A DNA stretch of 64,000 nt from Bacteroidota bacterium (GTDB taxonomy: Bacteria; Bacteroidota; Bacteroidia; M30B66): the NCBI GenBank assembly GCA_027483445.1, contig JAIXUS010000034.1:92495-156494 (forward strand), written 5' to 3'. Position 1 is the stretch's first letter. The number at the start of each line of letters is the position of its first letter. The notes below the pieces were generated by a model. The model did no database searches. It was not told the DNA's origin and saw only the letters and a list, made by a program, of their open reading frames with translations. Shown piece by piece: positions 1 through 64,000 of the stretch. Made by a program: the position numbers and the translations under genes.

Positions 1-172
1 TAAGGCTCAGCCAAAACTCCGAAGGGATGATATAATCCTCATCGCGTGAAAATACCCTCTGAGTCAAACACAAGGAGCCTGGCCATGATTTCGGCGAAAT
101 GGAATGTATAAAACAGCGTGGATGCGTTAATAGCGAATCGCAATTCCGACTCGGCTAAAAAACAATTTTGAC

Positions 173-1585
173 TTATTCCAATAAAATCTTTTTGGTAAAT
201 ACTGAACCGCTTTGATCGGTGAATTGCAGAAAATAAATTCCTGATGAAAAAGAACTTAAATCTAAGGTGCTGTTTTCTCCCATAACCGATTGCGTAACGA
301 GCCATTGCCCCATTACATTGCTTACCGTAATACTTCCTTTAACTGATGTACCAAAGGAGAGGTTGATGAGGCCGGTGCTTGGGTTGGGGTAAACGTTAAA
401 TTTATTTTCGGTGACGGACGAAATTCCAGTTAAGTTGCCGCATTGTATGTTGATTGCTGGAGTTATTTGCCGGATTAATAGAGACTCATACTGGCCAGAA
501 ACACTGTCTTGATAAACACCTCCAACATAAAGTGTATCCTCATAATGTTCAAATGTGAAAGCGTATTGAATATAATCAGTTAAATTATTATCAATCATGC
601 ACCAGTTATTTCCATCCCATGAAGCAATACCACTAACTGGGATACCGCCAGCAAAATCAAAAATACCGGAAACATACAATTTGTCTCCATAAATCTTCAT
701 ATCGTAAACATGCGCTTCAACCGGAGCCCACAACCCACCACCCACATCATCCCATTGTTGGCCATCCCAGGCTGCAATGGCGTTACCGGGTGCACCGGCG
801 GCTTTCGACATAACCCCTGCTACATAAAGTTTATCTTGAAACACCACCATTTTCTCCACACCAGCCATACCTCCGCGTATACCATCGCCCACAGGCAACC
901 AGTGTCCATTTTCGTGCTTAACAATGTTCCAAATATCACCATTGGTGGGCGTTGTGGCGTTGTTAAATCGACCTCCGAAATAATTTACTCCTTGAAATTG
1001 AGCGGCACATTTCAAGGTTTGGGCCTCCTCGTAATTGGGGAAACCGAGCGACTCAAAGCCTCCCAATTCTGAATAGGAACAGGCTGCATTCGCCGCAATG
1101 CCTGAACAAAAATCATAACTGCCAAGCACAATTAATTCATCATTTATTCTAGACAATCCCATACCTACGCCTTTTGAGCCGTTTGCATCTAGTAATCCAT
1201 CTTCAATGGCTGTCCATTCATCATTTGACCAATATGAAATACCGTAAGAGGGGAAGCCATTGATTTCTGCAAAGTTGCCAGCAATAAATAGTTTATCGTT
1301 CAAGCGCTGAATACCCCAAGGCCTTCTGCCATTATTAATTTGATCTTGTGGGCTACAGTCCCATTCGATACCACAGCCCATTCTGGATAATTGCTGCCCG
1401 TCCCATTGTGCCACGCCCGACATGGTATCGCCATTTACAATGCGAAATGAGCCTCCAATAATTAATTTGTTACTTATTGAGTCGGTATACAGTAAGGTAA
1501 TACTGTTATTCCATGTTCCAATAGCCTCCCAATTCTGGGCATTTAATGAAACACGCAAGAGCATAAATAATATAAAAAGCCTCAT
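173..1585 (-). CDS. T9SS type A sorting domain-containing surface protein (kelch/beta-propeller-like body)
   Basis: 470-aa ORF with N-terminal signal peptide and repeated 'W-DG..W....GG' modules; C-terminal 'VYPNPSTGLINLSF...GIYFLQFTDQSGSVFTKKILLE' is a typical T9SS type A CTD. Confidence 0.85.
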   Translation of the reverse strand: MRLFILFMLLRVSLNAQNWEAIGTWNNSITLLYTDSISNKLIIGGSFRIVNGDTMSGVAQWDGQQLSRMGCGIEWDCSPQDQINNGRRPWGIQRLNDKLFIAGNFAEINGFPSYGISYWSNDEWTAIEDGLLDANGSKGVGMGLSRINDELIVLGSYDFCSGIAANAACSYSELGGFESLGFPNYEEAQTLKCAAQFQGVNYFGGRFNNATTPTNGDIWNIVKHENGHWLPVGDGIRGGMAGVEKMVVFQDKLYVAGVMSKAAGAPGNAIAAWDGQQWDDVGGGLWAPVEAHVYDMKIYGDKLYVSGIFDFAGGIPVSGIASWDGNNWCMIDNNLTDYIQYAFTFEHYEDTLYVGGVYQDSVSGQYESLLIRQITPAINIQCGNLTGISSVTENKFNVYPNPSTGLINLSFGTSVKGSITVSNVMGQWLVTQSVMGENSTLDLSSFSSGIYFLQFTDQSGSVFTKKILLE

Positions 1586-2025
1586 TGCTTTATCACTTTA
1601 AAACTTTGCACATCAGCACCATTCTCACTCATAAAGGTCACAAAATAAATCCCTGATGAAAACTCACTTAAATCTAATGTGCTGCTCTCTCCCATAACCG
1701 ATTGCGTAACGAGCCATTGCCCCATTATGTTGCTTACCGCAATACTTCCTTTAACTGATTTACCAAAGGAGAGGTTGATGAGGCCATTGGATGGGTTAGG
1801 ATAAACACTTAAGCTGGTGTTAATGCTTCGGCTGGTGGTTTGAGCGTTGTTTGATTTTGCCGAAAGTTTTGCCGAAGGAGGGTTTGAAAATTCAGGCAAT
1901 TCATTCAACGCAGTGTCTCCTCTTAAAGCCAATACATTAAGCGCTAAGTGCTGAATTTCTGATTCCTGATTTGCCCATTGCTGAATTTGAGCCAACCGTG
2001 AGCTGTTGAGTTGTAGCCTGTTCAT
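1582..2025 (-). CDS. Short T9SS sorting-domain protein (147 aa), probably a truncated gene remnant; no signal peptide
   Basis: CTD 'SVYPNPSNGLINLSFGKSVKGSIAVSNIMGQWLVTQSVMGESSTLDLSEFSSGIYFVTF' nearly identical to the neighbouring gene; N-terminus lacks a signal peptide. Confidence 0.6.
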   Translation of the reverse strand: MNRLQLNSSRLAQIQQWANQESEIQHLALNVLALRGDTALNELPEFSNPPSAKLSAKSNNAQTTSRSINTSLSVYPNPSNGLINLSFGKSVKGSIAVSNIMGQWLVTQSVMGESSTLDLSEFSSGIYFVTFMSENGADVQSFKVIKQ

Positions 2026-2210
2026 CTTTCCACAATTATTTTTTCGGTTGCCACATTGCCCAATTCATCTACAAACCTTAACAAATACAGCCCCGCGGGG
2101 AGCTGCGAAATTTCGATGCTTTCTTTGGGGGCCATGTGTTGGTGTTGCAGCACGCGTTGGCCGCTGAGGTTGAAGATCTCGAGGGTGATTTTGCGGGGGG
2201 TGTGGTATTT
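2023..2210 (-). pseudogene. Orphan T9SS C-terminal domain fragment (no start codon)
   Basis: Minus-strand reading gives ...KYHTPRKITLEIFNLSGQRVLQHQHMAPKESIEISQLPAGLYLLRFVDELGNVATEKIIVER*, beginning directly after the TGA of the upstream gene; not in the ORF track as a complete ORF. Confidence 0.7.
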
Positions 2211-3680
2211 TCATTTGGAAATCACAATTCTTTCATGTCCCATTAAATCGCCGTTAGCGGCGCGCACCGTGCAGATATACACACCGGTTTGGAGTTGATT
2301 TACCTCCAGTATATGGGTGCCAATGCCAGTAAGGGTTGCGTGTTGCACCAAACGGCCGGTGGCATCGTACAAAAGAACAGTGTATGTGCCTTGGCCTTGT
2401 TCAATTTTAAGGTTAAGGTACTCGCTTGCCGGGTTGGGATAAATGGTTAAAACGTCCGGCAAGGGCATATCGGTAATGCCCACTTCGCAATCTTGTGGGT
2501 TTAAGCAACCGTCGGCATCGAGTTTTAATAGCCAAGTGTTGGGATCAAAAATTCCTGGAGCTATCTCCTCAATTAAAACCCCAGAAACCAATAAGCCGCC
2601 ATCTTTGGTCTCAATAAAATCCAAGAAGAAATCTGAGTCTGATCCATAATCATAACTTCGTTTCCAAAGCAAATTTCCTAATGAGTCGGCCTTCATAATT
2701 AAGCCACCGTTTAAGCCTTGATCGGTGATACCGACAGAAACGATATCGCCATTTTCAAGTCTACGACCTATGTAGCTTTCAGCAAAAAAAGGATTATTCC
2801 CATATGACTTAATCCAAATAATTTGCCCTTCATCATTGGTCATTATTGATTTTGGACCCGTATGCGGATTACTAAATCCCGAAAAAACCAATTTATCCGG
2901 CTCAAATCGGCTCATGCCCCCTTCTGATAATTGTGGTAATAAGAAGGTGGTTTCTACAACACGATCTGAATTAAGTGTTGCAGTATATACTTTCAGACTT
3001 GCGCCGCCAAAAGTTTCAGCTGTACTTCCATTTAAAATAATTTTACCGGAGCTAGCCTCCACTATACTACGAGCAGTGTTGGCAATACCCACATCAATAA
3101 TTGTTTCGTGCAAAAGTTGACCGCTACTGTTTAACTCCAAAAATACCGCATCAAAATCATCTTGTCCGATATAATTTCTGGTTGCAATGAATGCAAAATT
3201 TCCTTCGGAGGTTTCAATGAGATCTCTTGGGGTATCGAAATACAAAGAGTCGTGGTGGTAATAAATCCAAGTCGTGTCCTGAAGATCTGGTGTTAATTTT
3301 AAAACATATAGTTGCTGCCCTCCACTCCCACCAATTTGACTTCGCCCATTGAATATAATTATTTCTCCATCAGAAGTATTTAATATTGGGCAGTATGCTT
3401 CGTATCGTCTCAAAGAATCGCGAACAAAATTATCGGCAAGCACCTCGCCATTGTAGTCTATAGCCGCAATTCTTGAATAACCACCAAGGTTAACAAACAA
3501 GGAATAACCAGCTGTTGAAAAATAAATTGTTCCGCTGTCTACTTCCACACAACGCCTCGCCCCACCGTTAAAGCGAGTATCTTCATTCACAACATCACTG
3601 TAAGATCGGCTAAAAGTAGTTACTTGACCGCACAAAAAGGCAGTATCAAATAATAGTATTATTATGAAAAGGCTTTTCAT
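2211..3680 (-). CDS. T9SS type A sorting domain-containing protein
   Basis: 489 aa with signal peptide and C-terminal 'LTIYPNPASEYLNLKIEQGQGTYTVLLYDATGRLVQHATL...GVYICTVRAANGDLMGHERIVISK'. Confidence 0.85.
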   Translation of the reverse strand: MKSLFIIILLFDTAFLCGQVTTFSRSYSDVVNEDTRFNGGARRCVEVDSGTIYFSTAGYSLFVNLGGYSRIAAIDYNGEVLADNFVRDSLRRYEAYCPILNTSDGEIIIFNGRSQIGGSGGQQLYVLKLTPDLQDTTWIYYHHDSLYFDTPRDLIETSEGNFAFIATRNYIGQDDFDAVFLELNSSGQLLHETIIDVGIANTARSIVEASSGKIILNGSTAETFGGASLKVYTATLNSDRVVETTFLLPQLSEGGMSRFEPDKLVFSGFSNPHTGPKSIMTNDEGQIIWIKSYGNNPFFAESYIGRRLENGDIVSVGITDQGLNGGLIMKADSLGNLLWKRSYDYGSDSDFFLDFIETKDGGLLVSGVLIEEIAPGIFDPNTWLLKLDADGCLNPQDCEVGITDMPLPDVLTIYPNPASEYLNLKIEQGQGTYTVLLYDATGRLVQHATLTGIGTHILEVNQLQTGVYICTVRAANGDLMGHERIVISK

Positions 3681-3951
3681 TTTGAAACAACAATTCTTTC
3701 AAAGCCAATAGGTTCTCCATTCGCGAGATACACCTGACATAAATAAATTCCTTTTGAAAGCTGACTTAGCTGAATCGTTTCTTGGTGCGTTTCGCCGTTG
3801 CTTGTTGCAATTTGTATTGTGGCCTCGCCGGGTAATTGCTCAACAAAAACTGAACAGGAGCTTGGGCATTCACTGTATTCCACGCAAACAATAACGTGAA
3901 TAATGAAAGTACATATCTACCCATGACTATAGGTTTTAAATTTAAATTCAA
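3677..3951 (-). pseudogene. Collapsed T9SS gene: signal peptide fused, out of frame, to a CTD
   Basis: One frame gives MGRYVLSLFTLLFAWNTVNAQAPVQF (signal peptide); the other gives ..LPGEATIQIATSNGETHQETIQLSQLSKGIYLCQVYLANGEPIGFERIVVSK (CTD); the two overlap in different frames. Confidence 0.65.
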
Positions 3952-4081
3952 AGTTTAGACAATGTTTTCAATTTTCCAAATGTTCAAATGAGGTTTAACA
4001 TAGTTTAACAAATACACAAATTGTAAAAACAACAATAACCCGACGCATCTGTCTGAACTGTGCTGCTTTCAAGCCTAAATA

Positions 4082-4323
4082 GGGCCTACTGAAAAAGTCA
4101 GTAATGCATCAGATGCAAGGCCAACAAGGCGAAGCTGTATACGAATACTGCGAGCCGCGGGCAAGGATGCAGATGATGTGTTTCTGGCTAACGAAATGTT
4201 TTGAGATTGTAAGATCAGCCGCGTAGAAATTGGAAATAACGGGCAAGAACCTTTGCATTTAAAAGGCTTCAAACAGTTGTTAAACTATTTAAAACAAATG
4301 CATTGAGTGTTTTTCAGTAAGCC
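4082..4323 (+). mobile_element. MITE-like element, copy 1
   Basis: Starts GGGCCTACTGAAAAAGTCAG and ends GAGTGTTTTTCAGTAAGCCC; reverse-complement copy at 7979-8221; no transposase inside. Confidence 0.8.
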
Positions 4324-4464
4324 CTTACTATTCAAGAATACCCCATAAACTCCTCGAAATCCTCAGCCTACCGCAATGCGCCCGTGATTGGAGCAAGCTG
4401 CCGTGCAGCGCGGAAAGCGCGAATTTGGCGCCCCAAAAATAGAGCCTCAGCGAGTCTTCTTTGT

Positions 4465-5826
4465 TTAGCTCAGGCCCAGTATTGATGGGAGTTCTTCGTA
4501 TTTGAGGCCATCGAAATTGCCGGAGCTCATCATGAGCAATACGCTGTTGTGGTAATTTTCTGATTTGAGCCGCTCGAGCAGGCTGGCTGAGCTGCTAAAG
4601 ACTTCGACGTTTGGGGTGCCAAAGGCCTGTTTGATCTGTGCTTCGCTAATGTTTTCGAGCTTTTTGTGGGCTACTGTGTGTGGATTAAAATACACATACG
4701 CCTGATCGGCGCCGGCCATTGAGCCTTTGTACTCCTCCAAAAAACGGGCATTGAGGCTGCTAAAGGTGTGCAGCTCCATGCAGGCAATGAGGCGGCGACC
4801 GGGAAACTGCTCGCGCACGGCCTCGGTGGTGGCTTTGAGCTTGGATGGACTGTGGGCGAAATCTTTGAATAAACTCATATCGTTGCGCCGATACACAAGC
4901 TCGAGCCTGCGTGCGGCACCGCTAAAGCTTCCAATGGCGGCGTAAAAGGCCTCATTGCCAAGTCCTAAGGCCAGACAAACCTTACGCGCGCCTTCGATGT
5001 TTTGCAGATTATGTCGCCCAAACACCTGCAAGGGCACTTTGCCGGCTTGGGTGAGCAGATAGGTGATGCCATTGTTGATTTCGTGCGGATGGGTGTCGTA
5101 GGCCTCGCAGCGGATATCGGGCCGTGCTGTTTGGGCAATTTTCTGCAACTCCGGGTCGCCGGCGTAATAAAAAAGCTGTCCGTTGGGCTCAATTTTATCG
5201 ACAAAGAGCCTGAACTGCTCAACATAGTTTTCGAAGGTCGGAAATACGTTGATGTGATCCCAGGCAACTCCGCTGAGCAGGGCAATATGTGGTTTGTAGA
5301 GGTGAAATTTGGGAACGGGCTCAAGTGCCGAAGCCAGGTATTCGTCGCCTTCGAGCAGGATGCGAGGCACACCAGGGCGCACCTTCACCATGGTATCGAA
5401 ACCCTTGAGTTGTGCGCCTACGAGGAAATCGCAAGGCATACCGGCGTGGGAAAGCGCGTGCAGCACCATGGCTGTGATGCTTGTTTTGCCGTGTGAGCCG
5501 CCAATGACCACGCGGGTTTTGTTTCGACTTTCTTCGTAAAGGTAGCCGGGGTAGCTGTAAATGGGCAGGTTAAGTTCGAGGGCTTTAAGCAGCTCGGGGT
5601 TGTCTTTGCGGGCGTGCATGCCAAGAATAACTGCGTCGAGCCCGGTGTGGATGTTTTCGGGGAACCAGCCTTCTGATTTTGGCAGCAATCCGGCCGAGGC
5701 GAGGCGTGTTTTTGAAGGCTCAAATATCTCGTCGTCGGAACCCGTAACTGTATGTCCGGCCTCTTTCAACGCTAAAGCCAGGTTATGCATGGCGCTACCG
5801 CCGATGGCAATTAAATGCACTCTCAT
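4465..5826 (-). CDS. mpl: UDP-N-acetylmuramate:L-alanyl-gamma-D-glutamyl-meso-diaminopimelate ligase (Mur ligase family)
   Basis: MRVHLIAIGGSAMHNLALALKEAGHTVTGSDDEIFEP..., GGSHGKTSITAMVLHAL nucleotide-binding loop, LEGDEYLAS; ORF-track start at 6189 is over-extended. Confidence 0.9.
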   Translation of the reverse strand: MRVHLIAIGGSAMHNLALALKEAGHTVTGSDDEIFEPSKTRLASAGLLPKSEGWFPENIHTGLDAVILGMHARKDNPELLKALELNLPIYSYPGYLYEESRNKTRVVIGGSHGKTSITAMVLHALSHAGMPCDFLVGAQLKGFDTMVKVRPGVPRILLEGDEYLASALEPVPKFHLYKPHIALLSGVAWDHINVFPTFENYVEQFRLFVDKIEPNGQLFYYAGDPELQKIAQTARPDIRCEAYDTHPHEINNGITYLLTQAGKVPLQVFGRHNLQNIEGARKVCLALGLGNEAFYAAIGSFSGAARRLELVYRRNDMSLFKDFAHSPSKLKATTEAVREQFPGRRLIACMELHTFSSLNARFLEEYKGSMAGADQAYVYFNPHTVAHKKLENISEAQIKQAFGTPNVEVFSSSASLLERLKSENYHNSVLLMMSSGNFDGLKYEELPSILGLS

Positions 5827-5916
5827 CCGTATGGTGTTTTGGGGTAAATTTAGCCGCGCCTGAGAGGGAATTCCCTTCCTTTGGCCGCAAATTGTCAACA
5901 CAGCATTGTCTACGAA

Positions 5917-6759
5917 ATGAAACTTACTGTAATCGATACCGGGCATTTCAAGCTCGATGGTGGCGCCATGTTTGGCGTGGTGCCCAAATCGCTCTGGCAG
6001 CCGCTTTACCCGGCCGATGAGCGCAACCTTTGCTCCTGGGCCATGCGCTGCTTGTTGGTAGAGCACGGAGATCGGCTCATCTTGATTGACACCGGCATGG
6101 GCAATAAGCAAAACGATAAATTTTTTGCTCATTACGATTTGCATGGTGATGGCCATCTCGACAAGGCCTTGCAGCAGGCGGGCTACCACCGCTCAGAAAT
6201 TACGGATGTGTTTTTAACGCACCTGCATTTCGACCATTGCGGCGGTGCGGTTGAGTGGAATGATGACAAATCGGGTTACAGGCCGGCTTTCGACAAGGCC
6301 CGATTCTGGAGCAATACCGAACATTGGCAATGGGCCACGCAACCCAATGCCCGGGAGAAGGCTTCTTTTTTGAGCGAGAATATTTTGCCCTTGCAGGAGT
6401 CGGGACAATTGGAAATGCTCAGTGGCGATGTATTTATGCCGGGCTTTGAAGTCATCCGCGTGAGCGGCCATACCGAAAGCATGATGCTCCCATTGCTGAG
6501 CGCAGGCGACAATAAAATTCTGTACATGGCCGACCTGCTGCCTTCGCCGGTGCATGTGCCCACGGCCTGGGTGATGGCTTATGATACGCGACCGTTGCTC
6601 ACTTTGAGCGAGAAGGCAGAAATACTGAAGCGCTGTGCCGACGAAGGCTGGGTGTTATTTTTTGAACATGATAAAAGTGTGGAATGCGCTACGTTACACC
6701 ATACCGAAAAGGGCATAAAGGTGAAAGAAACCTTCCCTTTATCGGCCTTGTTCTCTTAG
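5917..6759 (+). CDS. MBL-fold metallo-hydrolase
   Basis: THLHFDHCGG metal-binding motif, LIDTGMGN, VSGHTESMMLPLL; internal Met start chosen (MKLTVIDTGHF). Confidence 0.85.
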   Translation: MKLTVIDTGHFKLDGGAMFGVVPKSLWQPLYPADERNLCSWAMRCLLVEHGDRLILIDTGMGNKQNDKFFAHYDLHGDGHLDKALQQAGYHRSEITDVFLTHLHFDHCGGAVEWNDDKSGYRPAFDKARFWSNTEHWQWATQPNAREKASFLSENILPLQESGQLEMLSGDVFMPGFEVIRVSGHTESMMLPLLSAGDNKILYMADLLPSPVHVPTAWVMAYDTRPLLTLSEKAEILKRCADEGWVLFFEHDKSVECATLHHTEKGIKVKETFPLSALFS

Positions 6760-7979
6760 TTTTTTTGGGTACTGCACAGCTTCAGGCTCAGGCTCTGCTG
6801 TGTATTGGACAGAGTTCGCCTTTTGAACTGCGGCTTGCCGGATCATCGGGGCTGAGGATGACAGGCGTTGATAGCTTTTATGTTTTAAGCGCGAATCGGA
6901 TTGCCATTAGGCGTGTTGGGGAGCCCCTTTTTGGGGTGTATAACCGGAGGTTTGAAGCCGTATCGCAAATTCCGGTGGAGGCGGTGAAGGATGCCGGTGC
7001 GCCCTGGTTTGCCTTTCGCTTCGGTGGGAAATGGGGTTTGGCCGACACATCGGGAAAGGTGGTGATAAAGCCAAGGTATGAGGGCGTTGGACGTGTTTCG
7101 GAGGGCTTGGTGGCCTTGCTTGAGGGTGGAAAGTGGGGCTTTGCCGATTTACGTGGCCGCTGGAAGATTAAACCCCGATTTGAACACAGTGCTGCACAAG
7201 ATACTGCGCCGTGTTTTTCGCATGGCTGGGCCTTGATGGCCGACCCTCAAACCGGCGGCTGGCGCTATTTGGGTAAGGATGGGCAGTTTAGAAGCTCGAG
7301 GGCTTATCCGGAGGCCTTTCCGTATTTTTACCCGCATACGTGGGTGCGTGAAGAGGAGGGCTTTTTCCTGATCGATCTGCAAGGCAAGGCGGTTTTAGGC
7401 CCTTACTTCGACATTGTACCCAATCCCGGATCGCCCCTGGTTCCGGTATTGCAGCACGATTTGTTCGGATTGGTTGACTTGCAGCGGGGACTTGAGCGCA
7501 GTGCCTGTCAATTCTATGAGGTTTCGGCCCAAACTAGAGGTCATGCAGCAGTGCTCACCACCCAGGGCTGGACATTGATTGACTCGTTGGGGCGTTTGTG
7601 CAGGAGCGATTATTTCGAGTACCTCGAATCGACCGGAACCAACAGCTACGTGTTTTACAGCGGCGAACCCGGTGACCGCTGGGCGGGATTGTTGGGCAGC
7701 GACTGCGTGATTGAGGTTCCGGCAGTGTGGCGGTATATCAGCGCCTTTAGTGATGGCTTTGCGGTAGCCTCAACCGACGGCGAATCCTATTTTTTGATTG
7801 ACCCGGAAGGCCAACAATACCTGAAAGAAGAGGGCTTTCGGCAAATGGCTCCACCAATAAACGGTTTTGTGCTTGCCCGAAATACCGAAGAGCAGGTAAT
7901 TTATTCGGTTGATGACTTTAAGCAAGCGGTAGAGCGTTTACCGGTGCAGTTCAATGTGAAGCTTTTACCCTTAAAATAG
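6684..7979 (+). CDS. WG repeat-containing protein with signal peptide
   Basis: Repeated 'KWGLADTSGKVVIKPRYEGVGRVSEGLVAL' / 'KWGFADLRGRWKIKPRFEHS' WG repeats; LLVFLGTAQLQAQA signal peptide. Confidence 0.8.
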   Translation: MRYVTPYRKGHKGERNLPFIGLVLLVFLGTAQLQAQALLCIGQSSPFELRLAGSSGLRMTGVDSFYVLSANRIAIRRVGEPLFGVYNRRFEAVSQIPVEAVKDAGAPWFAFRFGGKWGLADTSGKVVIKPRYEGVGRVSEGLVALLEGGKWGFADLRGRWKIKPRFEHSAAQDTAPCFSHGWALMADPQTGGWRYLGKDGQFRSSRAYPEAFPYFYPHTWVREEEGFFLIDLQGKAVLGPYFDIVPNPGSPLVPVLQHDLFGLVDLQRGLERSACQFYEVSAQTRGHAAVLTTQGWTLIDSLGRLCRSDYFEYLESTGTNSYVFYSGEPGDRWAGLLGSDCVIEVPAVWRYISAFSDGFAVASTDGESYFLIDPEGQQYLKEEGFRQMAPPINGFVLARNTEEQVIYSVDDFKQAVERLPVQFNVKLLPLK

Positions 7980-8221
7980 GGCCTACTGAAAAACACTCAA
8001 TGAGTTTATTGCAAGCGGTTTAGCAACTGTTTGAACCGAATTAAGTGCAAGGTTTTTACCGCTGTTTTCTCGATTCCTGTGCAGATAATCTTCCAAACTC
8101 TTAAACATTTCGTTAGCCAGAAATACATCATCTGCTTCGTTGCCCGCGGCTCGCAGTATTCGTATACAGCTTCGCCTTGTCGCCTTGCATCTGATGCGTT
8201 TCTGACTTTTTCAGTAGGCCC
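7979..8221 (-). mobile_element. MITE-like element, copy 2 (inverted relative to copy 1)
   Basis: Termini GGGCCTACTGAAAAA / TTTTTCAGTAGGCCC; flanked by TAAAATA on both sides; ~243 bp, highly similar to copy 1. Confidence 0.87.
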
Positions 8222-8514
8222 TAAAATAAGCCTTGGCTTTATGAGGGTTAGGGTTTGGATGACTGTACGCTTCAGGTTGGGCATAAGAGAGAAATTTATT
8301 TCTAATTTGACCCGGATTTTGGGGGATTTTAATTCACCGGAAGTCTCAATCCATAATTTGATCTCATGAACACCACAGCAATGGGGAAAACAACTGTTTT
8401 ATTGGGCCGGATAAACTGTAAGGAAACAACTTCGGATTCAGAAATTTGTTGGGGTTTTAAGTCCATGGGTTTACGATTTAGGTTTGGGAAAAATTTCCCT
8501 TCAATACTCGGTAA

Positions 8515-10878
8515 ATGATGATGCGTTTCCTGTTTTTTTACCTTTTCTCGTGTGTTGCCAGTATTGGCATTTCACAACGCGAATACCTCAACTATTCGAA
8601 TGTAAATGGCGTTCACACCATATCGGTTTCTGATGGCGAATACAAGATTCGTTTCCTCAACCGGGGAGCTGTAGAAACAGCGTTTATTGCCCAAGGTCTG
8701 GCCAATGAGCCTTCGCATGCTGTAGTGGATAACTCGGTTTTTCGGGAGGTGGAAGTAAAGAATCTTCCCGATAAAATCGAGCTGGCCTCAGATTTCATGC
8801 GGGTTGTAGTAAAAACCAAACCTTTTGGAATTGCGTACTACAAAGGCAATCAGCTTTTAACCGAAGAGCTTACGGCCAAGAAAAGCGAAAACGAGGTTCA
8901 AATAAAACTCAGCCTCAACGCGCAAGAATTCCTGATGGGCGGTGGTTCGCGTGTTTTGGGCATGAATCGAAGGGGGAATCTGCTTCAGCTCTACAACAGG
9001 GCTCACTACGGCTATGAGACACGGTCGGAGTTGATGAATTTTTGCATTCCCTTGTATGTATCGTCAGATTTGTATGGAGTGCATTTCGACAATACCTGGG
9101 TTGGCTCTTTGGATTTAGACAGCAAAAAACAAAACGCCACCACATTTACTGCCGAGGGTGGCTCGGTTCGTTATCAGGTTTTTGCCGCCGAAAACTGGAA
9201 GGGTTTATTGAAAAACTACACCCAAATAACCGGACGACAGCCTTTGCCGCCGCGCTATGCCTTGGGGAATTTCTCAAGCAGGTTTGGTTATCACTCTCAG
9301 AAAGAGGCCGAAAAAACGATTGCCGCATTTGAGAAAGAGAACATTCCTGTAGATGCGATTATTTTCGATTTGTACTGGTTCGGAAACGCCATCAAAGGAA
9401 CCATGGGAAATCTGGAAGTGTTGCGCGACAGCTTTCCGGAGTTTGAAAAAATGATTGCCGATTTTTCAAAAAAGGGCATTCAAACCATTTTAATTACCGA
9501 GCCATTTATTTTAAACTCTTCTTCGAAGTGGAGTGAAGCCGTTGAAAAAGGTATTCTGGCCACCGATTCTTCAGGAAAACCGGCTGTTTACGAGTTTTAT
9601 TTTGGCACAACGGGCTTGATTGATTTGGATAAACCGAAAGCCAGAAATTGGTTTTGGGAAGTGTATGACCGCTACATAAAACTCGGCGTTACCGGCTGGT
9701 GGGGCGACTTAGGCGAGCCCGAGGTGCATCCAAAATGGGTGCAACATGCCTCCGGGCCGGCGCATAAGGTGCACAATGTGTACGGGCATCAATGGGCGGC
9801 CTTGCTGGCAGAAAAGTATGCTGAGTATTACCCGAACACGCGCCCATTTCTGTTGATGCGGGCCGGTTACTCGGGTTCGCAACGGCTCGGAATGATACCC
9901 TGGTCGGGCGATGTGAACCGAACATGGGGCGGATTGAAGGCCCAGCCGGAAATTGCCCTTCAAATGGGCTTACAAGGTTTGGGCTACATGCACTCTGACC
10001 TTGGAGGCTTTGCCGGTGCCAATTTAGACGACGAGTTATACGTACGATGGCTGCAATATGGCGTGTTTCAGCCTATTTACCGACCGCATGCCCAGGAAGA
10101 AGTGCCTTCGGAGCCCGTATTTAGAAGCGAACAGGCCAAAAAACTGGCCCGCAAAGCCATTTTGGAACGTTACCAGCTCTTGCCTTACAATTACACGTTG
10201 GCCTTCGAAAACAACCAGCACGGAACGCCCCTGATGCGCCCACTGTTTTTTGAGGAACCCGAAAACTTATCGTTGTATGGCAATGCAGAAGGTTATTTGT
10301 GGGGTGATGACTTTCTGGTGTACCCTGTAACCGACGCCAAACTCCAGGAGAAAACGGTTTATTTCCCCAAAGGAAGCCGTTGGATTGACTACTACAACCC
10401 TACAAAAGTGTATGAAGGAGGGCAAACGCTTGCGGTTAAAATGGCTGAGGAGCACATTCCGGTATTTGTGCGCTCGGGGTCTGTAATTCCCAACAGTGCT
10501 GATTTAAATGCAGGAAATGCCCGGATGGAAAACATCACGCTGAACTATTATTATGATAAAAATTCGGCCACACAATCGACTGTTTATTTCGATGATGGCG
10601 TAACGGCAAAAGCCTATGAAAAAGGGGCTTTTGAGTTGTGGACAATCACGGGTAAACAAGGCGAAAATTCATTGGTGTTGAAGTCGGAAAAAGGCCAGGC
10701 TTTTGAGGCCATCCGGCGAACAGTCACTTTAAAGATACAGGGAGCTCCGGCGTCGCTGAAAAACATCCAAATCAATGGGAAGAAAGTGAAAAACTCGGCT
10801 AAAACCGAGGCTGAAATTCCCACTTTTTCCTTCGAAATTTCATCTGGACAAGTCATTCAAATTGAGTTTAAACCATGA
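8515..10878 (+). CDS. Glycoside hydrolase family 31 protein (alpha-glucosidase/xylosidase-like)
   Basis: 787 aa; FSSRFGYHSQKEAEKTIAAFEKENIPVDAIIFDLYWFG, GWWGDLGEPEVHP, RPFLLMRAGYSGSQRLGMIPWSGDVNRTWGGL, typical of GH31. Confidence 0.9.
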   Translation: MMMRFLFFYLFSCVASIGISQREYLNYSNVNGVHTISVSDGEYKIRFLNRGAVETAFIAQGLANEPSHAVVDNSVFREVEVKNLPDKIELASDFMRVVVKTKPFGIAYYKGNQLLTEELTAKKSENEVQIKLSLNAQEFLMGGGSRVLGMNRRGNLLQLYNRAHYGYETRSELMNFCIPLYVSSDLYGVHFDNTWVGSLDLDSKKQNATTFTAEGGSVRYQVFAAENWKGLLKNYTQITGRQPLPPRYALGNFSSRFGYHSQKEAEKTIAAFEKENIPVDAIIFDLYWFGNAIKGTMGNLEVLRDSFPEFEKMIADFSKKGIQTILITEPFILNSSSKWSEAVEKGILATDSSGKPAVYEFYFGTTGLIDLDKPKARNWFWEVYDRYIKLGVTGWWGDLGEPEVHPKWVQHASGPAHKVHNVYGHQWAALLAEKYAEYYPNTRPFLLMRAGYSGSQRLGMIPWSGDVNRTWGGLKAQPEIALQMGLQGLGYMHSDLGGFAGANLDDELYVRWLQYGVFQPIYRPHAQEEVPSEPVFRSEQAKKLARKAILERYQLLPYNYTLAFENNQHGTPLMRPLFFEEPENLSLYGNAEGYLWGDDFLVYPVTDAKLQEKTVYFPKGSRWIDYYNPTKVYEGGQTLAVKMAEEHIPVFVRSGSVIPNSADLNAGNARMENITLNYYYDKNSATQSTVYFDDGVTAKAYEKGAFELWTITGKQGENSLVLKSEKGQAFEAIRRTVTLKIQGAPASLKNIQINGKKVKNSAKTEAEIPTFSFEISSGQVIQIEFKP

Positions 10879-12533
10879 GACTTACACAAATTGCCTTAGT
10901 CGGGTTGTTCATTTTTATTGCTTCGTGTAAGTCGTCGGAGCGGGCCGCTAGAATTTCTCAAAAGCAGCCTTTTGTGTGGGAAGCGGCGAATGTGTATTTT
11001 TTGCTGACCGACCGTTTTTACGACGGAAACAGCCAAAAGACCCTGTACTTAAACCGCACCAAGGAAACCGGCAAGCTGCGAGGCTTTGAGGGCGGAAATT
11101 TGAAAGGCGTAATTCAAAAAATGAAGTCGGGCTATTTTGAAGAGCTTGGCATTAATGCCATTTGGATGACCCCATTGGTGGAGCAGATTCATGATGGCAC
11201 TGATGAAGGAACGGGGTTTACCTATGGTTTTCACGGCTATTGGGCCAAAGACTGGACGCGCCTAGACCCCAATTTTGGCACCGAAGCAGACTTGGCAGAA
11301 TTGGTAAAACTGGCGCACAGCAAGGGCATCCGTATCATTCTTGATGGTGTTGTAAACCACACCGGGCCTGTAACGCCCATCGACCCGGTTTGGCCGGATT
11401 CGTGGGTTCGAACCAGTCCGAAGTGCCTTTACCAAACCTACGAAAACACGATTTCTTGCACGCTGGTGGAGAATCTTCCGGATGTGAAAACAGAGTCGGA
11501 AACCAATGTAGAACTTCCACCTGCACTTATCGATAAGTGGAAGCGTGAAGGCCGCTATGAAAGCGAAATGGCCTCACTCGATAAGTTCTTTCAGGAAACA
11601 GGTTACCCACGCGCTCCGAAATACTATATCATCAAGTGGCTTTCGGATTATGTAGTGAAATTCGGTATTGACGGATACCGCGTAGATACGGCCAAACACA
11701 CCGAAGAGGAGGTTTGGGCGGCGCTAAAAAAAGTGTGCAGCGCTGCTTTTGAACAATGGAAAAAACAAAATCCGGCTGAAGTGCTCGACAATCAACCATT
11801 CTACATGATTGGTGAGGTTTACAATTACAGCATTCACGACGCCCGTCAATTTAAATTCTCGGATAAAACGGTCGACTATTTTTCCAATGGATTTGACAAC
11901 CTCATTAATTTCTCATTTAAAAGCGATGCAAACAAACCGTATGAAGCGCTCTTCGCTCAGTACAACAACTATTTGCAGAGCGCGCTGAAGGGAAAAAGTG
12001 TGATGAATTATGTGTCGTCGCACGATGATGGAGGGCCGTTCGATAAGCAGCGGAAAAAACCCTTTGAATCGGCTACAAAACTGCTGCTTTGTCCGGGAGT
12101 TGCGCAAATCTATTATGGCGATGAAACGGCGCGGCCACTCGACATTCCAGGTACTCAGGGCGATGCTACGTTACGGTCGTTTATGAATTGGAACGATTTG
12201 GCCCAAAATGAGAATACGCAAGCCATTTTTAAGCACTGGAAAAAGCTGGCTCAGTTCCGTAAAAATCACCCTTCGATTGGGGCCGGGACGCATCAGCAAA
12301 TTGCCTCCAAAAGCGGATATATCTTCAAACGTAGCTATCAAACCGGCGGCTTTATCGATGCCGTTGTGGTGGGTTTAGAATTGCCGGAAGGGAAAAAGGA
12401 AATTCCGGTTTCGGGTGTTTTCAGCGATGGACAGAAATTGCGCGATGCCTATTCGGGGAAAACAACGGTGGTGAAAAATGGGCAGGTAATGCTCGAAACC
12501 CCCTACCCTATTGTTTTGCTGGAAGCTCGCTAG
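10875..12533 (+). CDS. Alpha-amylase family (GH13) lipoprotein
   Basis: Lipobox-like IASCKSS; WEAANVYFLLTDRFYDGN, GIRIILDGVVNHTGP, GIDGYRVDTAKHTEEEVW, YVSSHDDGGPF; overlaps the upstream gene by ATGA. Confidence 0.9.
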   Translation: MRLTQIALVGLFIFIASCKSSERAARISQKQPFVWEAANVYFLLTDRFYDGNSQKTLYLNRTKETGKLRGFEGGNLKGVIQKMKSGYFEELGINAIWMTPLVEQIHDGTDEGTGFTYGFHGYWAKDWTRLDPNFGTEADLAELVKLAHSKGIRIILDGVVNHTGPVTPIDPVWPDSWVRTSPKCLYQTYENTISCTLVENLPDVKTESETNVELPPALIDKWKREGRYESEMASLDKFFQETGYPRAPKYYIIKWLSDYVVKFGIDGYRVDTAKHTEEEVWAALKKVCSAAFEQWKKQNPAEVLDNQPFYMIGEVYNYSIHDARQFKFSDKTVDYFSNGFDNLINFSFKSDANKPYEALFAQYNNYLQSALKGKSVMNYVSSHDDGGPFDKQRKKPFESATKLLLCPGVAQIYYGDETARPLDIPGTQGDATLRSFMNWNDLAQNENTQAIFKHWKKLAQFRKNHPSIGAGTHQQIASKSGYIFKRSYQTGGFIDAVVVGLELPEGKKEIPVSGVFSDGQKLRDAYSGKTTVVKNGQVMLETPYPIVLLEAR

Positions 12534-12606
12534 GGAGGTTAACCATCGGCTTGACACGCGCAGTTGCAGCGAAAGATCCGGTCATCCGCGGAGCGGGCAA
12601 ATAACC

Positions 12607-13398
12607 TTAACCCTTGGCGAAGGCAGAAATTTGGTGCAAATAATCGGCGGTTTTGAGCAAACGACTGCCGTACCACGAAAAGGCTTCACCATCGACCAAT
12701 AAAACCTTGGAATTCGGGAGCTTGGCGCGAAACCAGGCAAGGTGCTCTTCTTTGAACGGGTATGGCTCGGAAGACAAAAAAACAAATCGAGGCGACAGTT
12801 CGAGCAATTCTGCTTCGGTGATTTCGGGGTAGCGGCTCTGGCGATTTGCGCAAACATTCACAAAACCAAGCCTTTGCAGCATGTCGTGAATGAAGGTTTG
12901 GTGGTTTACGCTCATCCACGGCGACCTCCAAATCAAATACAGGCAGGTGGCATTGGTCAAACCCGCTGGCGGGAAATGCAGTCGGTTTTGAAGGTTGACG
13001 ACTAATTGATTCCCGGCTTCTTCGCGGCCGCAAAGCAAAGAGAGTTGTTGAATCATGTTGAGCGCTTGCTCCAGATTCTGAATGTCGGAAATCCACACCG
13101 GGAATTCTTGCTCCAGTTCTTCAATCTGCGCTCGGGTGTTCTCTTCTTTGTTGGCGATGACCAAATCGGGGCGGAGTGCACGGATGCGTTCAAGGTTTAA
13201 GTTTTTGGTGCCACCGACCCTTGTTTTGCTTCTAAACCAATTTTCAGGGTGGATGCAAAACTTGGTGATGCCGATTACCTCCTCTTCCAGGCCCAAATCG
13301 GCCAGCAGCTCTGTTTGTGAGGGCACAACAGAAACAATCCGTTTGGGCGGAAGAGCAAGCCGAACTTCGCGGCCCATCTGATCGGTGAACCGCAGCAT
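12607..13398 (-). CDS. Helical backbone metal receptor / cobalamin-type ABC substrate-binding protein (BtuF-like)
   Basis: RIVSVVPSQTELLADLGLEEEVIGITKFCIHPENWFRSKTRVGGTKNLNLERIRALRPDLVIANKEENTRAQIEEL; no obvious signal peptide. Confidence 0.8.
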   Translation of the reverse strand: MLRFTDQMGREVRLALPPKRIVSVVPSQTELLADLGLEEEVIGITKFCIHPENWFRSKTRVGGTKNLNLERIRALRPDLVIANKEENTRAQIEELEQEFPVWISDIQNLEQALNMIQQLSLLCGREEAGNQLVVNLQNRLHFPPAGLTNATCLYLIWRSPWMSVNHQTFIHDMLQRLGFVNVCANRQSRYPEITEAELLELSPRFVFLSSEPYPFKEEHLAWFRAKLPNSKVLLVDGEAFSWYGSRLLKTADYLHQISAFAKG

Positions 13399-13403
13399 GT
13401 TGC

Positions 13404-14762
13404 TTAACCTAAGGCTTCGATTATGTCGTACTTGGTAATGATGTGCACGCGCCCCAGCATGTCGCGCACCAGCACGGCGTCGTTGTCGCGGTGGATGGCC
13501 TTAGAGATTTCCTCAATGCGTGCCGAGGCCGGAACGAACGGATAGGGCTTTTGCATAAGTTGCTCTACAGAGGCCTGGCGAAGCTCGGGGTTCTCGCAAA
13601 TACTGGCGTATAAATGACTGTCGTTCAGGCTACCTACAAACTCGTCGCCTTGCTTTACAGGCAGCTGAGAAATGTCGTATTTCCGCATTTTCTCAAATGC
13701 GCTTTGTACTGTATCGGAAACCTCTGCGGTTACCAAATTGAGGTGCTTGTGGCGTTCGATAAGGTCGATGGCGCGGGGCGATTTCTCTTCGAGGAAGCCA
13801 CGGTCGCGCATCCAGTCATCATTAAACATTTTACCCAGGTAGCGCGTGCCATGGTCGTGGAAGATGACTACCACCACATCGCCTTCTTTGAAGCGGTCTT
13901 TCATCTGTAACAATCCGGCCATGGCCGAACCGGCTGAGTTTCCAGCGAAAATGCCTTCTTCGCGTGGAATTCTGCGGGTCATGATGGCCGCATCTTTATC
14001 GCTTACCTTTTCGAAATGGTCGATGATGTTAAAGTCGACGTTGGCCGGCAGAAAGTCTTCACCAATACCTTCGGTGATGTATGGATAAATTTCGTTCTTG
14101 TCGAAAATGCCGGTTTCCTTGTATTTCTTAAACACCGAGCCATACGTATCGATGCCCAGCACCTGAATATTGGGGTTTTTCTCTTTGAGGTATTTGCCGG
14201 TTCCGCAAATGGTGCCGCCGGTGCCTACACCCACAACAAGGTGAGTGACTTTCCCCTCGGTTTGTTCCCAGATTTCAGGGCCGGTTTGTTCGTAATGGGC
14301 TACGGCATTGCTGGGATTGTCGTATTGATTGGGTTTCCAGGCGTTGGGAATTTCGCGTTCAAGCCTGCTCGAAACCGAGTAGTATGAGCTGGGGTCTTCG
14401 GGCTCGACGTTGGTTGGACAAACAATTACCTCAGCGCCGAAAGCACGCAGGGCGTCTACTTTCTCCTTCGATTGCTTATCGGTAGTGGTAAAAATGCATT
14501 TGTATCCTTTAATTACCGCAGCAATGGCGAGGCCCATACCGGTGTTGCCCGAAGTGCCTTCGATAATCGTTCCGCCGGGTTTCAGTCGGCCATCACGCTC
14601 GGCGTCTTCAATCATCTTGAGCGCCATGCGGTCTTTGATGGAATTGCCCGGATTGGTAGTTTCCACTTTCACCAGCACAGTGGCCGGAATGTCTTTGGTG
14701 ATGCGGTTGATCTTAACCAGCGGCGTGTTTCCGATGGTCTCGAGAATCGAGTTAAAATACAT
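13404..14762 (-). CDS. Cystathionine beta-synthase (PLP domain plus C-terminal CBS pair)
   Basis: ILETIGNTPLVKINRI, IIEGTSGNTGMGLA, VGVGTGGTICGTGKYLKEKNP; CBS repeats at the C-terminus. Confidence 0.9.
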   Translation of the reverse strand: MYFNSILETIGNTPLVKINRITKDIPATVLVKVETTNPGNSIKDRMALKMIEDAERDGRLKPGGTIIEGTSGNTGMGLAIAAVIKGYKCIFTTTDKQSKEKVDALRAFGAEVIVCPTNVEPEDPSSYYSVSSRLEREIPNAWKPNQYDNPSNAVAHYEQTGPEIWEQTEGKVTHLVVGVGTGGTICGTGKYLKEKNPNIQVLGIDTYGSVFKKYKETGIFDKNEIYPYITEGIGEDFLPANVDFNIIDHFEKVSDKDAAIMTRRIPREEGIFAGNSAGSAMAGLLQMKDRFKEGDVVVVIFHDHGTRYLGKMFNDDWMRDRGFLEEKSPRAIDLIERHKHLNLVTAEVSDTVQSAFEKMRKYDISQLPVKQGDEFVGSLNDSHLYASICENPELRQASVEQLMQKPYPFVPASARIEEISKAIHRDNDAVLVRDMLGRVHIITKYDIIEALG

Positions 14763-14815
14763 GCCGCAAAGGTAGTATTTCGGTCTTTTAACCTTGGCAA
14801 TTTATTTCAACACCC

Positions 14816-17800
14816 TTACAAAACAATGTTCACCATGCGGCCGGCTACCACAATCACCTTTTTAGGCTGCCCGCCATTGAGCCATTTTGAGGCTTCTTCA
14901 TGCCCAAGGGCCAAAGCCTGCACTTCGGCTTGCGGCATTTCGGCCGGAACTTGAATCTGGTAGCGGGTTTTACCATTAAAGGCCACCGGATAGGTTACCT
15001 TGCTTTCGCGGATGAACTCCTCTTTCCACTCAGGAAAACGGGCATTCACCACCGAACCTTGTCCGCCCGAGGCCTGCCAGAGTTCTTCGGCAATGTGGGG
15101 CGCATAGGGCGAGAGAATAATGAGGAAATCTTGTAATACCGAACGCTTGCGGCATTTTAGCTCGTGCAATTCGTTCACACAAATCATGAAGGTACTCACT
15201 GAAGTATTGAAGGAGAAACGCTCGATGTCTTCTTCGACCTTACGGATGGTTTTGTGCAAAATGCGCAGCTCCTCTTCGGTGGCAGACTCATCGCTAAGCT
15301 TTATGCCACCCTGTTCGTTGTAGAAAAGGTTCCACAACTTTTTGAAAAAGCGGTAAACACCTTCGATTCCGTTGGTATTCCAGGGTTTCGACTGCTCGAG
15401 TGGACCGAGAAACATCTCGTACAGACGCAGGGTGTCGGCCCCGTACTCGGCAATGATGTCGTCGGGGTTTACTACGTTGTACTTGGATTTCGACATTTTT
15501 TCAACTTCCACTCCGCACACATATTGGCCATCAGCGTTCAGCACAAATTCCACATTGTTGTTTTCTGGCCGCCAACGGCGGAAGGCTTCCGTGTCGAGTA
15601 CATCGTTCCTCACAATGTTCACGTCCACATGAAGCGGAATGGTTTTCACATCAGGGTTTTGCTGAATTAGGTCGGCCGAGATGTATTTGTTTTCACCACT
15701 AATGCGGTACACAAAATTCGAACGCCCCAAAATCATTCCTTGGTTAATCAGCTTCCGGAAAGGCTCGTTCTTGGTTACTTCGCCGCGGTCGAAGAGGAAT
15801 TTCTGCCAGAATCGGGCGTACAGCAGGTGCCCCACGGCATGTTCGGTGCCGCCGATGTACACATCTACATCCTGCCAGTAGGCTTCAGCCTCCCGACCCA
15901 CAAAACGCTTGGTATTTTGGGCATCCATGTAGCGAAGGAAATACCAGCTTGAGCCTGCGTAGCCGGGCATGGTGTCGGTTTCGCGGCGCCCGCTTGGGGT
16001 TTCGAGCCAGTGGGTGGCTTTGGCCAAGGGGCTTTCGGGCTGACCTGTCGGTTTGAAGTCGTCCATTACCGGCAGCTCCAATGGGAGTTCGTTTTCGTTG
16101 AGGGCATAAGCCACCCCGTTGCGGTATTCGATTGGGAAGGGTTCGCCCCAATATCGTTGGCGACTAAAGCCGGCATCACGCAAACGGTAGTTTACCTTGC
16201 CTTTTCCAATGCCTTTGGCTTCGATTTCCTGCACCGCGCGGCGGATGGCTTCATGGCCGGTGAGGCCATTTAAAAACCCTGAGTTTTTCAGCTTTGCATC
16301 TTTGGTGGGGTCGGCCGCTTCGCTGATGTCGATGCCTTCGTGTATTTCGGTCATAGGAATACCGAAATGTTTGGCAAAATCCCAGTCGCGCTGGTCGCCT
16401 GCAGGAACAGCCATCACCGCCCCGGTGCCATAACCGGCCAGCACATAATCGCCCACCCAAACCGGAATGGGTTTTCCGGTAAACGGGTGGATGGCATAGG
16501 CTCCGGTGAACTCACCACTGATGCGTTTCACTTCCGACATGCGTTCGCGTTCGCTGCGGTTGCGGGCAACGGCGACGTAGGCTTCAACGGCCGCCTTTTG
16601 TTCGGCGGTGGTGATTTCGGCTACAAGCTCATGTTCAGGTGCAAGGGTGAGGAAGTCGACACCGAAGAGGGTGTCGGGGCGGGTGGTGAAGACTTCGATG
16701 AACCTCTCCCCCGACCCCTCTCCACGGGGAGAGGGGAGAATTTGGCCTTGACCTAAGCCTTTCGATGTGACTTGAAGTGGTTGTGGTGACTCGGAGTTTT
16801 CGTGAGACGTCTCCCCCGACCCCTCTCCACGGGGAGAGGGGAGAATTTCGCCCAGCCCGAAGCCTTTCGATGCTCCTTCAGGCGGTTGTGGTGACTCGGA
16901 GTTTTCGTGAAACCTCTCCCCCGACCCCTCTCCACGGGGAGAGGGGAGAATTTCGCCCAGTACTAAGCCTTTCGATGCACCTTCAGGCGGTTGTGGTGAC
17001 TCAGAGTTTTCGTGAAACCTCTCCCCCGACCCCTCTCCACGGGGAGAGGGGAGAATTTCGCCCTGTACTAAGCCTTTCGATGTGACTTGAAGTGGTTGTG
17101 GTGACTCGGGGTTTTCGTTAGACCTCTCCCCCGACCCCTCTCCACGGGGAGAGGGGAGAATTTCGCCCTGTACTAAGCCTTTCGATGTGACTTGAAGTGA
17201 TTGTGGTGATTCGGGGTTCTCGAAAAAGGTAAATCCGGAACCTGGTGTTGCCGAATATTCTCCATCGGGTTCCTCGACTGAATGATATTGCTCCAGCTTC
17301 GGGAAGAATCCACGCCGTTTACATTCATCCACAATTTTATCGACTACTAGAAATACATCGCCGTCAACTTCATCGTTTGAAAAACGAATTACCTCAAAGC
17401 CATGGTTATTCAATTCAGAGGTTCTTCCTTCATCGGCTTCTTTTTGACTGTTGTGTACATTGCCATCAACCTCAATTACAAGTCCAGCAGATAAACACAC
17501 AAAATCAACAATAAAACCAGCAATTATATGCTGTCTCCTGAATTTGTATCCGGATTTACCTGCGCGAAGCTGCTCCCAAAGGCGTTTTTCCGAAGGTGTC
17601 ATGTTTGACCTCATTTCCTTTGCCTTCGCAATAAGGCTCATCCACGCTTTCGGATTAGCATGGTGGTATGGGTTTAAAGGGTCTTCTACACTGTTGTGAC
17701 TGTAAGCTGAGGTGTCATTATCGACTGTTCCCCGCTCTTGTCCTCCGGAATTTTGGATGCCTATTCCTGAGGCTGCCACGGAGGCTGTTCCCCTCTCCTG

Positions 17801-18691
17801 TGGAGAGGGGTTAGGGGAGAGGTAAAACTTGACCATCGCTCCTTCCGACTTCCCAATCCAGTTGCGTTGCATTTCCTTCATCGAGTCGGTCCAGTCGAGG
17901 CTTTCTAAGTCGGAAAGCAAGCGCTCGGCGTAGGCGGTGATGCGCAAGAACCACTGACGCATTTTGCGCTTTTCTACCGGATGACCGCCGCGTTCGCTTA
18001 GTCCGTCTTTCACCTCATCGTTGGCCAGCACCGTGCCCAGGGCCTCACACCAGTTAACCGTGGCATAGTCGAGGTAAGCTAATCGGTATTGCATTACAAT
18101 GTGGCGACGAGCGGCTTCGTCCATGTTGGCCCAATCGCCGGCGCTGAAAGGCTCGTGTTCGCCACAGGCACCATTTACGCCGGCACTTCCGCCGGAGGCG
18201 AAACGCAGTTCCAACTCAGCAATCGGCTCGGCCTTTTGGGTTTCGTTGTTAAACCAGCAATTGAACAGCTGCAGGAAAATCCACTGCGTCCATTTGTAAT
18301 ACTGAGGGTCGGAGGTATTCACTTCGCGATTCCAGTCGTAACAAAAGCCAATATTATTGAGCTGTTCCTTGTAACGGGCGATGTTCTCAGCGGTAGTATC
18401 GGCCGGGTGGCGGCCGGTTTGGATGGCATACTGCTCAGCCGGCAAACCAAAGGCATCAAAACCCATTGGATGCAGCACATTGAAGCCTTTTAAGCGTTTG
18501 AACCGCGAAACAATATCGGAGGCGATGTAGCCCAAAGGGTGCCCCACGTGCAGTCCGGCACCTGATGGGTAAGGGAACATGTCGAGTACATAATACTTCG
18601 GCTTTGAAGGATCAACCTCAGTTTTGTACAAGCCTTGCTCGCGCCACTTTTGCTGCCACTTCTGCGCTATTTCGCGGAAATTCGGTTCCAT
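14816..18691 (-). CDS. leuS: Leucine--tRNA ligase with large in-frame insertion (DUF559 domain plus tandem repeats) in the CP1 editing domain
   Basis: [23 protein letters not shown] (HIGH), NWIGKSEG...[24 protein letters not shown] (KMSKS); 1291 aa versus ~915 without the insert. Confidence 0.95.
16703..17165. repeat. Five direct tandem units, 105-bp period (35 aa), each with a GC-rich palindrome
   Basis: CTCCCCCGAC occurs at 16706, 16811, 16916, 17021 and 17126, exactly 105 bp apart; encodes [HENSESPQP(LQVT/PEGA)[21 protein letters not shown]]. Confidence 0.95.
16703..17822 (-). mobile_element. DUF559-encoding insertion element within leuS, bounded by inverted palindromic repeats
   Basis: Left end CCTCTCCCCCGACCCCTCTCCACGGGGAGAGGGG (16703-16736) and right end CCCCTCTCCTGTGGAGAGGGGTTAGGGGAGAGG (17790-17822) are near-perfect inverted copies; interior encodes [37 protein letters not shown]...[10 protein letters not shown]...[20 protein letters not shown]. 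Confidence 0.75.
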
Positions 18692-18712
18692 AATCTAGGT
18701 GTATTCGGGCGG

Positions 18713-18720
18713 CAAAGGTA
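18713..18720 (-). promoter_or_regulatory. Bacteroidetes-type -7 box (TACCTTTG) upstream of leuS
   Basis: Matches TANNTTTG on the minus strand, 22 nt before the leuS ATG. Confidence 0.45.
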
Positions 18721-18801
18721 AGAAGGCCATTTGGCTTTTACCTGTTCAAATGGCTGTTAATAGATGAACAAATCAACTACCTCGTTGAGGCTTGCTCTGG
18801 T

Positions 18802-18809
18802 TATCTTTG
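18802..18809 (+). promoter_or_regulatory. Bacteroidetes-type -7 box (TATCTTTG) upstream of ftsX
   Basis: Matches TANNTTTG; ATG at 18817. Confidence 0.45.
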
Positions 18810-18816
18810 CCCCAAC

Positions 18817-19689
18817 ATGACCGCTGAACAATCTTTCCAAAAGCGTCGACTGCGTTCCTCCTACTTCACCTCTGTGGTAAGCATTGCCATGGTGTTGTTT
18901 ATGCTGGGACTGATGGGTTTATTGCTCATCAATGCCCGCAAGCTTACCGATGTAACCCGCGAAGCATTTACCGTTACCCTGTTTTTTCGCGATTCGGTCG
19001 ACGACGCCCGGGTGCAGCAGTTTAGCGACTCCCTGAGACGTCTCGATTTTGTGAAATCAACCACCTTTACCACCCGTGAGCAGGCCGCCGAAAACTTCAG
19101 CAAGGAGCTCGGTGAGGATTTTGTTGATTTTCTGGGTTACAACCCGCTTCCTCCCTCGGTAGATGTGAACTTCAAGCCTGAGTTTGCCAACAGCGCCTAT
19201 TTCGCCAAAACCGAGCGCGAATGGCTGGCCAATCCCATGGTTGAGCAGGTTAGCTATCCACGCAATCTGATCAATAAGATTGTCGACAACATGCAAAAGC
19301 TCAGCTGGTTCTTTCTCGCCTTTGGAGCGGTGCTAACATTGATTGCTGTTACGCTCATCAACAATACCATTCGACTGGCGATTTATTCCAAGCGATTTCT
19401 CATAAAAACCATGCTGCTTGTAGGTGCCACGGCCGGCTTTGTAAGAGGTCCGTTTTTACGCACCGGCCTATTGCAAGGTTTTGTAGGAGGAATCATCGCC
19501 GTTCTGCTCATTGCCGGAGTGCTGCTGCTGGCCGAATCGCGCATTGAAGGTTTGCGCGAAATTCGCGACTTGAAGCTTTTAGGCCTACTTGCCGGAGGAG
19601 TTGTGGTTGGAGGTATTATTTTGTCGTGGATTTGTACTTTCTTTGCCGTTCGCAAATACCTGAATCTGAAAACCGATTCGCTTTACTAA
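18817..19689 (+). CDS. ftsX: Cell division protein FtsX (ABC permease)
   Basis: 290 aa, four TM segments; ISVSIAMVLFMLGLMGLLL-like N-terminus, VTLFFRDSVDDARVQQFSDSLRRLDFVKSTTFTTREQA. Confidence 0.9.
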   Translation: MTAEQSFQKRRLRSSYFTSVVSIAMVLFMLGLMGLLLINARKLTDVTREAFTVTLFFRDSVDDARVQQFSDSLRRLDFVKSTTFTTREQAAENFSKELGEDFVDFLGYNPLPPSVDVNFKPEFANSAYFAKTEREWLANPMVEQVSYPRNLINKIVDNMQKLSWFFLAFGAVLTLIAVTLINNTIRLAIYSKRFLIKTMLLVGATAGFVRGPFLRTGLLQGFVGGIIAVLLIAGVLLLAESRIEGLREIRDLKLLGLLAGGVVVGGIILSWICTFFAVRKYLNLKTDSLY

Positions 19690-19696
19690 TGCCATC

Positions 19697-19936
19697 ATGA
19701 GTTCGGAAAACAACAACAAAGGCTTCGTTTTTGGCCCAACCAACTTTAAAATTCTGATTGCCGGATTGGTCGTAATCCTCATCGGGTTTCTGTTAATGAC
19801 CGGTGGTGGTTCTGATGACCCGAATGTTTTCAACCCTGAAATCTTCTCCACCCAACGCATCACCGTTGCGCCGATCGTTGTACTTATCGGCTTTGCCATT
19901 GAAGTAGTAGCGATTCTCTACAAACCCCGCAAGTAA
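19697..19936 (+). CDS. DUF3098 domain-containing small membrane protein
   Basis: FGPTNFKILIAGLVVILIGFLLMTGGGSDDPNVFNPEIFSTQRITVAPIVVLIGFAIEVVAIL; position between ftsX and uppP. Confidence 0.85.
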   Translation: MSSENNNKGFVFGPTNFKILIAGLVVILIGFLLMTGGGSDDPNVFNPEIFSTQRITVAPIVVLIGFAIEVVAILYKPRK

Positions 19937-19939
19937 TCC

Positions 19940-20773
19940 ATGAGCTGGATTGAGGCTCTTCTTATTGCCATTGTTGAAGGGCTTACCGAATTTCTTCCCG
20001 TTTCTTCGACCGGCCACATGATTATTACGGAGGCCTTACTCGGCATAGAGTCGGACGAGTTCTCCAAACTTTTTACGGTGAATATCCAGTTCGGAGCCAT
20101 ACTCTCGGTGTTGGTACTCTACTGGAAGCGGTTTTTGAAAAACTTTAGCTTTTACTACAAACTTATTGTGGCCTTTATTCCGGCGGCGATTCTCGGTTTT
20201 CTGCTTGGCGACACCATCGATGCATTGCTCGAAAGCCCGCTTGTTGTTGCTGTTTCACTGCTTCTGGGAGGCATCGTTCTGCTCTATATCGACCGTTGGT
20301 TCCCCTCCAATCCGGTAACCTACGAAGATGCCCTTGACGACCCCAACCGCCACGCCGATGATGTTGAAATAACCTACCCAAAAGCCTTCATGATTGGCTT
20401 GTTTCAGTGCATCGCACTCATTCCCGGTGTATCACGCTCTGCGGCAACCATTATTGGAGGCCTTTCGCAAAAAATCTCCCGGAAAAACGCCGCCGAATTC
20501 TCCTTTTTCCTCGCTGTACCCACCATGGCTGCGGCTTCGGGCTATAAGTTGCTCAAGCTGGTGCTCGACCAAAAAACCGAGGTCATCACCAACAACCTTG
20601 GCATTCTACTCTTTGGTAACCTGGTGGCTTTTCTGGTAGCCATGGCCGCCATACGCTTTTTCATCAGCTACCTGACTAAACACGGTTTTCGCGTTTTCGG
20701 ATGGTACCGTATTGTGGTTGGAAGCCTGCTACTGTTGCTCATGGCTTTTGGCGTTGAACTTTCTGTATTATGA
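19940..20773 (+). CDS. uppP: Undecaprenyl-diphosphate phosphatase
   Basis: [49 protein letters not shown]. Confidence 0.95.
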
Positions 20774-21501
20774 ATCCAGCCAATGCGCCCCTAACGCCCT
20801 TTCAGGAGGGTAAACTCCTGCTCATCGACAAGCCGCTTGGCTGGACATCCTTCGACCTTGTGAATAAAGTCCGCATCAGCATTGAAATGCACTTCGGGCT
20901 CAAAAAGCGAAGCCTGAAAGTGGGCCATGCCGGCACGCTCGACCCACTGGCCACCGGACTCATGCTGGTGTGTACCGGACGGATGACCAAGCAAATGGAC
21001 CAGTTTATTGGTTTACCCAAAGCATACACCGGAACCTTCGTATTGGGGGCCACAACGGCCTCTTTCGACTTAGAAAAGGAAGTTGAGGGCCATTTCCCAA
21101 CAGCCCATCTAACGGATGATGCCATCCGCGGAGCGGCCAAAACCTTTATAGGCCAACACGAACAGGAGCCGCCGGTATTCTCGGCCAAAAAAATCGATGG
21201 AACCCGCGCCTACGAGTTTGCCAGAGAAGGCAAGGAGGTGGAAATGCGCAAAGCCAGTATCGAGATTACGCACATGGAAATTACCCGGATTGAGCTGCCC
21301 GAGGTTGATTTTGCCGTAGCCTGCAGCAAAGGCACGTACATCCGTTCGCTGGCCCGCGATTTTGGACAAGCTCTCCAAACCGGAGCATACCTGAGTGCCT
21401 TGCGGAGAACGTCGATTGGTGATTATACTGTTGCCAATGCACTGAGCGTGAACGGTCTGAAAGAAATGCTCATACGTGAGCACCCGCGCCTTACACCATG
21501 A
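20770..21501 (+). CDS. truB: tRNA pseudouridine(55) synthase
   Basis: [19 protein letters not shown]...[24 protein letters not shown]. Confidence 0.95.
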
Positions 21502-21569
21502 TTCGTTAAACGAACCCAAACCATTGCGCATTTTTTGCCAATTTGCGCACCCAAATATTGCTTCACACC

Positions 21570-22760
21570 ATGGTCAATATCGAAACCACCTCATTTGAAG
21601 GACACAAAGCATTAATCCGTGTTGATTTTAATGTTCCATTGAACGATCAATTTCAGGTTACCGACAATACCCGAATTCGGGCCGCAGTGCCAACCATTCT
21701 CAAGATTGTTGAGCAAGGAGGAAGCGTGATTTTGATGTCGCATTTAGGTCGCCCAAAAAGCGGCCCCGAAGATCAATTTTCGCTGCGCCATATTGTTTCA
21801 GAAGTGTCGACATTGCTGGGGCGTGAAGTGAAATTCGCGAACGATTGCATTGGTCCTGTGGCCGAAGAAGCCGCGGCCAATCTAAAGCCCGGCGAGGTGC
21901 TTTTGCTCGAAAATCTCCGGTTTTACAAAGAAGAAGAGAAAGGTGATGTGGCCTTTGCCGAAAAACTGTCGAAGCTCGGAAGCATTTACGTAAACGACGC
22001 CTTTGGAACGGCCCACCGTGCTCATGCATCAACGGCGGTAATTGCACAGTTTTTCCCGCAGAACAAGCTATTTGGTTATGTGATGCAGGGCGAAATTGAT
22101 GCGATCGACAAAGTGCTGAAACACCCCGTTCGTCCATTTACGGCCATTATGGGCGGTGCCAAGGTGAGCAGCAAAATTTCAATCATCGAGAATGTGTTGG
22201 GTAAAGTAAACCATCTTATTGTTGGAGGTGGGATGACCTTCACGTTTATCAAGGCTTTGGGCGGAAAAACAGGAGCTTCGCTTGTAGAACAAGAGCAACT
22301 GGAGCTAGCTCTGGAACTGCTGAAAAAAGCGGAGTCTATGGGCGTGCAGATACACCTGCCTGTGGATGCCATTATTGCCGACCGATTTGCCAACGATGCC
22401 CAAACCAAAACGGTGAACATTCGCGAGATTCCCGACGGCTGGATGGGCCTCGACATTGGACCGGAAACCGAAAAACAGTTTGATGCCATCATTCAAAGCT
22501 CCGGAACCCTGTTGTGGAACGGCCCGATGGGTGTTTTCGAAATGAGCAGTTTTGAACACGGCACACGCAGCGTGGGCGAATCTATTGCGCAGGCAACAGC
22601 TAAAGGCGCCTACTCGCTCGTTGGAGGCGGCGACTCGGTAGCGGCTGTGAACCAGTTTGGCCTGGCCGAGCAGGTGAGCTACGTTTCTACAGGCGGTGGA
22701 GCCCTCCTTGAATACATGGAAGGCATTGAGCTTCCGGGCGTTGCAGCCATTCGGAGCTAA
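21570..22760 (+). CDS. pgk: Phosphoglycerate kinase
   Basis: [52 protein letters not shown]. Confidence 0.97.
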
Positions 22761-23059
22761 ACCTTCAGGCAGAGTCAAATTCATTTCTGCCAACACAAGG
22801 CTGGCTCTTGAAGTAGAGCCCGCGTAGGGCTAAGTGATGCATGCTCACGCACTCTTTCAAACCTAATGATTGAGCATTGTATAGGCCTATGCATTAGATA
22901 AGGCCCACAAAAAATTGAGAAATACAATCCAAGCTCCGCTGATGGCCGCTCAGAGTAATCCATGCAGAGACACCCAGAATCTTCTCAAACAGGCTGAGTT
23001 GCTGAATAATCAAAATCCGAGCACAGCCTGAAGGGCATAGGCTTTTGATCGATACTCGT

Positions 23060-23947
23060 TTAGTAATTGCTGAAATTAAATAAATGTCCGCCTTTGGAAA
23101 CCATGTTGTTCACCGGATTGAGAGTCATTACAGGAATGGCCTCGGGGTTGGCAATCACATTTTGCTCGTAGGGCCCGATGATGTAATGACTGAACTCCTT
23201 CTCCTGATTGGTCATGATAATAATCAGGTCGGCCTCTTTATTTTTGGCAAAGGCAATCGTTTCTTTAGTAAAATCGCCTTTCGGTGCTTTCGACACCTCA
23301 AAGGCGCAACCGCGTTCGCGAAGGTAGTTTTCGGCATAGGCAATATTGTTGTTTACCGCGCGGGCCGCATACTCGTCAGACTCGTGGTCGGCTAAAATGT
23401 GCAGAAACGACTTGAAAACCTTGGCCAACTCAACGGCCCAAACCAGCTTTTGCTTGGTTTCGCGGGAGAAGTCGATCGGTAAAATGATGTTTTTGTAGCC
23501 ATGCGAAAGCATCGCCTTCTTCTGCACCACCACAAACGGACGATTGGCATTGGTAATTACGCGAAGGGCCTTGCTTCCCACAACGTGCTGCATGCCAATA
23601 ACGCCATGGGTTCCCATCACCACCAGAGCGGCATTTAGTTCATCGGCAATGCTGCCAATGGTGTCGAAAATATTGCCCCTCCGTGTTACAAAAGTGGTTT
23701 CAATACCCGAAGCCTGTTGGTTTTTCTCGGCAGCCTGCTTGAGTTTAGCCTGGGCCTCTTCTTCCTTTTGGTCTTTAGACTTAGCGCTTTCTAAAAGACC
23801 TGTTTCAACCACATGCAACAGGCAGATGGTTTTGTTAAACAGCTTAGCCAGTTCGCTGGCGTGCTGCATGGCAAAGCCGGCCACCTCTGTGAAATCGGTT
23901 GGAACGAGAATTAAATTAGAGTCGATGGGCTTTATGATATTCTTCAT
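23060..23947 (-). CDS. Universal stress protein (tandem Usp domains)
   Basis: LILVPTDFTEVAGFAMQHASELAKLFNKTICLLHVVETG...LVVMGTHGVIGMQHVVGSKALRVI; second Usp-like half. Confidence 0.9.
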   Translation of the reverse strand: MKNIIKPIDSNLILVPTDFTEVAGFAMQHASELAKLFNKTICLLHVVETGLLESAKSKDQKEEEAQAKLKQAAEKNQQASGIETTFVTRRGNIFDTIGSIADELNAALVVMGTHGVIGMQHVVGSKALRVITNANRPFVVVQKKAMLSHGYKNIILPIDFSRETKQKLVWAVELAKVFKSFLHILADHESDEYAARAVNNNIAYAENYLRERGCAFEVSKAPKGDFTKETIAFAKNKEADLIIIMTNQEKEFSHYIIGPYEQNVIANPEAIPVMTLNPVNNMVSKGGHLFNFSNY

Positions 23948-23954
23948 GGGTGCT

Positions 23955-24566
23955 TTAAGAATTCGGTGAGTTAAGGCTTCCAGATTCGAGCTGGTATAAA
24001 TAACCAAGCTTAACCGGCTCGCGGTACTGGCGGCAAAATTGGGTGAAATATCGGTGTTGCTTGAGAAAAGAAATTTGAATGCGGTTCCACTGCTCCAGCG
24101 AACTCAACTTTCCATTGGCCTGAAGTTCAAGAAACAACTGGTGACCGATGGGGAAAAAGTCATCACGCCCCAGGTAATCAAGATCGGCGTCGCAAAGAAT
24201 TTCACCGATTCTGCTTTGGGGCGACTGTGGTATTCGAGTAGCCATGATTGCCTTTTCGACCTCGGCCCTTTCCTCATCCGAAAGCTGCAACTGAGCAAGG
24301 TATGGGGCAGCAAAACGACAGCTATACTCCTCATGGTCTTCGGCCGAGAGCGTAAACCCGGTATCGTGGAATAAGGCAGCCAGTCGTAGCAGGTAAGTAT
24401 CTATTAGCGACAAGGATTCGATATTCCCCAGAAACTCTGCCTGCCTGAGTACATCAATTGTATGCTCCGGACTGTGGTAGAACAAAGTCGGGGGTAGCTC
24501 ATTCCTCAAGCGTTCAATTACTTGATCTCGAACGCTTTGGAAGGCGATTTCAATGTTTTCAATCAT
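23955..24566 (-). CDS. HD-domain phosphohydrolase-like protein
   Basis: YHSPEHTIDVLRQAEFLG...LRLAALFHDTGF...CDADLDYLGRDDF. Confidence 0.8.
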   Translation of the reverse strand: MIENIEIAFQSVRDQVIERLRNELPPTLFYHSPEHTIDVLRQAEFLGNIESLSLIDTYLLRLAALFHDTGFTLSAEDHEEYSCRFAAPYLAQLQLSDEERAEVEKAIMATRIPQSPQSRIGEILCDADLDYLGRDDFFPIGHQLFLELQANGKLSSLEQWNRIQISFLKQHRYFTQFCRQYREPVKLGYLYQLESGSLNSPNS

Positions 24567-24596
24567 GGCTAAAGCCTGAAATTGAGTGGGGCCATA

Positions 24597-25334
24597 TCAG
24601 GCCACAAAATAGCGAGAAATAATGAACGGCAGCATCATTCTCCACGTAGGCCAGTCATGCTTAATGTCGGCCCCCCAAATGCCCAGGTCGTGATTGATTC
24701 CTTTTCGGTGAAGCAGCGCTGAAAACCTTCGGCTGGCGTTGGGGTCTTCGTAATCGCCGCTGCCCGAGTAAATGTGAATATGCTTGCTCGACCTGATCTT
24801 GTCGAGGTACCAGTTATCTTCCAAATTGCTGAGATACTGCTCGGGTGAATTGAAATACACTTGCTCGTCGTGGTAGCCTTTGGTGTATTCCGACAAATCA
24901 TAAACCCCACTCATACTAATCACGCCCGAAAAGGCGTCGGGGTACTTCAGAAAGAGATTCATCGCGTGCAGCGCCCCAAAACTAGCCCCACAGGTGTAAA
25001 TGGGTGTTTCCTGGCTAGTGTTTTGACGGATAAATGGAACCACTTCCTGCGCCACATAATCATTAAACTGGTTGTGGCGGATGGCTTTGTGTGGTGGATA
25101 CATCTCATCGTTGAGCCAGCTTTCGCGGTTAATCGAATTGATAGAAAACACTTTACACACACCTGAATCGACGAAAGGCGCCAACGATTCGAGCAGCTGA
25201 AAACGCTCATATTCCAAATAATCGGCGGCGGCTGTTGGAATGAGCAACAACGCGAAACCATAATGGCCATAAACGGCAATGGGCATCTCCTGCTGTAGCG
25301 CTTGGCTATACCATTGCGTAGTGTACTTTTGCAT
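24597..25334 (-). CDS. Alpha/beta-hydrolase esterase (enterochelin-esterase-like)
   Basis: PIYTCGASFGALHAMNLFLKYPDAFSGVISMSGVYDLSEY; nucleophile G-A-S-F-G. Confidence 0.8.
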   Translation of the reverse strand: MQKYTTQWYSQALQQEMPIAVYGHYGFALLLIPTAAADYLEYERFQLLESLAPFVDSGVCKVFSINSINRESWLNDEMYPPHKAIRHNQFNDYVAQEVVPFIRQNTSQETPIYTCGASFGALHAMNLFLKYPDAFSGVISMSGVYDLSEYTKGYHDEQVYFNSPEQYLSNLEDNWYLDKIRSSKHIHIYSGSGDYEDPNASRRFSALLHRKGINHDLGIWGADIKHDWPTWRMMLPFIISRYFVA

Positions 25335-25411
25335 ACCGTTAATTTTTCCAATAATAAGAAAGCCTCCTGATATTTGAGTCGTGTAGGTATAAATCCCCAA
25401 AAAACAAGCGC

Positions 25412-25909
25412 ATGGAAATTTTCTTGGCCCTCGTAGCACTGCTTCTAACCCTCATTGGCATTGCCGGTTGCATTCTTCCGGGGCTTCCCGGCCCTCCAAT
25501 CAACTTTCTGGCTCTGGTGCTGGTGCATTGGAAAATTGAAGCCTTTTCCCAAACCACGCTATGGATCATGGGAATACTTGCCCTTTTAGTCATCATTCTC
25601 GACTATATAATTCCGGTTTGGAGCGCACGCTTGTTTGGCGCTACTCCAACCGGGGTTCGCTGGAGCGTGTATGGTATGCTCCTCGGTTTGCTTTTTACGC
25701 CTATCGGCATGATGGCAGGACTATTCATTGGCGCTGTTCTGGGCGACCTGAAAGAGGGTAAATCACCGATAGATGCGCTCAAAGCAGGTGTGGGCTCCTA
25801 CCTGGGAACCGTGGTGGGTATTGTGATTAAGTGCATCGTAGCACTAATCATTAGCTTTCCGGTTTGGTATGTGCTTTCGTTGAAAGCCTGGCAAGCCATC
25901 ACAGGCTGA
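25412..25909 (+). CDS. DUF456 family membrane protein
   Basis: LTLIGIAGCILPGLPGPPINFLALVLVHW...; GLLFTPIGMMAGLFIGAVLGDL. Confidence 0.8.
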   Translation: MEIFLALVALLLTLIGIAGCILPGLPGPPINFLALVLVHWKIEAFSQTTLWIMGILALLVIILDYIIPVWSARLFGATPTGVRWSVYGMLLGLLFTPIGMMAGLFIGAVLGDLKEGKSPIDALKAGVGSYLGTVVGIVIKCIVALIISFPVWYVLSLKAWQAITG

Positions 25910-25934
25910 TGCCTATGCTTGCCACCGGTTAGGC

Positions 25935-27199
25935 TTAAACCAGTTTGTTGATGGCTTCTTGCTTCAGTCGCAACTCTGGCCTTGCTTCCCTACGACTCTC
26001 GTGCAGTTGGAAAGCCCCGGTAAACAACAGCGACACGCCCGCTTCTTCGAGCTTTACTACCCACTTTTTGAGTTCGGGAAGCACAACCCAACCCCGTCGC
26101 ACAACCCGCCCCGATGGGTCGGTAAATCGTCTCCAACCGGCCAGCCGGAAATCGGCCGGAAAATCGTCATCAGCGCCAGCCAGCAACAACTCCAGCGAAA
26201 CATCATCGGCCAAGGGCGAGAGCGAAAGCACCGGTAAATGGGTATAACGATAACTGTAGTTTTCGGCCACCAGCCGCTGTACATCCTTTAAAACCGCAGA
26301 ACCGGTTGGCAGGCTTCCGGCACCTTTGCCGGAGGTAAACCAAGGACCATTGAACGGGAAATCAAACTGCAAAGCGTTGTTCTCCTGAACGATGGTTCCA
26401 AGTCCTTCGCCCACCGGAACCAGCGTAGGCAAAACCCATGATGCAAGCCCCTTTCGGGTTTGAATGCTGCGTGCAACCAAACGAATGCTTTTCCCTTCGA
26501 GCAGCGCCAACTCCCGATCGGCACGACTAAGATTACGAATCGAAAACCGCAACACCTCGTTGGGGTCATTGAGCACGCCAAATCCGTGCAGGTTGAGCAA
26601 AGTGAGCTTGTAAGCGGCATCCCATCCATCCACATCCGATGATGGATCAGCTTCGGCAAAACCAGCTTGCTGGGCCAGCTGCAGGGCTTCATTGAAGCTT
26701 AGACCATCCTGCTCAATCCGGCTCAAAATATAATTCGTGGTTCCATTTAAAATTCCACCAACCGCAACCGGTTTTTCATAGGCGAAATACCGGTCGAGCG
26801 TCTGCAACACAGGAATAGAGGCCGCCACAGCCGCTTCGTACAAAAATGGAGTGTTGGTTTGCCGGCTGAGCCGAACAAGGTCTTCTAACTTTTGAGCGAT
26901 GGCCTTCTTGCTGGCCGATACAACCGGAATTCGCTTCAATAATGCGTTTCTGATGATTTCATAACCGGCCTGCGCATCATTGGTAGCTTCTACCACCAGG
27001 TTTATCTGCGCATCTTCCCACACTGTTGCCGGGTCGTAAACCAGCAAATTCTGGGGCACCGATCGTTTCTTGGTTTTCGACTTCACCACCACATATTGTA
27101 TGGCGATATCGGGATTTTGGCTAGCCTGCAAAAGATTGTAAAATCCTTGTCCAACCACGCCCAAACCAAAAAGGGCTACTTGATATTGAGGTTTTGTGT

Positions 27200-27203
<4 letters not shown>
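25935..27203 (-). CDS. hom: Homoserine dehydrogenase
   Basis: VALFGLGVVGQGFYNLL; VGGILNGTTNYILSRI; FAEADPSSDVDGWDAAYKLTLL. Confidence 0.92.
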
Positions 27204-29567
<2,364 letters not shown>

Positions 29568-29579
29568 TTAAATGGTTAC

Positions 29580-29621
29580 AAAAAGAAAAACGCCCCTTAG
29601 ATGCTTAGATCGAAGGGGCGT
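29580..29621 (-). terminator. Intrinsic terminator of proximal attenuator (between leader ORF and metY)
   Basis: Minus strand ACGCCCCTT-CGATCTAAGCATCT-AAGGGGCGT followed by TTTTTCTTTTT. Confidence 0.85.
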
Positions 29622-29644
29622 CGGATTTACGTTGTTCAGCGTGA

Positions 29645-29752
29645 TCAACATCGGCATAGCCGGTCCCCTTGCAAGCGCACATGCTTACAGCAGCAACACA
29701 TCATGTGTTTTTGTGCAGAGGTTTTGGGGCTATGGGTGAGTTTGGTTTTCAT
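29645..29752 (-). CDS. Proximal leader peptide, 35 aa: MKTKLTHSPKTSAQKHMMCCCCKHVRLQGDRLCRC*
   Basis: Read from the minus strand; Met-Met-Cys-Cys-Cys-Cys run (ATG ATG TGT TGC TGC TGT) upstream of metY and ending 23 nt before the terminator stem. Confidence 0.75.
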   Translation of the reverse strand: MKTKLTHSPKTSAQKHMMCCCCKHVRLQGDRLCRC

Positions 29753-29754
29753 GC

Positions 29755-29784
29755 AAAAAAAAACCCGGCTTTTAGGGCCGGGCT
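29755..29784 (-). terminator. Intrinsic terminator of distal attenuator
   Basis: Minus strand AGCCCGGC-CCTAAAA-GCCGGG followed by 9 T; lies immediately upstream of the proximal leader ORF start. Confidence 0.87.
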
Positions 29785-29812
29785 GGTAGTATGTGGAGTG
29801 AGTTTTATCGGA

Positions 29813-29902
29813 TTATTGACCACAACGTTGCCCGGACGCACGAACGTGCATCATCTTGGAACAACAGCAAAGGGCAGTCTGAATCATGACGCAAAAATAC
29901 AT
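29813..29902 (-). CDS. Distal leader peptide, 29 aa: MYFCVMIQTALCCCSKMMHVRASGQRCGQ*
   Basis: Read from the minus strand; Cys-Cys-Cys and Met-Met codon runs; followed by strong terminator; shares HVRxxGxRxC-like tail with proximal leader. Confidence 0.7.
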   Translation of the reverse strand: MYFCVMIQTALCCCSKMMHVRASGQRCGQ

Positions 29903-29921
29903 GGAGAATAAGGTTCACTTT

Positions 29922-29953
29922 AACACTTAGGCATGAAAAATTCTTTATTCAAA
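29922..29953 (-). promoter_or_regulatory. Candidate promoter of metY-metX-hom leader
   Basis: Minus strand TTTG-N20-TAAGTGTT, approximating the Bacteroidetes TTTG-N19/20-TANNTTTG promoter, ~20 nt before the distal leader ATG. Confidence 0.5.
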
Positions 29954-29976
29954 TGATTTACAGTGGTTTAAATTAA

Positions 29977-30888
29977 TTACGTATGTACTAAATTGTGAAG
30001 TGCCGATTGAAGTTCCGGGTGTTTAAACAGGAAACCGGTGCTGCGCAGTTTGGCATTGGAAATTCGGCTTCCTTCGAGCACCACGGCCGACATTTCGCCT
30101 AAAACAAGCCGTAGGCCCAGCGATGGAACACCAATCGGGAAAACGGGCTTTTTGAGCACTTTTCCCAGGGTTTGCGTAAATGTGCGGTTGCTGCATTGTT
30201 CGGTTGCAGTGGCATTGTATGCGCCACTCCATGCCTCGTTAAAAAGGGCTTCGCGAAAAATGCGGGCGATATCTTCAATATGAATCCATGGAATTTGCTG
30301 CTTTCCGGAGCCTAATACTGCACCAAAACCAAACTTAAACGGTTTCATTAACTCGGGCAGTGCGCCGCCGTTGGCATCAAGTACCACGCCGGTTCTGATT
30401 TTTACAATACGGTTGGCAACAGACGAAAAGTCATCCGCAGCGGCTTCCCAGCGGCGGCAAGTTTCGCCCATAAAATCGATGGCGGCAGGCTCTTCCTCTA
30501 AATGTAACAGCGAGGTAGTTTGCGCTCCATACCAACCAACAGCCGAAGCCGACACAAGCACATTTATGCGTTGCGCCCGTTGCTTCAGTGTATTAAGCAG
30601 CAATTGTGCGGAATTAACCCGCGAGTCGAGGATTTCCTGCTTGCGTTTTTCCGTCCATGGCTTATCGGCAATGCCAGCACCAGCGAGGTGAACAATGGCG
30701 TCAATCTGATCGAGCGCCTGTTGGTCAATTTCGGCCTTTTCGGGGTTCCAGGTAAATGCTGCATCGTAGGGGTTAATGCGTTGCGCCGATCGGCTGAGCA
30801 ACACCAAAGTATGTCCGTCGGCCTTAAGCATTTTTGCCAATGCCATCCCCAACAAACCTGCACCACCGGTGATTAAGATTCTTGCCAT
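29977..30888 (-). CDS. TIGR01777-family NAD(P)-dependent epimerase (SDR39U1-like)
   Basis: MARILITGGAGLLGMALAKMLKADGHTLVLLSRS; VHLAGAGIADKPWTEKRKQEILDSRV; ASAVGWYG. Confidence 0.9.
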   Translation of the reverse strand: MARILITGGAGLLGMALAKMLKADGHTLVLLSRSAQRINPYDAAFTWNPEKAEIDQQALDQIDAIVHLAGAGIADKPWTEKRKQEILDSRVNSAQLLLNTLKQRAQRINVLVSASAVGWYGAQTTSLLHLEEEPAAIDFMGETCRRWEAAADDFSSVANRIVKIRTGVVLDANGGALPELMKPFKFGFGAVLGSGKQQIPWIHIEDIARIFREALFNEAWSGAYNATATEQCSNRTFTQTLGKVLKKPVFPIGVPSLGLRLVLGEMSAVVLEGSRISNAKLRSTGFLFKHPELQSALHNLVHT

Positions 30889-30954
30889 ATGAAAGAAAAC
30901 CCGTAAAGCTTCACAAATGTTTGCCACCTTCGGTCAAAAGGGATTCCCGGGAGC

Positions 30955-30984
30955 TTGTTTTTCTTGAAAGAGTAGCTATTTTTG
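30955..30984 (+). promoter_or_regulatory. Bacteroidetes-type promoter upstream of Crp/Fnr regulator
   Basis: TTG(30955-30957)-N19-TATTTTTG(30977-30984); matches TTTG/TTG-N19-TANNTTTG. Confidence 0.55.
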
Positions 30985-31006
30985 TGTACCTGCTACGACT
31001 AATGTG

Positions 31007-31714
31007 ATGAAGAAATTTGAGCAACCCCATTGCACTCAATGTGACGCCAGAAATAGGTCGATATTCTGCGACCTGCGCGGCGAAGAGGTTGAATCGCTTG
31101 ATGAACACAAAAACTGTGGAATGTATAAAAAAGGCCAACTGATTTTCAATTCAGGAAGCTACCCACACGGTTTGTTTTGTGTTAAATCGGGTAAAATCAA
31201 AATTTATCGAACCGGTGATGAAGGCAAGGAGCAAATTGTGCGCTTGGCCAAAGAAGGCGATATTTTGGGATACCGAGCCTTACTCAGTGGCGACCGGTAT
31301 TCGTCGTCGGCTGAGGCCATCGACGACGCTCAAATTTGCTTTATTCCTAAAACTTCATTCCTCGGTTTGCTCTCGAGTAACGGCACTTTATCGATGCAAA
31401 TGATGAGACTGCTCTCTGAAGACCTGAAACATGCCGAGCATAAAATTACCGACCTTGCTCAAAAGCCGGTGCGGGAACGTGTGGCCGAAGCCTTACTGTA
31501 CTTGCATCAAACCTATGGTTTGGAAAATGATGGCATTACGATTAGCGTAACCTTAAGTCGCGAAGACATTGCCAACATTGTTGGAACAGCGACCGAAACC
31601 GCCATAAGGTTGCTCAGCGAGTTAAAAAACGACAATATCATCCAACTAAGCGGGAAGAAAATTGCCATTTTGAACCACCGGGAATTGGTGAAAGTGGCCA
31701 ATGTGAATGATTGA
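31007..31714 (+). CDS. Crp/Fnr family transcriptional regulator, Fnr-like N-terminal cysteines
   Basis: CTQCDARNRSIFCDL...C N-terminus; cNMP-binding fold (GQLIFNSGSYPHGLFCVKSGKIKIYRTGDEGKEQIVRLAKEGDILGYRALLSG); HTH SREDIANIVGTATETAIRLLSEL. Confidence 0.9.
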   Translation: MKKFEQPHCTQCDARNRSIFCDLRGEEVESLDEHKNCGMYKKGQLIFNSGSYPHGLFCVKSGKIKIYRTGDEGKEQIVRLAKEGDILGYRALLSGDRYSSSAEAIDDAQICFIPKTSFLGLLSSNGTLSMQMMRLLSEDLKHAEHKITDLAQKPVRERVAEALLYLHQTYGLENDGITISVTLSREDIANIVGTATETAIRLLSELKNDNIIQLSGKKIAILNHRELVKVANVND

Positions 31715-31731
31715 ATAAACGGGGGGAATAC

Positions 31732-33681
31732 GTGAAAAAATCGATACTCATTGCTCTTGGAGCCGGAATTTTTGCCTTAGTAGCGGCCACAATCAATGGG
31801 TCGGCCACAGAAAAATCAGAATTAAGCGATGATCCGCATGCCTATTTCAGGCAGCTCATTGATGCACATCGTGAACTCGACACCACAGCGCTATTTCTCA
31901 CTTCACAACGCTGCGAAGGCTGCCACGGTTTCGACCCTTTGGGCCAGGCCAACATTACCGCGGCCGGTTTAGATGTTAACCTATTCGACGACTGGGAAAC
32001 CTCCATGATGGGCCTTGCAGGTGTAGATCCGCTTTGGAAAGCCAAAGTGCGCCATGAAGTACTCACAAACCCTTCGCATTCGGCCGAACTACAAACACTT
32101 TGCACGTCTTGCCACGCCCCGATGGGTCATTTCACCGCCATTTACCGCGGTCAACAGCACTATACACTGGAAGATCTCAGTCAGGACTCCCTCGGGCTTT
32201 CAGGCGTTGGCTGCCTGGGTTGCCATAGTATAGGCGAAGATGGCCTTGGCGGCCGATTTACCGGTGATATTCCATACGATACCAGCAGGGTTGCTTATGG
32301 CCCCTTTCAAAACCCCATGACAGGCCCCATGCAGCTCTACGTGAACTTTACGCCTGTATACAGTCCGCACGTAAGCAAAGGGCGCTTCTGCTCGCCTTGT
32401 CATACCCTGATTTCGAACACTGTAGACCTCAGCGGTCAGCCTACCGGCCAAACCTTTGTTGAGCAGGCAACCTTCCACGAATGGCTCAACTCGGCCTACC
32501 CGGAGGAAGACAAGCAGTGCCAGACCTGCCACATGCCCAAGATTGAGGAACCCATTAAGATTGCGAATGGCTACACCGGTTTACCCGGACGTTCACCGTT
32601 TAATCTGCACACCTTTACCGGAGCCAACAGCTTTATGGTGAATCTGATTAAGCAAAACAAAGGCGCCTTGGGCGTTACTGCGTCTGATGCCAATTTCGAT
32701 TCAACGTTGGCGGCCATCACGCAGTTTCTGCGGTTCCAAACCGTGGATCTTTCGCTGGGAGACCCGGTAATTGAGGGCGATTCGGTGACTTTTGAAGTGG
32801 AAATTGAAAATAAAGCCGGACATAAATTCCCCACCGGTTATCCGGCGCGTAGAGCCTTTGTATCGTTTGTGGTTACAAACAATTTGGGCGATACTCTCTT
32901 TTCGTCGGGTGTGGCAAAATCTAATGGTACAATTCAGGGAATCAACACCCTACCTCAACCCCACTACACGGTAATTACCCGAGAGGATCAGGCACAGATT
33001 TACGAAATGATCATGGGCGATGTGAATGGCAACGTAACCACAGTGTTGGAGAGAGGAGCCACACATTTAAAAGACAACAGGATTCCACCATTGGGTTTTG
33101 TGAACGACCACCCGGTGTATGACACCGTGCAAATTGTTGGAGAGGCATTCACTGACCCCAATTTTAATCGAAACGGGAACTTCCAGGGAACGGGTAAAGA
33201 CAAGATTTTCTACAAGTTGCCGATTAATGCCCTGGCCGGGAATGTAAACGTTTCGGCCAAGGTCTACTATCAAGCCGTGCCCCCACACTGGTTAGACGAA
33301 ATGCGCACCTTTTCGGCCCCTGAAATTGATGCCTTCCTGGCGATGTACGACGCAGCCGATAAGCAAGCCATAGAAATAGCTGAGATTTCACGAACCGACC
33401 TCATATTACCGCTCAGTGCGAAGAGTTTTGGTCAGGGGCTGGCGCCGATGGCATTCCCGCAGCCCTCATTTGCCGACGAACCGGTGTTCATTCAATGGAA
33501 CAAAACCATAACCCGGCTTGAGGCATTTACGATTTCGGGACAAAAAATAAATGTTCGCTATGTTCGCACAAAAGCCGGACAATATCGACTCGAAATGCCC
33601 GATGCGGCGGGGGTTTACCTCTTAGCCATCTATTCGGGTAAAGAGCGGCATGTGCTTAAAATTGTACGCCGAACACGTTAA
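31732..33681 (+). CDS. Multiheme c-type cytochrome with C-terminal T9SS-like domain
   Basis: Five CxxCH motifs (CEGCH, CTSCH, CLGCH, CSPCH, CQTCH); GTG start preferred (KKSILIALGAGIFALVAATINGSA); C-terminus ...ITRLEAFTISGQKINVRYVRTKAGQYRLEMPDAAGVYLLAIYSGKERHVLKIVR. Confidence 0.8.
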   Translation: MKKSILIALGAGIFALVAATINGSATEKSELSDDPHAYFRQLIDAHRELDTTALFLTSQRCEGCHGFDPLGQANITAAGLDVNLFDDWETSMMGLAGVDPLWKAKVRHEVLTNPSHSAELQTLCTSCHAPMGHFTAIYRGQQHYTLEDLSQDSLGLSGVGCLGCHSIGEDGLGGRFTGDIPYDTSRVAYGPFQNPMTGPMQLYVNFTPVYSPHVSKGRFCSPCHTLISNTVDLSGQPTGQTFVEQATFHEWLNSAYPEEDKQCQTCHMPKIEEPIKIANGYTGLPGRSPFNLHTFTGANSFMVNLIKQNKGALGVTASDANFDSTLAAITQFLRFQTVDLSLGDPVIEGDSVTFEVEIENKAGHKFPTGYPARRAFVSFVVTNNLGDTLFSSGVAKSNGTIQGINTLPQPHYTVITREDQAQIYEMIMGDVNGNVTTVLERGATHLKDNRIPPLGFVNDHPVYDTVQIVGEAFTDPNFNRNGNFQGTGKDKIFYKLPINALAGNVNVSAKVYYQAVPPHWLDEMRTFSAPEIDAFLAMYDAADKQAIEIAEISRTDLILPLSAKSFGQGLAPMAFPQPSFADEPVFIQWNKTITRLEAFTISGQKINVRYVRTKAGQYRLEMPDAAGVYLLAIYSGKERHVLKIVRRTR

Positions 33682-33737
33682 TCTCCGGAATTTTTTCACC
33701 TTTGATTCTCCCAAAACCGTCACAACAACAAACAACT

Positions 33738-36578
33738 ATGAAATCAACTCTACTCGTCGCAGCAGCCCTGATGTTGTCGGCAACCGCAGCTACGGCGCAG
33801 GCTCCGTTTAGCTTTGAAAGCGGAAATTACAAGTTGAGCAACACCAATTTCAGAAGTGGCTGCTCAGTAACTGTAACCGACTGGAATCAGGATGGCCTCG
33901 ACGATATCATCCGCCTCGACAACGGCAATACAGCCTACGTGGAAGTGCAAAAAACCGGGAATCAATTTGAAACGATTGAACTTGGGCAGATGGCCAGCTC
34001 TTCTGCCTGGGCAATGTGTGTGGCCGACTTCGACAAAAACGGCTACCTCGATATTGTAGGAGGCTGGAATGGCAGCTGTCGCGTTTTGATGACCAATAAC
34101 TCAGGAACCGCAGCCAATCTGGTAACCTTACCAAACTCCAATTTCTTCCTTCAAAATATCACGGCCATCGATGCCAACAACGATGGATGGATTGACCTTT
34201 TTACCTGCGACGACAACGGCGAAAGCACCGTTTACATGAATGATGGCACAGGAATCCTGTTTGAATCGTCCATCATCGACTTCGACGTTACCGACACAGA
34301 TGACTCTGGAAACTATGGCAGCGTGTGGACCGACTTCGACAACGATGGCGACTTAGACCTTTACATTGCCAAGTGTCGCCAGGGCGTGAACAGCCCAACC
34401 GACGGCCGACGGATCAACGTAATGTTCGTGAATAACGGCGATGGCACCTTCACCGAAAATGCCGCTGAGTATGGCATTGACGTGGGATGGCAATCGTGGA
34501 CAGCCAGTTTCGGCGACATCGACAACGATGCCGATCTGGATTTGCTTCTGACCAATCACGACTTTGAGAGCCAGATTTTTGAGAACGATGGGAATGGCTA
34601 CTATACCGATGTAACGGCTACTTCAGGTTTCGACATTACCGACATGACTCCCATCCAATCAGGCTTTGCCGACTTAGACAACGATGGATTCATAGATATC
34701 GTGATTACCGGCTCTACCGACAGGGTTTTCCACAACGATGGCGATGGCACCTTTACCGAAGTTGACAATTTATTCCCGGGAAATGTGGGCACCTTTGCTT
34801 TTGGCGATGTAAACCATGATGGACGCATTGATATTTATTCGGCATACAATACCATCTACACCAACCCAAGCAACACAACCGACGATGAAATTTGGTTCAA
34901 TAGCACCAACAACGGGAACCACTTTTTTGCCCTCAACTTAATTGGCACCGAATCGAATATTAGCGCTATTGGGGCCCGTGCCCTGATTTATGGGTCGTGG
35001 GGAGTTCAGCTCCGTGAAGTGCGTGCCGGAGAATCTTATGGTACCGTATTCTCTGCCAAACTTCAATTTGGTTTAGGTGAAGCTGATCAAATCGACTCTG
35101 TTGTGATTCGCTGGCCTTCGGGAATTGTTCAAACCATTGAAAACCCGCAGGTTGACCAGTTTCTTACCGTAATTGAAGAGCAGTGTATTTCGCCCGAAGC
35201 CGTTGTTACCGTAGAAGGCCCAGCAGTGCTTTGTGCAGGACAGGCCGTTACAATGACAGCTCCGGCAGGATACACCTACCTCTGGTCGAATGGCGCAACT
35301 ACGCAGTCGGTTCAAATTACAGCCTCAGGCGAATACAATGTCGAGGTGATTGATGCATCAGGCAACTGTTCGGCAGTTTCGCGTACAATTACTGTGGTTG
35401 AATCGCCCGATGAAACCCCGGAAATTGCCTTGCTCGGAGAGCCCGTTTTCTGCAATGGAGGAAGCGTTCAAATTGCCGGACCTGAAGGTTTAGATGCTTA
35501 TTTGTGGAGCAATGGAGCAACCACACAGACAATTGAAGTGAGCGAAAGTGGAAGTTATACCCTTACAGTGGATGGCGTTTGCCAAGAGTGGACTTCTGCA
35601 CCGGTGGTGGTTCAAGTGAATACGCCTGCTTCGCCGGTGGCCGAAGATGTCATCATTCCCGCACCGGGAAGCGCAACTTTGAGTGCAAGCGGCAATGGTC
35701 TTTTTTGGTTTGCCGATGCTGAAGGCACCGTACAGTTAGGAACTGGCGAAACCTTCACCACACCTGTAGTGGAAACAACAGCAACCTACTACGTGAGCTC
35801 AACGGTATCGTCGGGCGGAGAAGTTTACAATGCCGGGCTCGCACAACACACCGGAACAAGCGTTTACAGTGGTAGCAATGCGACAAACGCCCAAATGTTT
35901 TTCGATGTATTGGAAAACTGTACGTTGAAATCGGTAAAAGTAGAAACCGACACTCCGGGCGACAGAACTATTGAGGTGCGCGATAACACCGGAAACCTCG
36001 TTGGTAGCGCTACTGTAATGGTTAACGCGGGCTCGGTGCAAACCATCGACCTGAATATTGTACTCAGCCCGGGAACAGACTACAGCATTTCGACCAACAG
36101 CGCAACCAACCAAACTTCGCTCGGGTTTGCTGGTCCGCGCTTGAAGCGTAACTATGCAGGCAACAACGGCGCTCCTTATGCCTATCCTTTCAACGCCGAT
36201 GAATTGCTTTCAATCACAGGTTCATCAGCCGGCCCCTTGTATTTCTTCTATTTCTACGATTGGTCGGTTGAACGCGAAATCACCACTTGCTACAGCGATC
36301 CTGTTGCCGTGAATGTAACGGTAGATGAATCAACCACGGTTCAAACGCTTGCTAAAGGCATCGAGGTGTATCCAAACCCGGCGCAGGATGTGTTGTTTAT
36401 CCGCAATTCAACAGAAAACAGCCGTGTGTTGATGATGGATGCTTCAGGACGTATTGTTCGCAACGAGAATCTTGGGGCTTCGGGCCAGGTTTCGCTGCAT
36501 GGACTGTCGGCAGGCTTATATCTGCTTCAGATTGAAAACTCCGGAGAGCGCGTATCCACGCGAATTGTCGTGCAATAA
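33738..36578 (+). CDS. FG-GAP/VCBS repeat (ASPIC/UnbV-type) surface protein with T9SS type A CTD
   Basis: Repeated 'DWNQDGLDDIIRLDNGN', 'DFDNDGDLDLYIAK', 'DIDNDADLDLLLTNHD'; C-terminal 'IEVYPNPAQDVLFIRNSTENSRVLMMDASGRIVRNENL...GLYLLQIENSGERVSTRIVVQ'. Confidence 0.9.
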   Translation: MKSTLLVAAALMLSATAATAQAPFSFESGNYKLSNTNFRSGCSVTVTDWNQDGLDDIIRLDNGNTAYVEVQKTGNQFETIELGQMASSSAWAMCVADFDKNGYLDIVGGWNGSCRVLMTNNSGTAANLVTLPNSNFFLQNITAIDANNDGWIDLFTCDDNGESTVYMNDGTGILFESSIIDFDVTDTDDSGNYGSVWTDFDNDGDLDLYIAKCRQGVNSPTDGRRINVMFVNNGDGTFTENAAEYGIDVGWQSWTASFGDIDNDADLDLLLTNHDFESQIFENDGNGYYTDVTATSGFDITDMTPIQSGFADLDNDGFIDIVITGSTDRVFHNDGDGTFTEVDNLFPGNVGTFAFGDVNHDGRIDIYSAYNTIYTNPSNTTDDEIWFNSTNNGNHFFALNLIGTESNISAIGARALIYGSWGVQLREVRAGESYGTVFSAKLQFGLGEADQIDSVVIRWPSGIVQTIENPQVDQFLTVIEEQCISPEAVVTVEGPAVLCAGQAVTMTAPAGYTYLWSNGATTQSVQITASGEYNVEVIDASGNCSAVSRTITVVESPDETPEIALLGEPVFCNGGSVQIAGPEGLDAYLWSNGATTQTIEVSESGSYTLTVDGVCQEWTSAPVVVQVNTPASPVAEDVIIPAPGSATLSASGNGLFWFADAEGTVQLGTGETFTTPVVETTATYYVSSTVSSGGEVYNAGLAQHTGTSVYSGSNATNAQMFFDVLENCTLKSVKVETDTPGDRTIEVRDNTGNLVGSATVMVNAGSVQTIDLNIVLSPGTDYSISTNSATNQTSLGFAGPRLKRNYAGNNGAPYAYPFNADELLSITGSSAGPLYFFYFYDWSVEREITTCYSDPVAVNVTVDESTTVQTLAKGIEVYPNPAQDVLFIRNSTENSRVLMMDASGRIVRNENLGASGQVSLHGLSAGLYLLQIENSGERVSTRIVVQ

Positions 36579-36596
36579 CTGAAAAATCTTTAGTCG

Positions 36597-36627
36597 AAAA
36601 GCCGGAACCTCAACGTTCCGGCTTTTT
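36597..36627 (+). terminator. Intrinsic terminator after the FG-GAP/T9SS gene
   Basis: AAAAGCCGGAACCTCAACGTTCCGGCTTTTTT. Confidence 0.85.
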
Positions 36628-36678
36628 TTATGGATGCACGCCAAGGTGCCGCTGATGTCATCCGCCGACAGGCAAAAA

Positions 36679-36694
36679 CCTGATTTTTATCAGG
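36679..36694 (+). promoter_or_regulatory. Fnr-like palindromic operator CCTGATTTTTATCAGG
   Basis: Perfect 6-bp inverted repeat with N4 spacing (CCTGAT-TTTT-ATCAGG), close to the FNR box TTGAT-N4-ATCAA; 77 nt upstream of the hemerythrin-ccoI cluster. Confidence 0.6.
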
Positions 36695-36770
36695 AAATGG
36701 CGTGAGGCGAATCATTTTTCAGGCGCATAGTTCAATGAATCTTTGTAGAGGCGAATAGTCATGCCGTTTC

Positions 36771-37361
36771 ATGGGCAATTACCGACATATCAACTTCCAC
36801 AAGATCAACGATGAAGATCTGCTGAGCTTTATTGAGCAGCGGCATCATGCGTACTGCAAGAATATGTTGGAGCTTATAATCCGCAACTTTCGCTCGGCAC
36901 AGCAGCATCGGGGGCAGTTTAGCAAGGAAGGGAATGAGCTCCTTTCGGCCTTGCTCGAACTGCGCGACGAAGTGGAAGCACTTATTCAAAAAGAAGAAGA
37001 AACCGTGTTTCCGTACGTTCGCAAGATGCTCCAGGTCAAATCGCGTATTGAGCCTTATCGTTTTCTCGATGTAAACCTGACCGAAAGCTCTATTCGCGCC
37101 ATTCACGAAGACCATTTGCGGGTGGTGAAGGTGTTGACGAGGATTAAAAAGATGACCAATCATTTCAAACCGAATGCGGAAGCCGACGAAATACTTCGCT
37201 TGGTGTATGCCGAAATGAGCGAGTTCGACGCCGATTTCTCGCAGCATTTGCACCGTGAGCTCGAATATCTTTTTCCGCGCATGATTCAGCTCGAAGAGGA
37301 TGTGAGAAAGCGTACACGCCAGGCTGCTATTGGAAGAGACGCCAACTGGAATACCGACTGA
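36771..37361 (+). CDS. Hemerythrin-domain protein (RIC/ScdA C-terminal-like)
   Basis: FIEQRHHAYCKNM, QQHRGQFSKEGNELLSALLELRDEVEALIQKEEETVFPYVRKM, IHEDHLRVVKVL, HLHRELEYLFPRM. Confidence 0.75.
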   Translation: MGNYRHINFHKINDEDLLSFIEQRHHAYCKNMLELIIRNFRSAQQHRGQFSKEGNELLSALLELRDEVEALIQKEEETVFPYVRKMLQVKSRIEPYRFLDVNLTESSIRAIHEDHLRVVKVLTRIKKMTNHFKPNAEADEILRLVYAEMSEFDADFSQHLHRELEYLFPRMIQLEEDVRKRTRQAAIGRDANWNTD

Positions 37362-37363
37362 TT

Positions 37364-39790
37364 ATGGAAAAACTGGCTCCGGCGGAAAGCAAAAATGATG
37401 GTGCAGCCCAGCAATGTTATCACTGTGGCGAACCGGTGCTGAATAAGCACTTCCGCTTGAGCGATAAGTCGTTCTGCTGCGAAGGCTGCAAGCTGGTCTT
37501 CGAAATCCTCACCGAAAACAACCTTTGCACCTATTACGCGATTGAACCCGGAAAGGGCAATTCGCCCAAAGCTGAGCAGTATGCCGGGCGGTTTGCTTAC
37601 CTCGACCGCGAAGAGATTGCCGAAGCCTTGCATACCTTTCGTTCGGAAAGCCAAGCACAAGTGAAACTGTTTGTGCCGGGCATCCATTGCAGCTCTTGTA
37701 TTTGGCTGCTGGAGAATCTTCAAAAACTAAATTCCGGGGTTTACTCCTCGTCGGTAAATTTTCCACGAAGAGAGGTAAACATCACCTACGATCCAACCCA
37801 AGTGAGCCTTTCGGCGATTGCCGATATGCTTTCAGGCATCGGTTACGAGCCACATATCGGGCTAAACGATTTAGAGAATCGCAACAAGCGGAAAGCCGAC
37901 CGGAGCACCTGGTACAAAATCGGAGTGGCGGGCTTTTGTTTCGGAAACATCATGATGATGAGTTTTCCGGAGTACTTTTCCATTGGCGAGGTGAGCGATC
38001 ATCAAGCCTTGCAACGCACCTTCAGCTGGCTCAACCTCTCACTGGCAATTCCGGTGCTGCTCTACAGTAGCCGCGATTTCTTTGTCTCTTCATGGGCAGC
38101 CATCCGCCACAGGCACCTGAATATCGACCTGCCCATTGCCGCAGCCATTCTCATGACGTTTCTCCGCAGCGTTTATGAAGTGTTGATGGGCATTGGTCCG
38201 GGCTACTTCGATTCGATGACCGGCATCGTATTTTTTATGCTCATTGGTCGGGTTTTTCAAAACAGAACTTACGAAACCCTCTCTTTCGACCGCGACTACC
38301 GTTCCTATTTTCCGGTGGCTGTTACAGTGCAGGGCAAACCTGGCGAGCCCGAGCAGCAGGTTACGGTTAGCGAGTTGAGAAAAGGAATGCTCATGCGCAT
38401 CAGGAACCAGGAAGTAATCCCGGCTGATGCCGTGCTGGTGCAAGGCGAGGCCCGAATCGACTACAGCTTTGTTACCGGTGAATCGCAGCCCGTAGCTGTT
38501 AAACAAGGGGCGCTGATTTATGCCGGAGGTCGCCAGAGCGGTTCGGCCATTTTACTCGAGATTGTAAAACCTGTGCAGTACAGTTATCTTACACAACTGT
38601 GGAACCACCAGGCATTTCGGAAAGACCAATCGGAAGAAGAAGAAGCATCGCTCATCAACCGCATCAATTACTGGTTTACACTCAGCGTTTTTGCCCTGGC
38701 ATTCATAAGCGGCACATATTGGTTTTGGATGGGCGAACCTCAACGAACGCTCAATGCAGTAACCACCATATTAATTGTGGCTTGCCCTTGCATCTTGTTA
38801 CTTGCTGCCACCTTTACCCGCGGCAATGTGCTACGCATTTTGGGCCGCAGCGGATTGTACCTGAAAAACGCCTTCGTGCTGGAAAAACTGGCCAGGCTGA
38901 AGCACGTGGTTTTCGACAAAACCGGCACACTTACTTTAGGAAGCCAGGTAGATTTAAGTTATGAAGGAGAGCCGCTAAACAGCTGGCAGCAAGAGGCCTT
39001 TTACAGTCTCGCCGGGCAATCGAACCACCCTTTGAGCAAAGCCCTTGCACAGTTGCTTAAAGGGGCCTCAGAAGTTACACTCGAACACTTTACCGAGCTG
39101 CCGGGAGCCGGACTGGAGGCCCAGTGGCAAGGACATTCGCTCAAGCTTGGATCGGCAAGTCACGCAGGCCTCGAGCAACCTGAAGATGGCACTTTTATAT
39201 ATGTGTCGGTTGATGGCCATGTGCTTGGTCGTTACACGGCTACGCACCGCGTGCGCAATGGGCTTTCGGAGGCGCTGCAACAGCTGCAGAAACGGTATTC
39301 CATCTCATTGCTCAGCGGCGACAATTCCCGGGAGAAAGCCCGCTTCGAGCCCTACTTTTCGGAGCGCGAAATGCATTTTAACCAGTCGCCAGCCGATAAG
39401 CTTCAGCGTGTTGCCGCTTTACAGCGGGATGGCAGCAAGGTGATGATGGTGGGTGATGGCCTTAATGATGCCGGTGCGCTTCAACAAAGCGATGTGGGCA
39501 TTGCCGTTTCCGACAACATGAACACCTTTTCGCCCGCCTGTGATGCCATCCTCGACGGAAAAATGCTTCGTCGCCTACCCGATTTACTGTGGATGGCCAG
39601 GGTTTCGCAAAGGGTCATCAAAGTGGCCTTCGCCTTCTCGTTGTTATACAATGTAATCGGATTGTATTTTGCCTTGCGCGGCGAGCTCGAACCGGTAATT
39701 GCGGCCATTCTGATGCCTACAGCCTCCATTTCTATTGTAAGCTTTGTAACGCTGGCCAGCAGTTTAGCCGCCCGCCGTAAGCAGTTGTAG
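37364..39790 (+). CDS. ccoI: Copper-type P1B ATPase for cbb3 oxidase assembly
   Basis: CYHCGEPV...; HCSSCIWLLENL metal-binding motif; CPC (VACPCILLLAATF); DKTGTLTLG; GDGLNDAGALQQSDVGIAV. Confidence 0.9.
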   Translation: MEKLAPAESKNDGAAQQCYHCGEPVLNKHFRLSDKSFCCEGCKLVFEILTENNLCTYYAIEPGKGNSPKAEQYAGRFAYLDREEIAEALHTFRSESQAQVKLFVPGIHCSSCIWLLENLQKLNSGVYSSSVNFPRREVNITYDPTQVSLSAIADMLSGIGYEPHIGLNDLENRNKRKADRSTWYKIGVAGFCFGNIMMMSFPEYFSIGEVSDHQALQRTFSWLNLSLAIPVLLYSSRDFFVSSWAAIRHRHLNIDLPIAAAILMTFLRSVYEVLMGIGPGYFDSMTGIVFFMLIGRVFQNRTYETLSFDRDYRSYFPVAVTVQGKPGEPEQQVTVSELRKGMLMRIRNQEVIPADAVLVQGEARIDYSFVTGESQPVAVKQGALIYAGGRQSGSAILLEIVKPVQYSYLTQLWNHQAFRKDQSEEEEASLINRINYWFTLSVFALAFISGTYWFWMGEPQRTLNAVTTILIVACPCILLLAATFTRGNVLRILGRSGLYLKNAFVLEKLARLKHVVFDKTGTLTLGSQVDLSYEGEPLNSWQQEAFYSLAGQSNHPLSKALAQLLKGASEVTLEHFTELPGAGLEAQWQGHSLKLGSASHAGLEQPEDGTFIYVSVDGHVLGRYTATHRVRNGLSEALQQLQKRYSISLLSGDNSREKARFEPYFSEREMHFNQSPADKLQRVAALQRDGSKVMMVGDGLNDAGALQQSDVGIAVSDNMNTFSPACDAILDGKMLRRLPDLLWMARVSQRVIKVAFAFSLLYNVIGLYFALRGELEPVIAAILMPTASISIVSFVTLASSLAARRKQL

Positions 39791-39808
39791 GGGTTCGTCG
39801 CAAAAAGC

Positions 39809-39820
39809 TGACAAAAGTCA
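39809..39820 (+). promoter_or_regulatory. Possible Crp/Fnr-family operator TGACAAAAGTCA
   Basis: Perfect inverted repeat TGAC-N4-GTCA, 83 nt upstream of ccoS. Confidence 0.35.
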
Positions 39821-39902
39821 TAAATACCCCTGACGGCTATCATTTCACTGCCAATAAGCTGAGGATACTTTTGGAAACTGAATAATTCCCCAATCCAAAG
39901 CC

Positions 39903-40091
39903 ATGAGCGCACTCTTCATTTTGATAGGAATCAGCATGCTAGTCGCAGGCGCGTTCCTCTTTCTGTTTTTGCTGGCAGTGCGAAAAGGGCAATACGACGA
40001 CGATTACACACCCTCGGTGCGCATGCTGTTTGAAGATGGAGCCGAAGGACTTAATAAACCAGAGAAAAATCACCTAAACACCAAATCCTGA
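39903..40091 (+). CDS. ccoS: cbb3-type cytochrome oxidase assembly protein CcoS
   Basis: MSALFILIGISMLVAGAFLFLFLLAVRKGQYDDDYTPSVRMLF. Confidence 0.9.
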   Translation: MSALFILIGISMLVAGAFLFLFLLAVRKGQYDDDYTPSVRMLFEDGAEGLNKPEKNHLNTKS

Positions 40092-40098
40092 AGCCCTT

Positions 40099-42249
40099 AT
40101 GGAAGCAGAACGTTTTCAGTATGACAACCGGATCGTGAGAAATTTCGCGGTAGCCTCAATCATCTTTGGATTGATTGGGATGCTCGTGGGACTTCTTGTG
40201 GCCCTCCAGCTGGTATTTCCGGCGCTTAACTTCGATTTACCCTACACAACATTTGGGAGAATCAGGCCATTACACACCAATGCGGTGATTTTTGCCTTTG
40301 TGGGGAATGGCATTTTTGCCGGAGTATACTATTCGCTCCAGCGTTTGCTAAAAACCCGCATGTACAGCGATGTACTGAGCAACATCCACTTTTGGGGATG
40401 GCAACTCATTATTCTCGCCGCAGCAATAACGCTTCCTTTAGGCTTTTCAACGGCTAAAGAATACGCCGAGCTCGAATGGCCCATCGACATAGCCATTGCA
40501 CTCATCTGGGTGGTTTTCGGATGGAACATGTTTGCCACCATTCTTAAGCGTCGTGTGCAGCATTTATACGTAGCCATCTGGTTTTACATTGCCACATTTG
40601 TTACAGTAGCCGTACTCCACATCGTTAACTCATTCGAGATTCCGGTTGGGTTCATGAAGAGCTACTCCTGGTATGCCGGAGTTCAGGATGCACTGGTTCA
40701 ATGGTGGTACGGGCATAACGCAGTAGCCTTCTTCCTCACCACGCCTTACCTCGGGCTGATGTACTACTTCGTGCCTAAGGCAGCAAACCGCCCGGTATAC
40801 TCTTACCGTTTGTCGATTATTCACTTCTGGGCCTTGATTTTCTTATACATCTGGGCCGGCCCGCATCACCTTTTGTACACCGCGCTGCCCGATTGGGCGC
40901 AGTCGCTAGGTACCGTATTCTCATTCATGCTCATTGCCCCTTCGTGGGGAGGTATGGTTAATGGCTTGCTCACCTTACGCGGCGCCTGGGACAAAGTGCG
41001 TGAAGATGTGGTGCTCAAGTTTATGGTGGTAGCCATCACCGCTTACGGGATGTCGACCTTCGAAGGCCCAATGCTCTCGTTGAAAAACGTAAATGCCATC
41101 GGCCACTTTACCGACTGGATTATTGCCCACGTGCATATTGGGGCTCTTGGCTGGAACGGTATGCTCACCTTTGGAATGCTTTACTGGCTGTTCCCAAAAA
41201 TGTACGGTAAGCCTTTGTTCAGCACCAAGCTGGCCAACTTCCACTTTTGGATTGGAACACTCGGCATTATGTTCTACGCCATTCCGCTTTACATCGCCGG
41301 CTTAACCCAATTTGAAATGTGGCGCGACTTTACGGAGGATGGCCTCTTGCGTTACCCCAACTTCCTCGAAACAGTAACGCAGTTGGTGCCCATGTATGCA
41401 TTGCGCTCTTTGGGCGGAACATTATACCTGATCGGGTTTGTGGTGATGATGTACAACCTCTACAAAACCGCAGTTGCCGGTAAACTGGTTGCCAACGAAG
41501 ACGCCGAAGCCGCACCGCTGGCCAAAGTACAGGGTGCGCGTTATGCCGGCGAAGGCTGGCACCGTTGGATCGAGCGCAAACCAACCCAGATGCTTGTTTT
41601 CAGTTTAATTGTGATTCTGATTGGTGGACTTGTAGAAATGGTTCCAACCTTCCTTGTGAAGTCGAATATTCCAACAATCACTGAGGTGAAGCCATACACG
41701 CCACTGGAGTTGCTTGGTCGCGACATCTACACCCGGGAGGGTTGCTATACCTGCCACAGTCAAATGATTCGTCCATTCCGCTTTGAAACAGAACGGTACG
41801 GCGAATATTCGAAAGCCGGAGAGTATATCTACGACCATCCATTCCAGTGGGGCTCAAAGCGAACCGGTCCCGACCTTCACCGTGTTGGCGGCAAATACCC
41901 ACACAGCTGGCACTACAACCACATGATGGACCCTTCGAGTATGTCGCCAAATTCTATCATGCCGGCCTACCCTTGGTTGCTCGATGATGACCTCGACACC
42001 TCCTCAACTGGGGCAAAAATCAGAGCAATGCAAACCCTTGGGGTGCCGTATCCAAAAGGCTTCGACCAAAGAGCAAATGCCCACCTGAGCAAACAGGCCG
42101 GCGATATTGCCGCCGAACTTAAAGTGCAAGGCATAGAAACTCCGTCGAGTAAAGAAATCGTCGCCCTGATTGCTTATTTACAGCGCCTGGGCACCGACAT
42201 CAAAGGACAAAACAAAGTGAACTTCGGCAGCGAAACCGCGGCCCGCTAA
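40099..42249 (+). CDS. ccoN: cbb3-type cytochrome c oxidase, fused subunit I and II (CcoNO)
   Basis: RPLHTNAVIFAFVGNGIFAGVYYSLQRLL, WWYGHNAVAFFLTTPYLGLMYYFVPK, IIAHVHIGALGWNG; followed by YTREGCYTCHSQMIRPFRFETERYGEYSKAGE (CcoO heme motif). Confidence 0.93.
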   Translation: MEAERFQYDNRIVRNFAVASIIFGLIGMLVGLLVALQLVFPALNFDLPYTTFGRIRPLHTNAVIFAFVGNGIFAGVYYSLQRLLKTRMYSDVLSNIHFWGWQLIILAAAITLPLGFSTAKEYAELEWPIDIAIALIWVVFGWNMFATILKRRVQHLYVAIWFYIATFVTVAVLHIVNSFEIPVGFMKSYSWYAGVQDALVQWWYGHNAVAFFLTTPYLGLMYYFVPKAANRPVYSYRLSIIHFWALIFLYIWAGPHHLLYTALPDWAQSLGTVFSFMLIAPSWGGMVNGLLTLRGAWDKVREDVVLKFMVVAITAYGMSTFEGPMLSLKNVNAIGHFTDWIIAHVHIGALGWNGMLTFGMLYWLFPKMYGKPLFSTKLANFHFWIGTLGIMFYAIPLYIAGLTQFEMWRDFTEDGLLRYPNFLETVTQLVPMYALRSLGGTLYLIGFVVMMYNLYKTAVAGKLVANEDAEAAPLAKVQGARYAGEGWHRWIERKPTQMLVFSLIVILIGGLVEMVPTFLVKSNIPTITEVKPYTPLELLGRDIYTREGCYTCHSQMIRPFRFETERYGEYSKAGEYIYDHPFQWGSKRTGPDLHRVGGKYPHSWHYNHMMDPSSMSPNSIMPAYPWLLDDDLDTSSTGAKIRAMQTLGVPYPKGFDQRANAHLSKQAGDIAAELKVQGIETPSSKEIVALIAYLQRLGTDIKGQNKVNFGSETAAR

Positions 42250-42262
42250 TCCAACAGAAACC

Positions 42263-42445
42263 ATGAAATTCATCAATTATCTGAAATCGATTGCGGGAGT
42301 GGATGTATTCCCCATGATTTCGCTCCTGATCTTCTTTGTGTTCTTCCTGCTTTTGCTGTGGTACGTTTTTGCCACCGACCGCAAGGAAATCCTCAGTTTA
42401 AAAAACATTCCTCTAGACAACGAGGACAATACTCCGCATCTATGA
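42263..42445 (+). CDS. CcoQ-like small cbb3 oxidase subunit
   Basis: 60-aa single-TM ORF between ccoNO and ccoP, overlapping ccoP by ATGA. Confidence 0.75.
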   Translation: MKFINYLKSIAGVDVFPMISLLIFFVFFLLLLWYVFATDRKEILSLKNIPLDNEDNTPHL

Positions 42446-43620
42446 AAACCCTTCGCAATTTGATGGCAGTCATCCTGTTGCCCTCCCTGCCTGCTACGGC
42501 ACAGGCACAAGCTGGCGCGGAGCCTTCACCGCTCTTTACTCATCCAACATTCATCATTCTTACAGTAACAGCGGTGGTACTCCTGGCTGTTATTGTTAGC
42601 CTTTCATCGGCTATGCGTAACCTGGCCGACTCCGGCCGACAGAAAATCAAAGCCGATAGAGCTTCGGGATCATCATCGGGGAGTTTAGGAGCCTTAACAC
42701 TGCTTTTGGCCGAAGGTATGAGTGCCCAATTGGTTGCGGCTCCGGCAACAGGCTCACCCACGAACTATATGCCTCCGGCTCAAATAGCGGGTATCGATTC
42801 ATGGATATTCGTCATCCTTGCCTTAGTGGTCGTTCTAGAGTTTATTGTCATACTCGGCATGATTCGCTCCATCCGCAACATGCTCATTGGCTTAGGCTAC
42901 CAGCCCGAACCGGTTGAGGCGCAGGTCAAACCGCTGATCAACTGGAAATGGCTCGACCGCCGATTAACCGATGCTGTTCCCATTGAGAGAGAAGCCGAAA
43001 TCCTCACCGACCACGAATACGACGGAATCAAAGAACTCGACAACAACCTTCCACCGTGGTGGAAATATGGGTTTTACTTTACCATTGTGTTTAGTGTGGT
43101 GTATCTTTTTGATTACCATGTGTTACGCACTTCACCCTTGTCGGGACAGGAATATGCTCAACAGATTACTGAAGCAGAGGCCGCCAAGAAAGAACGCCTG
43201 AAAACCAAGGCTGCCGGCGTTGATGAGTCGAGTGTGGTACTGCTTTCTGATGCTGCAGCATTGGCATCAGGAAAGGAAATCTATGATGGCAACTGCGCAT
43301 CATGCCATGGTGGTAGAGGCGAAGGTCTGGTTGGCCCTAACCTCACCGATGCATATTGGTTGCATGGAGGAGGTATTCAAAACATCTTCAAAATCATCAA
43401 GTATGGAGTTCCTGCTAAAGGCATGATCGCCTGGCAAAGCCAGCTTAGCCCTGAAGCCATACAAAAGGTAGCCAGCTATATCGAAAGTTTGAAAAACAGC
43501 AATCCGGCGAACGCCAAAGCTCCACAAGGAGAACTTTGGGCAGGCGATGTAACTCCGGCAGGCAGCGACAGTACCGCCACTGCAAAAGACTCTTCGGCTA
43601 CAGCAATGCTGCAACGATAA
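42442..43620 (+). CDS. ccoP: cbb3 oxidase subunit III (CcoP), single CxxCH heme
   Basis: DHEYDGIKELDNNLPPWWKYGFYFTIVFSVVYLFDYHV; CASCHGGRGEGLVGPNLTDAYWLHGGG; ORF-track start 42358 over-extends. Confidence 0.9.
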   Translation: MKTLRNLMAVILLPSLPATAQAQAGAEPSPLFTHPTFIILTVTAVVLLAVIVSLSSAMRNLADSGRQKIKADRASGSSSGSLGALTLLLAEGMSAQLVAAPATGSPTNYMPPAQIAGIDSWIFVILALVVVLEFIVILGMIRSIRNMLIGLGYQPEPVEAQVKPLINWKWLDRRLTDAVPIEREAEILTDHEYDGIKELDNNLPPWWKYGFYFTIVFSVVYLFDYHVLRTSPLSGQEYAQQITEAEAAKKERLKTKAAGVDESSVVLLSDAAALASGKEIYDGNCASCHGGRGEGLVGPNLTDAYWLHGGGIQNIFKIIKYGVPAKGMIAWQSQLSPEAIQKVASYIESLKNSNPANAKAPQGELWAGDVTPAGSDSTATAKDSSATAMLQR

Positions 43621-43639
43621 GCTTAACCCATCAACAACC

Positions 43640-45064
43640 ATGGAAACGGAACAACTTGAAGAGCAGGCAATAGCGCGTGATGAATCGTTTCGTGATACCA
43701 TTGGTACCATTGCAGAAGATGGCAAGCGCAAATGGATTTTCCCACAAAAGCCCAAAGGGCCACTCTACGATAAACGAAAACTGGTAAGCTATGCCTATCT
43801 GGTTCTCTTCTTTACGCTACCCTTCATCAAACTAAACGGTGAACCGATCCTGCAGCTGAATATTCTGGAACGGAAGTTTATCATTTTCGGACTAATATTC
43901 TGGCCGCAGGATTTGTTCCTGGCAGCCCTTGCCCTACTTACTTTTATGGTATTCATCGTTTTGTTTACCGTAGTTTTCGGGCGTTTGTTTTGTGGATGGG
44001 TTTGTCCGCAAACCATTTTTATGGAAATGGTTTTTCGGCGTATCGAGTACTGGATTGAGGGCGACGCCAATGCGCAACGCCGCTTGGCCAAGCAAAGCTG
44101 GAACCGGGAAAAAGTGCTCAAGAAAGGGGCAAAACTCAGCCTGTTTTTCCTGCTCTCCTTCATCATCGGAAATTTTTTCTATTCCTACATCATTGGAATG
44201 GATGCCCTCCTGGAAATCATTACAGAACCGGTGGCTGAAAATAAAGCCGGATTTATCGGTATGCTGGCATTTACAGGTGTATTCTTCTTTGTTTACACCT
44301 GGTTCAGAGAGCAAGTTTGTCTCATTGTTTGTCCTTACGGAAGGCTGCAAGGGGTATTGCTCGACCGGAATTCAATAGTTGTGGCCTATGATTACATTCG
44401 GGGAGAGCCGCGTACAAGGCCCAAAAAGGCAGTAACGCAGACTAAAACAGGCGATTGCGTCGACTGCGGATTGTGCGTGAGGGTTTGCCCGACAGGCATC
44501 GACATCCGCAACGGCACCCAACTCGAATGCGTGAATTGCACCGCCTGTATTGATGCCTGTGACCATATTATGGAAGAGGTTGGTAAACCCAAAGGGCTTA
44601 TCCGCTACGCCTCTGAAAACAGCATTGCCAAAGGGCTCAAAACCGGAATCACCCCGCGGATTATAGGCTACTCTGCCGTACTGTTATTGCTGGTTTCGGG
44701 TTTGGCTTACGGAATTTCATCGCGCAGCCAAATCGAAACAACCATCCTGCGGGCTCCGGGCATCCTGTTTCAGGAAGTAGGTCGCGACAGCATTTCTAAC
44801 CTTTACAACTTCAAGATTGTCAATAAAACGCGGGAGCAATTTCCCATCGAGCTAACGCTACGCTCACACCCCGGGAAAATCCGCATGGTAGGGAAAGGGT
44901 CCTCGATGGTTCTGAACGAAGCCGGAATTTCCGAAGGAACCTTCTTCCTTACCCTTCCGCGGAGCGCCCTGAAAGCCAGAAAAACAAAAATCGAGTTTTC
45001 CGTCTCAGCCGAAGGCCGGGTGCTGGAAACATACTCGTCGAATTTCTTAGGCCCCGTGCAGTAA
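43640..45064 (+). CDS. ccoG: Cytochrome c oxidase accessory protein CcoG (polyferredoxin)
   Basis: FGRLFCGWVCPQTIFMEMVFRRIEYWIEGD; CVDCGLCVRVCPTGIDIRNGTQLECVNCTACIDACD. Confidence 0.93.
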   Translation: METEQLEEQAIARDESFRDTIGTIAEDGKRKWIFPQKPKGPLYDKRKLVSYAYLVLFFTLPFIKLNGEPILQLNILERKFIIFGLIFWPQDLFLAALALLTFMVFIVLFTVVFGRLFCGWVCPQTIFMEMVFRRIEYWIEGDANAQRRLAKQSWNREKVLKKGAKLSLFFLLSFIIGNFFYSYIIGMDALLEIITEPVAENKAGFIGMLAFTGVFFFVYTWFREQVCLIVCPYGRLQGVLLDRNSIVVAYDYIRGEPRTRPKKAVTQTKTGDCVDCGLCVRVCPTGIDIRNGTQLECVNCTACIDACDHIMEEVGKPKGLIRYASENSIAKGLKTGITPRIIGYSAVLLLLVSGLAYGISSRSQIETTILRAPGILFQEVGRDSISNLYNFKIVNKTREQFPIELTLRSHPGKIRMVGKGSSMVLNEAGISEGTFFLTLPRSALKARKTKIEFSVSAEGRVLETYSSNFLGPVQ

Positions 45065-45095
45065 TCCAAAATCAATAAACCCAACCCAACCCGTA

Positions 45096-45551
45096 ATGAT
45101 AACCCGTATAAAATGGAACTGGGGCACCGGAATCGCCCTTGTTTACACCACTTTCGCCGTAGCCATTATTGGCTTTGTGGTGCATAGTTTCAAGCAACGC
45201 ATCGATTTAGTTACCCCCGACTACTATGCGAAAGAGCTTATTTTCCAAGAACAAATTGAAAAAGAACAACGCACCCGGGCTTTAGCCAGCCCTTTGGTGT
45301 GGGAGCAAAAAACCGACTTGCTCAGCCTTCAATTTCCGACCCTGCCCGGTGTTTCTGAGTATGCCGCTGATGTGGAGTTTTTTAGTCCGGTGGATGCCAC
45401 GCTCGACCATCAAATTCAGGTGCAGGCCACCTCAGATAGAAAGGCATGGCTCTCCCTTTCAAGGCTTAAACCAGGGCGCTACATCATGAAAGTGAACTGG
45501 AGAGCCAACGAAACAGCATACTACAGCGAAGGCATCATTGTTATTCCCTGA
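45096..45551 (+). CDS. ccoH: FixH/CcoH family protein
   Basis: GTGIALVYTTFAVAIIGFVVHSFKQRIDLVTPDYYAKELIFQEQIEKEQR. Confidence 0.85.
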   Translation: MITRIKWNWGTGIALVYTTFAVAIIGFVVHSFKQRIDLVTPDYYAKELIFQEQIEKEQRTRALASPLVWEQKTDLLSLQFPTLPGVSEYAADVEFFSPVDATLDHQIQVQATSDRKAWLSLSRLKPGRYIMKVNWRANETAYYSEGIIVIP

Positions 45552-45555
45552 AACC

Positions 45556-46302
45556 ATGCAAGCGCTTGTGGCCGCCTTAAGTTTAGGCTTTCTGAGTAGT
45601 TTACACTGTGTAGGCATGTGCGGCCCCATTGCATTGGCACTACCCTTAAACCGCAGCAGTAAGCTCAATGCACTCGGCGGAATTTTACTCTATAACCTAG
45701 GCCGCTCGTTTAGCTACGCCTTTCTGGGTGGAATGCTAGGTTTGGCGGGCATGGGCCTTTTGTTGTCGGGCTACCAACAAGCATTATCCATAGGCATGGG
45801 CATTCTATTGCTTTTGGGATTACTTTATCTGCGTTTCCGCAGTCGTCTTCCACAATTTCAAAATCGTTTCAGCCGCAGTTTGAAATCGGCGTTCGCCCAT
45901 TGGTTTGGTCGAAAAGACCCGGCAGCATTGTGGATGATTGGTTTGCTAAATGGCCTCTTGCCCTGCGGGATGGTTTATATCGCACTGGCTGGAGCTACTG
46001 TTTCAGGCACCTTTTACGAGGGAGCACTCTTTATGGCCGCGTTCGGGTTGGGTACTTTACCGGCCATGCTGAGTGTTTCCCTTTTTTCAGGCATTTCGAT
46101 GAGCATTCGCAAAAAACTCAGTACCCTTTCGCCTGCCCTCACACTGATGGTGGCGGTGCTGCTCATTTTACGCGGCCTTTCGCTCGGTATACCGTATGTG
46201 AGCCCCAAGCAACCACAGCTCAACAATCCGCAAACAGCGGTTTGCCACACCCTACCGAAAGGCATTGCCTGTCCGGTACCCAATAAACCCAGCCAGCCAT
46301 GA
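45556..46302 (+). CDS. Sulfite exporter TauE/SafE-like (CcoH2/copper-related) membrane protein
   Basis: ALSLGFLSSLHCVGMCGPIALALPL; LLNGLLPCGMVYIALAGATVSGTF. Confidence 0.85.
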   Translation: MQALVAALSLGFLSSLHCVGMCGPIALALPLNRSSKLNALGGILLYNLGRSFSYAFLGGMLGLAGMGLLLSGYQQALSIGMGILLLLGLLYLRFRSRLPQFQNRFSRSLKSAFAHWFGRKDPAALWMIGLLNGLLPCGMVYIALAGATVSGTFYEGALFMAAFGLGTLPAMLSVSLFSGISMSIRKKLSTLSPALTLMVAVLLILRGLSLGIPYVSPKQPQLNNPQTAVCHTLPKGIACPVPNKPSQP

Positions 46303-47660
46303 GCTTTGCGCTAATTCGTAAATACGCCGTGGCAGGTCCACGTTATACCTCTTACCCAACAGTTCCGTATTGGGACGAACAGAAACCAAGAACCTCCGAG
46401 TGGCTCGACCGGGTGAAGCACACGTTTTTTCACACCCAAAGCAGCCGGGGCATCAGCCTATACATTCACTTGCCCTTTTGTGAAAGCCTGTGTACCTATT
46501 GTGGTTGCAACACACGCATCACGAAAAACCACGCCGTTGAAGCACCCTACATTCAGGCTATTCTCAAGGAATGGAGTCTGTACCTGGATGCATTGGAAGT
46601 AAGTCCGAGAATTGCCGAAATCCATCTTGGCGGCGGAACACCGACGTTTTTTAGTCCGCAAAACTTATACAACCTCATCGAAGCCATCCTTTCCAGCGCT
46701 ACACTTATGCCTGAAGCTGAGCTGAGCTTCGAAGGACACCCGGCCAACACCACCGAAGAACACCTTGCTTTGCTGGCCGAACTGGGCTTCAATCGGGTAA
46801 GTTTCGGGATTCAGGATTTTGATGCGCGTGTACAAAAAGCCATCCACCGCTTCCAAACCGAAGAGGAGGTTGATCGCGTGGTTAAACGCGCACGCAAGCA
46901 TGGCTACAGCTCGATAAACTTTGACTTGGTGTATGGATTGCCTTTTCAAACGCTACAGAGCATGCAGCAAACCCTCGACGCGGTAGCTCGCCTCCGCCCC
47001 GACCGGATTGCCTTTTACTCTTACGCGCACGTACCGTGGATGAAACCCGGTCAACGGTCGTTTACCGAAATGGACTTGCCTGAACCCCAGTTGAAACGCG
47101 CCTTGTATGAAATGGGGCTCATGCAATTTGAGCAGGCCGGCTACCGCGAAATAGGAATGGATCATTTTGCCCTGCCTGGTGATGCGCTGTTCGCGGCGGC
47201 TAACAAAGGTTTGCTCAACCGAAATTTCATGGGATACACCACTTCGCGGAGCCGTTTACTGATTGGGCTAGGTGTGAGCGCAATTTCGGATGCGTGGTCG
47301 GCCTACATCCAAAACGAAAAAACCGTGGAAGCCTACACCGAACGGGTTAATAAGGGCGAACTTCCATTTTTCAAAGGGCACCTGCTCACGCAGGAAGACA
47401 TGATCATCAGAGGACACATCACGCGTTTGATGTGCCGTTTCGAAACCAGTTGGGAAAACGAGGTTCGCCAATGTGATGCTTGGTTTGAAGGGTTGAATCG
47501 GCTGGATGGGTTTATTGAGGATGGCCTGATTGCTCTTGAGCCTTTTCATTTGAAGGTATTGCCAAAAGGGCAGCCTTTTGTGCGTAACATCTGCATGGCT
47601 TTCGATGCCCGGTTGTGGAGGAAGCAGCCACAAACCCCACTTTTTAGCTCAACGGTTTAA
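46299..47660 (+). CDS. hemN: Oxygen-independent coproporphyrinogen III oxidase
   Basis: AGPRYTSYPTVPYW; LPFCESLCTYCGCNTRI radical SAM motif; ELSFEGHPANTTEEHLALLAELGFNRVSFGIQDFD. Confidence 0.93.
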   Translation: MSFALIRKYAVAGPRYTSYPTVPYWDEQKPRTSEWLDRVKHTFFHTQSSRGISLYIHLPFCESLCTYCGCNTRITKNHAVEAPYIQAILKEWSLYLDALEVSPRIAEIHLGGGTPTFFSPQNLYNLIEAILSSATLMPEAELSFEGHPANTTEEHLALLAELGFNRVSFGIQDFDARVQKAIHRFQTEEEVDRVVKRARKHGYSSINFDLVYGLPFQTLQSMQQTLDAVARLRPDRIAFYSYAHVPWMKPGQRSFTEMDLPEPQLKRALYEMGLMQFEQAGYREIGMDHFALPGDALFAAANKGLLNRNFMGYTTSRSRLLIGLGVSAISDAWSAYIQNEKTVEAYTERVNKGELPFFKGHLLTQEDMIIRGHITRLMCRFETSWENEVRQCDAWFEGLNRLDGFIEDGLIALEPFHLKVLPKGQPFVRNICMAFDARLWRKQPQTPLFSSTV

Positions 47661-49018
47661 GATTTTGGCGTGATGTCATCAGCGCCCCGCCGCGCCTTAA
47701 ACACATAATAGAGCAAAACACCGATAGGCAGCACCAGCAATCCGGCATAGTATTCGGCTTTATCGGCCAGTGCATTCTTAAAAATGAACCAGCCAATTAC
47801 AGCCACAAATAGCATTGGAGTAATTGGGTACAGGGGCACTCGAAAGGCCGCCTGCTGCTCTTTGAATTTGCGCCGAACCACAAAAATTCCGATGCAGGCA
47901 ATCAACAAAAACATCCACTCTACAAAGGTTACGTATTCGATGATGCTTCCGAAGGAGCCCCACAAAAAAACCAAAACGATGGCCCAGCCACTCTGTAAAA
48001 CAATGGCATTTAGCGGAACGCCGAAACGAGGGTGAATTTTTGAGAACATAGGGAAAAACACCCCCTCGCGCGCCATCTGGTTAAAAATCCGAGGCGTTGA
48101 AAGCACGTATAATCCCGCGCAAGCAAATACCGACAACGCAATGAGTGCCGGCATGAAATGACTGAACTGGGGCAGAATAGCATTCATGACTTCCACGGCA
48201 ACCACTTTGGGCGCCTCGGGATTGGCAAGCGAGGCCACCGTATCGTGATCGAGCACGCTGAAGTAACCCATATTGCAAAGCACGTAGGTTAAGGTTACGG
48301 CGCCGGTTCCAAAAAGCATGGCTAAAGGAATATTGCGCTTCGGGTTGAGGGCGTCGCCGGAAACGAAACTGGCGTAATGCCAACCGGTGTAAGACCAAAG
48401 TACACCTACAAAGGCCCCGGCGAGGTTATCGCCATCAGCCTTTGGCGGAACAACACCGGCTGTAAGTTGTGCCGTTTCGCCCAAAATTGATTTTTCACCG
48501 AGGATTAAGGCCAAAATTAAAAGGGCGTAAATACCCACAATTTTCAGCACGGTTCCAACATTGGCAAACCACTCGCTGCTTTTAATGCTAAATGCGTTAA
48601 AGAGTGTGAGTACTACAATACTGGCCATGGCTACGTATTTTTCGCCTCCGGCGGGAAGGCTAATGAAATACGCCAGATTTTCGGCGAAAACCATACACAA
48701 CGCGGCAATCGTACCAGAGCTGATCACGGTAAGCAAACTCCAGCCGTATAAGAATGCAGGTAAAGGTCCAAATGCCTTATTGAGATAGGTATACACACCA
48801 CCGGCATTGGAAAACCGCGAGCCGAGCTCCGCAAAAACGAGGGCCCCAAAGAGGGAAACCAGTCCACCCAGAATCCACAATAACAAAATGGTCTGATTGT
48901 CTGAAACTTTGTCGGCAATACCGGCGGGTGTTTTAAAAATTCCGGAGCCAATGGTGGCGCCAATGGCAATCATCGTAAGGGCGAACAATGAGAGACCCTT
49001 TTTAACGGTTGAATTCAT
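47657..49018 (-). CDS. APC-family amino acid permease
   Basis: TMIAIGATIGSGIFKTPAGIADKV; FAELGSRFSNAGGVYTYLNKAFGPLPAFLYGW; 12-TM pattern. Confidence 0.9.
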   Translation of the reverse strand: MNSTVKKGLSLFALTMIAIGATIGSGIFKTPAGIADKVSDNQTILLLWILGGLVSLFGALVFAELGSRFSNAGGVYTYLNKAFGPLPAFLYGWSLLTVISSGTIAALCMVFAENLAYFISLPAGGEKYVAMASIVVLTLFNAFSIKSSEWFANVGTVLKIVGIYALLILALILGEKSILGETAQLTAGVVPPKADGDNLAGAFVGVLWSYTGWHYASFVSGDALNPKRNIPLAMLFGTGAVTLTYVLCNMGYFSVLDHDTVASLANPEAPKVVAVEVMNAILPQFSHFMPALIALSVFACAGLYVLSTPRIFNQMAREGVFFPMFSKIHPRFGVPLNAIVLQSGWAIVLVFLWGSFGSIIEYVTFVEWMFLLIACIGIFVVRRKFKEQQAAFRVPLYPITPMLFVAVIGWFIFKNALADKAEYYAGLLVLPIGVLLYYVFKARRGADDITPKS

Positions 49019-49100
49019 GCGTAGTTTGTAGCGAACGAACCTACTAAAAATTCAAGTTGAGTGCTTGGTTATTGTTTGCCTTTATCCAGTTGCACAAAAC

Positions 49101-49136
49101 AAAAAGGGAGAGCGGCTTACCCACTCTCCCCTTTTT
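49101..49136. terminator. Intrinsic terminator downstream of the large T9SS gene
   Basis: AAAAAGGGAGAG-CGGCTTACCCA-CTCTCCCCTTTTT; U-tract on either strand. Confidence 0.8.
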
Positions 49137-49155
49137 AACCTTTATGCCTCGAATT

Positions 49156-52100
49156 TTACTTTACGAACCTTAGCACAGTATCCATTTGATCACTCAACAA
49201 GCGTAACGTATAAACTCCGGGGACAAGCTTTTCGGCTGGTAATACTGCTGTGCCTGCTGAGCCTGACACCGGCAATTGGCCGGCTTGAACAAGGCGCCCT
49301 TGCATATCCGTCACTTCATACTGTATGGGCTGCTTGCCGTCAAATCCTTGAAACTCCAGTTGAATAAACGATTCTACCGGATTGGGAAACAAACGAATTT
49401 CCCCAATCTCATCGGCTTGAGCTGTCGTTTCGAGCTCTTCGAGCTGCCCTTGGCGAGCCACTTGCCCACATGTGCCTATGGTGAGCACCGCATCCACGTC
49501 GTATCCATCGGCGACTCCATTGAAGCGGTTTGAAGCGATGGGCGAGTTATCGACAATCTTTAGGTATTGAAACCACTTCAACTGACCAATTTCAAGCGTT
49601 CCATCCTGACAAAGCCCCGGGAGCTCTACCCAATCGTTGTTATTATGCTGACTAACAAAGAAGCGGGCCGTTTCCGGATAGCGGCTGCATGTTAAATTGC
49701 CAAACGTAGTTTCGATTACCTGTAATTCAGCGCCAGCTTCGCGGTTAAACACCACAAAGTCGAACCTTCCAGTGAGCGAGCCACCAAAGCCCAGCGAAAC
49801 GAACTCAATTTGCTGACCTTCGCTAAGCGTTGTACCTAATGCTTTATCGGTTTGTCGGCGCTGTTCAAGTACGGGCGTGTTGTTTTTTCTCAAACCGGGC
49901 TGGTAAGCCACAATAGTCTGAAGAGAGCCCGACTGTAAGCCGTTAACAGTATAGGCTCCTTCACCGTTTAAGCAGGCAATGGCATTTACATCAAAGCCAT
50001 CGGCATGATTATCGGAAAAATCAGATGGGTCACTCACATCAACAATACGCACGAACTGCGCCCATAACAATGGCGAAATGTCTACACTTCCTCCATTGGT
50101 ACACACAACACCGGCGTAAACAAAATCGCAACCGTTTTGGGAGACGAAAATCTCGGCTTTTTCGGGATAGCTTTGACAGTTTTGATTATTCCAAGTGGTT
50201 TCAAATACTTCAATATCGGCACCTTCGCCGTTGTTTATTGGTCCGCCGAAATCAAGGGTTATCTGCCCGCCGAAACCAAGGCTCACAAAATTAACTACTC
50301 CATTTTGAGTTGGCTGAGCTTCGCCCAAGGCCAAGGATGCTTCTTGTCTTTCGGGAACTACGGCCTCGCCCATTTTGGTGGTTCCCGGCTGATAATCAAC
50401 AATAGTTATTGCATTACAGGCAGGTTGCTCAGGATTAGAGACACTTAAAATGGTGGTAATCTCAAGGGTACAACCGTTGGCACCAATAACCGTAGAAGTG
50501 TAGGTTCCCGGAGCATTTACAACCAGCCCATCAGGCAGTGTATAAAGGGCGCCTGAAGCTATGGTGGCTGTAACCGTTTGGTTTTGTGCAGGAAGAACGG
50601 TAAGCCTTAAAATATCGACATAACCGCAGTTTTGTGCTGTTTCGCGGTCTATCTCATAATCGCCGCTTTGATTTACAAAAATTCCCGGGAATAATTCATA
50701 TTGCTCACCGGCGCAGATGCTTACCTCAGTGATGGTAGGTGAAGGGATTGAATAAAAAGAGAGGTTCACTGTGATTGTTCGCGTACATCCGGTTTGCAAA
50801 TCCGGAACTGGGGTAACGTAGGTTCCGGCTTGTGTTACAAGGCTTCCATCAGCCAGTTCATAGTCGTTGCCAGGACAAATTTCAACATCTAACACTTCGT
50901 TATTCAGCTGAAAAAATTGAATGGTATACGTGGTTTCAGTATTACAACCGACACCATTGGATACCTGAACGACGAAAACGCCTGGAGTCGAAGTTGTGCT
51001 TCCGTCGGGAAAAACAAAGGTTTCACCGGGGCAGATGTTCACTGTTTGGGAGGCCGTTGCCGGAATTACCGTTATAAAAGTGGTAATGGTATATGGGCAG
51101 CCGTCTTCAGTAGAAAAGGGATTCACATAAACACCAGCAGTGTTAACCCAAGAACCATCCGGCAACTGGTGTTCCTCACCTTCGCAAAGGTCTACATAGA
51201 TGGAATCGCTAGGAAAGGTAACTCTGAATTGAACCGTTCTTGTCCAAATAATTGGACAATTTCCATTGGGATTATCTTTCGTTCCGGAATAAACTTGGAG
51301 ATCTTCGGAAGGTGTAACGATTTCACCATTCGGCAATAGAACGGACTCGCCGCGGCAGATTTGGAACACTCCACTGTTGAATGTTGGCAGTTCTAAAGAA
51401 ATCGAAACACTGAATCGACCCTCACAAAAAGGATCTCCGCCTGGAGGTACATAAGTGCCTTCATAAACTTCACCTTGATTAACGGTAACGCCATTGGGCA
51501 AGGTGTAAGTTTCGCCTTCGCACAATATAACAGAAGTACCAATAAAGGGTGGAGTAGGCAAAACAAAAAGTCTGGTAGTAAAGGTGTATTGACAACCATT
51601 TTCGTTGGTCATGACAACTGGATAATCGCCGGGAACATTTACAGATAAACCATTGGGCAATAAATAAGACTCGCCTTCACAAATAGACTCTTCATCTACT
51701 ATATCGTTAGAGGGAATAAATTCAAGCACATAAGTAAAGTTGAATGGACAGCCATTTTCATTGTTAGCAGTTCCATTGTAAATCCCCGAGCTCGTAACCG
51801 TTTGACCGTTAGGCAATACAACAAACTCATTAGGGCAGTGTGATGAGCTTACAAATTGATCTTCGGCCGCAGGGTATGGTGTAACCGTTACCTGATAATT
51901 AGTTGGACAATCGCCGGGCAAAACTGGGGGTAAGAGATACTCATAAGTAGTTGTTTGACTTGGGAAAACAACTTGACCTCCGGGGAGCGTATAACCCTCC
52001 TCACTGCAGAAAAAAGCATCAATAACTATAGGATTATCTGGGACCTCCTGAAGATTCAAATTGTAACGCGTTGTACAACCACTGGGGTCGATTATGGCAT

Positions 52101-52524
52101 AGTCTAAAACAGCAGGAGCCGTAAATTCGGTTCCGTCAGGCACGGTGTAAACCTGTCCATCACAAAGTACAGAATCCACGTTGACCACAAACTCCGGAAC
52201 CACCTCAACGGTGATGGATGTGAAAACTGTTCCAGAAGAAGTTTGCACTGTATAGGTAATTGTGTGCTCCGCAATACCTGCTTCGAAAGGGTTAAATTGA
52301 TTGCCATTGACAATGCCATCACCCGTAAAAACCCCTCCTGATGGGCTACCAATTAACTCATAAATTGTTGGAGTTAAACAAATTACACTTGGAATTCCTG
52401 TAATTTGGGGCTGAATGGTACCCGGAGGAAAGCCTTGAGAAAATCCCCGACTACTCACAGCCATAAAAATTAGGAGGCAGAGAACGCGCATCCATTTTAA
52501 GTAAGTGTTTTTCATGACGATCAA
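49156..52524 (-). CDS. Large T9SS-secreted protein with ~11 Cys-bracketed repeats and two duplicated C-terminal domains
   Basis: 1122 aa with signal peptide; repeated 'xxxICxGExYxLPNGxxVxxxGxYxxxxxxxxGC'; C-terminal 'IRLFPNPVESFIQLEFQGFDGKQPIQYEVTDMQGRLVQAGQL...GVYTLRLLSDQMDTVLRFVK'. Confidence 0.85.
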   Translation of the reverse strand: MIVMKNTYLKWMRVLCLLIFMAVSSRGFSQGFPPGTIQPQITGIPSVICLTPTIYELIGSPSGGVFTGDGIVNGNQFNPFEAGIAEHTITYTVQTSSGTVFTSITVEVVPEFVVNVDSVLCDGQVYTVPDGTEFTAPAVLDYAIIDPSGCTTRYNLNLQEVPDNPIVIDAFFCSEEGYTLPGGQVVFPSQTTTYEYLLPPVLPGDCPTNYQVTVTPYPAAEDQFVSSSHCPNEFVVLPNGQTVTSSGIYNGTANNENGCPFNFTYVLEFIPSNDIVDEESICEGESYLLPNGLSVNVPGDYPVVMTNENGCQYTFTTRLFVLPTPPFIGTSVILCEGETYTLPNGVTVNQGEVYEGTYVPPGGDPFCEGRFSVSISLELPTFNSGVFQICRGESVLLPNGEIVTPSEDLQVYSGTKDNPNGNCPIIWTRTVQFRVTFPSDSIYVDLCEGEEHQLPDGSWVNTAGVYVNPFSTEDGCPYTITTFITVIPATASQTVNICPGETFVFPDGSTTSTPGVFVVQVSNGVGCNTETTYTIQFFQLNNEVLDVEICPGNDYELADGSLVTQAGTYVTPVPDLQTGCTRTITVNLSFYSIPSPTITEVSICAGEQYELFPGIFVNQSGDYEIDRETAQNCGYVDILRLTVLPAQNQTVTATIASGALYTLPDGLVVNAPGTYTSTVIGANGCTLEITTILSVSNPEQPACNAITIVDYQPGTTKMGEAVVPERQEASLALGEAQPTQNGVVNFVSLGFGGQITLDFGGPINNGEGADIEVFETTWNNQNCQSYPEKAEIFVSQNGCDFVYAGVVCTNGGSVDISPLLWAQFVRIVDVSDPSDFSDNHADGFDVNAIACLNGEGAYTVNGLQSGSLQTIVAYQPGLRKNNTPVLEQRRQTDKALGTTLSEGQQIEFVSLGFGGSLTGRFDFVVFNREAGAELQVIETTFGNLTCSRYPETARFFVSQHNNNDWVELPGLCQDGTLEIGQLKWFQYLKIVDNSPIASNRFNGVADGYDVDAVLTIGTCGQVARQGQLEELETTAQADEIGEIRLFPNPVESFIQLEFQGFDGKQPIQYEVTDMQGRLVQAGQLPVSGSAGTAVLPAEKLVPGVYTLRLLSDQMDTVLRFVK

Positions 52525-52821
52525 TATTGGATTTCAAAATTATCGACTAAACCTTTGGCTTTGAGCCCGTCAGAATTCGAGAGTAATAGGGGGGAAACCG
52601 AAAACCCAAGCGAAAGTCCATCGTTAAATTTTGATATTGAGTCATTTATGAGCATGCTCGAACGCTAGCTGCATCCAGACTAGTCCATCAAAATCCCCTA
52701 AAAAAGGGAGGGTCATCCACCAAAAGGGGGAGGAGCGAAGAGGTTACTAAAATTATGCATATATCTAATTTTCAGGTGTTTAATAAATATGTGCTTTCTT
52801 CGCATCCAACGACTGGAAACC

Positions 52822-52829
52822 TACCTTTG
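52822..52829 (+). promoter_or_regulatory. Bacteroidetes-type -7 box TACCTTTG directly upstream of thioesterase ATG
   Basis: TACCTTTG ends 5 nt before ATG (52834). Confidence 0.4.
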
Positions 52830-52833
52830 TGCC

Positions 52834-53343
52834 ATGAAAAAGAAATTTGCGCGTGAAAGCAAAGCCATCTCCACCGAGATTGTTCTGCCCAACGATACCA
52901 ATACCCTTGGAAACTTAATGGGAGGCCGATTGCTTCACTGGATGGACATTACCGCCGCTATTGCTGCGCACCGCCACTGCCGCCGCGTTGTGGTTACGGC
53001 CTCTGTAAACAACGTTTCGTTCGACCGACCCATTCGTTTAGCCGATATTGTTACGTTAGAAGCTCAGGTTTCGCGGGCGTTTACCTCGTCGATGGAAGTT
53101 TTTATCGATGTTTGGGTAGAAAACCACAGCACCGGCAAAAAGGAAAAGTGTAACGAGGCCATCTACACCTTTGTAGCGGTTGATCAGCTGGGAAGCCCTA
53201 TTGCCGTTCCCGAATGTGTTCCGGAAACCGATCTCGAAAATCAGCGGTACGATGGCGCACTCCGCCGTAGGCAGCTTAGTCTGATTCTAGCCGGTAAGAT
53301 GAAACCAGAAGAAGCCACCGAACTCAAAGCACTTTTCAAGTAA
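52834..53343 (+). CDS. Acyl-CoA thioesterase (hotdog fold)
   Basis: NDTNTLGNLMGGRLLHWMDITAAIAAHRHCRRVVVTASVNNVSFDRPIRLADIVTLEAQVSRAFTSSMEVFIDVW. Confidence 0.9.
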   Translation: MKKKFARESKAISTEIVLPNDTNTLGNLMGGRLLHWMDITAAIAAHRHCRRVVVTASVNNVSFDRPIRLADIVTLEAQVSRAFTSSMEVFIDVWVENHSTGKKEKCNEAIYTFVAVDQLGSPIAVPECVPETDLENQRYDGALRRRQLSLILAGKMKPEEATELKALFK

Positions 53344-53405
53344 AAAGCTCATTTTGTGGCGTATTTCATTTCATTCAGTATGGGTACATCGTATTAAAAA
53401 TTATG

Positions 53406-53413
53406 TACGTTTG
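53406..53413 (+). promoter_or_regulatory. Bacteroidetes-type -7 box TACGTTTG upstream of gdhA
   Basis: Matches TANNTTTG; 39 nt before ATG. Confidence 0.45.
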
Positions 53414-53451
53414 CCTCATTCAAGCATTCCAACAAAATCAAATTCAACTAT

Positions 53452-54876
53452 ATGGCCGACATCACGGAAAAAAGAGAAGGCGAATTTTTCAAAGACGTCC
53501 TCAAATACTTTGATCGTGCAGCGAAATTCGTTGACGTTCCTTCGGGAATTCTCGATCAAATCAAATATGTGAACAGTGTTTACAGAATGCGTTTCCCCGT
53601 TAAAATTCAGGGCAAATACGAGGTTATTGAAGCCTACCGCGCTGAGCACTCTCACCACAAACTGCCCACAAAAGGGGGTATTCGCTTTAGTTCTGCTGTG
53701 AATCAGGACGAGGTAATGGCGCTTGCCGCGCTGATGACCTACAAGTGCGCCATTGTTGACGTTCCTTTTGGTGGTGCCAAAGGCGGAATCAAAGTGAGTC
53801 CACGAAAACTGAGCGCCGAAGAAATGGAGCGCATCACCCGCCGTTATACCGCCGAATTGATTAAGAAAAACTTCATTGGCCCGGGTATCGACGTACCAGC
53901 ACCCGACTATGGTTCGGGTGAACGCGAAATGGCGTGGATCGTCGACACCTATGCTGCATTCTTCCCCAACGAGCTCAATGCTATGGGCTGCGTAACCGGT
54001 AAGCCTGTTAGTCAGGGTGGTATTCGCGGTCGTAAAGAAGCAACCGGCTTAGGGGTGTTCTACGGAATTCGTGAGGCCCTTTCGGTAAAAGAAGATTGCG
54101 ACAAGTGGGGCATCGAGCCGGGCATTGCCGGAAAAACCTTCGTAATTCAAGGTTTTGGAAACGTAGGTTTCCACTCTGCTAAATTTGTGCACGAAGGCGG
54201 TGGAAAAATCATCGCAATCTCTGAGTGGGATGGCGCAATCCACAACCCTAATGGTATCGATCCATTGGCACTCGAAGCGCACCGCAACAAAACAGGTAGC
54301 ATCCTTAATTTCCCGGGCTCTGAAAATGTAGATAAATACGGAGCTCTCGAAATCGCATGCGATGTACTCATTCCGGCGGCTCTCGAAAACCAGATTAACA
54401 AAGAAAACGCCGACCGCATCAAGTGTAAAATCATTGCTGAGGCGGCAAATGGTCCTGTAACACCCGAAGCAGAAGAGGTACTCAATGCCAAAGGGGTTTA
54501 CATCATACCCGATATTTACCTCAACGCAGGTGGGGTAACTGTTTCATACTTTGAGTGGGTTAAAAACCTGAGTCACGTGCGCTTTGGTCGATTGGGCAAG
54601 CGTTGGGACGAAACCGCCGGACGTAACACAATCCATGTTTTGGAAGAAATGACCGGCCGTGCTGCCACCGACAAACAAAGGTCAATCATTGAACGCGGTG
54701 CCGACGAGCTCGATTTAGTATATTCAGGCTTGGAGGAAACCATGATCAATGCCTACCACAACATTCGCAATGAATACCATGGCACTCCGGGAATTCCTGA
54801 TTTGCGTACGGCTGCCTTTGTGAATGCCATCAAGAAAATTGCACAGTCGTATTCTACATTGGGTGTTTGGCCATAA
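53452..54876 (+). CDS. gdhA: Glutamate dehydrogenase (Glu/Leu/Phe/Val dehydrogenase family)
   Basis: [67 protein letters not shown]. Confidence 0.93.
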
Positions 54877-54902
54877 TCGGAAACCACCTTTTCAAGAACA
54901 AG

Positions 54903-54928
54903 AGCCGCTCCTTATGGGGTGGCTTTTT
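54903..54928 (+). terminator. Intrinsic terminator after gdhA
   Basis: AGCCGCTC-CTTATG-GGGTGGCTTTTTGG, with GU pairs. Confidence 0.7.
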
Positions 54929-54982
54929 GGTTTGTTAAAGTGAAGGCCGAAGCTCCTCGGAAGAACAGTCAAAAACAGAAAA

Positions 54983-55052
54983 CGCCCCGCCACTTAAACC
55001 GCTGTACCGGGTTCTGAAACCATATTTACAGAAGTCTTAAGTGCCGGAGCGT
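54983..55052 (-). other. Long-stem hairpin, possible terminator or structured RNA downstream of the SPFH gene
   Basis: 16-nt arms ACGCCCCGCCACTTAA / TTAAGTGCCGGAGCGT (2 mismatches), 38-nt loop; minus strand continues TTTTCTGTTTTT. Confidence 0.5.
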
Positions 55053-55130
55053 CGTTCAAATACCTTATCAGAGCTGTGTATGAGGATGGCGGAGAATCTC
55101 CGATTTCAGGTGCCCTGTGGTAAAGGCGCC

Positions 55131-56006
55131 TTAATCCGGTAAACCCATGATAGGCGTTTTGCCATCGGTGATAATCACCTTGCTATTGTTAGATTCGCTC
55201 AAGCTCATGAAGGCCTCAATCGACTTGTATTTCAAAATGGTTGGGGTTAAGCTGGCGTTCATCAGTTCATTCGCTTGTTTAATACCTTCGGCTTCAGTAA
55301 TCCGGGCCGACTTTTCGCCTTCAGCGCGAAGAATCTGACTTTGTTTTTGCCCCTCAGCATTAATAATGGCAATCTGCTTGGCTCCTTCGGCTTCAATGAC
55401 TTTGCGCTGGGCATCTTTGGTCTCACGTTGTAGAATAAACTCCATTCTCTGGGCATCCTGCTCAGCCTGAAGCTTGTCTTCAATCGCTTTTGAAAGACCC
55501 GGCGGAAGTGTGATGTTTTTCATCAACACCGCCTCAATAATAAAACCTCTCGTTTCGAGGGTGGTCATCATTTGCTCACGAATCTCCTTTTCAATTTTGG
55601 CACGCTCGGCGCTGTGCATATCTTTCGCCATAAATCGCGCACAAACGTCGGCCGAAGCACTGCGGAACACCGGAAGAATGATCACCTCCTCGAAATCGAG
55701 GCCGATGGTTTCCAAAATCTCAATGGCGGTGTTCGGCTTGATGCGGTATAAAATAGAGATTTCCGACTTGATGGTTAAGCCTTCCTTGGAGGGCAATCCG
55801 GTTGAAATCTCAAGATTCACGGTACGAATAGGAATTTTAATCACTCGGGTGGTAAACGGATTGAACACCACTAAACCGGGTGAAATGGCTCTTTTACCTA
55901 CCTTTCCTAAACGCCGCTTAACACCCACTTCACCTTGAATGATGCGGGTACACGAAGAGAGCACTAAGAGGCTCAAGGCTATTAAAAAAATGCTTCTGAA
56001 TTTCAT
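55131..56006 (-). CDS. Prohibitin/SPFH-domain lipoprotein
   Basis: LSSCTRIIQGEVGVKRRLGKVGKRAISPGLVVFNPFTTRVIKIPIRTVNLEI; MKNITLPPGLSKAIEDKLQAEQDAQRMEFILQRETKDAQRKVIEAEG. Confidence 0.9.
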   Translation of the reverse strand: MKFRSIFLIALSLLVLSSCTRIIQGEVGVKRRLGKVGKRAISPGLVVFNPFTTRVIKIPIRTVNLEISTGLPSKEGLTIKSEISILYRIKPNTAIEILETIGLDFEEVIILPVFRSASADVCARFMAKDMHSAERAKIEKEIREQMMTTLETRGFIIEAVLMKNITLPPGLSKAIEDKLQAEQDAQRMEFILQRETKDAQRKVIEAEGAKQIAIINAEGQKQSQILRAEGEKSARITEAEGIKQANELMNASLTPTILKYKSIEAFMSLSESNNSKVIITDGKTPIMGLPD

Positions 56007-56112
56007 AAGGTTTGAATTGAAGGTTTGCTCATATAACAGAACAAAAAAAGTACCTCTTCGCCTTAGAAACCTTACTGTTAGGGCTTTTTTCCCGATTGTG
56101 GCGAAATTTCCT

Positions 56113-57099
56113 TCAGGGCTTTTCGCTGTAAATCACAGAAAGCAATGTTTTACCAACGGTTTGCATGGTGCCTTTATCAACGGCCGACATGTTGTCTTTC
56201 TGCGTATGCCAGTAGTGACCAAAGCCCGTTGGTGAGCTGGGATCATGGTGGATGACATCAATCGTTTTAATGCCGAGAATCGTATTTATAAAATAATGGT
56301 CGTCGGTGATGGGCGCGCTATTTTCGGGAACAAATGTGCGCTGGTGTCCCAGCTCGGCGGCAATGTCCCACACCTTTTGAACCACTTCCGGGGCAAATTG
56401 CATCGAATAGCCTTCGCGGTAAAAGGTGGCCGCCTGCGCCGCAACCATGTCGAGCAGGATGCCATATTCCGGATTAAACCCTTCGATGGGAGGCTTTGCA
56501 GAAAAATACTGAGAACCGAGGCAATAGGTGTTGCCATCAGATGGATCACCATAATCTTCTGCATCGAAAAACACCAAATCAACCCCCCAAGGTGGATCGT
56601 TACTTTGTAAGACGCGGGCCACTTCAAGCATAATTCCCGCACTTGCAGCCCCATCAACTGCGCCATCGAAGCGGGCTTTGGGTTTTTCTGGGTCGCGGTC
56701 GCTGAATGGACGTGTGTCCCAATGGCAACAAATCATCATACGTCGCGCTTTTGAAGGGTGCAAACGCCCAACAATGTTTCTGATTTTCAAGGTTTCGCCG
56801 GTGTGCGCAGTTACCGAAGCGGGCTGTACAACCACTTCAGCACCAAAACGCTTGAGCATGGCAATAAGGTAATCGCCACACTTTACGTGAGGTGGAGTAT
56901 TGGGCACACGAGGCCCAAAGGCCACTTGAGCCGCAGTGTAAGCGTATGCCGAGTCGGCGCTAAAGGCCGGAACGTTTGCCGGAACACGTTTAACCGACTC
57001 TGTTTTCGGAGCTTCAGGCTGGGACTGTTCGCCACCGCCCCCGCAAGAAAACAAAACGCCCGAAACAGCCAGGGCGAAAAGAGCCTTTATTTTATTCTT
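56113..57099 (-). CDS. M28-family peptidase / glutaminyl-peptide cyclotransferase-like lipoprotein
   Basis: LFSCGGG lipobox; [57 protein letters not shown]. Confidence 0.88.
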
Positions 57100-58603
57100 C
57101 ATAATCCCAAGAAATTCCGGTTTTCGCATCCTTCACCACTATGCCTTCCGACTTTAGGCGCGCTCTGATGGCATCTACCTGTGAATAATCCTTTCGCTCT
57201 TTCGCACTGCGGTAAGCTTCCAGAATGGTGTCCATCAGCACTTCGCTAAACTGCGCAGTCTTGCCACGCTCCTCTCGCAAACCAAGTATCGTTTCAACCA
57301 TGAGTGAGTAGGTGCTTCGCAGCGATTCAAACACTTCAGGCTCGAGCTTCTCCCAGGCGATTTGCCCACCTTTTAATGAGTTGATTATTTTCAAAAGCTC
57401 AAACAGCGCAGCGATAGTAACCGCAGTGTTTAGATCGTCATTTAAGCCTTCGTAACACTGGTTTACCGCCGAAAGTACCCTCTCTTTTAGTTGTCCGTCC
57501 GGGATGCTCGCATCACCGGTATGCTCCAGGTTTCGGAGTGTACGCAAGCCATTGTAGATGCGTTTGTAGGCTTTCTCGGCCGCTTTCAAGGCCTCATTTG
57601 AAAAGTCGAGTGTTGAGCGATAATGAGCCTGCAGAATGAAAAACCGAATGGTCATCGGGCTGTAAGCCTGTTCCAATAATGCATTGCTCCCCTCAAAGAA
57701 CTCTTTCAACGTAATAAAGTTGCCCAACGATTTACCCATCTTCCGACCGTTGATGGTAATCATGTTGTTGTGCATCCAGTATTTTACCGGAGCATGGCCA
57801 CAACTGCCTTTCGATTGGGCAATTTCACTTTCATGATGGGGAAACACCAAATCCATTCCGCCACCATGAATATCAAAGGTTTCGCCCAAATACTTCCGGC
57901 TCATCGCCGAGCACTCGATGTGCCAACCCGGGAAACCAATGCTCCAGGGCGAGCTCCAACGCATAATGTGGCGCTCATCGGCTTTCTTCCACAAGGCAAA
58001 ATCGGCCGGATTACGCTTCTCTTCCTGACCTTCCAATTCACGGCGCTCATTTCCGGCTCCGGCAATCAACTCCTCAATCACCCTACCGCTCAGCTTTCCA
58101 TAGTCATTGCTTTGGGCATAGGTGCTCACATCGAAATACACTGAACCATTCGACACATAGGCAAAACCGTTGTCGATGATGCGTTGTATCATCTCAATTT
58201 GCTCGGGAATATGTCCCGAAGCCCTGGGCTCAATTCCAGGGTGATGGTTGTTCAGCAGCCGCATCGATTCGTGGAAACTCTCGGTATAAAGCTCTACAAC
58301 CTCCATGGGCTCAAGTTGCTCCAATCGGGCCTTCTTGGCTATTTTGTCTTCCCCTTCGTCACCATCGTTCTCCAGGTGTCCAACATCGGTAATGTTCCGA
58401 ACATAGCGCACTTTAAAACCTAGGTGACTAAGGTATCTATACAGTACATCGAAGGTTACATAAGGCCGGGCATGCCCAAGATGCGCCTCTCCGTAAACGG
58501 TTGGACCACACACATAAAGGCCTACATGAGGCGGATGTAACGGTTCGAATTTCTCCTTTTGCCGGCTAAGGGTATTTTGAATGTATAGATTGTAATGGGG
58601 CAT
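57092..58603 (-). CDS. cysS: Cysteine--tRNA ligase
   Basis: [84 protein letters not shown]. Confidence 0.97.
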
Positions 58604-58665
58604 GCTCCTGAATTAACCCCGCGAATTTACCCTTATTGCTGCGGATGAACAAATCAGGTTTACGT

Positions 58666-59625
58666 CTACACCGATTGACTTTTGAGCTTGCCCAAATTAT
58701 GCAGCATATCGCGCGTCATGTCGTGGAGCGAAAATTCAGGCTTCCAGTTCCAGTCGTGGCGAGCCGCACTATCATCGATAGACGCCGGCCAGGAATCTGC
58801 AATGGACTGTCGAAGCGGCTGTATGTCGTAACTAAGCTCAAAATGTGGCATTTGTTCGCGGATGGCATCGCCGAGTTCTTCGGGGGTAAAACTAAATCCG
58901 GCTAAATTGTAAGATGAACGGATGCGGATGTTCTCCGAAGGTGCCTGCATTAAGCGGATGGTTGCTTCAATGGCGTCGGGCATGTACATCATCGGCAAAC
59001 GGGTGTTGGCCGACAAAAAGCTGGCGTATCGTCCCTTTTCGATGGCTTCATGGAAGATATGTACCGCGTAATCGGTAGTTCCTCCGCCGGGCGGGGTTTT
59101 CCAGCCAATGAGGCCGGGGTAGCGCAGCGAACGAACATCTACACCATAACGCTTGTGGTAGTACTCGCACCAGCGCTCACCTGCAAGCTTGCTGAAGCCA
59201 TACACCGTAGATGGCTCCATGATGGTGTGTTGAGGCGTATTTTCTTTGGGTGTGTTGCTTCCAAAAACGGCAATTGAGCTGGGCCAATAAACCCGAATAC
59301 CGGTTTCGCGGGCCAACTCCAGTACATTCAATAAACCGTTCACGTTCAGCTCCCAGGCCTTTAACGGATTCTCCTCGCCAACCGCTGATAGCAAAGCTGC
59401 CAGAAGATATATTTCGCCCACCTCATATTTGCGCACCAAGGCAAAAAGTGCCTCTTTGTTAAGCACATCTAAAAGTTCGAATGGCCCTTCAAAGTCTGGG
59501 GCCTTTTTGATATCAGAAGCGACAACACGGGTGCTGCCATGAATTTGCCGAAGCCGTTGTAATAGCTCAAGTCCAAGTTGACCAGATGAGCCAATAACGA
59601 GCACTCCCGGAGCGGTTGAATGCAT
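58666..59625 (-). CDS. NAD-dependent epimerase / L-threonine 3-dehydrogenase-like
   Basis: VLVIGSSGQLGLELLQRLRQIHG; YGFSKLAGERWCEYYHKRYGVDVRSLRYPGLIGWKTPPGGGTTDYAV. Confidence 0.85.
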   Translation of the reverse strand: MHSTAPGVLVIGSSGQLGLELLQRLRQIHGSTRVVASDIKKAPDFEGPFELLDVLNKEALFALVRKYEVGEIYLLAALLSAVGEENPLKAWELNVNGLLNVLELARETGIRVYWPSSIAVFGSNTPKENTPQHTIMEPSTVYGFSKLAGERWCEYYHKRYGVDVRSLRYPGLIGWKTPPGGGTTDYAVHIFHEAIEKGRYASFLSANTRLPMMYMPDAIEATIRLMQAPSENIRIRSSYNLAGFSFTPEELGDAIREQMPHFELSYDIQPLRQSIADSWPASIDDSAARHDWNWKPEFSLHDMTRDMLHNLGKLKSQSV

Positions 59626-59672
59626 AGTATGTGATGATTTTGGGGGGATAAAGGTAAAAATTCAACGCAATC

Positions 59673-59933
59673 TCAGGTAATTCGATTCCCGGTACTGCGC
59701 TGGCGGCTGCACTTAAATCGGTTTACCGAATTGTCGCGCAAGGCGGAATGCTTGGTGTGCCGTCCGGCGACTCTGGCCCGCCATTTCCGCCAATTGTTGG
59801 GGTGCAGCTCCCTTTTCATCAAGGCCTTTACGTCATCTTCGCGCAGCCCAAACTGCGCATAGATGGCGTCGAAAGGCGTTCGGTCTTCCCAGGCCATTTC
59901 AATAATTCGGTCGATGTCTTGAGCACTTAACAC
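59673..59933 (-). CDS. TIGR03643 family (DUF2805) small protein
   Basis: IDRIIEMAWEDRTPFDAIYAQFGLREDDVKALMKRELHPNNWRKWRARVAGRHTKH. Confidence 0.85.
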   Translation of the reverse strand: MLSAQDIDRIIEMAWEDRTPFDAIYAQFGLREDDVKALMKRELHPNNWRKWRARVAGRHTKHSALRDNSVNRFKCSRQRSTGNRIT

Positions 59934-59968
59934 AACTCCGAAACACCAATCCCTGAAAATGGTTCAAG

Positions 59969-60958
59969 TCAGGCGGAGAAGGTTTTCACGAGGTATTCGG
60001 CAATCTGGATAGCGTTTGTGGCTGCGCCTTTGCGCAAATTGTCGGAAACCACCCACATGTTTAAGGTGTTTGGATGACCTTCATCGCGCCGTAAGCGCCC
60101 TACATAAACCTCATCGCGTTCGTGGGCTGTAAGCGGCATAGGGTAAAGCTTGTTCGATGGATCGTCGGCCAACACCACACCAGGCATGGAGGAGAGCAGA
60201 TGGCGAACCGTTTCCATATCAAAATTGCGCTGCAATTCCACATTCACCGACTCTGAGTGACCGCCCATAACGGGTATGCGCACTGTGGTGGCTGTTACGC
60301 TTAAATCGGGAAGCCCCAATATTTTGCGCGTTTCGTTTACCATTTTCATCTCTTCTTTGGTGTATCCGTTCTCCAGAAACACATCCACCTGCGGAATTAC
60401 GTTTAAGTCGATTGGATACGGATAGGCCATTTCGCCCTGAATGCCCTTTCGTTCATTCAGCAATTGCTGAACGGCTTTTACACCGGTGCCGGTAACACTT
60501 TGGTAGGTTGATACCACAATGCGCTTTAGGCCATAATAGTCGCTTAATGGCTTCAAGGCCAGCACCATCTGTATAGTTGAGCAGTTGGGGTTGGCAATGA
60601 TACGATGGCCTTCATGAAGCACCGAAGCGTTCACCTCTGGTACAACGAGTGGAACATCAGGATGCATTCGCCAGGCCGAGCTGTTGTCGATGACCGTGAT
60701 TCCGGCCTCAGCATAACGCGGTGCCCACTCGAGTGAGGTGCTGCCCCCTGCCGAAAATAAGGCGAACCGGGGTTTCAGGGCAATGGCTTGTTCGTGCATC
60801 ATTACCGGAAGGTCATCCCCGCGAAAGCGGATAACCTTACCCTTTGAACGCTCCGAGGCAACCGGAAACAGTTGATTTATCGGGAATTTTCGCTCTTCGA
60901 GTACCTGTAACATTTTCGAACCCACCAATCCGGTGGCGCCCACAACAGCTATGTTCAT
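59969..60958 (-). CDS. asd: Aspartate-semialdehyde dehydrogenase
   Basis: NIAVVGATGLVGSKMLQVLEERKFP; IANPNCSTIQMVLALKPL; GGHSESVNVEL. Confidence 0.95.
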   Translation of the reverse strand: MNIAVVGATGLVGSKMLQVLEERKFPINQLFPVASERSKGKVIRFRGDDLPVMMHEQAIALKPRFALFSAGGSTSLEWAPRYAEAGITVIDNSSAWRMHPDVPLVVPEVNASVLHEGHRIIANPNCSTIQMVLALKPLSDYYGLKRIVVSTYQSVTGTGVKAVQQLLNERKGIQGEMAYPYPIDLNVIPQVDVFLENGYTKEEMKMVNETRKILGLPDLSVTATTVRIPVMGGHSESVNVELQRNFDMETVRHLLSSMPGVVLADDPSNKLYPMPLTAHERDEVYVGRLRRDEGHPNTLNMWVVSDNLRKGAATNAIQIAEYLVKTFSA

Positions 60959-61057
60959 GATTTAACCTTGAATTTCGATTGTTTGCAGTATTTTGGCATT
61001 CCTTTCTGCGCCGTTCGGCGGATGAAGGGACAAATTTCACGTTTATACCCGAAACCC

Positions 61058-63685
61058 ATGCAGTGGAGCCGCATTTTTATTCTCCTATTCTGTGTTCTCA
61101 ATGCTCTTGGTGCTACAGCCCAGGTGTTGGATAATTTTTCAGATGGCAATCTCAGTGAAAACCCAACATGGACGGGCGACACGGATGAATTCACCATCAA
61201 TGCCACCTTGCAGCTTCAAAGCAATGGCGACACCATTTCGACGACCAACCGTGAGATTTGGATTTCAACGCCATCGGCACTTATCGACAACACCCAGTGG
61301 GAGTTTTTCGTGAATCCTCGCGTTGGTACCTCATCGAACAACCGCATGGATGTGTACCTGTGCTCCGACAATGCGCAGCTCACAGGTGGCAACAGCGGGT
61401 ATTTTGTACGTATTGGCGGCACTCCCGACGAAGTGGCCCTTTTTCGCAAAGATGCAGGGGTTGAAAGCTATGTGATAACAGGAGTAAGCGGTGTGATTAA
61501 CAGCTCATCAACAAACCCGACTAAAGTGAAGGTTACGCGCGACGCGGCGGGCAACTGGACGCTTTTTGCCGATTACGAAGGCACAGGGAGCCTGTACACA
61601 CTCATTGGGACTGCTTTGGATGTTACCTACACCACAACCGCTCATTTTGGTGTGGTGGTGCGGTATTCCAATACCAATCGCCAGAATTACCAGATGGACG
61701 ACATTTATGTGGGGCCTATCATTGTTGATGAAACCGCGCCGGTGGTAAATCAATTGCAGGTGAGTGGGCCCAATACGCTGGAGTTGATCTGGTCGGAAAA
61801 TGTGGAGCAAGGCAGTGCGGAAAATGCGGCCAACTACACTACCGACAATGGATTAGGGAATCCACAAAGTGCGCTGAGAAATCCGACTCAATTTCAACGG
61901 GTTTCGCTGAGCTACAGCCAGGACTTTGTGCAGGGCCAAAGCTATCAGATTACTATTTCGGGAGTAAATGATTTGGCCGGGAACACAATGGTTGCGCAAC
62001 AGTTCAACTTTGTGTATTACAAGCCAAAGCCTTACGATATTGTCATCAACGAGATTATGGCCGACCCAACACCGGTGGTTTTACAGCCTGATGTGGAATG
62101 GATAGAATTGCACAACCGCACACCCTTTCCGGTGAACCTGCAAAACTGGACTCTTCAGGTGGGAACGACCCAGAGAACGATCGATGCCGTTACAATTCGT
62201 CCCGACAGCTTTCTGGTGCTTACCGGTGCGGCCGGCGAGGAGTTCTTTTTTGATTCGGTGGCGGTGAAGGCTGTAACGAGTTTCCCGGCGCTTACGAATA
62301 CGGGTGCCAGCATCTCGCTGCTAGATGTGGAGCAGAATGTTATCTCGAGCGTTCGCTACTCCGACACCTGGTATGGCGATGCCGTTAAACTGGAAGGCGG
62401 CTGGTCGCTCGAACAAATTTCTCCGCTTAAGCCTTGTGAAGGCGAGAGCAATTGGATTGCCAGCAATGCCGCCTGGGGAGCCACTCCCGGAAAACGCAAT
62501 TCGGTGTTTCAAAATACGGCCGACACTGAATTGCCGCAAATTGAACGGGTTGTGTTGAACGCACTGGATACCATTCGGGTGTTTTTCAGCGAAACCGTTC
62601 CACCGGAACAAACCGCTAACCTGAGCCGATTCAGCATCGACAACGGTATTGGACAGCCCACTGCCATTACTACCTATCCGCCTGATTTTCGCTCCATCAA
62701 GTTGGCCTTGCCTGAGCCCATTGTGCAAGGCACTATTTACACGTTAAGCATTGCCGACAGTGTGCGCGATTGTGTGGGAAATCTCTTCAATACTGAGCGA
62801 AAAGGCCGGTTTGCCGTTCCGGAAACGCCAGTTGCTAACGATATTGTCATCAACGAAATACTCTCCGACCCCAGAACTGCCGGAACTGATTTTGTGGAGA
62901 TTTACAACCGCTCCAATAAGATTATCGACCTTGCTCAACTGGCCATCAGCAATCAGGATACCGTTACTAATACATTGCTTGATGCGGAGCAAATTGCGCC
63001 AGAGGGCTACCTGATGTTTCCCGGCGAATACCTCGTGCTTTCGGAGAATACTACCGCCGTAAAATCCGAATATGTGGTTCAGGATCAGGATGCCTTCCTG
63101 CAAATGCTTGATTTTCCGGCCTACAATAACGAAGACGGCGTGGTGGTTCTCAGCAAATTGGCTGATGGCAGCTTTATTGACCGAAGAATTTACTTTGCCG
63201 ATTTGCATTTCTCCTTACTCAATTCGCTGGATGGTGTTAGTTTAGAAAGGGTAAACATGGACAGGCCAAGTACCGACAACAGCAACTGGAATTCGGCGGC
63301 CTCCACCGCGGGTTTTGCCACTCCAGGCTACCGAAATTCGCAGTTCGCACTCATTACCGAGGCCCAGGCCGGCAGTATTACCATTAGCCCTGAAACCTTC
63401 TCGCCCGATGGTGATGGATTTGACGATGTGCTCAATATTGCCTACGCCTTTGACCTGCCAGGCTTCACCGGCACGGCCGCGGTGTATGATGCCGATGGCA
63501 GACTGATGAAGTATCTGTTTAGAAGTCAGCTCCTCGGAACTTCCGGAACAGTGAGTTGGAATGGCATTACCGAAACCAACGAGCGCGCCCGCACCGGCAT
63601 TTATCTGGTGTATCTCGAAGCCTTCGATTTACAAGGTAAGGTGGTGAAGTTGAAAAAGCCTTGTGTTTTGGCTACACGGTTTTAG
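61058..63685 (+). CDS. Lamin-tail-domain surface protein with gliding-type C-terminal module
   Basis: Two LTD-like segments 'YDIVINEIMADPTPVVLQPDVEWIELHNRTPFPVNLQNW' and 'NDIVINEILSDPRTAGTDFVEIYNRSNKIIDLAQ'; C-terminal 'ISPETFSPDGDGFDDVLNIAYAF...GIYLVYLEAFDLQGKVVKLKK'. Confidence 0.85.
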   Translation: MQWSRIFILLFCVLNALGATAQVLDNFSDGNLSENPTWTGDTDEFTINATLQLQSNGDTISTTNREIWISTPSALIDNTQWEFFVNPRVGTSSNNRMDVYLCSDNAQLTGGNSGYFVRIGGTPDEVALFRKDAGVESYVITGVSGVINSSSTNPTKVKVTRDAAGNWTLFADYEGTGSLYTLIGTALDVTYTTTAHFGVVVRYSNTNRQNYQMDDIYVGPIIVDETAPVVNQLQVSGPNTLELIWSENVEQGSAENAANYTTDNGLGNPQSALRNPTQFQRVSLSYSQDFVQGQSYQITISGVNDLAGNTMVAQQFNFVYYKPKPYDIVINEIMADPTPVVLQPDVEWIELHNRTPFPVNLQNWTLQVGTTQRTIDAVTIRPDSFLVLTGAAGEEFFFDSVAVKAVTSFPALTNTGASISLLDVEQNVISSVRYSDTWYGDAVKLEGGWSLEQISPLKPCEGESNWIASNAAWGATPGKRNSVFQNTADTELPQIERVVLNALDTIRVFFSETVPPEQTANLSRFSIDNGIGQPTAITTYPPDFRSIKLALPEPIVQGTIYTLSIADSVRDCVGNLFNTERKGRFAVPETPVANDIVINEILSDPRTAGTDFVEIYNRSNKIIDLAQLAISNQDTVTNTLLDAEQIAPEGYLMFPGEYLVLSENTTAVKSEYVVQDQDAFLQMLDFPAYNNEDGVVVLSKLADGSFIDRRIYFADLHFSLLNSLDGVSLERVNMDRPSTDNSNWNSAASTAGFATPGYRNSQFALITEAQAGSITISPETFSPDGDGFDDVLNIAYAFDLPGFTGTAAVYDADGRLMKYLFRSQLLGTSGTVSWNGITETNERARTGIYLVYLEAFDLQGKVVKLKKPCVLATRF

Positions 63686-63692
63686 GTTTACT

Positions 63693-63741
63693 TCTCTCTC
63701 GAACCTCTCTCTCTTATCTCTCTCCGCGGGAGAGAGACGAC
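63693..63741. repeat. CT-rich palindromic element (CTCTCTCC-GC-GGGAGAGAG type)
   Basis: ACCTCTCTCTCTTATCTCTCTCCGCGGGAGAGAGACGA; architecture resembles the palindromes in leuS; a second partial ACCTCTCTCTCTTATCTC near 63830. Confidence 0.55.
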
Positions 63742-64000
63742 ACTTTCTTGGTCAAACGGGGTTTTTAAATAAAAGGAAGCTATCATCAATTACGGAGAAT
63801 CGCTCTCGCTCTACACTCTCACTCTGAATTTACCTCTCTCTCTTATCTCATATCTTTGATATAAACTTAATTACCTAAGCAGGATTGGAATCAGGCTTTC
63901 GTCTAGACAAGCATTATGGCTATGTTGGGAGAGAGGAAGCCCGGTCCTGTTTATTTTCCAGAGTCACAACAGTACCTAAAGGCATTATTCAGTAATGACC

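Follow-up and report, generated by a model that had tools for sequence, protein, structure and literature searches.

In the 64,000-nucleotide stretch of Bacteroidota DNA analyzed here (the window), two short ORFs with runs of Cys and Met codons lie upstream of metY, which raises the question of whether they act as leader peptides that control the operon. The gene order metY-metX-hom given in the initial annotation was confirmed by profile matches, with all three genes on the minus strand. The metY product (O-acetylhomoserine sulfhydrylase; 28209..29555) matched TIGR01326 with 652 bits and the hom product (homoserine dehydrogenase; 25935..27203) matched NF004976 with 257 bits, both above cut-off. 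The metX product (homoserine O-acetyltransferase; 27200..28231) reached 354 bits with TIGR01392, under the curated cut-off of 500, and is a divergent member. According to these matches, homocysteine is made by the products of the three genes. A TIGR01777 gene (29977-30927, minus strand) lies upstream of the leader and is itself adjoined by a gene for a Crp/Fnr-type regulator (cNMP_binding and HTH_Crp_2; 31004-31714, plus strand).

Both short ORFs were present as originally quoted, at 29902-29813 and 29752-29645 of the minus strand, each then followed by an intrinsic terminator. Leader ORF 1 contains the codons TGC TGT TGT (CCC; 29861..29869, minus strand) with MM two codons further on, and leader ORF 2 (MKTKLTHSPKTSAQKHMMCCCCKHVRLQGDRLCRC*; 29645..29752, minus strand) reads MMCCCC at 29687..29704 of the same strand. 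Terminator 1, AGCCCGGC-CCTAAAA-GCCGGGTT, whose end runs into nine T, lies at 29755..29784, and terminator 2, GACGCCCCTTCGAT-CTAAGC-ATCTAAGGGGCGTT, which has a T-rich tail, at 29589..29622, both on the minus strand. Only two of the 748 short ORFs starting with ATG (8-80 aa) in the 64-kb window hold a Cys/Met cluster, and these are leaders 1 and 2. When the 420-nt leader was shuffled with its dinucleotides preserved, one cluster ORF appeared in 4/3000 shuffles and two appeared in 0/3000. Based on these counts, and on a strand bias of 69 vs 1 in relatives (see below), an origin of the codon runs by chance was rejected. That codon runs and hairpins alike are fortuitous has a negligible probability: in favour of such a reading, this stretch shows no general enrichment of terminator-like sites, but it is contradicted by the conservation, by the bias in strand and by a folding that depends on the ribosome in all units. 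A pattern-based sample of places with TGY runs in the same genome held no other leader-like site among those inspected.

Where transcription begins bears on the length of leader 1. The promoter proposed at the outset, TTTG-N20-TAAGTGTT, is not a match to TAnnTTTG, the -7 box of Bacteroidota. The sequence TATTTTTG at 29892..29899 (minus strand) fits this box exactly and could be aligned with TATGTTTG in the related loci L002 and L003 and with TATATTTG in L034; the -33 element is weak. Since the box occupies positions -12 to -5 relative to the start site (PMC9723704), transcription probably starts at 29887, the A of the second ATG of leader 1. The box itself sits inside the longer ORF that begins at 29902. 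Leader 1 is thus probably the 24-aa ORF MIQTALCCCSKMMHVRASGQRCGQ* (29813..29887, minus strand), near-leaderless and almost without an untranslated region, so that the ORF originally described does exist, with a length that has probably to be shortened. The distance from the box to the ATG is the same in L002, nearly so in L003 and about 20 nt in L034. A second promoter was also looked for, but the interval of the window from terminator 1 to leader 2 contains no TAnnTTTG.

We compared 152 metY upstream regions of Bacteroidota: that of the window, 2 from its family, those of 80 named loci and 69 drawn from across the phylum. In 69/152 regions, metY was preceded by a Cys-rich leader on the coding strand, and such leaders were spread across the class; the reverse strand gave 1 and shuffles gave 0.15. 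Serial Cys/Met leaders with a terminator after each were found in the window and in L002, L003, L034 and L035. A search for Cys/Met runs in relatives had been set beforehand as a check, and in these four genomes both leaders have counterparts with Cys and Met clusters, the MM of leader 1 being kept together with its Cys codons. Counterparts of leader 2 also occur in many Bacteroidota beside a SAM-I riboswitch. Single Met/Cys leaders with terminators were found in L162, L165, L173 and L174. TGT and TGC were mixed in the Cys run of 68/80 leaders, with 62 distinct patterns, which indicates that the amino acid cysteine is conserved and not a DNA repeat. An alignment of the leaders of the five serial-leader genomes had a mean column identity of 54%.

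We consider it very likely that this leader contains two trp/his-type ribosome-mediated transcription attenuators in series before metY-metX-hom. Transcription would start just ahead of leader 1. With enough Cys-tRNA (and Met-tRNA), the ribosome would reach the stop codon of leader 1 and cover region 2, whereupon terminator 1 would form and the polymerase would halt. Stalling on the Cys/Met codons would instead allow region 2 to pair with the 5' arm of the terminator, and the polymerase would continue to leader 2, where the same starvation test would be repeated. Full expression of the operon would be reached only if both tests read sulfur-amino-acid starvation, an AND-like logic that would repress the operon tightly and multiply its range of induction.

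The competing helices are present in the leader RNA. Region 2 of attenuator 1, CCGGGC (29830..29835, minus strand), is complementary to the 5' arm of terminator 1, and region 2 of attenuator 2, AAGGGG (29665..29670, minus strand), to that of terminator 2. A ribosome was placed either on the Cys/Met cluster or at the stop codon, and the RNA beyond it was folded as it would stand before the 3' arm of the terminator has been made; the ribosome edge was assumed to lie 13 nt beyond the first base of the A-site codon. A ribosome on the cluster, at all cluster positions tried, left the terminator 5' arm (region 3) sequestered by -3.8 to -15.9 kcal/mol in 16/16 units, whereas one at the stop codon left it free or nearly so (0 to -3.2 kcal/mol) in 16/16 units, including both units of the window. 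The summed energy of the 16 units was -170.7, while shuffling the sequence in between gave -56.6 (sd 9.2), corresponding to a Stouffer z of -12.4; the ten units from the five serial-pair genomes gave a Stouffer z of -8.4, and with a simpler duplex measure, applied to 13 units, z was -9.5. Within the window, attenuator 1 (-10.4 kcal/mol stalled vs -0.2 at the stop; z -2.5, p 0.025) is better supported against shuffles than attenuator 2 (-6.6 to -8.6 kcal/mol stalled vs -0.5 at the stop), which taken alone was not significant (z -1.0, p 0.15) and whose case for a ribosome-dependent antiterminator rests on the whole set of units. The letters of regions 2 and 3 vary among relatives and their complementarity is kept, as in CCGGGC/GCCCGG, GGGGC/GCCCC, CCGAAGG/CCTTCGG and GTGTCTGGA/TCCAGACAC. 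The spacing from stop codon to terminator is 19-34 nt in 16/16 units and 22-28 nt in the window. By eye, a 1:2 hairpin similar to that of the trp leader could be recognized beside the Cys codons in L034 and L035. A leader ORF with a codon run, a terminator between each leader and metY and, for the units as a set, a ribosome-dependent antiterminator are therefore all found here; this conservation, and an antiterminator dependent on ribosome position in every unit folded, support the duplicated trp/his-style stalling attenuator that the initial annotation had suggested.

Terminator 1 might merely end the TIGR01777 gene, leaving leader 2 alone to regulate metY. That gene does run in the same direction, with its end about 90 nt ahead of leader 1, but a TAnnTTTG box lies between it and terminator 1, and in L003 no TIGR01777-like ORF ends just upstream. 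Moreover, in L002, L003, L034 and L035 terminator 1 comes with both a Cys/Met leader and an antiterminator, and in the window it belongs to the attenuator with the better folding support, all of which makes this explanation very unlikely. It is extremely unlikely that the products of the short ORFs are functional Cys-rich microproteins and not leader peptides. Clusters of Cys can bind metal, and the ORFs are conserved as ORFs; against a function of this kind, their sequences are barely conserved outside the Cys/Met cluster, they range from 18 to 55 aa in length, a profile search returned no family match for them, and their place before a terminator and their overlap with region 2 are kept. Serial attenuation thus remains the preferred reading of the leader.

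In most relatives, the corresponding place before metY is taken by the SAM-I (S box) riboswitch, RF00162: its aptamer was found before metY, or before a short operon including metY, in 130/152 loci. In 58 loci it occurs together with a Cys-rich leader, of which it is the customary companion, a link that the initial annotation had not anticipated; the distance from aptamer to leader ATG has a median of 9 nt, being 14 nt or less in 55/56 loci measured. It is absent from the five serial-leader genomes, none of which gave a SAM-I match. In the window, no RF00162 aptamer was detected at the gathering score or with the local model R1, and between 29540 and 30060 the SAM families gave no match even at E up to 10. 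Likewise, no T-box was found in the window at the Rfam gathering score or among the weak matches of 29540-30060. No other Rfam element reached its gathering score in the window; a Trp_leader hit of 22.8 bits, below the gathering score of 41 bits, reflects only the attenuator-like hairpin.

Several arrangements were seen among the loci with SAM-I. In L046, L047, L050, L077, L081, L104 and about 50 others, the riboswitch is followed about 9 nt on by a poly-Cys leader, usually without an intrinsic terminator, as is the case for most SAM-linked leaders. Chryseolinea and Hymenobacter are among the genera with this combination. In many of these loci, a hairpin and a complement of the Cys codons, GCAACA, can be made out by eye after the leader; RNAalifold returned no pairs for a consensus fold after the leader in SAM-linked loci. 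L087, L105 and L152 carry a SAM-I with its own terminator and then a separate poly-Cys leader closer to metY, forming a mixed series of riboswitch and leader. An OsmC-like gene lies between leader and metY in L040, L058, L070 and L102 (PF02566 tested for L058), where the combined SAM-I and poly-Cys unit probably governs this gene as well. SAM-I alone precedes metY in L037, L038, L043-L045, L053, L054, L056, L059, L060, L062 and L064-L066 (Algoriphagus, Belliella and kin), and in these loci neither a poly-Cys leader nor an intrinsic terminator was found before metY.

The presence or absence of SAM-I also bears on which amino acids may be read. Leaders without SAM-I contain 3.0 Met codons per best 10-codon window vs 1.26 in those with SAM-I (p 6e-5, a value that ignores kinship), in a comparison from which two loci picked for being Met-rich were left out; leaders with SAM-I can still hold 2-4 Met. 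This difference fits a takeover of methionine sensing by leader translation where SAM-I is absent. Together with the Cys codon patterns, the Met-codon counts support, at the level of sequence comparison, the original suggestion that two amino acids are read. Cys is not a direct product of MetY, and Cys sensing is therefore read as a measure of general sulfur status. It is possible, though rather doubtful, that cysteine alone is sensed and that the Met codons are incidental or structural. Consistent with this idea, some of the Met codons are themselves paired, as in leader 2 of L034, where ATGTGCTGT is complementary to ACAGCACAT downstream, and the leaders linked to SAM-I hold mostly Cys and only about one Met. 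Met codons may then act only through initiation or structure, and Met starvation would also slow initiation, blurring a Met-codon signal. The idea is opposed by the Met enrichment in leaders without SAM-I and by L196, a locus of another class that has two serial and nearly pure Met leaders (ITMCMMM and MAMRMMMRM) between -440 and -101 upstream of metY, with a terminator after each. This Met-reading series is apparently independent of that in the window.

In a metY protein tree, the five serial-leader genomes fell in a 12-row group (SH-aLRT 94) together with six loci having SAM-I and a Cys-rich leader and one having neither. Parsimony counted two changes for the serial state on this quick tree with open forks, and the serial state may have a single origin. 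Leader 1 occupies the place held by SAM-I in most relatives, and we infer that a leader-codon sensor including Met codons there replaced a metabolite sensor; the simplest history would be a loss of SAM-I and a gain of leader 1. Units 1 and 2 of the same genome resemble each other with z values of 13.6 in L034, 12.8 in L035, 2.9 in the window and 0.9 in L003, a likeness that would fit a duplicated unit and part of which shared constraint would also produce. A fuller version of this history, which to us has even chances of being right, holds that SAM-I was replaced by a second copy of the stalling attenuator, whose added Met codons took over the methionine signal of the riboswitch, and that the ancestral combination of SAM-I and poly-Cys leader was a two-input device reading a metabolite and a charged tRNA.

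Cys/Met leader-peptide attenuation would act on the main sulfur-fixing operon in a phylum for which there are scarcely any descriptions of amino-acid attenuation. The larger and less expected pattern would be that control by riboswitch and control by ribosome stalling are both exchanged and combined at the same operon. SAM-I alone, SAM-I with a poly-Cys leader, serial Cys/Met leaders and serial Met leaders constitute a natural before-and-after set at one gene, through which the exchange between sensing by riboswitch and sensing by ribosome can be traced and tested at metY.

Leader-peptide attenuation of amino-acid operons is classical in Proteobacteria (trp, his, leu, thr and ilv). The metY leader resembles these attenuators in having a leader ORF with regulatory codons, an antiterminator formed by regions 2 and 3, an intrinsic terminator and a biosynthetic operon downstream, and differs from them in its Cys/Met codons, its occurrence in Bacteroidota, its two complete serial units and a leader 1 predicted to be near-leaderless. 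Within Bacteroidota, short ORFs within long 5' UTRs are described in B. thetaiotaomicron (PMC7366714), and a study of Flavobacterium psychrophilum reported hints that leader peptides attenuate amino-acid operons, with no Cys or Met leaders named in the accessible part of that paper (PMC9723704). The novelty initially inferred for the phylum is narrowed by this general suggestion for F. psychrophilum, and may hold for the Cys/Met and serial form: in the literature searched, where subscription journals are thinly covered, neither a serial Cys/Met attenuator nor a combination of SAM-I with a poly-Cys leader was found to be described.

Polycysteine leaders have been predicted in Actinobacteria, those of mycobacteria being without conserved intrinsic terminators (PMC1262725). 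The mycobacterial leaderless uORFs (Canestrari et al., 2020, as cited in PMC13236596) are presented, in the accessible part of the citing paper, as single elements that read Cys only and act by translational attenuation. The metY leader shares with them Cys-codon runs before sulfur genes and, for leader 1, a predicted leaderless or nearly leaderless start. Unlike them, when compared by description, it is serial and contains both Cys and Met codons, and its intrinsic terminators set it apart from the mycobacterial type, a leaderless Cys-run ORF without such a terminator. Interplay between a B12 riboswitch and a uORF is reported in Mycobacterium tuberculosis (PMC11260477); as far as the accessible text of that report goes, the SAM-I and poly-Cys loci of relatives are similar in joining a riboswitch to a leader ORF and differ in the ligand. 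Finally, tandem attenuators are found in Salmonella mgtCBR, where mgtM reads ATP and mgtP reads proline (PMC3641672). There, as proposed for metY, two short ORFs in one leader each control transcription into the coding region, but while mgtCBR responds to two different signals, both metY units would read the same kind of codons.
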